From NCBI GenBank assembly GCA_021295695.1, contig JAGWBW010000021.1, forward strand, positions 1 to 42,672: DNA of 42,672 bases, given 5' to 3'. The notes under the pieces were generated by a model. It did no database searches. It was not told the DNA's origin and was given only the letters and a program-made list of their open reading frames with translations. Positions within the stretch are counted from its first letter, which is position 1, and every line of letters starts with the position of its first letter. The position numbers were made by a program, and so were the translations under genes. Source of the DNA: Candidatus Latescibacterota bacterium. Its GTDB lineage: Bacteria > Latescibacterota > UBA2968. Positions 1 through 42,672 of this stretch are shown one piece after another.

Positions 1-1383
1 AAATTTGTAACTCTCCTGTTCTACTCGACCCGTCTTTGGCTCTTTTTTTTCAAGCGGAAACATCAATATAAACCTCGCCCCACCCTCTGTCCTGTTCTGT
101 ACCTGCACCTGTCCGTCATTTTGCATCACAATGCGCTTCACAATCGCCAACCCCAGGCCCGTGCCGCCAGTCTTTGAATTTTCATCTATCCGATAAAAAG
201 GCTCAAAAACTTTCTCTCTCAAATGTTCGGGAATACCACAACCATCGTCTTCCACACTGATATGCGCCATTTCATCTACTTTTTCCCCCTTAATCCAGAT
301 ATGGTGCCTGGCATGTCGCACGGCATTGGTAACCAGATTGGTAAGCGCGCGTTTGAAATGCGTCTCATTTGCCCAGACCATCAGGTGTTCGCTGTCGATA
401 TCCACAGAAATATCCCCGCGCAATTCTGCTACCATTTCGCGCAACTCTCTCATTTGTGCATAAACATCAATTTCCGTGCGATGTGAAATATCCCGGTCTA
501 ATCGCGCAAAATCCATCAACTCTTCAACCAGATCATTGAGTTCATAAACCGAGCGTTCAATCCGCTGAATATCTGTTTGATCCCCCGATACGCGATCACT
601 TTTCAATTGATTGAGAAGAAAAAAAATACGTGCCAAAGGCGTTCTCAATTCGTGCGACACCGCCCTCAAAAGCTCTCGCTGCCCATCTACTAACCCCTCA
701 ATACGATCGGCCATACCATTGAAACTGCGCGCCAAATCCGCCACCGCCTGACCCTTCCCAACCGGAGACCGGCTACTCAAATCACCCCTCCCAAATCGCT
801 CGGCAGCATCCGACAATGCATAAATTCGACGTTCAAAAGGGTGAATCAAAAAATAAATCGCCACACCTATACCCAACAAAATCGCGACCAAAATGCCAAA
901 AAATAAAACATCAATCTGAAAAAAGAAATTGCCGCCATCTCCCTCACCATCTCCTTCTTCAATCAAATTATCCTGCCACCGAATCATCTCCTCGAGCAGG
1001 TATGGTCCCAACACAATAACATCGCCATTGGGTGCCATCTGGTATGTCTGCAATCTTTCCTCTATAGAAATAGTCACAACCTCTCCGGCTTTCAAACGGC
1101 CTTTCTCTGCCGAAGAAAGCGGCAAAACAAATAACGGCTCCAGCGTAATGGGCATGCGGTGCGTCAGACTGAACATATTGAGCACCAGCAACTGCGCCAC
1201 CGGATCCACATCCACAACCTCAAGCTCCTCGCGAACCATTGCGATAAGCGCCTGGGTCTTGTCCTCAAAATCAGCCTGCCGAACAGAGGCGACCCATTGC
1301 TTTGACATTGCCAAAAGTCCAAACACACTCAAAAGCAAAACAATGGCAATTCCCGCATAAATACGGATAAATTGTCTTCTCAT
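1..1383 (-). CDS. Two-component sensor histidine kinase, CpxA/RstB-like (3' end outside window)
   Basis: Membrane sensor kinase that should phosphorylate the response regulator encoded just upstream. Visible part is 461 residues and still open at the window edge. Order: N-terminal membrane segment (about residues 7-28), a periplasmic sensor region of about 120 residues, second membrane segment (about 155-178), HAMP linker, H-box AVSHELRTPLARI with the phospho-accepting His near residue 244, then an HATPase domain with DDGCGIP and GGTGLGLAIV. The reading frame is closed by a stop one codon upstream of ATG 1383, so this start is the furthest upstream possible; its Shine-Dalgarno is weak. The 86-base gap from the regulator gene holds a short tandem repeat. 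Family (HisKA/HATPase) is certain; the stimulus is unknown. Confidence 0.93.
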   Translation of the reverse strand, partial: MRRQFIRIYAGIAIVLLLSVFGLLAMSKQWVASVRQADFEDKTQALIAMVREELEVVDVDPVAQLLVLNMFSLTHRMPITLEPLFVLPLSSAEKGRLKAGEVVTISIEERLQTYQMAPNGDVIVLGPYLLEEMIRWQDNLIEEGDGEGDGGNFFFQIDVLFFGILVAILLGIGVAIYFLIHPFERRIYALSDAAERFGRGDLSSRSPVGKGQAVADLARSFNGMADRIEGLVDGQRELLRAVSHELRTPLARIFFLLNQLKSDRVSGDQTDIQRIERSVYELNDLVEELMDFARLDRDISHRTEIDVYAQMRELREMVAELRGDISVDIDSEHLMVWANETHFKRALTNLVTNAVRHARHHIWIKGEKVDEMAHISVEDDGCGIPEHLREKVFEPFYRIDENSKTGGTGLGLAIVKRIVMQNDGQVQVQNRTEGGARFILMFPLEKKEPKTGRVEQESYKF

Positions 1384-1438
1384 CGGTCACTCGCTCGCAT
1401 AATCACACTTCCTCCTTCACACTTCACAGCCCCTCTTT

Positions 1439-1468
1439 TTCATCTGCGTTCATCTGCGTCATCTGCGG
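1439..1468. repeat. Short tandem repeat, three units of CATCTGCG
   Basis: Three near-identical units of the type CATCTGCGT (minus strand: ACGCAGATGA) lie head to tail between the response-regulator stop and the kinase start. Similar degenerate arrays of CGCAGAT units occur between genes in many environmental genomes, as far as I recall. It may be a mobile or selfish short repeat; no function can be read from it. Confidence 0.5.
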
Positions 1469-1469
1469 A

Positions 1470-2177
1470 TCACACTTCACCCTGCGCTGGCACTGACAGA
1501 AGATAACCCACACCGCGCACGGTCTTGATCGAAACCGATGTCGAATTATCTCCGCAGAGTTTTTGGCGGAGGCGAGAAATGTACACATCTACGCTGCGAT
1601 CCAATCCATCGTAATCGTAGTTAAACAATGCCTGATAAATATCCTGCCGACTCACCACTTCACCAGCTCGATAGGCCAGATAATAGAGCAAATCGAACTC
1701 ATAAGTCGTAACATCAACGCCATGCGCTCCCACCCTGACCTCCCGCCGATTTGCATCCACTATCAGATCTCCCACTCTCACCCGATCTGAAGGCATAGAT
1801 TTCCGCGAACTAACAGCCCTGCGCAGCAACGCGCGCACCCTTGCCACCAGCAATTGGGGCCGCACGGGTTTGGTCACATAATCATCACCGCCCATCTCCA
1901 GACCCAAAATTTCATCTAATTCTTCATCTCGAGCCGTCAAAAATAAAATTGGCCCATTGTATTCTGGACGCACTTCCCGGCATACGGTATATCCGTTCAT
2001 ACCCGGCAACATAATATCCAAAATGACCAGATCGGGCGGAGCAGCCAAAATGCGGTCTCGCGCAGCCTTGCCCTCGGCCTCGTACCAGACCACGAACCCC
2101 TCATTCTGCAAAAAATTGCGCGTCAATTCCGCCAATTCCCTATCGTCTTCAACCAACAAAATTATCTGATCGGCCAT
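1470..2177 (-). CDS. OmpR/RstA-family response regulator
   Basis: DNA-binding response regulator, partner of the downstream kinase. Receiver domain residues about 3-118 with acidic pocket E10/D11/D12, phospho-acceptor D54 in LVILDIMLPG, and the conserved Lys in DDYVTKP. The C-terminal winged helix (about 135-232) has the typical VDVYISRLRQKL and IKTVRGVGYLL recognition and wing segments. I take ATG 2177 (protein begins MADQIILLVEDD), which places the receiver at the usual distance from the N-terminus. An in-frame GTG at 2210 would add 11 residues and sits two bases after the previous stop. The best family match is RstA/CpxR, given the LEMGGDDY region. Most likely co-transcribed with the genes upstream. 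Confidence 0.93.
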   Translation of the reverse strand: MADQIILLVEDDRELAELTRNFLQNEGFVVWYEAEGKAARDRILAAPPDLVILDIMLPGMNGYTVCREVRPEYNGPILFLTARDEELDEILGLEMGGDDYVTKPVRPQLLVARVRALLRRAVSSRKSMPSDRVRVGDLIVDANRREVRVGAHGVDVTTYEFDLLYYLAYRAGEVVSRQDIYQALFNYDYDGLDRSVDVYISRLRQKLCGDNSTSVSIKTVRGVGYLLSVPAQGEV

Positions 2178-2212
2178 GGGATTTATCCCTGATTTTGGAT
2201 TTACCTGCACAC

Positions 2213-3088
2213 TTACACCAGACCCTTCACGGTTTCCTCAATCTGTGCGCGTTGTGCATCGCTCGCCGGTCGCCCCGGGGACCTCGGATCTCCACAATCG
2301 ACGCCCAATCGCACACTCAACGCCACCTTGATCACCGAATGAAAGCCGCCACCTGCGCTCAACGCCTCATAAGCACGCGACGCTTTATCCTGTGCTGCTT
2401 CTGCCGCCATCAAATCACCTGCCCGATACGCTTTCCAAATCGCCACCCACAATTCGGGAAACACATTCAACGGCCCATCCACACACCCGCACGCACCAAT
2501 TGTCATCGCCGGCAACATCAACCGATGATTGCCAATAAAACACGACAATCCCATTCCCGCAAACGTCCGTACATTTGCAAACGTCTGTGCCGAATGCTTT
2601 AACCCCTGTAATTGCGGCACTCGGTCTTGAATTTTTGCCATCATCCCCGGCGTAATTTCCACGCCTGTTGCCCCCGGCAAATTGTACACAAAGAGCGGCA
2701 GATCTGCAGCACCTGCCACAATCCGATAATGCTCGGCAATATCGTCGTCATCGCGCCGATAAAAAAACGGCGGCACACAACACAGTGCATCGGCACCCAC
2801 GCGCGCTGCGTGCTCGGCCAATCGCGCTGCGCGATCTGTGGTCGGCGCGCCCACATGCATAATAACTTTTGCACGTCCATTTGATTGATCCACAATCGCC
2901 GATGCAATCTGCATATTTTCATCATCGTCCAACAACACACTCTCGCCGGTACCTCCTGCGACCCAAAAACCGTGTACACCAGCTTCGATATTAAATTCTA
3001 CAATTTTGCGAAACACCGCTTCGTTAAACCGCCCGTCCTGTCCCATAGGCGTTGCGATAGCAGGAACTACACCTTCAAAAACACCCAT
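2213..3088 (-). CDS. Dihydrodipicolinate synthase / N-acetylneuraminate lyase family aldolase
   Basis: Class I (Schiff base) aldolase of the DapA/NanA superfamily, cytosolic TIM barrel, 291 residues. Visible landmarks: GGTGES at 45-50 (substrate carboxylate loop), catalytic Tyr135 in VYNLPG, Schiff-base Lys164 in GLKHS. GGTGES rather than GGTTGES and the NLPGATGV segment point to the NAL-like side of the family, so the substrate is probably a 2-keto acid rather than the lysine-pathway pair. An in-frame ATG at 3106 overlaps the surE stop, but AGGAG stands six bases ahead of ATG 3088, so I use 3088. Operon context (amidohydrolase, Rieske, M81) suggests breakdown of an unknown organic acid. Confidence 0.9.
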   Translation of the reverse strand: MGVFEGVVPAIATPMGQDGRFNEAVFRKIVEFNIEAGVHGFWVAGGTGESVLLDDDENMQIASAIVDQSNGRAKVIMHVGAPTTDRAARLAEHAARVGADALCCVPPFFYRRDDDDIAEHYRIVAGAADLPLFVYNLPGATGVEITPGMMAKIQDRVPQLQGLKHSAQTFANVRTFAGMGLSCFIGNHRLMLPAMTIGACGCVDGPLNVFPELWVAIWKAYRAGDLMAAEAAQDKASRAYEALSAGGGFHSVIKVALSVRLGVDCGDPRSPGRPASDAQRAQIEETVKGLV

Positions 3089-3102
3089 TTTAATCTCCTG
3101 TG

Positions 3103-3864
3103 TCATTGCCCCAACGTGCGAATATCCAATCGCGTAACACTCACATGTCCCTCGCGCAAAACCATACCATCTGTACCCGCGCGTTCTTCTACCTCTGGCT
3201 GATCGATATTGTGATAATAACCGTCTTCTGATGCCTCAAAACACGAAGTGTAAAACGTATGCCCGAGCACCGTTTGTATAACGCGCCAGTCATCAGATGG
3301 TTCAGCCGGCATATTCACATTCCACGTCACGGGATCAGACAGAAAATCTGCCTGACCGTTCAAAAATGCAAATACCTGATCCAACATCGCGCGACAACTT
3401 TCCAACAGCAGTTCCAGCACATCGGGCTGCATCGCGCGATCCTCAACCCACTGTCGAAACACCTGTTTGGGCAAAACCTGTGACAATGCCACAGCCGGCA
3501 ACCCCGCGATATTGGCTTCCAGAGCAGCCCCAACCGTCCCCGAAGAGAGCGTGAAGCTCAACCCCGAATTGCTGCCCATATTAACACCCGAAATCACCAG
3601 ATCGGGTTTATCGCCACCAAATAAATGATAAATGCCAAAATTTGCGCAATCCGCTGGCGTTCCCGAAAACGAGTATGTCTCACACGCAAATCCATCCAAC
3701 CGCTCGACATGACGTGTGCCAAACCGCGTCATCGCCTTGCCTTTCCAACTCTGCTCTTCGGCAGGCACCACAGCTTTCACATCTCCCACCGCCTGAAAAT
3801 AATCCACTGCAAACAAAAACAGAGGAGAATCCAGACTGTCGTCATTCGTCAATAAAATTTTCAA
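3103..3864 (-). CDS. surE: SurE-like 5'/3'-nucleotidase
   Basis: Metal-dependent phosphatase acting on nucleoside monophosphates or other small phosphomonoesters. The N-terminus MKILLTNDDS carries the Asp-Asp metal pair (D8, D9); SGTPADC and PDLVISGVNMGSN are the other two SurE signatures. 253 residues, normal length. The start codon is TTG (3864), preceded at about six bases by GGGGTG; no ATG is placed to give the canonical N-terminus. Only three bases separate it from the M81 gene, and its stop overlaps the downstream ATG at 3106. Position 10 is Ser where Gly is usual (NDDG), a mild deviation. The role inside this catabolic-looking operon is unclear. Confidence 0.9.
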   Translation of the reverse strand: MKILLTNDDSLDSPLFLFAVDYFQAVGDVKAVVPAEEQSWKGKAMTRFGTRHVERLDGFACETYSFSGTPADCANFGIYHLFGGDKPDLVISGVNMGSNSGLSFTLSSGTVGAALEANIAGLPAVALSQVLPKQVFRQWVEDRAMQPDVLELLLESCRAMLDQVFAFLNGQADFLSDPVTWNVNMPAEPSDDWRVIQTVLGHTFYTSCFEASEDGYYHNIDQPEVEERAGTDGMVLREGHVSVTRLDIRTLGQ

Positions 3865-3867
3865 AAA

Positions 3868-5346
3868 TCACACCCCAATCTCCTCAAAAGGATACATCGG
3901 CTCGCGGCGAAACTCGTATTCAAAACCTCGCATATCCGCCGCTGTTGCGCCCGGTGTATCCACGCGAATCAAAGCGGTACACACCGGTTCATATGCCGCA
4001 ACAGGCGCGTGTACACCCTTGGCGACAACCACCTGAAACGCGGCAGGATCGAGATCGCAACTCGTCATCAAACCCAGGCTCACGGGCACAGCTCGCCGCG
4101 AAGTCAAACTAATCGCAATACCCGTATCCGTCTCCACAATCGCCGTGGGACCCATATCAAAAGAAGTTCGCCCGCCGTGTCGCACCTCAGATTCTCGAAA
4201 CTTCCCCGCGTGCAAACTGCGCACCCGAACCTCTGCTTTCAGAGATGCACCGTGCAATTCATCCGTCTTGCCACCGATATCCAGCACCACGCGATTTCCA
4301 ACCCCTGCATCTCGCGCTCGCTCCTGTGATTCCGGATCAAAAATACACACAAAGCCCGTCGTATTCCCTCGCCTGTGCAATTCGTGCAAAATCTCCGTAC
4401 CATCGCCAGCAGATCCCCCACCCACATTATCGCCCATATCGAGCAAACAAACAGGTCCCTTCTGTTCCACCGCCATATCCACAGCATTGGGAACAGCAAT
4501 ATACTCCCCCACAAATTCCGCGCGATGTGCATACAAATAATCCGCCAACTGATTCGCCAGCACCTGTGCCCGATCCATATCACCATCTGTCACCACCACA
4601 AATGCCGACCCCATCTCCTCTACATCGGCATACGGAAAACCCAGCACTACACTATTCGACAAAACACCTGTTTCTTTTAACATCTCATCCGCCAACTCAT
4701 ACATCGGCAAACACGGTGGCGCAAAAGTCGATTGACGCTCGATATTAATCCCAACAGGGGGAAAAGCACCCGCTTGTACAGGCTTCACTTCCCCTTTCAG
4801 CGTTCGCACCATCAACGCCGCAGCTTCCAACCCGCGCTGTTTCTGATCGAGATGGGGATTCGAGCGATAGGCAATGGTCGCATCGCACGCCGCAACCATA
4901 CGCGGCGACAAATTGGCATGTGGATCAATCGTGCAAATAATCGGCTTTTCGGACCCAACCACCTCGCGCAAACGCGACAACCAGTGCCCATCCAGATCGC
5001 GATACCCATCGCCCTCACCTGAATTTGCCCCGTGAGGTGCCACGAGATACCCATCCACATCGCCCACAGCTCCCACCTCATCAAACATCAACTGCATCAA
5101 TTCTTCACAGGTCTCTCTGGTAATGCGTCCAGAAGGCGTTGTAGCCGCATGAAAAATCGGCAGTGCATCTATGCCTGCCGACTCTAATCCTTCTAAAAAT
5201 CCACTGACCTCGTGATGTCCGCCCGAATAATGATCATACATCGCCCGACCCGTAAAAATCCCATCCTGTCGGAAAGAACCCATAGTCGTTGGCGTGCTGA
5301 TAAACGTATTCGACTCGTGCAAAAGCGCAATAATACCGACGCGCAT
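3868..5346 (-). CDS. M81 family metallo-hydrolase (MlrC-like)
   Basis: Member of the M81/DUF1485 family, named after microcystinase C, a Zn enzyme that cleaves linear peptides. 492 residues. N-terminus MRVGIIALLHESNTF is the family signature; CTIDPHANLS and SNPHLDQ supply the expected Asp/His metal ligands, and LLDMGDNVGGGSAGD begins the C-terminal domain. ATG 5346 has AGGAG at good spacing; an in-frame ATG at 5364 overlaps the Rieske stop and has no better signal. No signal peptide, so cytosolic. Most relatives are of unknown substrate and occur in amino-acid or amide catabolic clusters, which agrees with the neighbours here. Confidence 0.9.
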   Translation of the reverse strand: MRVGIIALLHESNTFISTPTTMGSFRQDGIFTGRAMYDHYSGGHHEVSGFLEGLESAGIDALPIFHAATTPSGRITRETCEELMQLMFDEVGAVGDVDGYLVAPHGANSGEGDGYRDLDGHWLSRLREVVGSEKPIICTIDPHANLSPRMVAACDATIAYRSNPHLDQKQRGLEAAALMVRTLKGEVKPVQAGAFPPVGINIERQSTFAPPCLPMYELADEMLKETGVLSNSVVLGFPYADVEEMGSAFVVVTDGDMDRAQVLANQLADYLYAHRAEFVGEYIAVPNAVDMAVEQKGPVCLLDMGDNVGGGSAGDGTEILHELHRRGNTTGFVCIFDPESQERARDAGVGNRVVLDIGGKTDELHGASLKAEVRVRSLHAGKFRESEVRHGGRTSFDMGPTAIVETDTGIAISLTSRRAVPVSLGLMTSCDLDPAAFQVVVAKGVHAPVAAYEPVCTALIRVDTPGATAADMRGFEYEFRREPMYPFEEIGV

Positions 5347-5360
5347 CGGGAATACTCCTC

Positions 5361-5801
5361 TCATATTTCCACAACGATATACGTCTCCTCCACCGTCACC
5401 TCATAAGTCTCTGCCACATAAGGCCCCTTCATCAGTCCCGCCATATCTCCCTCGCCCTCTATCTCTGCGCCCTGTGCAATTTCCACCTCATAGCTACGTA
5501 CGCGCACACTGGAAGGATCGACCCACGACTGTCCCGTCTTAATATCGTATTCCCATCCGTGCCATGGACACCGCAAAATTTCACCCTTGCGTGTGTACTC
5601 GTATTCTCCCGGCACTCTCGCGGTCACAAAACCCGACACCCGTCCCTTGCACAATGCACCTCCCTGATGAGGGCATCGATTCCTCAGGGCATAAAATTCC
5701 CCATGGACATTAAACACCCCAATCTCCCGCCCCTCAATCGTCACCAGCTTCCGCTCGCCCGGCGGAATTTCATCAACCGTTCCAATAATATGTTTTGCCA
5801 T
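5361..5801 (-). CDS. Rieske [2Fe-2S] ferredoxin-like protein
   Basis: Small soluble iron-sulfur protein, 146 residues, a single Rieske domain. Ligand pairs are NRCPHQGG (Cys, His) and LRCPWHGWEYD (Cys, His). About 32 residues separate the two pairs, where 15-17 is usual in Rieske ferredoxins; the insertion contains the GEYEYTRKGE segment. Likely an electron carrier or a redox subunit for an oxygenase, but no oxygenase catalytic subunit is in this operon. Starts nine bases after the amidohydrolase stop; its TGA overlaps an ATG of the M81 frame. Rieske proteins beside amidohydrolase_2 proteins recur in aromatic catabolism clusters. Confidence 0.92.
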   Translation of the reverse strand: MAKHIIGTVDEIPPGERKLVTIEGREIGVFNVHGEFYALRNRCPHQGGALCKGRVSGFVTARVPGEYEYTRKGEILRCPWHGWEYDIKTGQSWVDPSSVRVRSYEVEIAQGAEIEGEGDMAGLMKGPYVAETYEVTVEETYIVVEI

Positions 5802-5810
5802 AACTCGTAC

Positions 5811-6902
5811 TCACGCCAACTGATACAACGCCCGCGCATTCTCCGCCAGAATATTGCGTCGCACATCCTTATCCATACCCGAAGGCAGAGCCACATCGGG
5901 CGCGTCAAAATCCCAGTGGGGATAATCCGTGGCAAACATCAACTTATCATTCATATCCATATGATCCATCATCTCAAAAAAGTACTCGCGTTGTGGGGGT
6001 TCGTCCATAGGCTGCGTACTGATCCAGAAATGATCGCGGATATACTCCGACGGCAACCGTTTCAAATGGGACAATTCCACCTTCAACTTCTGATAACAAC
6101 TATCCAGCCGCCACATCAATGCGGGCATCCACGCAAATCCCCCTTCAATCAACACCACTTTCAAATCGGGAAACTGCTCAAACACGCCTTCATACACCAA
6201 ACTCGTCACCTGCGCCTGAAATGCCGTGGGCATGCCACAGTGATCCTCAATATAATGCGACGGCTTGCCCGCGCCCGTTATTGGGCCTGCGCCTGTACCA
6301 CCAAAATGAATCGCAATGGGAAACCCATTTCTCACCGCAGCCTCATACACCTTCCAGTACTTGCGGCTGCCCAGGGGTTCCATTGTCCGCACGATGAGAA
6401 GCACCTGCACAAATCTCGGATCATCGCCCATGCGATCAATCTCTGCCGCAGCCAACTCGCCATTTTCATAAGGCACAATCACAGATCCGCGCAACCGGGG
6501 TTCGCGCCCGAGCCACGCATCGGCTTGCCAATCGTTCACAGCCTGTCCCATCGCCTCTGCATAACGCAAATTTTGCTGCCCACCCACGCCGATCAACGGC
6601 GTTAAAATACCGTAATCCATATCCCACTCATCCAGCAATTGCGCGCGCAAAAAGTCCAAATCGGATCCCGGCGGTCCCGAAGGCGGCCATGCATCGTGAC
6701 GCGCGGCATTTGGCACAGCGCGGGGATACGCCGACCCGATGCGTCCGCGACCACCAATGGTTCGGTGATAATCGTGCCATTCCTCCGCCAGATATTGAAA
6801 CCACATATCCCCCGATTTCATAGTCACATGAACATCGCAATCAATCACGGCTGTCTTTTTGCGCCTTTCTATGCCCGCCTCGGCAATCAGTGTATCTGCC
6901 AT
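5811..6902 (-). CDS. Amidohydrolase_2 family (ACMSD-like) metal-dependent hydrolase
   Basis: TIM-barrel metal-dependent hydrolase or decarboxylase, about 363 residues, first gene of the minus-strand operon. VIDCDVHVT near residue 20 is the DxHxH-type metal motif, altered to D-V-H-V-T; IAIHFGG in the middle is a second metal His; MFATDYPHWD near the C-terminus is the typical acidic metal/catalytic motif. ATG 6902 has AAGGAGG six bases upstream; the frame stays open further upstream (to 6995), but those residues do not look like the family. Relatives include ACMS decarboxylase and 2-pyrone hydrolases acting on ring-cleavage products; the actual substrate is not deducible. Confidence 0.9.
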   Translation of the reverse strand: MADTLIAEAGIERRKKTAVIDCDVHVTMKSGDMWFQYLAEEWHDYHRTIGGRGRIGSAYPRAVPNAARHDAWPPSGPPGSDLDFLRAQLLDEWDMDYGILTPLIGVGGQQNLRYAEAMGQAVNDWQADAWLGREPRLRGSVIVPYENGELAAAEIDRMGDDPRFVQVLLIVRTMEPLGSRKYWKVYEAAVRNGFPIAIHFGGTGAGPITGAGKPSHYIEDHCGMPTAFQAQVTSLVYEGVFEQFPDLKVVLIEGGFAWMPALMWRLDSCYQKLKVELSHLKRLPSEYIRDHFWISTQPMDEPPQREYFFEMMDHMDMNDKLMFATDYPHWDFDAPDVALPSGMDKDVRRNILAENARALYQLA

Positions 6903-6999
6903 GTCATGCCTCCTTGAATTCAAGATGCTGTTTAACCACATTATAACCCAACACATCAGAGAACGCAAACCCGATATGCGCTGTATCTGCATCATTGGA

Positions 7000-7028
7000 A
7001 AGATAGGTCTTTATCTCTGCAATATCAA
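7000..7028 (-). promoter_or_regulatory. Putative sigma70-type promoter of the amidohydrolase operon
   Basis: On the minus strand TTGATA (7028-7023) and TATCTT (7005-7000) are 17 bases apart, giving a start near 6993 and a leader of about 90 bases. It is divergent from, and only about 12 bases from, the -35 box of the higA promoter, so the two may share control. Confidence 0.45.
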
Positions 7029-7039
7029 ATGCCCGACCC

Positions 7040-7068
7040 TTGACAGCGAGGATATTTTTAAATAGAAT
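7040..7068 (+). promoter_or_regulatory. Putative strong sigma70-type promoter of the HigA-like gene
   Basis: TTGACA (7040-7045), 17-base spacer, TAGAAT (7063-7068). Start expected near 7075, only about 13 bases before the ATG at 7088. Antitoxins of this family usually bind their own promoter. Confidence 0.6.
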
Positions 7069-7087
7069 CTGTTGGGGATTATCACTA

Positions 7088-7348
7088 ATGGCTGACAACG
7101 GTATTAAGATAACCATGACACCTTCGTATCCCGGCGATTTCATCCGCACTGAAATTGTCGAGGAACTGGGATTGAGTGTTACAGAGGCAGCCGAAATTCT
7201 GGGCGTGCATCGAGCCGCCCTTTCCGACCTGCTGAACAGCAACACGACCCTATCTGCGGAAATGGCACTGCGTATTGAGAAAGCCTTTGGCATCAGCATG
7301 GACACACTGTTGCGAATGCAGGCGTGGTACGACGACGCGCAACGTTAG
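7088..7348 (+). CDS. HigA/VapI-family helix-turn-helix antitoxin-like regulator
   Basis: 86-residue DNA-binding protein of the HigA (addiction module antidote) family. PGDFIRTEIVEELGLS is the family N-terminus; the HTH follows (VTEAAEILGVHRAALSDLLN), then the conserved MALRIEKAFG and a C-terminus ending MQAWYDDAQ. ATG 7088 is used because it follows the promoter and TGGGGAT at about 10 bases. In a normal module higB lies directly upstream; the upstream 180 bases contain only divergent promoter elements and no HigB-like frame on either strand, so this is an orphan or the toxin has been lost. The DUF2283 gene downstream is not a known HigB type. Confidence 0.85.
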   Translation: MADNGIKITMTPSYPGDFIRTEIVEELGLSVTEAAEILGVHRAALSDLLNSNTTLSAEMALRIEKAFGISMDTLLRMQAWYDDAQR

Positions 7349-7367
7349 TAATAACAACCAAAACCTT

Positions 7368-7421
7368 CTGGATTACTTCGTTGTGCCTTCGGCGTGGCGG
7401 CTAAAATCCTGCCGCAATGAC
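7368..7421 (+). repeat. REP-like intergenic repeat, copy A
   Basis: About 54 bases, nearly identical to the reverse complement of 18473-18527 (one gap and a handful of substitutions). The core contains an imperfect hairpin formed by GGCGTGG and CCTGCCG around CGGCTAAAAT. It lies between higA and the DUF2283 gene. A shortened relative is at 36358-36392. Confidence 0.75.
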
Positions 7422-7516
7422 GGCGTAAGTACAACGTCAGTAATGACAAGCGCAAAATCGATATGGATAGCCTTTTTACCCTGATTCAGATTCACCTATT
7501 TTTTGAGAAGAAAACA

Positions 7517-7738
7517 ATGAAAATATCTTATGATCGCGAGGTAGATGCGCTGTACATTTGCTTCAAAGAAACAACGGTTACAACGAAACATCTTGAGGAT
7601 GGAATTGCGCTGGATTACGACGAGGCAGACCGTCTCGCGGGCATCGAAATTCTCGACGCCATGAAGCGGCTGGATGATCCACAGATATTCAAACAGGTAA
7701 TCATAGAAGACATAGCGCTCGGTGAAATCAGAACCTGA
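7517..7738 (+). CDS. DUF2283 family small protein
   Basis: 73-residue protein matching the DUF2283 pattern: N-terminal MKISYDREVDALYI, central DGIALDYDEADRLAGIEILDA. Function unknown; such genes often sit beside toxin-antitoxin or DUF4258 genes, though no DUF4258 partner is seen here. ATG 7517 gives the canonical N-terminus; the frame extends upstream to 7463 but those residues do not fit the family. The RBS (GAGAAG) is moderate. Stop is 18 bases before the stop of the convergent ATPase gene. Confidence 0.85.
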   Translation: MKISYDREVDALYICFKETTVTTKHLEDGIALDYDEADRLAGIEILDAMKRLDDPQIFKQVIIEDIALGEIRT

Positions 7739-7756
7739 CTGCGATGCTAATTATGA

Positions 7757-9067
7757 TTATTGTCCGCCTTCTATTACTTCAGCAAGCCGATCAATCATAT
7801 AAACCGGTATGTGGATCGCGTTTAGACCTGTAGAAGTCGTGAGTTTCCCCGGCATATCGAGATTGACGAGAACGCCTAATTTGCTCCCATGTCGCGCAGC
7901 GTATTCTGACAGACCACCTGTATCCCGCGGCCTTGTGACAAGCGACGCTTTGCACTCGATAGGTATGGTATCGCCCAATGCCGTGCGAAAGATAAAATCG
8001 ACTTCAGAACTATTGACACCTTTTTTCCAACCCGTCAAATCCTGTCCCAACGCCACGAGTTCTGTCGTCAGCATATTCTCGATAATACCCCCAAGGGGCG
8101 CGCGCTGAGCAGCATCGAGACTTGAGAGAATATCAATACGCGGCAGCGCAGTCAGTCGCAAATCATTGGCCAATCCCGGATCGTAAAGATAGCGCTTGGG
8201 CGAAAAGCCCTGTTGCTCTGGGCGCGTGCCCTGAATATTGGACTTGTAGATCAATTTCCACGACTCGAGCAACGCCAGAAAATCCGGTACTCTTCTATAA
8301 AGAGCCGACGTCGTTCGAACCATCTGCGCATATTTGCTTGGGCTACCGAGATGTGATGCCACACCGCGCAAACACTGATCGAACAAAGAGGCTTCGGTTG
8401 CCGAAAAAATTCTGGCAAAATCACTGCGATAGTCCAGATACAAACCCCGACGCAACTGCCGCCAATCCAACTCGTCAAAAAACGATGAGGCAACCGCTGG
8501 CAGCCCTCCCACATCGAGATACGACTGCACGTATTTTAGAAGGCGTTCGTGTAAAAACGGTGGAGGATCCTTGAAATCGAGCAATTCTTCCTCTTTGCCA
8601 CAGCGAAGAAACTCTCTAAAACTGAAGGGTTGCAGCAAAAAGCGCGTAACTCTTCCAACGGGAAAGCGCGTTTCCGGTCCGAAGATACGCGACATAGAAC
8701 TGCCCGTGAGAATAACCGGTGTGTGCTGCCATTTCTCTTTCATAAACCGCACAAACCCACCCAGCACAGAACTCTCTTGCGCCTCATCAATACACAGAAC
8801 GCGCTGCCCATCGCCTTTGAACTGATACACAGTCGCAAGATACGTCTCAAAATCTGCAAAATCCCTGCAAGAATTGAGATCGTGAACCGCGCGGCTATTC
8901 TCCTCCAGATTCAAGTAAAGGATCTCGCGGTCGAGTTTCGGTCTGATGGATTCTACGAGCGTAGTCTTCCCAACCTGCCGCGCGCCCTCCAACAGGGCAA
9001 CATTCGGATGTGCAACGCGATGGGTCAGATGTGATATCAGCCGTTTTTCCAGATTTCTTTGTATCAT
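7757..9067 (-). CDS. AAA_14 / DUF4143 ATP-binding protein
   Basis: 436-residue P-loop ATPase. N-terminal AAA_14 module: Walker A in LLEGARQVGKTTLVE (about residues 29-43), Walker B RVLCIDEAQ, sensor-1-like VILTGSS. C-terminal DUF4143 part carries a nuclease-fold-like IPIECKAS near residue 380 and VDFIFRT just before it (PD-(D/E)xK-like D...ExK arrangement). GAGGAG stands ahead of ATG 9067; an upstream TTG at 9088 is in frame but would place that RBS inside the gene. These proteins are common in accessory regions of bacteria and archaea and have no settled function; a role in defence or a toxin-antitoxin-like system is speculation. Confidence 0.9.
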   Translation of the reverse strand: MIQRNLEKRLISHLTHRVAHPNVALLEGARQVGKTTLVESIRPKLDREILYLNLEENSRAVHDLNSCRDFADFETYLATVYQFKGDGQRVLCIDEAQESSVLGGFVRFMKEKWQHTPVILTGSSMSRIFGPETRFPVGRVTRFLLQPFSFREFLRCGKEEELLDFKDPPPFLHERLLKYVQSYLDVGGLPAVASSFFDELDWRQLRRGLYLDYRSDFARIFSATEASLFDQCLRGVASHLGSPSKYAQMVRTTSALYRRVPDFLALLESWKLIYKSNIQGTRPEQQGFSPKRYLYDPGLANDLRLTALPRIDILSSLDAAQRAPLGGIIENMLTTELVALGQDLTGWKKGVNSSEVDFIFRTALGDTIPIECKASLVTRPRDTGGLSEYAARHGSKLGVLVNLDMPGKLTTSTGLNAIHIPVYMIDRLAEVIEGGQ

Positions 9068-9144
9068 GCTTTTCTCCTCTTTCAACAAAAATTAGCTAAA
9101 AATTGTACGCATCCAGGAAAAAAGGCACCTGGAAACCGGCTATC

Positions 9145-9570
9145 ATGAAACGAATCGCAATTATATTTTTGGGATTACTCTTGATTACCTGTGGCGCGGA
9201 ATCGCCCACATCGCCACAGGCCGTGGCGGGAATTTACACATTGCAGGCGGTTACAATTGATTCGGGTAGCGGACGTGCCCAGGTCTATCTGAATCATGAG
9301 GCGGAAGAAAATCCACCCACTGGATTTATCGAATTGAACCCCGACAGAACCTACCGCTTATATGCGAGCTTTGGCAGTCCAGAACAAAGTATTTGGGAGG
9401 TAAATGGAAAATACGCTGTAAATTCAAAACTCGAAATTACATTTTCCACATCAGGAAGAAATTTTTCGGGATTTTTCTACAACAAACAAAGTCGGATTGC
9501 CGTGACGGAATCGCTATCTGGGGCTATTGTCCTCCTGGTATTTGAAAGAGAAACTGAGAACCTATTTTAA
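9145..9570 (+). CDS. Small lipoprotein, lipocalin-like, function unknown
   Basis: 141 residues. A signal peptide (MKRIAIIFLGLLLITCG) ends in a lipobox with the lipidated Cys at about residue 17, so the mature protein should be membrane-anchored. The rest looks like a small beta-barrel of the lipocalin-like type (GIYTLQAV, GFIELNPDRTYRLYASF, WEVNGKYAV). The start is set at ATG 9145 because the lipobox must lie near the N-terminus; the frame begins upstream at 9103. No clear SD. Its last three codons overlap the end of pyrB on the other strand (9562-9570). Confidence 0.75.
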   Translation: MKRIAIIFLGLLLITCGAESPTSPQAVAGIYTLQAVTIDSGSGRAQVYLNHEAEENPPTGFIELNPDRTYRLYASFGSPEQSIWEVNGKYAVNSKLEITFSTSGRNFSGFFYNKQSRIAVTESLSGAIVLLVFERETENLF

Positions 9571-10506
9571 ATCCCTCACTCTCGCTTCCAACACCATCTG
9601 CAACAGCGCCATGCGAATAAAAACACCGTTATGTGCCTGGCGAAAATATGCAGCGCGGGGATCTGTATCAACAGCCGGATCAATCTCATCAACCCGGGGC
9701 AAAGGATGCATCACAATCGCATTCTCCGCAAGCGCCGACATCGTCTCCACATCGATAATATATTTTCCCCGCGCCCTTTCATAATCTTGTATCCGATCGC
9801 CAAACCGCTCGCGCTGAATCCGCGTCTGATACACCACATCCACCTTCGACATCACGCTCATCAAGTCGTCTTCTTCCTCAAACGCCACACCGTGATCTGT
9901 CAGATACCCCTTGATATCATCTCTCATACGCACCATATGTGGCGCGACAAAATACAACTTCACACCCTCGTACTTCGTCAACAAATAAGCCAGTGACCGT
10001 GCCGTGCGACCATTCGCCAGATCGCCGACCAATGCCACATGAATACCATCTAACCTGCCGATCTCTTTCTGAATCGTGTACACATCCAAAAGCGCCTGCG
10101 TCGGATGCTGCCCCGGACCATCACCCGCATTGATAATGGGAATCCCCGCCACATCTGCTGCCCGCCGCGCGGAACCGCTCTCGTAGTGACGCAACACAAT
10201 CACATCGGCATACCCCTCTACAATCCGGATCGTATCTTCGAGCGTCTCGCCCTTTGCCGCCGAAGAAAACTCCCGCGCGCTCTCTGTCGTAATCACCTCG
10301 CCGCCCAGGCGATACATCGCCGCTTCAAAAGACAACCGCGTGCGCGTGCTCGGTTCGTAAAACAAAGTCGCCATAATTCGCCGATTCAAAATATTCGAAC
10401 CGTAGCGACTGACCACATGCTCCATCTCTCGCGTCACGCCGAAAATATCATCCATGATATCTCGACTAAATTGCTGCGCCTCAATCACGTGAAACAGACT
10501 GTCCAT
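9562..10506 (-). CDS. pyrB: Aspartate carbamoyltransferase catalytic subunit
   Basis: Catalyses carbamoyl phosphate + L-aspartate to N-carbamoyl-aspartate, the first committed step of UMP synthesis. 314 residues, normal length. Carbamoyl-phosphate site STRTRLSFE (53-61), HPTQALLD, and the aspartate-side [10 protein letters not shown] are intact. [10 protein letters not shown] stands where many family members have D-x-K-x-GRT, a modest change. GAGGAGG is seven bases ahead of ATG 10506. No pyrI or pyrC follows; the next gene is on the opposite strand. The leader carries a terminator between promoter and RBS, so expression is probably controlled by attenuation. Confidence 0.96.
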
Positions 10507-10576
10507 CTCTTACCTCCTCGCAAAAAAAAACGCCCCCTTGTGAGGGAGCGTTGGTATTTAATTTGCCAGTCGTCAT
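10481..10576 (-). other. Candidate pyrB leader-peptide ORF
   Basis: A 31-codon frame starts at ATG 10576, reads through both arms of the terminator and its T-run, and stops inside pyrB codons 8-9, overlapping the pyrB start by about 26 bases. Across the terminator it encodes Gly-Gly-Val-Phe-Phe-Cys-Glu, comparable to the end of the E. coli pyrL leader peptide, which also crosses its terminator. The predicted transcript start is only one to three bases before this ATG, so initiation would be almost leaderless, which weakens the case. Confidence 0.4.
10522..10552 (-). terminator. Intrinsic terminator in the pyrB leader (attenuator)
   Basis: On the minus strand AACGCTCCCT, loop CACA, AGGGGGCGTT is followed by nine T. 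All ten pairs form in the minus-strand RNA (one G-U), whereas the plus-strand RNA has a C-A mismatch and no U-run, so it works toward pyrB. It lies downstream of the pyrB promoter and about nine bases before the RBS; there is no upstream minus-strand gene for it to terminate. Confidence 0.82.
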
Positions 10577-10584
10577 CTATTTAA

Positions 10585-10613
10585 AATATAGGCGAGAACA
10601 TTGGCTTTTGCAA
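10585..10613 (-). promoter_or_regulatory. Putative pyrB promoter
   Basis: TTGCAA (10613-10608), 17-base spacer, TATATT (10590-10585) on the minus strand; start expected near 10578, giving a leader of about 70 bases that contains the terminator. The divergent glyQS promoter begins about 30 bases away. Confidence 0.6.
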
Positions 10614-10644
10614 GAGGAAAAAACGCGTAAAAACCGACCGCAAG

Positions 10645-10673
10645 TTGACACAAACGAAAAATCAGAGTATCAT
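10645..10673 (+). promoter_or_regulatory. Putative glyQS promoter
   Basis: TTGACA (10645-10650), 17-base spacer, TATCAT (10668-10673). Start near 10680, about 33 bases before the GTG start of the synthetase gene. This placement excludes the ATG at 10551 of the longer open frame. Confidence 0.65.
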
Positions 10674-10712
10674 TTGACCTTTAACCACGATCCACCAACC
10701 GAGGAACCAACC

Positions 10713-13694
10713 GTGAGCAACCACCTGAATTTTCAAGACCTCATCATGCGCCTCGAGCGCTTTTGGGCGGACAACGGCTGTATAATATGGCAACCCTACA
10801 GCGAAAAAGTAGGCGCGGGCACCATGAACGCCGCCACTGTATTGCGCGTACTTGGACCCGAACCGTGGAATGTCGCCTATGTTGAACCCTCCTATCGCCC
10901 CGACGATGGGCGCTTTGGTGAAAACCCCAACCGCATGCAAATGCACACCCAGTATCAGGTCATCCTCAAACCCGACCCCGGCAACCCACAAGAACTGTAT
11001 CTCAAAAGCCTCGAAGCCCTGGGACTCGATTGCAAAGCGCACGACATCCGCTTTGTCGAAGACAACTGGGAATCGCCCGCCCTGGGTGCATGGGGCCTGG
11101 GATGGGAAGTGTGGTTAGACGGCATGGAAATCACGCAATTCACCTATTTCCAGCAAGCCGGCGGCATGCAACTCGATCCCGTAGCCGTTGAAATCACCTA
11201 CGGTCTCGAACGCATTGCCATGTATCTTCAAGGCGTGGATGAAGTCTGGAAACTGCAATGGAATGACACGGTAACTTATGGCGACATTCTCAAAAAACAA
11301 GAAATAGAATACTGCAACTACGAATTCTACTGGGCCGACGTCAACCGCCTCAAATCCATGTACGACATCTTTTTAGCCGAAGCCCAGGCAGCCCTCGATC
11401 GCGACCTCGTCATACCCGCACACGACTACGTCATTCGCTGCTCGCACACCTTTAATCTGCTCGACACGCGCGGCGCAATTGGCGTAACCGAACGCGCCCG
11501 TTTTTTTGCCCAAATGCGCGACCTATCGCGCCAAATAGCCGAAACCTATGTCAAACAGCGCGAAGACCAGGGACATCCCCTCATAAAACCATTAAAGGAC
11601 AAGCCCCTGCCGGTATCCAAAGCCGAAGACCTGCCCGAATTAGACTCCGCCGATCTCCTGCTCGAAATCGGCTCTGAAGAACTGCCACCTGCCGATGTCG
11701 TCAGCTCCATAGCACAACTCGAAAAATTGCTACCCGAACACCTCGGAGAAGCAAACCTCTCTTACGACAGCATCGAAGTCAGCGGCACACCGCGCAGGCA
11801 ATACGCCATCGTCAAAAATCTGCCGGGGCGGCAACCCGATGAAAACAAACAAGCGCGCGGGCCAGCCATCCGCATCGCCTATGACAATGACGGCAACCCC
11901 ACCCGAGCACTTCAGGGATTTGCCCGCGGACAGGGCATTGATCCATCACAAGTGGAACAGCGCGACGACTACGTCTGGGCAGGCATCACCATTTACGGGC
12001 GCAAAACCCAGGAGATCCTCGCCGAACTGCTGCCCGAACTCATCGCCAAACTCAGCTTTGGCAAAACCATGCGCTGGCATTCCGAAGGTATCGCATATCC
12101 GCGTCCCCTCCGCTGGATCGTCGCCCTCTTTGGCGATCAAATCATACCATTTACCTATGCGCGCGCAACAGCAGGTCGCACGAGCCGCGGGCTGCGTCCC
12201 AATGCTTCGCCAGAAATCGAAATCGCTTCTGCTTCCGACTATCGCGCACAAATGCAAAAACACGGCATAGCAATCAACCGCGACAAACGACGTGAAACCA
12301 TCAAACAGCAAGTTGAAGCACTGGCCCAAAAAATTGACGGCAGCGTACCCGACGACCCCGACCTGCTCGACGAAGTCACCGATCTCGTCGAAGCCCCGCA
12401 CGCGCTTTGCGGCACCTTTGAAAGCGCGCGCCTTTCCCTACCCCGCGAAATGCTCATCGCCGTCATGAAAAAACACCAGCGATATTTCCCTGTGCTCGAC
12501 AAAAACAGCGACCTCAAACCCAACTTCATCACCGTGTGCAACGGCCTACCCGACAACCCCGGCCTCGTCGTCAAAGGCAATGAAAACGTCATCCGCGCCC
12601 GATATGCCGATGCCAGATTCTTTTACGAAGACGACACAAACAAAAAACTCGGCGACTTTCTACCGCGCCTGGACACCCTCACCTTTCAAGAAAAACTTGG
12701 CTCTATGCGCGACAAAACCCGCCGCGTTGAAAAACTCGTCGGCGACTTATCTGCCGCGCTTGAGCTTCGTGAAAAAAATAAAAAAACGGCTCTGCGTGCA
12801 GCCAAATTGTGCAAAGCCGACCTGGCGACCAGCATGGTTGTCGAAATGACCTCTCTGCAAGGCATCATGGGCCGCTACTACGCCCTGTCTTCCGGTGAAA
12901 CGAAAGCCGTTGCACGCGCCATTGAAGACCATTACCATCCGCGCTTCCCGGGCGATTCGCTGCCCCAAACACAACCCGGTCTCGCCGTCTCAATAGCCGA
13001 CCGTCTCGACAGCCTCGCCGGTCTTTTTGGCGTGGGCATCAAACCCCGCTCAAATGCCGACCCCTACGGTCTCAGGCGCGATACCCTGGGCCTGCTTTCA
13101 AATCTCCTCGGTTACAAAATGCATTTTTCACTGCGCCATGGCCTCAACACAGCCGCCAATCACTTGCCCGTTGTGGTCAAACGAGAAGCCCTCGATGAAG
13201 CTTTTGACTACATCATCCGCCGCCTCGAAGTGGTCTTACGCGACGAGGGCCTGCGCCACGACGCAATTTCCGCTGCGATTGCAGCGCATTTGGATGACCC
13301 GTATCAAATCCAGCGCATCGCCCGGGCATTTACCGCGCAAATCCATTCCGATCAATGGCTCGATATCCTGCACGCCCATGCGCGGTGCAAACGCATTGTG
13401 CGCGACCTCTCGGAACACTACGACCTCAATCCCGACCACGACCCTGAAGAAGCCTCCAATGCACTGCACAAAGCCTATCTCGCCGCGCGCAAAACAATGG
13501 ACACATCCGACGACAAACTCACTGCCCTCATCCAGGTCATGACCGGATTGCGCGACCCCATCAACCGCTTCTTTGAAGACGTACTCATCATGGTCGATGA
13601 TCCCGGCCTCAAGCAATCGCGCCTCGCCCTTGCCCAGCGCATCGCCGCCCTGCCCGACGGCATTGCAGACCTGAGCCAGTTTGAGGGATTTTAA
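10713..13694 (+). CDS. glyQS: Glycyl-tRNA synthetase, alpha and beta subunits fused
   Basis: Charges tRNA-Gly. 993 residues. Residues about 1-300 are the GlyQ (alpha) catalytic domain: [62 protein letters not shown] linker of roughly 30-40 residues ([20 protein letters not shown]) leads into GlyS (beta) at [13 protein letters not shown], with the HD-like and C-terminal anticodon-binding parts through residue 993. Most bacteria have separate glyQ and glyS; one-piece versions are known (Chlamydia, for example). GTG 10713 is chosen: GAGGA eight bases upstream, promoter position, and GlyQ-like N-terminus. The frame opens upstream at 10551 but would need translation of promoter DNA. Confidence 0.95.
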
Positions 13695-13699
13695 ACGAC

Positions 13700-15019
13700 T
13701 CAAAGCGTTATCTTTGTCTGAATATTTAAAATCCGTTCGCGCCTAAATCCGCCAGTGCCATCTGGAAGATAAGTAAATTCAGCCTCCATTATCACCACCG
13801 TATTCTCTACGGGTTCCAGCGCAACCACATATCCAAACCGCGTATTGGGCGTGCCATCGAACAAATTTCTCAGGCTAACGTTTCGAAAGCGCTTCTCAAA
13901 ATACCCCTCAGCCCGTGTCACTTTTTTTATTTTGGGCAACTGCTTCAAAAATTCTGGTATCATACCCGCGCGACCCTCCACAATTTGGGCACCGCCGACA
14001 TCTCCGCGCAAGTGCTGATAGGACCCACTTGCCACAAAAATACCGTAAAATCTCACAAGAGCACTGCCAAACACCCCTTGCATCGACGCAGATTGCAGTG
14101 TAGCTTCGCGCGTTGTAATAGCCCCCGTACGCGGATCGACAATCGCTCGGTTGACATCGTAGAGCGCATCAAAATGCCCGGCCTGAAACCGACCATTCAC
14201 CCATCGATACTCAACCTGCAATCGCGCCGGTCCCACATCGACCATCACACCGGGCAAAGCGAGACCTGTGCCACTATCCTCATCCAAAATTCGCCCAGCA
14301 CCCGCATACAGCCTCGCCCTTAAATGCCGCCTATCGATAAACGGATAGCCCACATCAACACTCGCGGCTGCAAACGCGTCGCGCGGCAGATCTGCGCGAA
14401 TCGAATCGGGCAGAGCACTAAGTTGATCCGCATCCACAACCGCTGTGACGCCCATATCCAATAGCGGAACTGGTTGAAATTCGACGCGCCCTCCAAAAAC
14501 GGGGCCACCGCCTTCTAAATCCAGCAAATTGCCGATCACGGCGCGTACTGTCAAACGCCTGAAAATATGGCGAATTCTCATGTCCAAACCCGCGCGTTTT
14601 ATTCCAGGCGAACCGTGCGTATTGCGATAGTTGCGCATCACCAGCCCCGTGCCCAATGTCACCCATTCCAGAGCACCGACGTGCAGAGACAACCGCCGAT
14701 TGCGATCATCGATATCTCCATAGCGCACATAGTGAATTTTTCGCAACAGACTCTCCACACCACTCCGGCGGCTCGAAAAATCCCAGCCACTATCCCTAAT
14801 ACGCCCCTCATGATCCAGAAAAATCTCCAGATCAAAAGCCGCAGACAAGTCCCCCATGCGTATGCGAGGCTGTATATTATAGCGTTGCCTCTGCTCCTGC
14901 TCAACCGTTACAGAACCCAGTATCGCAGACAAATCCAATGGAATTCCTATTGCATCTGCGGAAATACTTTTAAAAATTAGCCCCCAAAACGCGACAATCC
15001 AACAAAACCGATACCACAT
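13700..15019 (-). CDS. Predicted outer-membrane or secreted beta-rich protein, unknown
   Basis: 439 residues with an N-terminal signal peptide (WYRFCWIVAFWGLIFKS, cleavage near SISADA). The body is rich in alternating hydrophobic/polar strands (RLSLHVGALEWVTLGTGLV, VGGRVEFQPVPLLDMGVTAVVDAD type, RARLYAGAGRIL, RLQVEYRWVNGRFQAGHFDALYDVN), as in outer-membrane beta-barrels. No family recognised. ATG 15019 follows GGAGG by seven bases; the frame starts upstream at 15049. The C-terminus ends in IQTKITL with no aromatic last residue, so it is not a classic BAM signal. Convergent with glyQS (five-base gap). Confidence 0.7.
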   Translation of the reverse strand: MWYRFCWIVAFWGLIFKSISADAIGIPLDLSAILGSVTVEQEQRQRYNIQPRIRMGDLSAAFDLEIFLDHEGRIRDSGWDFSSRRSGVESLLRKIHYVRYGDIDDRNRRLSLHVGALEWVTLGTGLVMRNYRNTHGSPGIKRAGLDMRIRHIFRRLTVRAVIGNLLDLEGGGPVFGGRVEFQPVPLLDMGVTAVVDADQLSALPDSIRADLPRDAFAAASVDVGYPFIDRRHLRARLYAGAGRILDEDSGTGLALPGVMVDVGPARLQVEYRWVNGRFQAGHFDALYDVNRAIVDPRTGAITTREATLQSASMQGVFGSALVRFYGIFVASGSYQHLRGDVGGAQIVEGRAGMIPEFLKQLPKIKKVTRAEGYFEKRFRNVSLRNLFDGTPNTRFGYVVALEPVENTVVIMEAEFTYLPDGTGGFRRERILNIQTKITL

Positions 15020-15184
15020 GAGGTCGCCTCCAAAATGATTTAGCTCCAATTTTCGCCCCTTGACTCAACATAAGACTCTTTTTTTAAAGGGGAAAGTACA
15101 GAATCGCAAAAAGCGGAACCACCCCATCAGTCAGGCGTTATCAACATAGTCTCACGTTTATAAGGTTTAACTGATTGGATTCTA

Positions 15185-15213
15185 TTGACAAAGACATTGC
15201 CTTACAATATAAT
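15185..15213 (+). promoter_or_regulatory. Consensus sigma70 promoter of the GWxTD gene
   Basis: Exact TTGACA (15185-15190), 17-base spacer, exact TATAAT (15208-15213). Start near 15220 and a 45-base leader before ATG 15266. This is the closest match to consensus in the window. Confidence 0.75.
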
Positions 15214-15265
15214 AACGAATGCCAAAACACATCTGGCCCTCCGACTTTTCCATCGGGAGAATACC

Positions 15266-17167
15266 ATGAAAAATGGATTGCGGTTCTGGATGGTTGTCTG
15301 CTGTGCCTCTTGCATTGCACTGCCGCTTTTTGCAAAAGAAGATGAAACGCCTGAACAAGACACAACCTACCGAAATACGATGTTTGCCCTGGGTCAGCGT
15401 CAGATTCAAGCGGGTGAAATCAACGAGGCCTTGGCGACTCTCCAACGCATTTTAGAACTTTTCCCCGAAGACGCCCATGTGTATTCCCAACTGGGTTATA
15501 TCTATCTCAAACGGAAAGAATACAAAGAAGCCGAAGGCGCCTTCAAAACAGCCAAAAAATTCGACAAAAGCCTCGTCGAAGCCTATGTCGGGCTTGGCCT
15601 TTCTTATTACAATTTCCGCAGAGCCATTCGCGAAGCCAAACGCGCCACCAAACTCGATCCCAACTACGGTCCGGCCTACCGTCTGCTCGGCGAAGTCTAT
15701 GAGCGATTTCAAGAAGACCACACCAGGGCCATGCAGTATTATCAAAAATACGTTGAACTCGAACCCGATAATCCCGAGGGCCTTTATTATTATGGCTTAG
15801 CCTGTGTACAGGCCAAAGCATTTGACAAAATTCTCGAACATATTGCCCCTTACCTCTCGGCAAACCCCGATGTCGTTCAGCTCTTGCCCATTGTTGCACA
15901 GGGTCATTTTTACAATGACGAGCCACAAAAAGCCCTCGAACTCTTCGAGCGTTATCTCGCCAACATCGAAGGCAGTGAACGCGCACATTACACCAATATT
16001 GCCTACGTTGCCTCAGATATAGAACTCGAAGAATACCGCGCCACCACACCGGGACCCGAACAACAGGCATATCGCGAGCAATTCTGGGCACGGCGCGACC
16101 CCGACATTCTCACCAAACTCAACGAGCGCGTCATCGAACACTATCGCCGTACCTGGTATGCACGCACCTATTTTTCATCCAATGTTTATCCCTGGGATGA
16201 GCGAGGCACCGTTTATATTCGTTATGGCGAACCCGACTACCGCTCGCGCTCAAATGATCGCAACTTTGTCCAAACCGCCGAAGTAGAGCGCGTGCGCACG
16301 CAGATGGCCGTTGACATCTACGGCCCTGAAGCGGCCTTCTTCACTTTCACAGGCCCGGTCTTCCCCATTCGCACCAACCGCGCGACTGGCTCTCTCTTCG
16401 ATCCAGATAGTCCTGCCGACATCGGCGACGAGAGTTTTACGTCCGAGGAAGCTAGCGAAGGCGTCGATGAAAGTATGGGCGAACTCCCCGAGGCCGAAGG
16501 CGGTGAGGCCTCGGACTTCAGGCTCGGTTTTGAGCGCAATCCATTTGATCGCGATGGCACCATCCCAAGCGTTTTGGACGAGCAGACGGGGCAACTCAAC
16601 ACCCGCTTGCAATTTGGCCGCTATTCACCTGTTACCATTGGCAGTGAAATTGATACTGTGCCCTGGGAAACCTGGACCTATATTCAACTCAATGGGGGCA
16701 TAGAGTTCACATTCACCGACGAATGGGGCAATGGACGCTATGACTTTGCCCCATTGCCCGAAGCCACAACCGAAGATGCCGAAGCCATCACTTATATCGC
16801 CCGCATGACCGAACACATGCCAGCAGTCATCTATCAGCAAGCCGTATCGACTTCGCCCGATTTTTATCGCCCTGGACTTCCCGGCGATATACTCAATTTC
16901 TACTATGATCTGGCGCACTTCCGCGGGCCCGACGGGCAAACCAATCTCGAGATTTATTACGGCATCCCGCCCGAGCAGGTCGAAATTGAGCAAGAAGCTG
17001 ATTCGATGCGCTGGCAAATGAAGGTCACACATCCATCTATCGCACAACCGATGAGTTCGCGTATCACGGCACGCAAGTACCAAGCGCAACCGAACAGGGA
17101 GCTTTTGTACCTGAAATCATCAAGACACAGGTACCGCCTGGCAAATACGAACTTCAAGTACAAATGA
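15266..17167 (+). CDS. GWxTD/TPR periplasmic protein, N-terminal part (frame broken near 17005)
   Basis: Signal peptide MKNGLRFWMVVCCASCIAL to about residue 25, then TPR units over about 30-190 (NTMFALGQRQIQAGEINEAL, YSQLGYIYLKRKEYKEAEGAF, AYRLLGEVYERF, GLYYYGLACVQ). The GWxTD domain core follows: FWARRDPDILTKLNER, then PWDERGTVYIRYGEPDYRSRS, where the name-giving motif is degenerate. ATG 15266 has GGGAG eight bases upstream. Family members occur in Acidobacteria, Gemmatimonadetes and related phyla; function unknown. After about base 17002 this frame ceases to look like the family, while the -1 frame continues sensibly (see next entry); the last 50 residues here are probably out of frame. Confidence 0.85.
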   Translation: MKNGLRFWMVVCCASCIALPLFAKEDETPEQDTTYRNTMFALGQRQIQAGEINEALATLQRILELFPEDAHVYSQLGYIYLKRKEYKEAEGAFKTAKKFDKSLVEAYVGLGLSYYNFRRAIREAKRATKLDPNYGPAYRLLGEVYERFQEDHTRAMQYYQKYVELEPDNPEGLYYYGLACVQAKAFDKILEHIAPYLSANPDVVQLLPIVAQGHFYNDEPQKALELFERYLANIEGSERAHYTNIAYVASDIELEEYRATTPGPEQQAYREQFWARRDPDILTKLNERVIEHYRRTWYARTYFSSNVYPWDERGTVYIRYGEPDYRSRSNDRNFVQTAEVERVRTQMAVDIYGPEAAFFTFTGPVFPIRTNRATGSLFDPDSPADIGDESFTSEEASEGVDESMGELPEAEGGEASDFRLGFERNPFDRDGTIPSVLDEQTGQLNTRLQFGRYSPVTIGSEIDTVPWETWTYIQLNGGIEFTFTDEWGNGRYDFAPLPEATTEDAEAITYIARMTEHMPAVIYQQAVSTSPDFYRPGLPGDILNFYYDLAHFRGPDGQTNLEIYYGIPPEQVEIEQEADSMRWQMKVTHPSIAQPMSSRITARKYQAQPNRELLYLKSSRHRYRLANTNFKYK

Positions 17168-17928
17168 AAGACCTCATCTCTGGACGCACCGGACTCTATC
17201 GGCAAGAACTCCAAGTCAGAGATTACCAGATCTCGGAACTACAGGTCAGCGAAATTCAACTGGCCTCGAACATCTCGGAAGAAGGCGCGGCAAAATTCCA
17301 AAAAGAAGACGTGTGGATCATTCCCATTCCCACGCGCAGTTATGCTACAACGCAGAATGTCTATGCCTACTTTGAAATCTACAACCTGACCAAAGACACC
17401 TTTGGACAAACCCGCTACAAAACCGAATACCGCATTCGCTCCAGTGCTATGCCCGCTGTTGGTGTATTTGGCGCTGTGGCCACGGGGTTGCGCACCATCT
17501 TTAGAACCAGCAAACCCCAGGTGGCCATCACCAACGAACTCACGGGACGCGAAGCCGACGAGCGCGAATACGTCGAAATCGTACTCAACAAAGTCAGACC
17601 CGGCGTCAACGCACTCGAAGTCATCGTAACCGACCTGGTCAGTGGCAAGAGCATCGAACGCGAAGTGCGCTTATGCGTATTATCGCTGGCGAATTTAAGG
17701 GCCGCCGCATCCTTTTTAACAACAAAAAATACGGCAATGCCCGCGTCACATCCGACTTTGTCAAAAAAGCCGTGTTCTCTTCCCTCGGCGAAATCCTCTG
17801 CGGCAAATACTTCCTCGACCTCTTCTCTTGCTCCGGGCAAATCGGCCTCGAAGCCTGCAGCCGCGGCGCGCAGGTGGTCATCAATGAACCCGACCGCCGC
17901 TGCAACCGCTTCATCGCACAGCTCATAG
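17164..17928 (+). CDS. GWxTD protein, C-terminal part in a shifted frame
   Basis: Open frame whose protein-like content starts already at about 17005 (ANEGHTSIYRTTDEFAYHG, VPPGKYELQVQMKD), i.e. in the -1 frame relative to the previous entry, after a TGA in this frame at 16999. It continues through beta-rich sequence (YQISELQVSEIQLAS, PTRSYATTQNVYAYFEIYNL, GVNALEVIVTDLVSGKSIE) that fits a GWxTD C-terminal domain. From about 17673 onward it runs out of frame over rsmD for 255 bases as a low-complexity Ser/Ala/Lys tail, so the true stop seems lost as well. ATG 17164 is only the first in-frame ATG; it is unlikely to be a natural start. Mutation or assembly error are both possible. Confidence 0.6.
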   Translation: MKDLISGRTGLYRQELQVRDYQISELQVSEIQLASNISEEGAAKFQKEDVWIIPIPTRSYATTQNVYAYFEIYNLTKDTFGQTRYKTEYRIRSSAMPAVGVFGAVATGLRTIFRTSKPQVAITNELTGREADEREYVEIVLNKVRPGVNALEVIVTDLVSGKSIEREVRLCVLSLANLRAAASFLTTKNTAMPASHPTLSKKPCSLPSAKSSAANTSSTSSLAPGKSASKPAAAARRWSSMNPTAAATASSHSS

Positions 17929-18242
17929 ACAATTGGCATCTCAACGACCGTATTGAACTCTACGCGCGTCCCGCGCAAAAACTCTTGCCCCAACTCGCGC
18001 ATCTAAAAGCCCTATTTGACATCATCTACCTCGACCCCCCCTATCACCAGCAATTAGACGGGCAACCCATGTCCTGCGCCATGCTCACCCGCCTCGCAAC
18101 AATTCCGATACTCGCTCCCAACGCCCGCGTTCTCGTCCAACACGCCTCTCGTACAACGCTACCCAAATTCCTTCCCAACCTCGCCCTCTCTCGAGAAAAA
18201 AAATACGGCGATACAACGCTGAGCACATACGCCGTAAAATAG
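17673..18242 (+). CDS. rsmD: 16S rRNA (guanine966-N2)-methyltransferase
   Basis: Methylates N2 of G966 in 16S rRNA, using SAM. 189 residues, usual size. MRIIAGEFKGRRI is the canonical start; VTSDFVKKAVFSSL matches the RsmD conserved segment; SAM-binding FLDLFSCSGQIGLEA (47-61) has Cys where Ala/Gly is usual; catalytic DPPY at 121-124 is intact. It starts inside the extended GWxTD frame, so the two may once have been adjacent in an operon. No terminator is obvious downstream. Confidence 0.92.
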   Translation: MRIIAGEFKGRRILFNNKKYGNARVTSDFVKKAVFSSLGEILCGKYFLDLFSCSGQIGLEACSRGAQVVINEPDRRCNRFIAQLIDNWHLNDRIELYARPAQKLLPQLAHLKALFDIIYLDPPYHQQLDGQPMSCAMLTRLATIPILAPNARVLVQHASRTTLPKFLPNLALSREKKYGDTTLSTYAVK

Positions 18243-18606
18243 ATTGTCATAAAATTGAATAATGCAATTCATTAAAACCCTCAAATGAGCTTCTTGGGAA
18301 GTTGTACACCGCCTGTTCAAAGTATAGTAAACTGTAGAAAGTCCTTGTTTTCTTCGATAAATTGACTATATCTAAAAAACATTCCTTAGTAGTCAAAAAA
18401 GGTTATTTGCCCTGACTTACACCCTGTCAAGCCAGGCTTAAACCACCGAACTCCTGTGTTCACCGGAGAGGTGTCATTGCGGCATGGTTTTAGCCGCCAC
18501 GCCGCAGGCACAACGCCAGTAATCCAGTCTATCAGAAAAGATAACAAATGTTAGCGAATTTTTTCCTGACCACTTAATTTGTGTTCGTAGAGTGATTGGA
18601 GATATT
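18243..18606. other. Intergenic, AT-rich, contains REP-like copy B
   Basis: No gene seen. It holds one REP-like element (18473-18527) and a weak promoter-like pair TTGTAC/TATAGT (18302-18328, spacer 15). It marks the left border of the restriction-modification island and its base composition changes here toward AT. Confidence 0.5.
18473..18527 (-). repeat. REP-like intergenic repeat, copy B
   Basis: Reverse-complement copy of 7368-7421. In this copy the hairpin is nearly perfect: GCGGCGTGG pairs with CCATGCCGC (one G-T) around CGGCTAAAA. It lies upstream of the methyltransferase gene. Confidence 0.75.
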
Positions 18607-19797
18607 ATGTCAAAAAAAATAACGGTTTACGATCAGCGGAAATATCGCGTGAAAAATGTTGAGGATGCAAAACAGATTTCCACCAATTATCTACAAAATA
18701 TCGATCTTAACAAGGCAATAGAGTTTGGCCTGCCAGAAGTAGATGACCGATATCATCTCTGGCGAGTGCCCTTAAAGAGTAAAGATAACAATAAGATAGG
18801 CGAGATAGTAATCGACGCATATACTAGTTTAATACAGGAGCCAAAGACAACTCAAAAGGAGGTCTTAGAAGCAAGGTTGCTCGGGCGCACAAACGGTAAA
18901 AGAAAAAAAGGGAAAAAAGCGGGTGTACCTAAAATTTCAAATTTGAGAAATTCGGTTGGTTTGGGAGATAGTGAAGAACTGCTTTCGGAAACACCATCTG
19001 AATCGGTTGACCTCGTCTTCACATCTCCTCCCTACTATAATGCTCGACCTGAATATTCTGATTACATCCAATACGACGAATACTTACTCAAAATGAGAAA
19101 AATCATACATCAGTGTCATAGAGTTCTAAATGAAGGACGGTTTTTTGTCATAAACATAGCACCTGTGTTGATTCGCAGAGCAAGTCGAAACGAATCTTCT
19201 AAGAGAATAGCAGTGCCTTTTGATATTCACAGAATTTTTATCGAAGAAGGATTTGAGTTTATAGATGATATAATATGGGTGAAACCGGAAGGTGCCGGGT
19301 GGGCAACCGGACGAGGCAGAAGATTTTCGGCTGACAGAAATCCGTTACAATACAAATCTGTCCCCATAACAGAATATATTTTGGTCTATCGAAAGAGTAC
19401 GGAGAAATTGATTGATTGGCATATTAGAAAACATCCAGATCAAAAACGAGTTAAAGAGTCTCGAATTGAGGATGGGTATGAAGTAACCAATATCTGGAAA
19501 ATTCATCCTGCTCACAGCAAAAAGCATCCAGCAATATTCCCATTAGAACTTGCAGAGAAAGTGATTCGATACTATTCATTTAAGAATGATGTCATTCTCG
19601 ATCCCTTCGCGGGTATTGGCACAGTTGGGCAAGCTGCCTCCAAACTCAATAGGAGATTTGTACTATTTGAAATCAATGAAGAATATGTTAATGAAATTAA
19701 GAAGAATATTGAGAACTGGTTGCAACAGGAAGTTGAAGAAGTGAATTGGATAAACTGTGACCCAGTCGCACCCATCAAGCACTATATTGAATTTTAG
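18607..19797 (+). CDS. Site-specific DNA methyltransferase, beta class (N4-cytosine or N6-adenine)
   Basis: Modification enzyme of the type II system. 396 residues. Motif [11 protein letters not shown] (139-147) precedes motif [14 protein letters not shown] (from 332), the order of beta-class amino-methyltransferases; TSPPY favours N4-cytosine but does not prove it. The N-terminal 110 residues ([20 protein letters not shown]) carry no known motif and may be the target-recognition part. ATG 18607 follows TTGGAG at seven bases. It lies 14 bases ahead of the endonuclease-like gene, in the same AT-rich island with codon use unlike the flanks, a sign of horizontal transfer. Confidence 0.9.
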
Positions 19798-19811
19798 AAC
19801 CGGAGAAACCA

Positions 19812-20891
19812 ATGTTTTATGAGACAATATCGCAAAATATTCCCCGTATTGGTGAATCTCTGGCAAGGTATCGAGGTGTTGAAGTAATTGACAGGATTGG
19901 TGAGGATATCGTTAAAGAAGTTGTGACCTCTGTCCTGTGTGGTGGGAATATCCGTTCTTTAACCGAGGGATTGACCCGGAGAAGATTGACGCTTTCAAAT
20001 GCTGCACTATTTGTGACTTTTCTCAGGTCTGGTCAAGATATTGAGGATTTTGTCGATAAGATCCCGGAGATTGTAAAAACCGAACTGAGATCAAGAATAT
20101 CGAGTGAGAGAAAACTTTTTTTACAATGGTGTATCGGTCTAACAGGAAAAAGTATCCAGAATGTATTGAGAAGTAGGGATAATGAATTTGATAATTACCT
20201 CAATGCTCTTGAGGAATCACTTAGACAATCTACGGATAAATGTAAAATTGACTATGGGGAACTCGAAGGTATTTTGAAAATTCAGGGTGTGGAATGCAAG
20301 GTGGATTGGCCATTCATTCTCTATCTTTTTGCTGCTATTGGCACTCAAACATTAGCAATTAGAGGTTCCGAAAAATCAATGTATGGGAAGTTGTTTGAAA
20401 AGCTTATATTGGGTTCTCTTCTCTCATTATTGGGCTTTCGGAAAATTGATCTCCAAAATACTGATGAGGCCAACAAAGTTTTCTGGTTATCTGACCGAGG
20501 GAAAAAACGAGAGAGTGATGCCACCCTTTTATATGAACCAGGCGTCGGCGTAAGATTCGACATTGGTTTTATTGGGCCGGGGAATACAGAGATATCTTTG
20601 GATAAAGTATCGAGGTTTGAAAGAGAGATAGAATTGGGCAGACAGACACATTACATGTCTACAATTATTTTAGTCGATAGAATTGGTGAACGCAGTCGTA
20701 TTGTCCAAATGGCTGAAGCCATAAATGGCAATATTGTTCAAATGAGTATGACCCACTGGACTAAAGAAGTAGCAAGTATTTTGGCGGAGAAAATTGGTTT
20801 TGAGCATCCCATACTGGATTTATCAAATCGTGAGAGTTTAGAATACATTAAAGATGGCATGGAACAAATCAATCTGCGAGAATTTATATGA
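19812..20891 (+). CDS. Putative type II restriction endonuclease (CfrBI-like?)
   Basis: 359 residues, coupled to the methyltransferase (14-base gap), therefore most likely its endonuclease. A PD-(D/E)xK-like centre is suggested by KRESDATLLYEPGV and VRFDIGFIGPGNTEISLDK (about 238-268). The overall look and the pairing with a TSPPY methyltransferase recall the CfrBI family, which cuts CCWWGG, but I recognise this only loosely. The N-terminal half is helical with no known motif (RIGESLARYRGVEVIDRIGEDIVKEVV). AT-rich like its partner. Confidence 0.65.
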   Translation: MFYETISQNIPRIGESLARYRGVEVIDRIGEDIVKEVVTSVLCGGNIRSLTEGLTRRRLTLSNAALFVTFLRSGQDIEDFVDKIPEIVKTELRSRISSERKLFLQWCIGLTGKSIQNVLRSRDNEFDNYLNALEESLRQSTDKCKIDYGELEGILKIQGVECKVDWPFILYLFAAIGTQTLAIRGSEKSMYGKLFEKLILGSLLSLLGFRKIDLQNTDEANKVFWLSDRGKKRESDATLLYEPGVGVRFDIGFIGPGNTEISLDKVSRFEREIELGRQTHYMSTIILVDRIGERSRIVQMAEAINGNIVQMSMTHWTKEVASILAEKIGFEHPILDLSNRESLEYIKDGMEQINLREFI

Positions 20892-20922
20892 CCTTATTCA
20901 ACTGGCGGGTTCACTTTCTAAC

Positions 20923-20951
20923 TTGCTATTCACTGGCAAAATCACTATGTT
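20923..20951 (+). promoter_or_regulatory. Putative promoter of the DUF5069/UGA gene
   Basis: TTGCTA (20923-20928), 17-base spacer, TATGTT (20946-20951). Start near 20958. With GAAGGAGG ahead of ATG 20990 and a terminator after the stop, the short gene has a full transcription unit. Confidence 0.4.
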
Positions 20952-20989
20952 ATGACATGTAAAAGCCATTATACCTGAAGGAGGAATCA

Positions 20990-21265
20990 ATGGACAAACT
21001 CAGTTCTGCCGTCGATTTTAGACCGCGCAGTCGTCAGCTTTACATGGGCGACATGCCCTGGCTCCCGCGCATTACAGATAAAGCCCGCGCCAAATTGCGA
21101 GGCTGCATCGGTGACTACATCTATCCGTGACCAGCTGACAGAAAGTTCCTGGAGGAACTTGGGGTAGAAGCCGAAGAATTTACAAACATCGTCGCATCCA
21201 GCCCGACCGATGCCGAAGTTATCGAAAAAGTAAAACCCATCTGGGACAAATCGCATTCTGAGTAA
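20990..21265 (+). CDS. DUF5069-like protein with in-frame TGA: candidate selenoprotein (or nonsense-mutated gene)
   Basis: With TGA read as an amino acid this is a 91-residue protein of the DUF5069 type: FRPRSRQLYMGDMPWLPRIT, DKARAKLRGCIGDYIYP, [TGA], PADRKFLEELGVEAEEF, TDAEVIEKV. TGA is codon 47 (21128-21130). Relatives, as I remember them, read Y-x-C-P-L-D at this place, so TGA replaces a conserved Cys codon, the hallmark of selenocysteine. The frame on both sides is intact, the start has GAAGGAGG at five bases, and a terminator follows the TAA. A 7-bp hairpin stands 12 bases after the TGA (next entry). Without Sec insertion only 46 residues would be made. No sel genes are in the window, so a single TGC/TGT to TGA mutation cannot be excluded. 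Confidence 0.7.
21131..21160 (+). promoter_or_regulatory. bSECIS-like hairpin directly after the in-frame TGA
   Basis: AAGTTCC (21143-21149), loop TGGA, GGAACTT (21154-21160): seven perfect pairs. The stem begins 12 bases after the TGA, and a G is the second loop base, 20 bases after it. This fits the rule for bacterial SECIS elements as I recall it (stem-loop just 3' of UGA, small loop, G in the first two loop positions, loop roughly 16-37 bases from UGA). The sequence also encodes protein, as bacterial SECIS must. Confidence 0.6.
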
Positions 21266-21301
21266 AAAAAAAGCCGTCACACAATGTGGCGGCTTTTTTT
21301 T
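21264..21301 (+). terminator. Intrinsic terminator after the DUF5069 gene
   Basis: AAGCCGTCAC (21271-21280), loop ACAAT, GTGGCGGCTT (21286-21295), then T-run. The single imperfect pair is U-G in the plus-strand RNA, so it is oriented plus, although the A-run on its left may let it act on the minus strand too. The TAA stop lies in the A-run. Confidence 0.9.
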
Positions 21302-21588
21302 AGTTATAGCGGCCTCAAACCATCACGACCCCAACCTCTCTCCTCCATTCCTGAGAGCCACAGGTTTTCCACTCACTGGTTTGCCAAATCCCTGTGCAAA
21401 AATCAGAAAATCGCCTTCATCCCCCGATGATGCACAATATGCGCCTCGTGATCTTGTTGCCACACATCGTATTCCGGTGCGCTCGCAAACGCACTTACCC
21501 GACGCCGCATTGACCATGCCTATCATACCCCCGGAAAAGATAATGATCCATCTCCGTAAGTTCATCACAAACTCTTTTGCATATTCAT
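21302..21588. other. Gene-poor stretch downstream of the ABC permease
   Basis: No recognised gene. A minus-strand frame of 81 codons (21568-21323) would encode a Cys- and Gly-containing peptide beginning MMNLRRWIIIFSGGMIGMV; it has no good RBS, no family I know, and other minus-strand frames also look partly protein-like, so it may be a decayed gene. Confidence 0.35.
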
Positions 21589-23274
21589 TTAGGCGCGGAA
21601 CAACTCGCCCATGCGCCTGCCTAAAAATCGCCCGGCCAAAAACAAACTCACAATCAGCAACACCATACCAAAAACACCCATCGCACTGGCCAAATACGCG
21701 CCATCTGCCATACGCCCCATAAGTGCGTAAATCGCTTTGGTAATGGGATAGTATTCGTCCTTAAGTGCCAAAATCAAACTATCGCTAACCTCGAGCATTG
21801 CAAATGCAAAACACAAAATACCGCCAGCCACCAGATTGGCTAAAATCAGCGGAAAGGTAATCTGAAAAAGCGTGCGCAACCGGGAAGCCCCCAAATTTTG
21901 AGCCGCCTCTTCCAGCGTCACACTCGTCTGCTGAAATCCAGCATACGCCGCGCGCACCATATAGGGCAACCGCCGCACCGCATAAGCAATAACCAGCAAA
22001 GGCACGGGATAGTGCCGCGCATCTAAAAAAGTGCCCGAATACCCCGCCAGATACCCAAAAGCCAGCACCAGACCGGGCAGGGCTAAGGGCAACATCGCCA
22101 TCGCATCTAAAACGCCCTTATACGGGATGCGGGTGCGCGTTAGCAAATAGGCAATGGCAATGCCCAGAACAATATCCAGGGTCGTACTCAACACACTCAA
22201 TATCAAACTCATCTCAATACTGGATAGAGACATCGGATGTTCAAAAACCATCGTATAAAATCGCCCCGTCGTCTCCTGGGGCAACACAGCCATAAACCAG
22301 CGCTCGGCAATAGACGTCAAAAACACACTCATATGCGGAATCAGAGCAATACCCGTAAGCGACAACATCGCGGCATAAATCAACACAGTCATCCCGCGAG
22401 AAGCAGGGCGCGACCCCGAACTGATATACCCTCGCGCAATCATCTCATAGCGGCGATTGCCCAGCGTCGCCTTTGACAGATAAAAGAAAAAAACCGTCAA
22501 CAACAACACAAAGACAACGAGTGCGTAAGCCATCGGATTTTCGTTAATATCCTCAATAGAATTGAAAATCTCGACCGCCACGACCTGACGATAATTAAAA
22601 ATAAGCGGCGTCCCCAAATCGGTAAACGCCCAGATAAAAACAATAATTGCCCCGGCAAAATAGCCCGGCAACATCAGCGGAAACGTCACCGTGCGAAAAA
22701 GCCGAAATCCGCTGCTACCCATATTGCGCGCCGCCTCTTCCAAACTCGGATCGACATTGGCAAGTGCAGCGGCCACATTGAGATACATAATGGGATAGAG
22801 ATGCAGCACCTCTAAAATCACCACGCCCACAAAGCCACCGCCACCAAACCAATCTACAGGCTGATCTATAAGCCCCAAATCCAGAAGCAGCAAATTGATA
22901 GAGCCAAAACGCGCAAACATCTGCTTCATGCCAATCGCCCCTACAAACGGGGGCAAAACCATCGGCACCAGAATCAAACCATTGAGAAACCCTTTGCCAG
23001 CAAAATCGTATCGCACCAGCAAAAACGCCAGAGGCAAGCTGAGCAACGTAGTCGCAATAGTCGTAATCATGCCCAGTCGAAAACTATTGAGAATAGATTC
23101 TTGATAAACTGGACTCGTCACCATCAATTCGTAAAACGCAAACGTGAACCTGCCATCGACCACCAGCGACTGCACAAAGGCATACCACAGGGGATAAAAC
23201 AAAAACAAACCAAAAAAAACGATCAACCCCACCAAAAAAACAAGCGTGGGCCAATTGAGGTCAAACCGCCTCAT
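21589..23274 (-). CDS. ABC importer permease, two fused membrane domains (iron(III)/FbpB-type)
   Basis: 561-residue inner-membrane protein with about 12 transmembrane helices in two repeats. Each half carries the EAA loop that docks to the ATPase: LEEAARNMGSSGFRLFRTVTFPL and LEEAAQNLGASRLRTLFQITFP. This fused arrangement is typical of FbpB/SfuB-type iron and some phosphonate or thiamine importers. ATG 23274 (MRRFDLNWPTL) has GGAG seven bases ahead and overlaps the ATPase stop by 14 bases, so translation is coupled. The longer frame (to 23334) is shadow of the ATPase gene. Confidence 0.92.
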   Translation of the reverse strand: MRRFDLNWPTLVFLVGLIVFFGLFLFYPLWYAFVQSLVVDGRFTFAFYELMVTSPVYQESILNSFRLGMITTIATTLLSLPLAFLLVRYDFAGKGFLNGLILVPMVLPPFVGAIGMKQMFARFGSINLLLLDLGLIDQPVDWFGGGGFVGVVILEVLHLYPIMYLNVAAALANVDPSLEEAARNMGSSGFRLFRTVTFPLMLPGYFAGAIIVFIWAFTDLGTPLIFNYRQVVAVEIFNSIEDINENPMAYALVVFVLLLTVFFFYLSKATLGNRRYEMIARGYISSGSRPASRGMTVLIYAAMLSLTGIALIPHMSVFLTSIAERWFMAVLPQETTGRFYTMVFEHPMSLSSIEMSLILSVLSTTLDIVLGIAIAYLLTRTRIPYKGVLDAMAMLPLALPGLVLAFGYLAGYSGTFLDARHYPVPLLVIAYAVRRLPYMVRAAYAGFQQTSVTLEEAAQNLGASRLRTLFQITFPLILANLVAGGILCFAFAMLEVSDSLILALKDEYYPITKAIYALMGRMADGAYLASAMGVFGMVLLIVSLFLAGRFLGRRMGELFRA

Positions 23275-24355
23275 CGCGGTCCTCCGCTTCATCGCGCAAC
23301 ATGACCACCTGCGAAAACCCCAGTCGCACCTCATCGCCGGGTTGTACGTGCTGCGGGATCGCGCCGTACTTAATTAACTTGATCTGATCGCCGCTCGCCA
23401 ATTCAACAAAAAATTGCTCGACCTCGCCCAGATAAATCGCACGCCGCACGCGCCCAAAAATGACATTATCTGCCGCCCCAGCTTCATCCGAAAGAAAATC
23501 CATCGCCTCGGGTCGAATCGCACACAACACCCGATCCCCCACCTGAATACCCTCATGTCCCGCCTGCCCGCGAATATCTCCCACATCTGTTGTAGCGGCC
23601 ACCTCATCGGATTCCACAGATTTTATCTCCCCGGAAATCAAATTGATCTCGCCAATAAAATCCGCGACAAATCGCGTGAGCGGTTGTCTGTAAACCTCCC
23701 GCGGCGTGCCAATTTGCGCTACCTTGCCCATTTGCATAACCGCAATGCGCGCCCCCATTGCCAGCGCTTCTTTTTGATCGTGTGTCACATAAATCATCGT
23801 AACATCCAACGTGCGCTGCAAATCCTGTAACTGCTCGCGCATTTCCAATCGCAATCGCGCATCCAGATTGGAAAGCGGTTCGTCCAACAACACAACACCC
23901 GGTTCTATGACCAGCGCCCGCGCCAGTGCCACGCGCTGTTGCTGCCCCCCCGAAAGCTGATTGGGCGACCGCTCGGCATAACCACTCATCTGAACCATTT
24001 CCAGAGCGCGCTTCACTTTTTGGTCGCGCTCGTGCTGCGGCATATTGCGCATCGTAAGGCCGTATTCCACATTTTTCCAAACCGTCATGTGAGGCCACAA
24101 CGCATAATTCTGAAACACCATGCCCGTATTGCGCTCGTGCGGAGGCACAGCAGTCACATCGCGCTCGTCAAAAAACACCCGACCACTCTCGGGCTGATCA
24201 AAACCCGCCAAAATGCGCAACAATGTGGTTTTGCCACAACCAGAGGGACCCAATAAAAAAAAGAACTCCCCCGCTTCAACTTCCAAATTGATGCGATCCA
24301 ATGCCAGAACATTGTCAAAACGCCTGGTCACATTTTCCAGCTTAATCCCAAACAT
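23261..24355 (-). CDS. ABC importer ATPase (FbpC/PotA-type, TOBE domain)
   Basis: 364-residue nucleotide-binding subunit of the importer. Walker A GPSGCGKTTLLRI (about 36-48), Q-loop MVFQNYALWPHM, signature LSGGQQQRVALARAL, Walker B VVLLDEPLSNLDARL, H-loop YVTHDQKEA. The C-terminal third (from about residue 240) is a TOBE regulatory domain with GDRVLCAIRPEAM. Start ATG 24355 (MFGIKLENV), 14 bases after the binding-protein stop. Confidence 0.95.
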   Translation of the reverse strand: MFGIKLENVTRRFDNVLALDRINLEVEAGEFFFLLGPSGCGKTTLLRILAGFDQPESGRVFFDERDVTAVPPHERNTGMVFQNYALWPHMTVWKNVEYGLTMRNMPQHERDQKVKRALEMVQMSGYAERSPNQLSGGQQQRVALARALVIEPGVVLLDEPLSNLDARLRLEMREQLQDLQRTLDVTMIYVTHDQKEALAMGARIAVMQMGKVAQIGTPREVYRQPLTRFVADFIGEINLISGEIKSVESDEVAATTDVGDIRGQAGHEGIQVGDRVLCAIRPEAMDFLSDEAGAADNVIFGRVRRAIYLGEVEQFFVELASGDQIKLIKYGAIPQHVQPGDEVRLGFSQVVMLRDEAEDRDEAV

Positions 24356-24369
24356 GTGTCGCACCCTTT

Positions 24370-25773
24370 TTAGTTCCTGCGCAAACGCCACAAATAAGCC
24401 ACCACACAACCGGCAATACCCATAGGGAAAAACAGAGTAATCGCATTGGTGATACGCACAGAAAAAGGCAAATCGCGAGCACCGTATTTATCGCGCACAA
24501 AATCCGTCCAATCAGCCATCGTGCGATTGCGCGCCTCGGCATCTCCCCATAATTGTTCCAACTTCAATGCTTCGGCCTCTGAAATGGGAACAGATGATAG
24601 CGCCTTGCGTTCCTCTTCTGACACGCCATCTGTCATCGCGTCCTTCCAGGCTACTCGCAATGCCCGCTGTGAGTCAATGACCATCACGCCGATCAAATCG
24701 TTCAATACGCGCCATCGCCCGCTGCCCAATTCGGCATCGTATATCAAATCGGAACGCCATTCAAAGGGATTTAACGTCACCGCAGCATCACTCTGATAGC
24801 GCGTGTATAGATCGGGCAATACGGTAAATCGATTCAACTGCTTTGCGACAGGACCGCCCGGCACGCCCTTTTTTAAAAACCAGAGCTTTTGTCCCGCATC
24901 GGACATCACAAACTCCAAAAACACCTGTGCCACCTCCAGGTTTGGCGCACCCTTTAATATGGCGATCCCATCGGGATTGACAATGGTCAAATTGTCGGGC
25001 ATCACAAAGCCCACGTATCCATCACCCACTTCTGCAACTTGTGCCCATGCATAAAAGTCTATGGATAGACCATAAGCCACTTCGCCTACGGCAACTTCTT
25101 TGGGGGCATAAGAACCACCTTGTCCAAAATTTCGCACATTGGCCCCCATGGTAGTAATCACTTCCCATCCCTTTTCCCAGCCATACGCCTGCAAAATTAA
25201 TTCATAAGCCATGTGAACGCTACCACTCTTGCGCGGATCGCCCGAACCAACCCACGAGAACAATTCCGGCGCGCCCAAATCTGCCCAGGTTTGGGGGATG
25301 GGCAAATTCAAAATTTCAAGCACGCGACGATTGTACACAATGCCAAAACCAGACAGCGTTGCACCATACCATCGATAGGCCGAATCGTAGAGCGGGACCC
25401 CCCCAATCTGCGCTGGCAATCGATTGAGCGCGGCATCGGACAACCGATAGGGCCGACACAGCCCACGCTCAGACAAATCCACATAAGGCGTGGTGCCCCC
25501 GCCAAAAAATATATCGATTCCAATGCCCTCTGGCGATCGCCCAAATTCCGATTTGATATAACGCAAAATCGCACTCGTACCCGCACCGATATCGAGCCAT
25601 TCTACCCGCACATCTCGCCCTGTGGCCTTTTGATAAAAAGCCACAAAAGCCGACTCAAACTCGTTTTGAATCTCATCTGAATGTGGCGACATCAGCACCA
25701 ATTGATCGGCATCACATGGCAAAATTAGCAACCCGATAAGAACAAAACAAAAAATGATATTGCAATATTTCAT
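24370..25773 (-). CDS. ABC extracellular solute-binding protein with a C-terminal membrane anchor
   Basis: 467 residues, first gene of the importer operon. Signal peptide MKYCNIIFCFVLIGLLILPCDA (cleavage near 22-23; Cys at 20 is not in a standard lipobox). The binding fold follows, with FbpA/PotD-like segments (LVLMSPHSDEIQNEFESAF, DIFFGGGTTPYVDLSERGL, YGLSIDFYAWAQ, NPDGIAILKGAPN). Unusual: residues about 440-462 (AITLFFPMGIAGCVVAYLWR) form a membrane helix followed by RLRRN, so the protein appears tethered in the inner membrane at both ends of its life or only by its C-terminus. Ligand unknown; iron or another metal-like anion complex is a guess from the subunit types. Confidence 0.88.
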   Translation of the reverse strand: MKYCNIIFCFVLIGLLILPCDADQLVLMSPHSDEIQNEFESAFVAFYQKATGRDVRVEWLDIGAGTSAILRYIKSEFGRSPEGIGIDIFFGGGTTPYVDLSERGLCRPYRLSDAALNRLPAQIGGVPLYDSAYRWYGATLSGFGIVYNRRVLEILNLPIPQTWADLGAPELFSWVGSGDPRKSGSVHMAYELILQAYGWEKGWEVITTMGANVRNFGQGGSYAPKEVAVGEVAYGLSIDFYAWAQVAEVGDGYVGFVMPDNLTIVNPDGIAILKGAPNLEVAQVFLEFVMSDAGQKLWFLKKGVPGGPVAKQLNRFTVLPDLYTRYQSDAAVTLNPFEWRSDLIYDAELGSGRWRVLNDLIGVMVIDSQRALRVAWKDAMTDGVSEEERKALSSVPISEAEALKLEQLWGDAEARNRTMADWTDFVRDKYGARDLPFSVRITNAITLFFPMGIAGCVVAYLWRLRRN

Positions 25774-25806
25774 AACCGTTGACCCCTCATAATTTTAGCG
25801 TAAAAG

Positions 25807-25835
25807 TATATAGTATGTGCCTTCCGGTGTGTCAA
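25807..25835 (-). promoter_or_regulatory. Putative promoter of the ABC importer operon
   Basis: Minus strand TTGACA (25835-25830), 17-base spacer, TATATA (25812-25807); TATACT two bases further is an alternative -10. Leader of roughly 25 bases to ATG 25773. Confidence 0.6.
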
Positions 25836-25849
25836 CGCCTTTTTGGTCA

Positions 25850-25887
25850 AAAAAATAAAAAAGCACCCCAATTATCTAAGGGTGCTT
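25850..25887 (-). terminator. Intrinsic terminator after the Vgb-like gene
   Basis: Minus strand AAGCACCC, 11-base loop, GGGTGCTT, then a T-rich run (TTTTTTATTTTTT type). It lies about 65 bases after the Vgb-like stop at 25954 and just upstream of the ABC operon promoter. Confidence 0.8.
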
Positions 25888-25953
25888 CAACCTGAATTTG
25901 TCTTCCCTGCTTATCTTTAAAACCGAATTTTCCTCTGGTGATGAGATAAACAG

Positions 25954-27135
25954 CTAATTCGACGTTTCAATACGTCCAATCCGGTTCCCGGTTGAATCGA
26001 CGATCCAGACAACACCTCTGGGATCAACGCGCAAGTTTTTGACCTCAACATCATCATCGGAAATCTCATAGAGCGTAAACGTTGTATCTTGCAAACTAAA
26101 ACTGGTTAGCCATCCCGACGATTGTCCACCGACCCACACGCGATCATTCGAATCGACCTGCAAAGCATAAGGAGATTCCATCTCTTCGGGAAATCGGAAA
26201 TAGCGCGTTTGCTTGGTGATAGTATCAAACATGCCCAGCCTTGTCGAATCCGTATCCGTAAACCACAGCTTCCCCACTGAATCCAATCCCATTTGCCCAA
26301 TAGCAAAACCACTATCTGGAAGCGAATAGGTGGTAATCTTTTCAGTATCGGGATCAAGCATACCCAACTGACTTTGTTCGTGATCGACGAACCAGACCCG
26401 CCCGCCATCATCTATCTGAAGCGAACCAAGTGTGATATCTTCCTCACCAATTGAAAATTCTTCTATCGTCTCGGTGACGGGATCCAGCCGGGCAATGCGA
26501 TCGGCGGCACTCTCGATAAACCAGAGCTGCCATTGATCGTCAAATTTCAAACTCATTGGCCGACTGCCCGGAGTCGGAACAGTAAACTCCTGGATATCAT
26601 CGGAAAAGGGGTCCAGCAGGCCAATGCGGTTGGCGGCAATTTCTGAAAACCAGACGTGCCCCTGGCTATCGAGGGCAATACTGTGTGGTTGTGCACCCGG
26701 CGTGGTCAAAGAAAATCGGCGAATCGTATCCGTGCGCGGCTCTAATCGGCCAATCGCATTGGCCCCCATCTCTGTAAACCATATATACCCTCGAGAGTCA
26801 ATCGCCAGATCATTTGGCCGGCTATTCGGCGTCAAAAGCTCAAAAAATTCGACCTGAGCAGAGGCTTCACGCTCCTCGACTTCCTCGGTGACGGATTCAG
26901 AAGTATCTTCCTGATTGTACGCACCGGCAAAAATGATAAGATCTTTAAAATCAATCACGCCATCCGGGTGCAAATCATACTTCGCATCATATGAACCAAA
27001 GGCTTCGGTCAGAGCCAAAAGATCTTGCAGATCAACGACACCGTTATCGTCAAAATCAATATCGATATCTGATTGCGCGTATCCCGAAAGGGGAAAAAGC
27101 ACGACCAGCATCATATAGACAACTTTTCGATACAT
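25954..27135 (-). CDS. Vgb/NHL-like beta-propeller protein with dockerin-like repeats
   Basis: 393 residues, exported (signal MYRKVVYMMLVVLFPLSGYA). Residues about 22-75 hold two EF-hand/dockerin-type units: DIDFDDNGVVDLQDLLALTE and LHPDGVIDFKDLIIFAGAYN, then an acidic Glu-rich linker. The C-terminal 290 residues form six to seven blades with the repeated phrase WFTEMGANAIGRLEP, WFSEIAANRIGLLDP, WFIESAADRIARLDP, as in virginiamycin B lyase (streptogramin lyase). Vgb-type annotation is usually only a fold match; antibiotic degradation is not implied. Dockerin-like units suggest attachment to a surface scaffold, or simple Ca binding. Confidence 0.85.
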   Translation of the reverse strand: MYRKVVYMMLVVLFPLSGYAQSDIDIDFDDNGVVDLQDLLALTEAFGSYDAKYDLHPDGVIDFKDLIIFAGAYNQEDTSESVTEEVEEREASAQVEFFELLTPNSRPNDLAIDSRGYIWFTEMGANAIGRLEPRTDTIRRFSLTTPGAQPHSIALDSQGHVWFSEIAANRIGLLDPFSDDIQEFTVPTPGSRPMSLKFDDQWQLWFIESAADRIARLDPVTETIEEFSIGEEDITLGSLQIDDGGRVWFVDHEQSQLGMLDPDTEKITTYSLPDSGFAIGQMGLDSVGKLWFTDTDSTRLGMFDTITKQTRYFRFPEEMESPYALQVDSNDRVWVGGQSSGWLTSFSLQDTTFTLYEISDDDVEVKNLRVDPRGVVWIVDSTGNRIGRIETSN

Positions 27136-27283
27136 TGCAGCCCCCACAACAGTACCAATGGCTCCCCGTACCATGTGTACTGTCGGAATATGGCTTGATG
27201 CGACGTGGTGGCTCTTCGTGTGTACATAACCCGCGCTTATATAGAGCCTCCACCAACTAAACACTCTCCCAAAAAGTATATCT

Positions 27284-27307
27284 ATACTAATACGTGCAAT
27301 CTGTCAA
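27284..27307 (-). promoter_or_regulatory. Putative promoter upstream of the Vgb-like gene
   Basis: Minus-strand TTGACA (27307-27302) with candidate -10 boxes TAGATA or TATAGA about 15-17 bases on. The leader would be about 140 bases. Weak. Confidence 0.3.
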
Positions 27308-27365
27308 GTACTTTCTACAACTTCAAGTGGTACAAATGCTTTATTATACAATATATAGACACTTT

Positions 27366-28661
27366 TCACATCTCTCTCAGCAGATCAACTGTCGTCGTTT
27401 TAATCATATCTTCACACGCCTCACCAATCATTAACGTTCCATAATACTTAAAAGCTTGTTCGACTTCGTATCCACCAACAGGATAGTCATCCGCAGTCGG
27501 AACATACCCAATACACCCATTGGTATATCCCAGTGCGACAGTTCTATCAAAAGGAGAAGCATCATCTAAAAACAACTGATAATTTACAAACATCTCCCCC
27601 GGGTATCCCACCACTGCCAAATTGCCAATATGCATGGTCTGAATCTCAAACGACTCCGTTGGACTTCCGCCTCTTCTCGCAGCCTGCACATAATCTTTTG
27701 CCCACCCGACCATCCCCGCGTATTGTTGGCGTCGTCGGTAAGGCGTTATATTTTTGTCCCCACGCACGCGTTGCAAATTCGCTGTGGCATCTGCAAGTGC
27801 TCTCTCTGCCTCATCGACATCGGGTACCATAAGAGGCAACTCGACAACCCGATTATTCACCCCTAAAACATCGCCTTCTAACGTCTCGGCATGTAACGCA
27901 GCCGTCACGGTTGCCGCGCCCAGGCGCGTGCCCAGCAACTCGCACCCCTCAAATTTCCCGTCCTTTGGAGAACAATTGATATCCCCACAACAACCCTGCA
28001 AAAACAGAGGCATTGCCAAATTATCCCGCACAAATTGCGCGGCATATCCCGGAAACTCTGCACTGATCGACAGCGCATTCAAATTCACGGGATGCGCCGC
28101 AGTCGCAAATACAACAGCCACAGGTACACCGCCTGCTGTATCCACGCGCACCACATCAACCCATGGTGCTTCGGGACCTCTGGGGTGATGCCCCAACACA
28201 ATGCGCCCATCGCGCATCTCTCTGCGGTTATGCGCAATACGCACGGGTGCTCGCCCCTGCGAAAGCGATGCGGGTATCAACCCTTCTACCGCCATTTTAA
28301 TTGCTCCAACAATCTTGCGGCACAACACATCTTCATAAGCTGCATCGCGGTCGCCCATACATCGGAAAGCCATCACCGAGGGTCCCGAATGGGAATGAGA
28401 CCCATTGAGCAAAACATGTCCCCCGGGAATCCCGACTGACTGTTCAATTAGATCCCGGATTCGATTGACCAGATCCGGCGCAAAACTGATCACATCGGCC
28501 CCCACAATTGCGACCTGCGTTTTGCCGTCATCCAGCACCAGTGCTCTGGCAAACAACTCGTCGTGTATCGCCTCAGATGGCCCTTCGCGCCCGGCAAATC
28601 CACACATCGAAATCCCCACTGGCGGCGTGATATTCACCTCTGAAATCCCTGCTTTTATCAT
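27366..28661 (-). CDS. Neutral/alkaline ceramidase-like hydrolase (short form)
   Basis: 431 residues, cytosolic by lack of a signal. N-terminus IKAGISEVNITPPVGISMCGF and LLNGSHSHSGPSV are the neutral ceramidase N-terminal signatures; the His of HSHSGP and the His in FATAAHPVNLNA are likely Zn ligands, and FLQGCCGDINCSP follows. Known secreted neutral ceramidases are about 650 residues, so this is a shorter relative that lacks the C-terminal Ig-like domain; the substrate may be another N-acyl compound. AGAAGGAG is eight bases before ATG 28661. It is the second gene after the epimerase-like gene (15-base gap). Confidence 0.85.
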   Translation of the reverse strand: MIKAGISEVNITPPVGISMCGFAGREGPSEAIHDELFARALVLDDGKTQVAIVGADVISFAPDLVNRIRDLIEQSVGIPGGHVLLNGSHSHSGPSVMAFRCMGDRDAAYEDVLCRKIVGAIKMAVEGLIPASLSQGRAPVRIAHNRREMRDGRIVLGHHPRGPEAPWVDVVRVDTAGGVPVAVVFATAAHPVNLNALSISAEFPGYAAQFVRDNLAMPLFLQGCCGDINCSPKDGKFEGCELLGTRLGAATVTAALHAETLEGDVLGVNNRVVELPLMVPDVDEAERALADATANLQRVRGDKNITPYRRRQQYAGMVGWAKDYVQAARRGGSPTESFEIQTMHIGNLAVVGYPGEMFVNYQLFLDDASPFDRTVALGYTNGCIGYVPTADDYPVGGYEVEQAFKYYGTLMIGEACEDMIKTTTVDLLREM

Positions 28662-28676
28662 GGTTTTGTACTCCTT

Positions 28677-29684
28677 CTAAAATTTCCCTGTCCTCGACTC
28701 GTATTTTGTCGGCTTACCCAGCGTGCGTCCATCGCTCATAACCCAGTGTGCAACCCACGAGACAATTTCTTCAACCGGCACCTGCGGGGGGCCCATCTCC
28801 TCAAACAGCACCCCAGCATCACCCAACAGTGCCGTCTCGCGCTCTTCTCCTTCAAACACGGGATCAATACCAATATGCTCACCCAGTTGCAAAGCCAAAT
28901 CGCGCACCGACAACACATCTCTACCCGTCATATTCACCACCCGTGCAGGACATGCACAAAGCGGAAACATCTGCGCCAAATACGCATTCGCATCGCCCTG
29001 CCAGATCTGGTTGACATGACCCATAGATAGATCAATAGGGGTCTCGGATTTTATTTTTTCGGCAATATCCAAAATAATGCCATAGCGCAACTCAGTCGCG
29101 TAAAACAAACGCACAATTGCCAGAGGTGTTTGATTCTCTTTGCAATAAAACTCGGCAAGCCGTTCACCGCCCAGCCTGGACATGGCGTATTCGCCAATCG
29201 GATTGACAGCAGCATCCTCCTGAGCACCCGAACCTTTCACCGAAGCAAATTCGTAAACATTGCCAGAAGATACATAAACCATGCGCGAATCTGGGAACTG
29301 TTGCATAACTTTTGCGGGCAATACCGCATTCATCGCCCAGGTCAACGGCTCATTGCCCGTTGCCCCAAACTTATGCCCGGCCATCAAATAGAGATACGGC
29401 ACGCGAGGCAACCGCGCCAGACCCTCATCGTCCAGCAAATCGCACTTGATCGTCGCAATACCCCGCGCCTCCAAATCATCGCGATCCAACGGATTGGAAA
29501 ACCGCGACACGCCAATCACCTCATCTGCGCCAGCGCGCAACAGCAACTCTGCCAAAGTCGGTCCCATCTTTCCCGCAATGCCCAAAATCATCACGGGACC
29601 ATCTAACTTTGACACCGCCTCGACAACCTCGGGTGATGGGGTTGTCATCTGACCAATCAATTCTTCTTCTGTTTTAATCACCAT
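28677..29684 (-). CDS. NAD-dependent epimerase/dehydratase (extended SDR) family protein
   Basis: 335 residues. A Rossmann start in VMILGIAGKMGPTLAELLLR (GxxGxxG altered to G-I-A-G-K-M-G), the Ser of YVSSGNVYEF and the YxxxK-type region altered to YAMSRLGGE (Tyr with Arg where Lys is usual). Residues match sugar-nucleotide epimerase-like extended SDRs, but the YxxxK change makes catalysis uncertain. ATG 29684 has GGAGAG seven bases ahead; two earlier ATGs exist. Gene precedes the ceramidase-like gene and may share its operon. Confidence 0.85.
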   Translation of the reverse strand: MVIKTEEELIGQMTTPSPEVVEAVSKLDGPVMILGIAGKMGPTLAELLLRAGADEVIGVSRFSNPLDRDDLEARGIATIKCDLLDDEGLARLPRVPYLYLMAGHKFGATGNEPLTWAMNAVLPAKVMQQFPDSRMVYVSSGNVYEFASVKGSGAQEDAAVNPIGEYAMSRLGGERLAEFYCKENQTPLAIVRLFYATELRYGIILDIAEKIKSETPIDLSMGHVNQIWQGDANAYLAQMFPLCACPARVVNMTGRDVLSVRDLALQLGEHIGIDPVFEGEERETALLGDAGVLFEEMGPPQVPVEEIVSWVAHWVMSDGRTLGKPTKYESRTGKF

Positions 29685-29777
29685 TGTCATTCTCTCCATT
29701 CTATTCTCTTGACTTCTATCCCATCAGATAATAGGTTTGGGCCACAACCATAACGAACCTCAAGGCAAAATAAATTT

Positions 29778-31553
29778 ATGGCCTTTATCAAACAAATCTA
29801 CGACCTCCTCGAAGGTCGCCGTCTCTTTATGGCCTGCTGCATCGCCTGTGGACTTATCTTTGCGGCGGCCAACCTTATCCCACCATTGCTCATTCGCAAA
29901 CTCATCCAGTGGCTCACCGAAGCAAAACCCGCAGGAGACCTCGTAGAAATCAGCCTCTTACTCCTTGGGGTTTACCTGCTCCGCGGCGTCTCTCGTTATG
30001 GTTACGGCTTCTTTTCCCACGTCACTGCCTATCGCGTGATGCACGCACTTATGACGCGCGTGTATAAGCACCTGCAAAACCTATCCCACAGCTTTTTCAA
30101 TCGCCAGCGCACCGGCAATCTCATGGCCCGATCCATCAACGACATCGAAGCCATCGAAGACTTTATTGCACACGGCATTCCCGAAACCGCACTCGCCACG
30201 GTTATCCCCATATCCATGGTCGCCGTGCTCTTTTACCTCAACCCAGAACTCGCCCTCATCGCCATATTGCCCATTCCGCTCACGGCATTTCTCGTATATC
30301 GCTATGTATCCAAAGTGCGCACCATGTGGCATGCAGTGCGCGAGCGCCTTTCTGAACTCGCCGCCCTCGTGCAAGATAACATGTCGGGCATTGCTGTCAT
30401 CAAATCATTTGCCCGCGAGCGGGAATGCGCCCGCCAGGTGACCCGCCGCAGCGCCACCTTTCACGACCGCTTGATAAAAGCCAACACAGTCTCGCTCCTG
30501 CCCGCTGGCATCATCGAAGCCACAGGCGGATTGGGTATTGTACTCGTCATCTGGAGCGGTGGCAACATGGCCCTCAATGACAGCATCTCGGTAGCCGATC
30601 TATTTGTCTTTATTGTCTATATGGGCCACATCTACCAGCCTTTTTTGCAACTGGCATCTTTTAACGATGTATTGCAAAGAGCCGCCGCCAGCACAGAACG
30701 CGTTTTTCAACTCCTCGCCATCCGTCCGGAAATTATCGACGCGCCCGGTGTCACCGTGCCCAAAACCATCACCTATGATATCAACATTGACGCGCTCACA
30801 TTTGGGTATGATCCCAACACACCCGTCTTGCACGACATCAACCTGTACATTGGCGAAGGAGATATCCTCGCACTCGTTGGACCTACGGGAGCGGGCAAAT
30901 CAACCCTCGCCAACCTCTTGCCCCGATTTTATGACCCCCAGGAAGGCGCGATTCGCATTGGCGGATATGACCTGCGCGATCTGCCCCTCTCTTTTGTGCG
31001 CCAAAACATTGCCTCAGTCCTTCAAGACGTCTTCTTATTTCACGGCACAGTATATGAAAATCTGATCTTCGGTCATCCAGATGCAACCGAACGCACGGTG
31101 CGAGAAACCGCGCAAGCAGCCAATGCCCATGCCTTTATCCGCGACCTGCCCAAAGGATATGACACCGTGGTTGGAGAACGCGGCGTGCGCTTGTCCGGCG
31201 GTGAAAAACAACGCCTCTCCATTGCCCGAGCACTGCTCAAGAACGCCCCCATCCTCATCCTTGACGAAGCCACATCCTCTGTTGACGTTGAAACCGAGGC
31301 ACTTATCCAGGAAGCCCTTTATCGCCTCACACAAAACCGCACCACCCTCGTCATTGCCCACCGTCTTTCCACCGTGCGCCGGTCGCCCACCATTGCTGTA
31401 CTCGACGAAGGCCGCGTAGTCGAAACGGGCAACCACAGTTCCCTCATCGACCGCGATGGACTCTATGCGCGCCTGGTTCAAGCGCAAGACCTCACGCGCA
31501 ATGGGGAAATCCTGCCACGAGTTGCCACCCGCGAGCCCCAGGTCGCAGATTGA
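29778..31553 (+). CDS. ABC exporter, MsbA-type half-transporter (membrane plus ATPase)
   Basis: 591 residues: six-helix exporter membrane domain (about 1-320) and an ATPase domain (about 335-580). Walker A VGPTGAGKSTLANLL, Q-loop SVLQDVFLFHG, signature RLSGGEKQRLSIARAL, Walker B LILDEATSSVD, H-loop VIAHRLSTV. The fold should dimerise and export lipid or drug-like molecules; the closest everyday comparison is MsbA or LmrA. Starts at ATG 29778 in a divergent position to the epimerase-like gene. No binding partner seen. The 3' end faces the SLC13 gene with 17 bases between stops. Confidence 0.93.
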   Translation: MAFIKQIYDLLEGRRLFMACCIACGLIFAAANLIPPLLIRKLIQWLTEAKPAGDLVEISLLLLGVYLLRGVSRYGYGFFSHVTAYRVMHALMTRVYKHLQNLSHSFFNRQRTGNLMARSINDIEAIEDFIAHGIPETALATVIPISMVAVLFYLNPELALIAILPIPLTAFLVYRYVSKVRTMWHAVRERLSELAALVQDNMSGIAVIKSFARERECARQVTRRSATFHDRLIKANTVSLLPAGIIEATGGLGIVLVIWSGGNMALNDSISVADLFVFIVYMGHIYQPFLQLASFNDVLQRAAASTERVFQLLAIRPEIIDAPGVTVPKTITYDINIDALTFGYDPNTPVLHDINLYIGEGDILALVGPTGAGKSTLANLLPRFYDPQEGAIRIGGYDLRDLPLSFVRQNIASVLQDVFLFHGTVYENLIFGHPDATERTVRETAQAANAHAFIRDLPKGYDTVVGERGVRLSGGEKQRLSIARALLKNAPILILDEATSSVDVETEALIQEALYRLTQNRTTLVIAHRLSTVRRSPTIAVLDEGRVVETGNHSSLIDRDGLYARLVQAQDLTRNGEILPRVATREPQVAD

Positions 31554-31570
31554 TTCTGCCTCTCGTACCC

Positions 31571-33079
31571 CTACTCTAACTGCGCCCAATCGGGCATAAC
31601 CCCAAGTTCAATACCCAGCACAACGCGACCAACAACAGCAATCGCAGCAGTAATCATCACAGCCCCAATCAAATTCAACCACACGCCCACACGCGCCATA
31701 TCGCGCATAGAAATTCTATCCGTGCCAAACACAATCGCATTGGGTGGCGTAGCTACCGGCAACATAAACGCACAAGAACACGACAACGTGGCGGGAACCA
31801 TCAGCAACAATGGATTGAGACCCACACCCACAGATAACGCCGCCAAAACCGGAAGAAACATCTCTGCCGTTGCCGTATTGGAAGTCAACTCAGTCAAAAA
31901 AGTCATCATCACACACAAACCACCGACCAAAAATAGAGGATGCAAGCGACCCATACCCTCCAACTGCTGCGCGCACCAGAGCGACAACCCCGACTCCTTA
32001 AACCCACTTGCCAGCGCAAACCCACCGCCAATCAGCAACACAATATGCCAGGGCACGTTGCCCGCCGTTTGCCAATCCATCACCCTGGATCTCGCGCCAT
32101 CTCGCGCGGGCACAACAAACAAAATCAGAGCCATTGCCATAGCAACCGACCCATCGGTTATCAAGCCGCCAGATTCGAAAAACTGAGACCAGCCCGGCAG
32201 CGTCCAATCGCCAATTTGAATAGGGCGTCTCGACAACCACAACAGTGCCAACAACACAAAATCGGCCAGCACGATCTTCTCGGCAAATGACATTGGTCCC
32301 AACTCGACATATTGCGCACGCACCGCACTCATATCAATATCATCACCTCGCCCGCGAATGCCAAAAACGAGACAAAGCGCACCCCACGCACAAACGAGCA
32401 TCACACATGCCAGAGGCAGGGCAAAAGCAAACCACGTCGCAAACGAAATCTCGGGAACCTCTGAAAAATGAATCGATAGAATCCTCACAAAAGACAAATT
32501 GGTCGGCGTGCCCACAAGCGTTGCACTTCCGCCAATCGAAGCCGCATAAGCCACACCCAAAAATACGGCTGTGCCAAAAGAACTATTTGCCACACCCTGC
32601 TCTTCCATCCTGACCACAATTGCAAGCGCAATAGGCACCATCATCATCGTTGTCGCCGTATTGGAAATCCACATAGACAAAAACGCCGTTACCAGCATAA
32701 AACCCGTCAGGATACACCGGGGACACCCCCCAAAAAGGAGCAGCAAGCGAAGGGCAATTCGCCGGTGTAAATTCCAGCGCTGCATGGACAGTGCCACCAT
32801 AAAACCACCGACAAACAAAAAGATAATATGATTCAAATAAAGCGGCGCAACCTCTTGCCCGCTCATAATACCCAGCAAGGGAAACAGCACCACGGGCAAC
32901 AGTGCCGTCGCAGCCAAAGGCACGGCCTCTGTCATCCACCAAACCGCCATCCAGCAGGCCACACCTGCCGTATGTGTCACCTCGGGATGCCCCGGCTTGA
33001 GATCTCCAAAAACCGCGATTCCCATCCCAATTACCGGCCCGAGCCACAGCCCCCAGCGTTCTATTTTTTTATTCAGCAT
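31571..33079 (-). CDS. SLC13/DASS family sodium:anion symporter
   Basis: 502 residues, inner-membrane protein with about 12 helices and two hairpin loops. The two SNT sodium/substrate motifs are SMWISNTATTMMMVP and LTSNTATAEMFLP; LPVATPPNAIVFGTDRIS is the DASS signature segment. Expected cargo: di- or tricarboxylates or sulfate. ATG 33079 follows GGAGA at about five bases. The upstream 530 bases carry several hairpins that might act on it. Confidence 0.92.
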   Translation of the reverse strand: MLNKKIERWGLWLGPVIGMGIAVFGDLKPGHPEVTHTAGVACWMAVWWMTEAVPLAATALLPVVLFPLLGIMSGQEVAPLYLNHIIFLFVGGFMVALSMQRWNLHRRIALRLLLLFGGCPRCILTGFMLVTAFLSMWISNTATTMMMVPIALAIVVRMEEQGVANSSFGTAVFLGVAYAASIGGSATLVGTPTNLSFVRILSIHFSEVPEISFATWFAFALPLACVMLVCAWGALCLVFGIRGRGDDIDMSAVRAQYVELGPMSFAEKIVLADFVLLALLWLSRRPIQIGDWTLPGWSQFFESGGLITDGSVAMAMALILFVVPARDGARSRVMDWQTAGNVPWHIVLLIGGGFALASGFKESGLSLWCAQQLEGMGRLHPLFLVGGLCVMMTFLTELTSNTATAEMFLPVLAALSVGVGLNPLLLMVPATLSCSCAFMLPVATPPNAIVFGTDRISMRDMARVGVWLNLIGAVMITAAIAVVGRVVLGIELGVMPDWAQLE

Positions 33080-33210
33080 AGCTTCTCCATGATCACATCT
33101 TTTAGAGATTCAACAATATATACCATAAAACAAAAAGTTAAAAATTGTTTGAGCCAACAAAAAATCACACCATTCGGGAACCTTTCCATCCCTTAAAAGT
33201 AAAAGAATAT

Positions 33211-33272
33211 GCGACAAAGCGTGTCGCAAAAATATCGGCGTTGACTCCTATACCCCGGCTGAGTCAACGCCG
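33211..33272. other. Two hairpins upstream of the SLC13 gene
   Basis: Small hairpin GCGACA-AAGCG-TGTCGC (33211-33227), then a 12-bp perfect stem at 33236-33247/33261-33272 (arms CGGCGTTGACTC and GAGTCAACGCCG) with a 13-base C-rich loop. Neither has a clean T-run on the plus strand; on the minus strand the second is followed by an AT-rich run. Part of the structured segment described in the findings. Confidence 0.55.
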
Positions 33273-33336
33273 TTATTCTTTCCTGGAACTCTTTTCTATA
33301 CAAATGCGTCTAATCCGGTACCATGCAACATCCCTT

Positions 33337-33380
33337 GAGGCGTTGGTTATACCCTCCCAACCAGCGCCTCTTTTTTTATT
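33337..33380 (+). terminator. Plus-strand intrinsic terminator without a known gene
   Basis: GAGGCGTTGGTT (33337-33348), loop ATACCCTCCC, AACCAGCGCCTC (33359-33370), then TTTTTTTATT. All 12 pairs form in plus-strand RNA (one U-G); on the minus strand the same pair is A-C. No plus-strand gene lies upstream, so it may end a small RNA. Confidence 0.8.
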
Positions 33381-33387
33381 TATAAAA

Positions 33388-33432
33388 TAAAAAAGCCTGT
33401 GAGGGCTCCCTCCCGACACCCTCAAAGGCTTT
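33388..33432 (-). terminator. Minus-strand intrinsic terminator
   Basis: Arms 33392-33405 and 33419-33432 (13 pairs, one mismatch), 13-base loop; the minus-strand RNA is followed by TTTATTTTA. The loop, read on the minus strand, contains TCGGGAGGGAG, complementary to the loops of both neighbouring hairpins. Confidence 0.7.
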
Positions 33433-33481
33433 GTACTTCTGCTACAAAAGCAAAATAAATTCCAAAAATAACCCTGTCAAT

Positions 33482-33554
33482 AAAAAAGCGGGCTGCCAAC
33501 AGCACCCTATTTATCGGGAGGGAGGAAATAAACAGAAATGCTGAGGCAACCCGC
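33482..33554 (-). terminator. Minus-strand terminator after the M16 gene, with an inner stem
   Basis: Outer arms GCGGG-TGCC (33488-33497) and GGCA-CCCGC (33545-33554); an inner CAGCA/TGCTG stem and a loop that reads CCTCCCTCCCGA on the minus strand. TTTTTT follows on the minus strand. The one odd pair is G-U in minus-strand RNA, so this is the M16 transcript's terminator, 57 bases past its stop. Confidence 0.7.
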
Positions 33555-33610
33555 GGCATATAAAACATAGCCAACTTCAAAAACAACGTCAAGACTATAA
33601 AATAAAATTA

Positions 33611-36328
33611 TTACTCAAGCAGAGTCTGAATATCAAAAACCGTCGTCCTGCCCATGATATCCCCCCGCCTCAATGCGTCTTTAATGCGGTCAGTATCCCC
33701 CAAAAAAAGCATTAAAAAATCCTTGACCTGATGGTTCAACAGTCGCCAGAAAACGCGGCGAATATCCTCTTCTGTCACCCCATCAATAGCCGACTCGTAT
33801 TCCGCCAGCGAAAGAGCGGGCACCCCATCGCGGTCATAGCGCACCTGCTGACTGAGCCTGGTCTGCGGACCGAGTTGCAGATGATACGCCCGCTTGAGCC
33901 TTTCGCGTCCTTTCTCTACCTGCGTCCAAAAATCTGGCTCGGACAAACAATGGTAAATCAACCGAAACATCTCGGGAATCAGCTTAGAAGTATAAACATC
34001 TCGAGGATTAGCCCCAAAATACAGTATTGGCGGTGATGTCCATTCCCGAATACTCACGCCAGCCGAATAACACCAGCCCTTTTGTTCACGTAGCCGAATG
34101 AACAACAGACGGTTCAGCGCATTGACCAAAACCGTTTGTGCAAACCAATCCTCGTGCGTGCGGGGCAAGCCATTTGTTATTAAATTGCAAAAATCAGCCG
34201 GATGGACTTCTGGGAAAATTAAAGCGTGCAAGCCCCTGATCTCTTTGCGTTTTGGCCGAGGATGTGGCGAAAAACCATCCCGAGGTCGATTATATGTCAT
34301 CACGCGCAAACTGCGTGCAATTTCCGATTTACTCAGATCGGAAGTCACTCTAAAAAAGAGAACTTTTGCGTGCAGGGTCTGATCCCAAAATTGTTGCAAG
34401 TCTTGCGCTGTCAAATTTTCGAGTGCTGTGCGCGTGCCCTCCCGCCGGTATCTGTCGTATTTGTACAGGTGATACCTGAAAATTTCCGTTCCCCTATGGT
34501 CGTTAATATATTCTTCAAAATCGTCTATTATCCGCGCCCGTTCCCTATTCAGCAGTTCTTCAGAAAATTTGAGATCTTCCATCATCACTTTCAGGCGTTT
34601 TAAGGCTGCATCCAAATTTTCGCTAAACACGGTCATACCAATGGTGACATAGCGGTCAGAAATATTGAACCAGAACTCTGCGCCAAGCCGGTCCATTTCT
34701 TTTTTATCTTCCCCGTGTAATGCCAGATTAATCAGACGAAGAAAAGCAACAGACAAACCGCGCGTCTCCAATGTCTCCTGCAGATCTCCTCCTGTATAAT
34801 ACCTCATTGAAAGCCGCGTTTGCGGCACGCGCGTATCCTGCACGTAATACAGCTTGTGATTGGGAATTTCTGCATCTGCTGCCGAAATATTGCAAAGGAC
34901 TGCAAATAACCCGATTACAAGTACTCGCCGTCGCCAGTACCAGAATCCTCCCAGGCCCATGAGAACCCACAAAATACCCATATAAAGCCACATGCGCCGC
35001 GATGGTGGTCGCTTTGAAGACGTGTACAGGACAAAGGTGCGGGGTGGTTGATCTAAAAGATATTGTTTCGCCACTCGCTTGACATCCGCCACAGTAATCC
35101 CATCGAGATTCTGCATCCACTTAAGACGATAGGTAGGATCGCTGGTGCGAATAAATCCTGAAGAGATCATATTTGCCAGACGAGACTGACTGGTTATCGT
35201 GCGATATAAAATCTTACGCGCTTCGCTTCTCGCCAGCAAAAGGTGCTCCTCAGACAAAGAATCGACAACCGTTTGAATAATTTGTGGCATTGCCTCAAAG
35301 TCATAACGCGCACCCGAAGGTAAGTCAGCTATATAATAAAACAGCCCTTTATCGCGCATATAGCTAACGTAGGAATTGACTCCAAGCACTTTTCCCGAAC
35401 CAATTAGTCTTTGGCGAGGAAGAGAATATTCACCATCAAAAAGCACTTTATCAAACAAATACAAAGGATAAAAGTCCGGATGCGTATCTGTTGGAATATG
35501 CCAAACACCCCAAACAGAAGTATGCAACCCACTTGTAGATTGCAGGGAATCCTGGGGAACAGATACGCTCTCCAACGTATCAACATCGTCGGGAATAAAC
35601 CCCTCGTCCTTCGGAATCTCCCCAAAATGTTGAACCACAACGGGCAAAATATCAGCCCCTTTTACATCGCCGACAATTACCAGACAAGCATTATTCGGCA
35701 CATAATAACGCTTGTGAAATGCAGTTGCTTGCTCCAAAGTAAAAGTCTTAATCGTATCACGATGACCCAGAATATCGTACCGATAGGGATGTCCTGCAAA
35801 CATGCGGGCATATAATTTTCTATAGAGAAGCCGACGCGCACTGTTGGCGCTGCGTGCCCATTCACCCAAAACGACCTCTTTTTCCAGATCGAATGCTTCC
35901 TGAGAAACATCAAACTGTGTCATACCCCAGGCAAAACTGGCGATCAGCATATCCAGTTGTGCTTTGGGAACAGTCGCGTAGTATTTCGTACCATCTTTCG
36001 ACGTACTGGCATTGCTGTGTGGCGCGTCCAAAAGGTAGAACGACTCTAAGAATGAGCGAACCACCGCGAGGTGCTCGACCAGATGCGCCATGCCCTGCCG
36101 ACCAGGTGCCTCGTGAGAAGACCCCACGCGATAGGCAATTTGACACGTCACAACGGGGCGGGTATCGTCTTCCACAATCGCAACCTGAAGGCCATTGGCG
36201 AGGCGATAGTGCTGGAGAGAAAGCGACCCTGCAAGCGAAACATCGGCGACCTTTTGATATGCCGGCGAACTTGCCAGCACCTGAAGCGGCAAAAGACAGA
36301 TCAGAAGAGAAAAATATACAGAGCGCAT
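33611..36328 (-). CDS. M16 (insulinase-type) metallopeptidase, two copies fused through a membrane hairpin
   Basis: 905 residues. Signal peptide (MRSVYFSLLICLLPLQVLA). First M16 pair of domains has the active HxxEH site (GMAHLVEHLAVV, H82-E85-H86) and a distal Glu in FDLEKEVVLGE. Near residues 440-485 lie two hydrophobic stretches split by RRR: MWLYMGILWVLMGLGGFWYW and VLVIGLFAVLCNISAADA; the second looks like a signal peptide. The second half is M16-like but has no HxxEH (FLRLINLALHGEDKK stands there), so it is the inactive partner. Normally these are two genes. ATG 36328 has AAGGA seven bases ahead. Likely a periplasmic, membrane-tethered peptidase. Confidence 0.9.
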   Translation of the reverse strand: MRSVYFSLLICLLPLQVLASSPAYQKVADVSLAGSLSLQHYRLANGLQVAIVEDDTRPVVTCQIAYRVGSSHEAPGRQGMAHLVEHLAVVRSFLESFYLLDAPHSNASTSKDGTKYYATVPKAQLDMLIASFAWGMTQFDVSQEAFDLEKEVVLGEWARSANSARRLLYRKLYARMFAGHPYRYDILGHRDTIKTFTLEQATAFHKRYYVPNNACLVIVGDVKGADILPVVVQHFGEIPKDEGFIPDDVDTLESVSVPQDSLQSTSGLHTSVWGVWHIPTDTHPDFYPLYLFDKVLFDGEYSLPRQRLIGSGKVLGVNSYVSYMRDKGLFYYIADLPSGARYDFEAMPQIIQTVVDSLSEEHLLLARSEARKILYRTITSQSRLANMISSGFIRTSDPTYRLKWMQNLDGITVADVKRVAKQYLLDQPPRTFVLYTSSKRPPSRRMWLYMGILWVLMGLGGFWYWRRRVLVIGLFAVLCNISAADAEIPNHKLYYVQDTRVPQTRLSMRYYTGGDLQETLETRGLSVAFLRLINLALHGEDKKEMDRLGAEFWFNISDRYVTIGMTVFSENLDAALKRLKVMMEDLKFSEELLNRERARIIDDFEEYINDHRGTEIFRYHLYKYDRYRREGTRTALENLTAQDLQQFWDQTLHAKVLFFRVTSDLSKSEIARSLRVMTYNRPRDGFSPHPRPKRKEIRGLHALIFPEVHPADFCNLITNGLPRTHEDWFAQTVLVNALNRLLFIRLREQKGWCYSAGVSIREWTSPPILYFGANPRDVYTSKLIPEMFRLIYHCLSEPDFWTQVEKGRERLKRAYHLQLGPQTRLSQQVRYDRDGVPALSLAEYESAIDGVTEEDIRRVFWRLLNHQVKDFLMLFLGDTDRIKDALRRGDIMGRTTVFDIQTLLE

Positions 36329-36357
36329 CACAAAGTCCTTGTGGTCAGATAAAAACC

Positions 36358-36392
36358 TCCTGGATCACGGCTTTAATCATGCCGCGATGACA
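36358..36392 (+). repeat. REP-like repeat, shortened copy C
   Basis: Starts CTGGAT and then jumps to CGGCTTTAATCATGCCGC and GATGAC, i.e. the two ends of copies A and B with about 25 bases missing between. Lies upstream of the M16 gene, in the gap before the YggT gene. Confidence 0.5.
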
Positions 36393-36553
36393 ATCGCTTA
36401 TTAATACCAAAATTTTCCAACGTGTGCAACATCCAAAAAACCTCTGACTCCGAAAAAACACGCGCCAATCAGTCCTGGCTTTTCCGTTGCTTTTCTCGCA
36501 CAAACTGATAATTTAACACATCGCCTCTGAAACCACATTCGAAAGGTCCTCTT

Positions 36554-36778
36554 ATGTTCTTAGTAACCCTCCTCAAAATTTACGGCTACATCATCATTGC
36601 GCGAGCACTCATCTCGTGGATAAATCCCAATCCATACAACCCACTCATCAGAATAATATACGCCATCACAGATCCGGTGCTCGTACCCATTCGCCGTCTG
36701 TTACCCGACATGGGCGGGCTGGACATCTCGCCCTTTATCGCCATCGTCATTATCTGGTTTATTATGTACCTGATTTAG
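36554..36778 (+). CDS. YggT family small membrane protein
   Basis: 74 residues, two membrane helices (residues about 3-20 and 55-73). RALISWINPNPYN, ITDPVLVPIRRLLP and GGLDISPFIAIV are the YggT signature segments. Function unclear; in many bacteria it sits near proC/yggS or cell-division genes, but here it stands alone 31 bases before the MFS gene. Its start ATG 36554 lies after an AAAGGTCC RBS. Confidence 0.9.
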   Translation: MFLVTLLKIYGYIIIARALISWINPNPYNPLIRIIYAITDPVLVPIRRLLPDMGGLDISPFIAIVIIWFIMYLI

Positions 36779-36809
36779 TCCCCTCTCTCATTAAAAAATC
36801 GAGACAGGG

Positions 36810-38045
36810 ATGCCTCTCCTACCGATAAAAGGACATAATTTGAGCGCAGAACAGCGATCTCCCACCTCTCGCATCCTCATTCCCATCCTGCTAACCGGCC
36901 TGTCTGGCCTGCCACCCTTATCCATTGACATGTTTTTGCCCTCAATGCCCGCAATGGTTGAGGAGTTTCAAACCCACCCCACCCACATCCAGCCCGCCGT
37001 CACCTTCTTCTTAATCGCACTGGGCACGGCACAACTCGTCTTTGGTCCCCTCTCTGACCAATTTGGGCGACGACCCATCTTGCTCATCGGCCTATCCTGT
37101 TACGCGCTCGCGGGCCTGGGCTGCCTATTTGCACCCACAGTGAGCGCACTCATCTTAGCCCGTGTATTGCAGGGATTTGCCGGAGGCAGCGGTCCTTCTG
37201 TAAGCCGCGCTGTAGTACGCGACATATACGGCGAAATCCACGCCGCCAGAATAATGTCCTACATGGCCACAGCCATTGCCCTCGCCCCCATACTCGCACC
37301 TATAATAGGTGGATTTTTGCAAGCCCATTTTGGATGGCATTCCGTCTTTGTCGTACTCAGTGCGCTGGGTGCCCTGTTCTTTTTCGGCTACCTGTGGGCA
37401 GTGCCCGAAACAAATAACATGATAGACGCCACAGCCCTGAATCCAGCGCGCATGATAGCCAACTACCGCGACCTCCTGAGCAACCGCCAGTACCTCGGAT
37501 ATACCTTCATGGTCGCCATTCTCTTCTGGGGCATGTTTGCCTTTATCACAAACTCATCTTTTGTACTCATCACCGAGTTGGGCGTCTCTCCCCAACTCTA
37601 CGGCCTCTGTTTTGGATCGGTCGCCGTGGGACTCATGATCGGCGCATTTTTATCTGCCCGCCTCAACAATCGCCTCGGCAGCGCACGCATCATTCAAATC
37701 GGCAGCCTGATCGCAGCAGGCGCGGGCTTGCTCCTGCTGGGACTCAAACTCGCGGGCGTATTTTCGGTCATCAGCATCATCGCCCCAATGTGTTTGTTCA
37801 CAATGGGCGGCGGTATGGTGCGCCCCCAGGCAATGGCTGGCGCAATCGTACCCTATCCGGAAAAAGCCGGGCTTGCCTCCGCCCTCATGGGATTTATACA
37901 AATGAGTACCGCAGGATTATTTGTCACCCTCTTCAGTCAGTTCTACAGCGCCTCATCCATCTCCATGGTCACAGCCATTGCCATTTCAGGCATCCTTGCC
38001 CTGCTCGTGCGCCGTACCCTATTGCCACCTGGAGCCACACCGTGA
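36810..38045 (+). CDS. Bcr/CflA-type MFS multidrug exporter
   Basis: 411 residues with 12 predicted helices. LSIDMFLPSMPAM in helix 1, GPLSDQFGRRPILLIG (the MFS loop 2-3 motif A), RVLQGFAGGSGPSVSRAVVRD (motif of the DHA1 drug:H+ antiporters) are all present. ATG 36810 gives the longest form; TTG 36840 has a far better RBS (AAAAGGAC at six bases) and begins LSAEQRSP, so the protein may be 10 residues shorter. Its TGA overlaps the GTG of the ROK kinase by four bases, so the two are translated together. Confidence 0.9.
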   Translation: MPLLPIKGHNLSAEQRSPTSRILIPILLTGLSGLPPLSIDMFLPSMPAMVEEFQTHPTHIQPAVTFFLIALGTAQLVFGPLSDQFGRRPILLIGLSCYALAGLGCLFAPTVSALILARVLQGFAGGSGPSVSRAVVRDIYGEIHAARIMSYMATAIALAPILAPIIGGFLQAHFGWHSVFVVLSALGALFFFGYLWAVPETNNMIDATALNPARMIANYRDLLSNRQYLGYTFMVAILFWGMFAFITNSSFVLITELGVSPQLYGLCFGSVAVGLMIGAFLSARLNNRLGSARIIQIGSLIAAGAGLLLLGLKLAGVFSVISIIAPMCLFTMGGGMVRPQAMAGAIVPYPEKAGLASALMGFIQMSTAGLFVTLFSQFYSASSISMVTAIAISGILALLVRRTLLPPGATP

Positions 38046-38980
38046 TCCTCGCCATTGACATCGGCGGTTCCCAATTTGGCCTTGCCCTCGCCACGCCCAA
38101 CGGCCGCGTCATCAAACACATCCAGCACCAAACAAACGACCACGCCGACAAAAGAATTGACCGCATACTCGCCGAAAGTAAAACCCTGATCTCACAATCA
38201 CCCGTATTGGCCTGCGGCATTGGATTTGGCGGTCCCGTCAACTTCGATACACAGCACATCGTCAACTCTACCCACGTCGCCGGATGGGACGACTGCCCAT
38301 TGCCAAAAATTGTCGAACAACACCTCGGCGTACCCACAATAATCGACAACGATGCCAACGTGGGCGCACTGGGAGAATTTACTTTTGGCGCGGGCAAAAA
38401 CAATCGCCACATCATCTACTACACCGTCAGCACCGGCATTGGCGCGGGCATTGTCATCAACGGCGAAATCTACCGCGGAGGTAACGGATATGCCGGCGAA
38501 CTCGGCCATGTGCCCATCTTGCGCGACGGACCCCAATGCGACTGCGGCAACCGCGGCTGCCTCGAAGCCCTCTGTTCGGGCACTGCCATCGCCAGGCGCG
38601 CAACAGCAGCAGTGCAAAAACACCCGCGCAAAGGCATCGCAATCACACGGGTCGCAAACAACAACCCCATCACAGCCAAAACCCTTTTTGACACCGCGCG
38701 TTCTGGAGACCCTTATGCCAGAGCACTCGTCGATGAAATCTGCACCGACCTCGGACAAGGTCTGGCAATAGCCGTCAACGCATTCGCCCCCGACATCATC
38801 GTCATCGGAGGCGGCGTCTCAAACGCCGGGCGCGTTCTTTTACAACCGCTGCGAAGAGAAACCCGTCGATTCCTCATGCCGGTTCACCGTCCACACCTCA
38901 AAATCGCACCCGCCAAATTCAAAAGCCGCTCTGTACTTCTCGGCGCAGTCGCGCTCGCAAAACAACGGATACAACACTGA
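38042..38980 (+). CDS. ROK family sugar kinase (glucokinase-like)
   Basis: 312 residues, cytosolic ATP-dependent sugar kinase or NAG kinase. N-terminal phosphate loop AIDIGGSQFGLAL, catalytic Asp in IIDNDANVGALGEF, ROK motif GGNGYAGELGHVPI and Zn site CDCGNRGCLEAL are intact. GTG 38042 is chosen because it overlaps the MFS stop (GTGA) with TGGAG eight bases ahead and gives the proper N-terminus. Coupling with a transporter suggests it phosphorylates a sugar the cell takes up or exports; the actual substrate is unknown. Confidence 0.92.
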   Translation: MILAIDIGGSQFGLALATPNGRVIKHIQHQTNDHADKRIDRILAESKTLISQSPVLACGIGFGGPVNFDTQHIVNSTHVAGWDDCPLPKIVEQHLGVPTIIDNDANVGALGEFTFGAGKNNRHIIYYTVSTGIGAGIVINGEIYRGGNGYAGELGHVPILRDGPQCDCGNRGCLEALCSGTAIARRATAAVQKHPRKGIAITRVANNNPITAKTLFDTARSGDPYARALVDEICTDLGQGLAIAVNAFAPDIIVIGGGVSNAGRVLLQPLRRETRRFLMPVHRPHLKIAPAKFKSRSVLLGAVALAKQRIQH

Positions 38981-39072
38981 CCAATTTTTTATCTTGAATT
39001 TTAAACATTTTTGAAGTTCATTATCTGACGATAACCTGTTATCCCAGTATAGCACACCCAAAGGAGAACACC

Positions 39073-40746
39073 ATGCCCCAAATGACCGGCGGCCGATTCA
39101 TCGCTGAAACCTTCAAAGGATATGGCATTACCCATGTCTTCTTCATGCCCGTAATCGCACCCAGAGCACTATATGAGATGGAAAACTTAGGCATCAAACG
39201 CATCATGACACACGGCGAAAAAGCCGCTGCCTACATGGCCGATGCGTACGCCCGCGTCAACCGTGGACCCGGCATCTGCATGGCCCAATCTGTTGGCGCG
39301 GCCAACCTCGCCGCTGGCCTGCAAGACGCTTATCTCGCCTGCGCCCCAGTCATCGCCATCACCGGACGCCAAACCCAGATCAACCAGCAGCGCCACGCCT
39401 ATCAAGAAGTCGATCACAAAGCACCTTTTAGCGCAGTCACCAAATACAGTATTAACGTCGGCGAACTCGATCAACTGCCCTACTTCATGCGTCAGGCATT
39501 TCGAGAATCCGTCTCCGGCACACCCGGTCCCGTACACCTCGACTTTGAGGGCTTTGTCGGACAAAACATCGCAGAAGCCGAAGCGGACCTGGACATCATC
39601 ATCGAAGAACAATTCACACGCATGCCCCCCTTCCGTCCAGAGCCAGAACAATCAAGCGTGCGGGAAGCCATCAAACTGCTCACCCAGGCAAAACGACCCG
39701 TCATCATCGCCGGCGGAGGCGTCACCTATTCCGAAGCAGGTGCCGAACTCGTCGAACTCGCCGAAAAATTATCCATTCCAGTCGCCACCTCCCTCAACGC
39801 CAAAGAAACCTTCCCCTACGACCATCCACTCGCCATTGGCGTATGCGGCCAATACTCCCGCGTCTGCGCCAACAAAACCGTTTGCGAAGCCGACCTCGTC
39901 TTCTTTATCGGCAGCCACGCGGGCGGGCAAGTCACCAACGAATGGAAAATTCCCCCCAAAGGCACGCCCGTCATCCAACTCGACATCAACCCCTCTGAAC
40001 TGGGGCGTTCTTTCCCACTATCACTCGGCCTGCAAGGCGATGTTCAGGCATCACTACGCAAAATGATCGACAATGCCGACCCCGTTGCAGAACGCACCGA
40101 ATGGATCACCCGCGCCCAGGACCTCGTCCGCGAGTGGCGCAACGAAGTCGCCCCACTCGTCAACTCAGACGACAACCCCATGCGTCCCGAACGCCTTTGC
40201 AAAGAACTCACCGACCTCCTTCCCCAGGACGCCATCCTCGTCTCTGACACGGGTCATTCCGGGATATGGACCGGCACCATGATGGACCTCAAATACCCCG
40301 ATCAAATGTTCATCCGCTGCGCCGGATCCCTCGGCTGGGGTCTTCCCGCAGCCATTGGTGCCAAATGCGCCAAACCCGACCGCCCCGTTATCTGCTTCAC
40401 TGGCGACGGTGGGATATGGTATCACATGACCGAACTCGACACGGCATTGCGATACAACATCCCCACAGTGACCATCGTAAACAACAACCGCTCGCTCAAC
40501 CAGGAAAAATCTGTCAACGAGCGAACTTATGGCGCACAGACCCCAGGATCAGATGAACTCTGGATACTCACCGACGCCGACTTTGCAAAAATCGCACAAT
40601 CCATGGACTGCTTTGGCGCCACGGTAAATCATCCCAGCGAACTATCGGGAGCTTTAGACCAGGCACTTGCCTCTAACAAACCCGCCATCATCGATGTCAA
40701 AACACACATCGAAGGCATTGCACCCCGCGCCTGGGCACCAGAGTAA
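39073..40746 (+). CDS. Thiamine-diphosphate enzyme, acetolactate synthase large-subunit-like
   Basis: 557 residues. N-terminal pyrimidine-binding domain with the conserved Glu49 (RIMTHGEKAAAYMADAYARV), middle domain with KRPVIIAGGGVTYSEAG, C-terminal ThDP domain with GDGGIWYHMTELDTALRYN and its Mg ligand region down to NNNRSLNQEK. Family as in ilvB/oxalyl-CoA or benzoylformate decarboxylases; which reaction is not deducible. AAAGGAGA is the RBS. It lies 19 bases before the PhyH-like gene, so they likely form a pathway pair. Confidence 0.93.
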   Translation: MPQMTGGRFIAETFKGYGITHVFFMPVIAPRALYEMENLGIKRIMTHGEKAAAYMADAYARVNRGPGICMAQSVGAANLAAGLQDAYLACAPVIAITGRQTQINQQRHAYQEVDHKAPFSAVTKYSINVGELDQLPYFMRQAFRESVSGTPGPVHLDFEGFVGQNIAEAEADLDIIIEEQFTRMPPFRPEPEQSSVREAIKLLTQAKRPVIIAGGGVTYSEAGAELVELAEKLSIPVATSLNAKETFPYDHPLAIGVCGQYSRVCANKTVCEADLVFFIGSHAGGQVTNEWKIPPKGTPVIQLDINPSELGRSFPLSLGLQGDVQASLRKMIDNADPVAERTEWITRAQDLVREWRNEVAPLVNSDDNPMRPERLCKELTDLLPQDAILVSDTGHSGIWTGTMMDLKYPDQMFIRCAGSLGWGLPAAIGAKCAKPDRPVICFTGDGGIWYHMTELDTALRYNIPTVTIVNNNRSLNQEKSVNERTYGAQTPGSDELWILTDADFAKIAQSMDCFGATVNHPSELSGALDQALASNKPAIIDVKTHIEGIAPRAWAPE

Positions 40747-40765
40747 AAACGCGAGGAACCCCGCA

Positions 40766-41680
40766 ATGGACGCAAAGGAAAGATACTTCTGGGACCTCAC
40801 CGGGCACCTCGTTGTGCCCCAGGTACTCAGTCCCGATGAAATCGCAGAGGCAAATGAAGCCATCGATTATTACACCCGGGAAATTTTGAAAATCCAGGAC
40901 TCTGACGACCTGCCCGGCAGACCCGATATTCGGGCAAATACAGTCGTCAGAACCAGCAACAAACATCCCTATTTCCTGAAAATGCCTCCGCCGTATTCCG
41001 ATCCCTTCAGGAAAATGCTCGTCCATCCCCAGATCGTATCTCGCCTCAACAAAATGTGCGGTCGCGGCTTTCGCCTGGATCACGGACCCGAGTTAATCGG
41101 TCACGTCAAAGGCGTGGATGGTCTCCGGCTGCACGGATCGGGCGACCGCCACAAACCCTATGTGGCCTATCGCAATCAAAATGGCGAAATGCACTGCGGC
41201 GGCGTCACGGTCTCCTATCAACTATCAGACGTCGGCAAAGGCGATGGCGGATTTGTCGCTGTACCGGGATCGCACAAATCCAAATACGTCATACCCGAAG
41301 ACCTCAAATACTTCAAAAGCGACATGGACGTACTCGTTCAACCCACTATGAAAGCGGGAGATGTCCTCTTTTTCATGGACGGCGCGCAAACGCACGGCAC
41401 CTTGCCCTGGCAAGCAGAACACCAGCGCCGATCCGTCCTCTACAAATACACGGGCAGAACTTCTGCCCGACAGGGAACCGCAGAAGAAGTTGCACCGCCT
41501 GAGAATTATCGGGATCAGTCAAACATCGACGGCATGACACCTGAACAACTCGCCGTCATGTGGGGACCCTATTCCAATTACCACGAAGAACTGCCCGTCC
41601 TGGGCATCGACCAACAGGGCATTGTCCACACAGAAGAACCCATCGACGCCGATAATATCTGGAGCGACCGAAGGGGATAA
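40766..41680 (+). CDS. Phytanoyl-CoA dioxygenase (PhyH) family protein
   Basis: 304 residues, Fe(II)/2-oxoglutarate type fold. GDGGFVAVPGSHKSKYV is the PhyH core signature and the distal His is in DGAQTHGTLPW, with RRSVLYKY the 2-oxoglutarate Arg region. The usual HxD pair is not obvious: MHCGGVTVSYQLSD stands where it belongs (His, Cys, Gly), so the metal site may be altered or the enzyme inactive. ATG 40766 has GAGGAA at about nine bases. The partner is a ThDP enzyme. Confidence 0.85.
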   Translation: MDAKERYFWDLTGHLVVPQVLSPDEIAEANEAIDYYTREILKIQDSDDLPGRPDIRANTVVRTSNKHPYFLKMPPPYSDPFRKMLVHPQIVSRLNKMCGRGFRLDHGPELIGHVKGVDGLRLHGSGDRHKPYVAYRNQNGEMHCGGVTVSYQLSDVGKGDGGFVAVPGSHKSKYVIPEDLKYFKSDMDVLVQPTMKAGDVLFFMDGAQTHGTLPWQAEHQRRSVLYKYTGRTSARQGTAEEVAPPENYRDQSNIDGMTPEQLAVMWGPYSNYHEELPVLGIDQQGIVHTEEPIDADNIWSDRRG

Positions 41681-41717
41681 ACACACCTTTTAATGTCCAA
41701 TTATCATAGGAGGTCTA

Positions 41718-41816
41718 TTGTATCCTCTGGCTATAGGTGTTGTAGGAGGGGTAATCACTTCGTCCCTTTTAGTGCCAATTCTAATACCGCTCTTGTTTCT
41801 CCGGAGGAAATCATGA
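41718..41816 (+). CDS. 32-residue putative membrane peptide, overlapping the next gene
   Basis: TTG start (41718) four bases after AGGAGG, 32 codons, stop TGA 41814-41816, which overlaps the ATG (41813) of the following gene by ATGA. The peptide (MYPLAIGVVGGVITSSLLVP, then ILIPLLFLRRKS) is one membrane helix with a basic C-terminus. It resembles the last helix of RND efflux pumps (GGxxxSTLLT...VP), so it may be a leftover of such a gene rather than an original small protein. Confidence 0.4.
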   Translation: MYPLAIGVVGGVITSSLLVPILIPLLFLRRKS

Positions 41817-42672
41817 AATATCTCACAATCATTTTTAGTTGGTCTTTAGTTTTTCTTCTTCAATACCCTATTATGGCTGATAATAGGAAACCTCCTTGGA
41901 GTCCGGTCCAAGCTACAGGTCAGCCCGATACACCTGATGCTGGCGTTTTTCCTACTGCGTGGTCTTGCATGATCGATGAACAAGATGAGTGGTTACTGCT
42001 TCAATATGAAAAACCCATAACTCCTAAAAAGATAAAAATATATCAAGTTCACAATCCCGGTGCTATAAATAGAGTAAGTATGTTCAAGGAAAATGGTGAG
42101 GAAGTTGTAGTATGGTCGGGTATAGATTCTATCTCGATTGTGAACAAATTAGGCATATCGGAGCTTGACTTAGAGGTTCCATTTGAGACAAGCCGTGTTA
42201 AAATTCACATTGACTGGCAGAGTCACTCTGGACATCATTTGATAGATGCTGTCGGTTTGGTTGATATTTTGGGCAATACGTACTGGGCAATTGAGGCTGA
42301 GGCCAGTAGTACGTCACCAGAAAACGGTAGATGGGTCACAGGTCAGGTCATCGATGTGAAGGACAACCCAATACCGGAAGTCCAGGTGAGCAGCTTTTGG
42401 GAGACGACCGGTGATCGGCTCGAGCCTGTTATTGAAAATAAGACAGACCGTATTGGGAAATTTACTGTAGCTGTTGCATTTAGGAATGAAATAGGTGCTG
42501 TAATCGCTATGGACAAAGAGCGCGAAACGGGAGGAATTCTGATTGTGAGAAAAACAGATGAAGATACTACGAAAGCTATTAGGCTTTCGCAGTTAGTAGA
42601 GGTTAAAGGCACTTTTATGAACAAGGAACTCGATGAACCCCTACAAGGTGTGGCCGCATATATCGGAATTGC
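41813..42672 (+). CDS. Secreted multidomain protein (3' end outside window)
   Basis: Open from ATG 41813 to the window end, 286 codons. Signal peptide MKYLTIIFSWSLVFLLQYPI (cleavage near MADN). Then a domain starting WSPVQATGQPDTPDAGVFPT, as seen in the N-termini of planctomycete-type F5/8-like or pappalysin-like secreted proteins, and from about residue 175 a carboxypeptidase-regulatory-like beta domain (GRWVTGQVIDVKDNPIPEVQV, then GKFTVAVAF) followed by a second one. CCGGAGGAAATC gives a good RBS. AT-rich relative to the neighbours. Function unknown; likely surface or extracellular. Confidence 0.8.
   Translation, partial: MKYLTIIFSWSLVFLLQYPIMADNRKPPWSPVQATGQPDTPDAGVFPTAWSCMIDEQDEWLLLQYEKPITPKKIKIYQVHNPGAINRVSMFKENGEEVVVWSGIDSISIVNKLGISELDLEVPFETSRVKIHIDWQSHSGHHLIDAVGLVDILGNTYWAIEAEASSTSPENGRWVTGQVIDVKDNPIPEVQVSSFWETTGDRLEPVIENKTDRIGKFTVAVAFRNEIGAVIAMDKERETGGILIVRKTDEDTTKAIRLSQLVEVKGTFMNKELDEPLQGVAAYIGI

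Follow-up and report, generated by a model that had tools for sequence, protein, structure and literature searches.

The stretch of DNA analysed here comprises 42,672 nucleotides and is referred to below as the window. It corresponds to contig C94 of a draft genome of 5.33 Mb, which consists of 415 contigs and is 93.8% complete. On its forward strand, at 20990..21265, lies a gene of 91 codons (20990-21262) closed by TAA (21263-21265), whose sole internal stop is an in-frame TGA at 21128..21130, codon 47, where selenocysteine (Sec) would be inserted in the context YP-U-PAD. With this TGA read through, residues 12-83 of the product match PF16798, DUF5069, with E 1.7e-16; the score of 61 bits exceeds the gathering cut-off of 27 bits and places the protein in the family, and profile positions 4-75 of 133 are covered. 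A preliminary description of this DNA had called the gene DUF5069-like, with an intact frame on either side of the TGA; the match, which spans the codon, bears this out. The single PDB sequence match at E <=1 was 3omd, with its YNCPLD aligned with YP-TGA-PAD of the window, and no NCBIfam family model matched the window protein at E <=1.

A ribosome-binding site, AAGGAGG, can be read in the sequence at 20978..20984 of the same strand, and purine-rich stretches occur upstream of most relatives' starts. Behind the gene, at 21273..21300 (forward strand), there is a terminator-like stem with a T run, and two such sites were found against 0.4 expected. Both elements had been named in the preliminary description together with a promoter, for which no support was obtained: the lone sigma-70-like match in 20850-21350 lies on the opposite strand, and a single match is no more than chance would give (0.6 expected). 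An Rfam scan of 20900-21350 returned 10 matches; none reached its gathering score, and every one overlaps the terminator region.

Three genes of the same strand precede this unit. The rsmD-like gene for a 16S rRNA methyltransferase (17673..18242; PF03602, E 3.4e-38; TIGR00095, 114.1 bits, just below the cut-off of 117.5) represents the usual upstream neighbour of the DUF5069 gene in close relatives, and no more than about 100 nt separate the end of rsmD from this gene in 7 further genomes of the genus. The other two, outside the selenoprotein gene, encode a DNA methyltransferase (18592-19797, PF01555) and a CfrBI-like restriction endonuclease (19812-20891, PF09516), and 18592-20891 apparently represents a restriction-modification system that has entered the interval from rsmD to the selenoprotein gene. 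Among the loci compared, such a pair stands beside the DUF5069 gene in the source genome and in G032 (L061, L019), and beside or near it in L022.

The source genome also encodes a tandem DUF5069 protein (G000:C354:13922-14737, L148), which shares the domain with the window protein and has YDCPIDK in one of its two copies, but is longer, contains no in-frame stop, and has lost the Cys in the other copy, where Ser-Gly takes its place (GENSGLDK). Three-domain versions of DUF5069 proteins occur in relatives. There is, in addition, a fourth, weaker DUF5069 match in the source genome (G000:C43:8821-9114; L147, L018) with 38 bits, and no row was gained from it when it was aligned with the Sec-family profile.

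The hairpin downstream of the TGA

A bSECIS-like hairpin, AAGTTCC-TGGA-GGAACTT, occupies 21143..21160 of the forward strand, exactly where the preliminary description had placed a 7-bp hairpin with the loop TGGA; its assignment draws on conservation, covariation and predicted folding. The 7-bp stem starts 12 nt after the TGA, the distance from UGA to the loop (21150-21153) is 19 nt, and the first loop G, at 21151, is 20 nt after the TGA. Among the 1417 TGA triplets on both strands of the window, two precede a hairpin that has bacterial SECIS geometry and 7 or more Watson-Crick pairs, and the exact spacing and loop length are found behind one, namely TGA 21128-21130.

Folding energies are -6.7 kcal/mol for the bare 18-nt hairpin and -9.4 kcal/mol for the 42-nt stretch beginning with UGA. 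The bSECIS model and the energy limit of -7.5 kcal/mol used here were taken from section 5 of PMC13188914. This limit is reached by 58 of 61 TGA loci, and also by 11 of 12 loci with Cys; thus, energy cannot tell the two forms apart, and minimum free energy was dropped as a SECIS criterion. A generic search for 6-bp bSECIS-like hairpins was positive in 58 of 61 TGA loci and 3 of 12 Cys loci; both locus-wise tests leave aside G379, G247 and 46 further copies. The Rfam model SECIS_1 (RF00031) gave no match in the source genome, and since it was equally silent in all 14 control genomes, this null result is uninformative.

Conservation of the hairpin follows the TGA closely. The sequence TTCCTGGA stands just downstream of the TGA in 108 of 108 TGA copies from two phyla, and the 12-mer hairpin core, TTCCTGGAGGAA, in 105 of them, the exceptions (G059, G060 and G062) varying in the 3' arm. 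Among the 13 copies with Cys, the former occurs once (G391) and the latter never. Different stems are nevertheless used around this core: GTATTCC/GGAATAC in G379, and ATGTTCC/GGAACAT as the commonest stem of the second phylum (31 of 72).

In 37 TGA genes there are 25 degenerate codon columns with the amino acid kept in at least 90% of rows, and synonymous entropy is zero in exactly four of these, the hairpin codons for F, L, E and E. The same four codons are found in G379, which falls outside the 37-gene count due to a one-codon insertion. When 38 hairpin elements (34 distinct) were aligned and compared with 500 shuffles, the covariation score was 0.329 versus 0.124 in the shuffles and at most 0.105 with the partner slid, the proportion of paired cells was 92.9% versus 79.9%, and cells changed on both sides numbered 28 versus 10.3, none of the 500 shuffles being as high as the observed score, paired proportion or number of changed cells. 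Three pairs showed changes in both partners, a number not above the shuffles (reached in 348 of 500), and the excess of further pair types was modest (8, reached in 16 of 500). At pair 21-34, G-C is exchanged for C-G and in one case for A-U; 16 of the 34 distinct rows leave the outermost pair open, and in G059 the top pair of the hairpin is mismatched. Taken together, these patterns argue that the hairpin is under selection at the RNA level, with covarying outer stem pairs.

Selection on the protein was estimated from 16 of the 36 TGA sequences of the source phylum, giving 120 pairs, those not used below being saturated or undefined. For the half before the TGA, 79 pairs were usable and gave a median dN/dS of 0.205; for the half after it, 95 were usable and the median was 0.225, or 0.246 with the hairpin codons removed (63 usable pairs). 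The half downstream of the TGA thus appears, from these substitution patterns, to be under purifying selection and still translated as protein.

Distribution of the TGA and of the selenocysteine machinery

A scan of contigs from named genomes yielded 9 loci, all with TGA at codon 47; seven of these contigs are labelled Latescibacterota or Latescibacteria and two Gemmatimonadota. The counts for the phylum of the source genome, called below the first phylum, exclude these loci, some of which duplicate counted genomes, as well as L145, a duplicate of L077. Among 64 genomes of the first phylum searched, 44 gave a match at E <=1e-8, that of G058 being a distant paralogue only. The short homologues number 43, of which 36 have TGA and 7 (in G052-G056, G057 and G061) TGC or TGT at the same codon. 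No short homologue was found at E <=1e-8 in G031, G048, G058 and G063, which belong to the same class, or in 17 genomes from other families of the phylum.

In the total of 386 relatives searched (these 64 and 322 others), two TGA copies were found outside the first phylum, in G102 and G379. Both genomes belong to one phylum, the second phylum, of which 84 genomes were then covered. A match at E <=1e-20 is present in 77 of them: 71 have TGA, in 72 copies, and the remaining six, all of family f175, are Cys forms. All 72 TGA copies and all six Cys copies were read directly in the sequence. Confinement of the TGA to a single copy would have spoken against the preliminary description; instead, the TGA recurs in 36 of 64 first-phylum and 71 of 84 second-phylum genomes.

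At this codon, then, UGA is aligned with Cys, TGA occurring in 108 copies and TGC or TGT in 13. The earlier statement that relatives carry Cys at the place of the TGA holds for the short form, as all 13 non-TGA copies read C-P-A-D, and fails as a rule for DUF5069 at large: among 63 distinct wider domains from the loci examined, the aligned residue is Cys in 22, Ser in 36, Ala in 4 and Phe in 1, and a universal Cys was rejected. The Ser-type domains belong mostly to tandem-repeat proteins, with extra residues at the Cys place.

The preliminary description had also asked for selA, selB, selC and selD, and selA, selB, tRNA-Sec and selD all occur in the source genome. One tRNA-Sec gene scores over the cut-off (73.3 bits; anticodon tca according to ARAGORN), selA (578 bits) and selB (345 bits) adjoin each other on C233, the selB match covering profile positions 1-344 of 581 up to the contig end, and selD (362 bits) lies beside the tRNA-Sec gene on C151. 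This selD has an in-frame TGA of its own, in CGG-U-ASK, with a hairpin-forming stretch behind it. The 36 first-phylum TGA genomes are similarly equipped: tRNA-Sec was detected in 34 (E <=1e-9; absent from G039 and G062, 73% and 76% complete), selA in 36 (35 over the cut-off and a fragment below it in G044), selB in 35 (E <=1e-60; absent from G043, 75% complete) and selD in 36 (E <=1e-40). Two tRNA-Sec genes with equal scores, on C12 and C31, are present in G027.

The Cys-form genomes of the first phylum present a more varied picture. G057, an 86% complete draft, has no tRNA-Sec, selB or selD at the thresholds used and its selA-like matches are distant; the entire Sec trait seems to have been lost there. 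In G052-G056 selD, like the DUF5069 gene, is without TGA, and in G052 and G053 no tRNA-Sec was found at the thresholds used, though selA and selB are present. G061 encodes the Cys form, yet keeps the Sec machinery and a TGA-containing selD; the Sec/Cys state and the machinery thus need not change together.

A tree was built from 70 different sequences out of 77, over 79 columns and with the Sec position blanked, two Cys proteins of other bacteria being the farthest rows. It requires three Sec/Cys changes, as against a mean of 13.9 in shuffles, of which none in 500 was as low. First-phylum copies form one supported group, beside which the second-phylum Cys family f175 is placed without full support, and the tree leaves 19 of its 65 inner branches open. 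One old gain of Sec with two later returns to Cys is the simplest reading of this history and probably the right one; other arrangements with three changes are possible. Judging from these sequences, the gene may have reached both phyla either by descent or by transfer.

Probable decoding of the TGA and possible function of the protein

We consider it very probable that 20990-21265 encodes a genuine selenoprotein; within the range of our searches, no Sec-containing branch of DUF5069 has been described before. The basis of this reading lies in the sequences: TGA and Cys replace each other, the hairpin is conserved and covaries as RNA, the half behind the TGA evolves under purifying selection, and the genome encodes the Sec machinery. 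According to the proposed mechanism, the hairpin at 21143-21160 would recruit SelB with Sec-tRNA-Sec, and the UGA at 21128 would be decoded as Sec to give a protein of 91 residues; when Sec is not inserted, translation would end after 46 residues. Actual insertion of Sec at codon 47 is what we infer from these features. The candidate new selenoprotein of the preliminary description, with its TGA at a Cys position, is thereby supported, the Sec genes being present, the TGA recurring in many genomes and the short homologues having Cys in its place.

Other explanations of the same codon have to be weighed. A nonsense mutation in a decaying Cys-type DUF5069 gene, accompanied by a hairpin that arose by chance, would account for a bare stop codon and for nothing else; the same codon is TGA in 108 copies with an invariant motif behind it, dN/dS hardly differs between the two halves, and such a hairpin at the same spacing and with the same loop follows a single TGA in the window, all of which makes decay practically negligible as an explanation. 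It is also very improbable that an ordinary residue, for instance Trp as in code 4, is inserted at the TGA, or that the codon is passed by general read-through. Nothing specific speaks for this, conservation of the frame being equally expected under read-through; TGA terminates 9 of the 22 long open reading frames of the window, homologues have Cys rather than Trp, tRNA-Sec, selA, selB and selD are present, and the 12-mer core of the hairpin is missing from Cys copies.

A hairpin selected at the RNA level need not be a SECIS element, and it could be imagined that the TGA is a true stop, the hairpin a regulatory or pausing element, and the two halves separate products. However, Cys relatives fuse both halves in one frame without the 12-mer core, and the DUF5069 match crosses the TGA; we therefore regard a true stop, too, as highly unlikely. 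With its UGA decoded as Sec, the window gene would represent a new family among selenoproteins of the usual bacterial type, with UGA and bSECIS, a reading that the sequence comparisons support very well.

As to novelty, the preliminary description knew of no DUF5069 selenoprotein, and none appears in Table 1 of a 2026 review (PMC13188914), which lists 119 selenoprotein families and subfamilies, or elsewhere in the literature searched, as far as the available parts of these sources extend. Like the known bacterial selenoproteins of that table, the window gene has UGA at a Cys position and sel genes in its genome; it differs in lacking UxxC or CxxU and in belonging to a family that the table does not list. 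The available parts of PMC12013277 and PMC8318568 contain no mention of DUF5069, the latter, retrieved with selenoprotein and Latescibacter, dealing with selenoproteins of another bacterium, and a search for selenoprotein and Poribacteria found nothing. The literature search as a whole returned no mention of DUF5069 or PF16798 in the text available, and the family could be contained in a groundwater-MAG study that PMC13188914 cites for further unvalidated selenoprotein candidates. The catalogue of selenoproteins would thus gain a widespread family, whose genes standard gene finding is expected to stop at codon 46 and so to miss.

The predicted model of the protein (pLDDT 82.8, pTM 0.70) consists of four helices, the second of which begins at residue 48, directly after Sec. 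A fold search gave one convincing match, again 3omd (E 3.4e-3, TM-score 0.71 by query length), and every other match had E >=1.9. This Cys-type DUF5069 protein of Leptospirillum rubarum shares the domain and fold with the window protein and has Cys, in C-P-x-D, at the Sec place; in the window protein Sec would replace this Cys, and its PF16798 match extends over part of the 133-position profile.

Seven residues (R13, R15, W24, R27, D30, K31 and D50) are invariant in 26 first-phylum rows and recur in most second-phylum copies compared, and they may form a pocket; R33 is also invariant in these 26 rows, but many copies of the second phylum have Asn, Ser or Lys there. No Cys besides Sec-47 is conserved in the Sec copies, and, counted from about 40 codons before Sec, 72 of 72 second-phylum and 15 of 36 first-phylum Sec proteins are free of Cys altogether. 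Sec/Cys-type residues at helix starts are often catalytic, and the lone Sec, in a YP-U-[PGA]-x-D (or FP-U) loop at a predicted helix start, would by this token be a catalytic or redox selenol. Because no other Cys is conserved, the site presumably relies on an external thiol.

These features could define a new class of selenoenzymes, small, helical and non-thioredoxin-like, with a single Sec and no partner Cys, which arose once before the split of the two phyla or passed between them. Such a protein, present in nearly all searched genomes of several families, may be a main reason why the Sec trait is retained there; we give this whole proposal slightly less than an even chance. These observations point to the Cys of DUF5069 as the functional residue in a family without a known role, which offers a handle for assays, and a protein with one Sec and no Cys provides a clean system for the question of selenium over sulphur.

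Gene neighbourhood was also considered as a clue to function and was set aside as inconsistent: rsmD precedes the gene in families f1 and f2, f4 has different neighbours, and in three loci of the second phylum (L188, L189 and L190) a chorismate mutase/prephenate dehydratase is encoded downstream. In L188 a UPF0182 protein is encoded upstream of the DUF5069 gene, and in L189 the upstream protein matches NCBIfam hypothetical-protein models.
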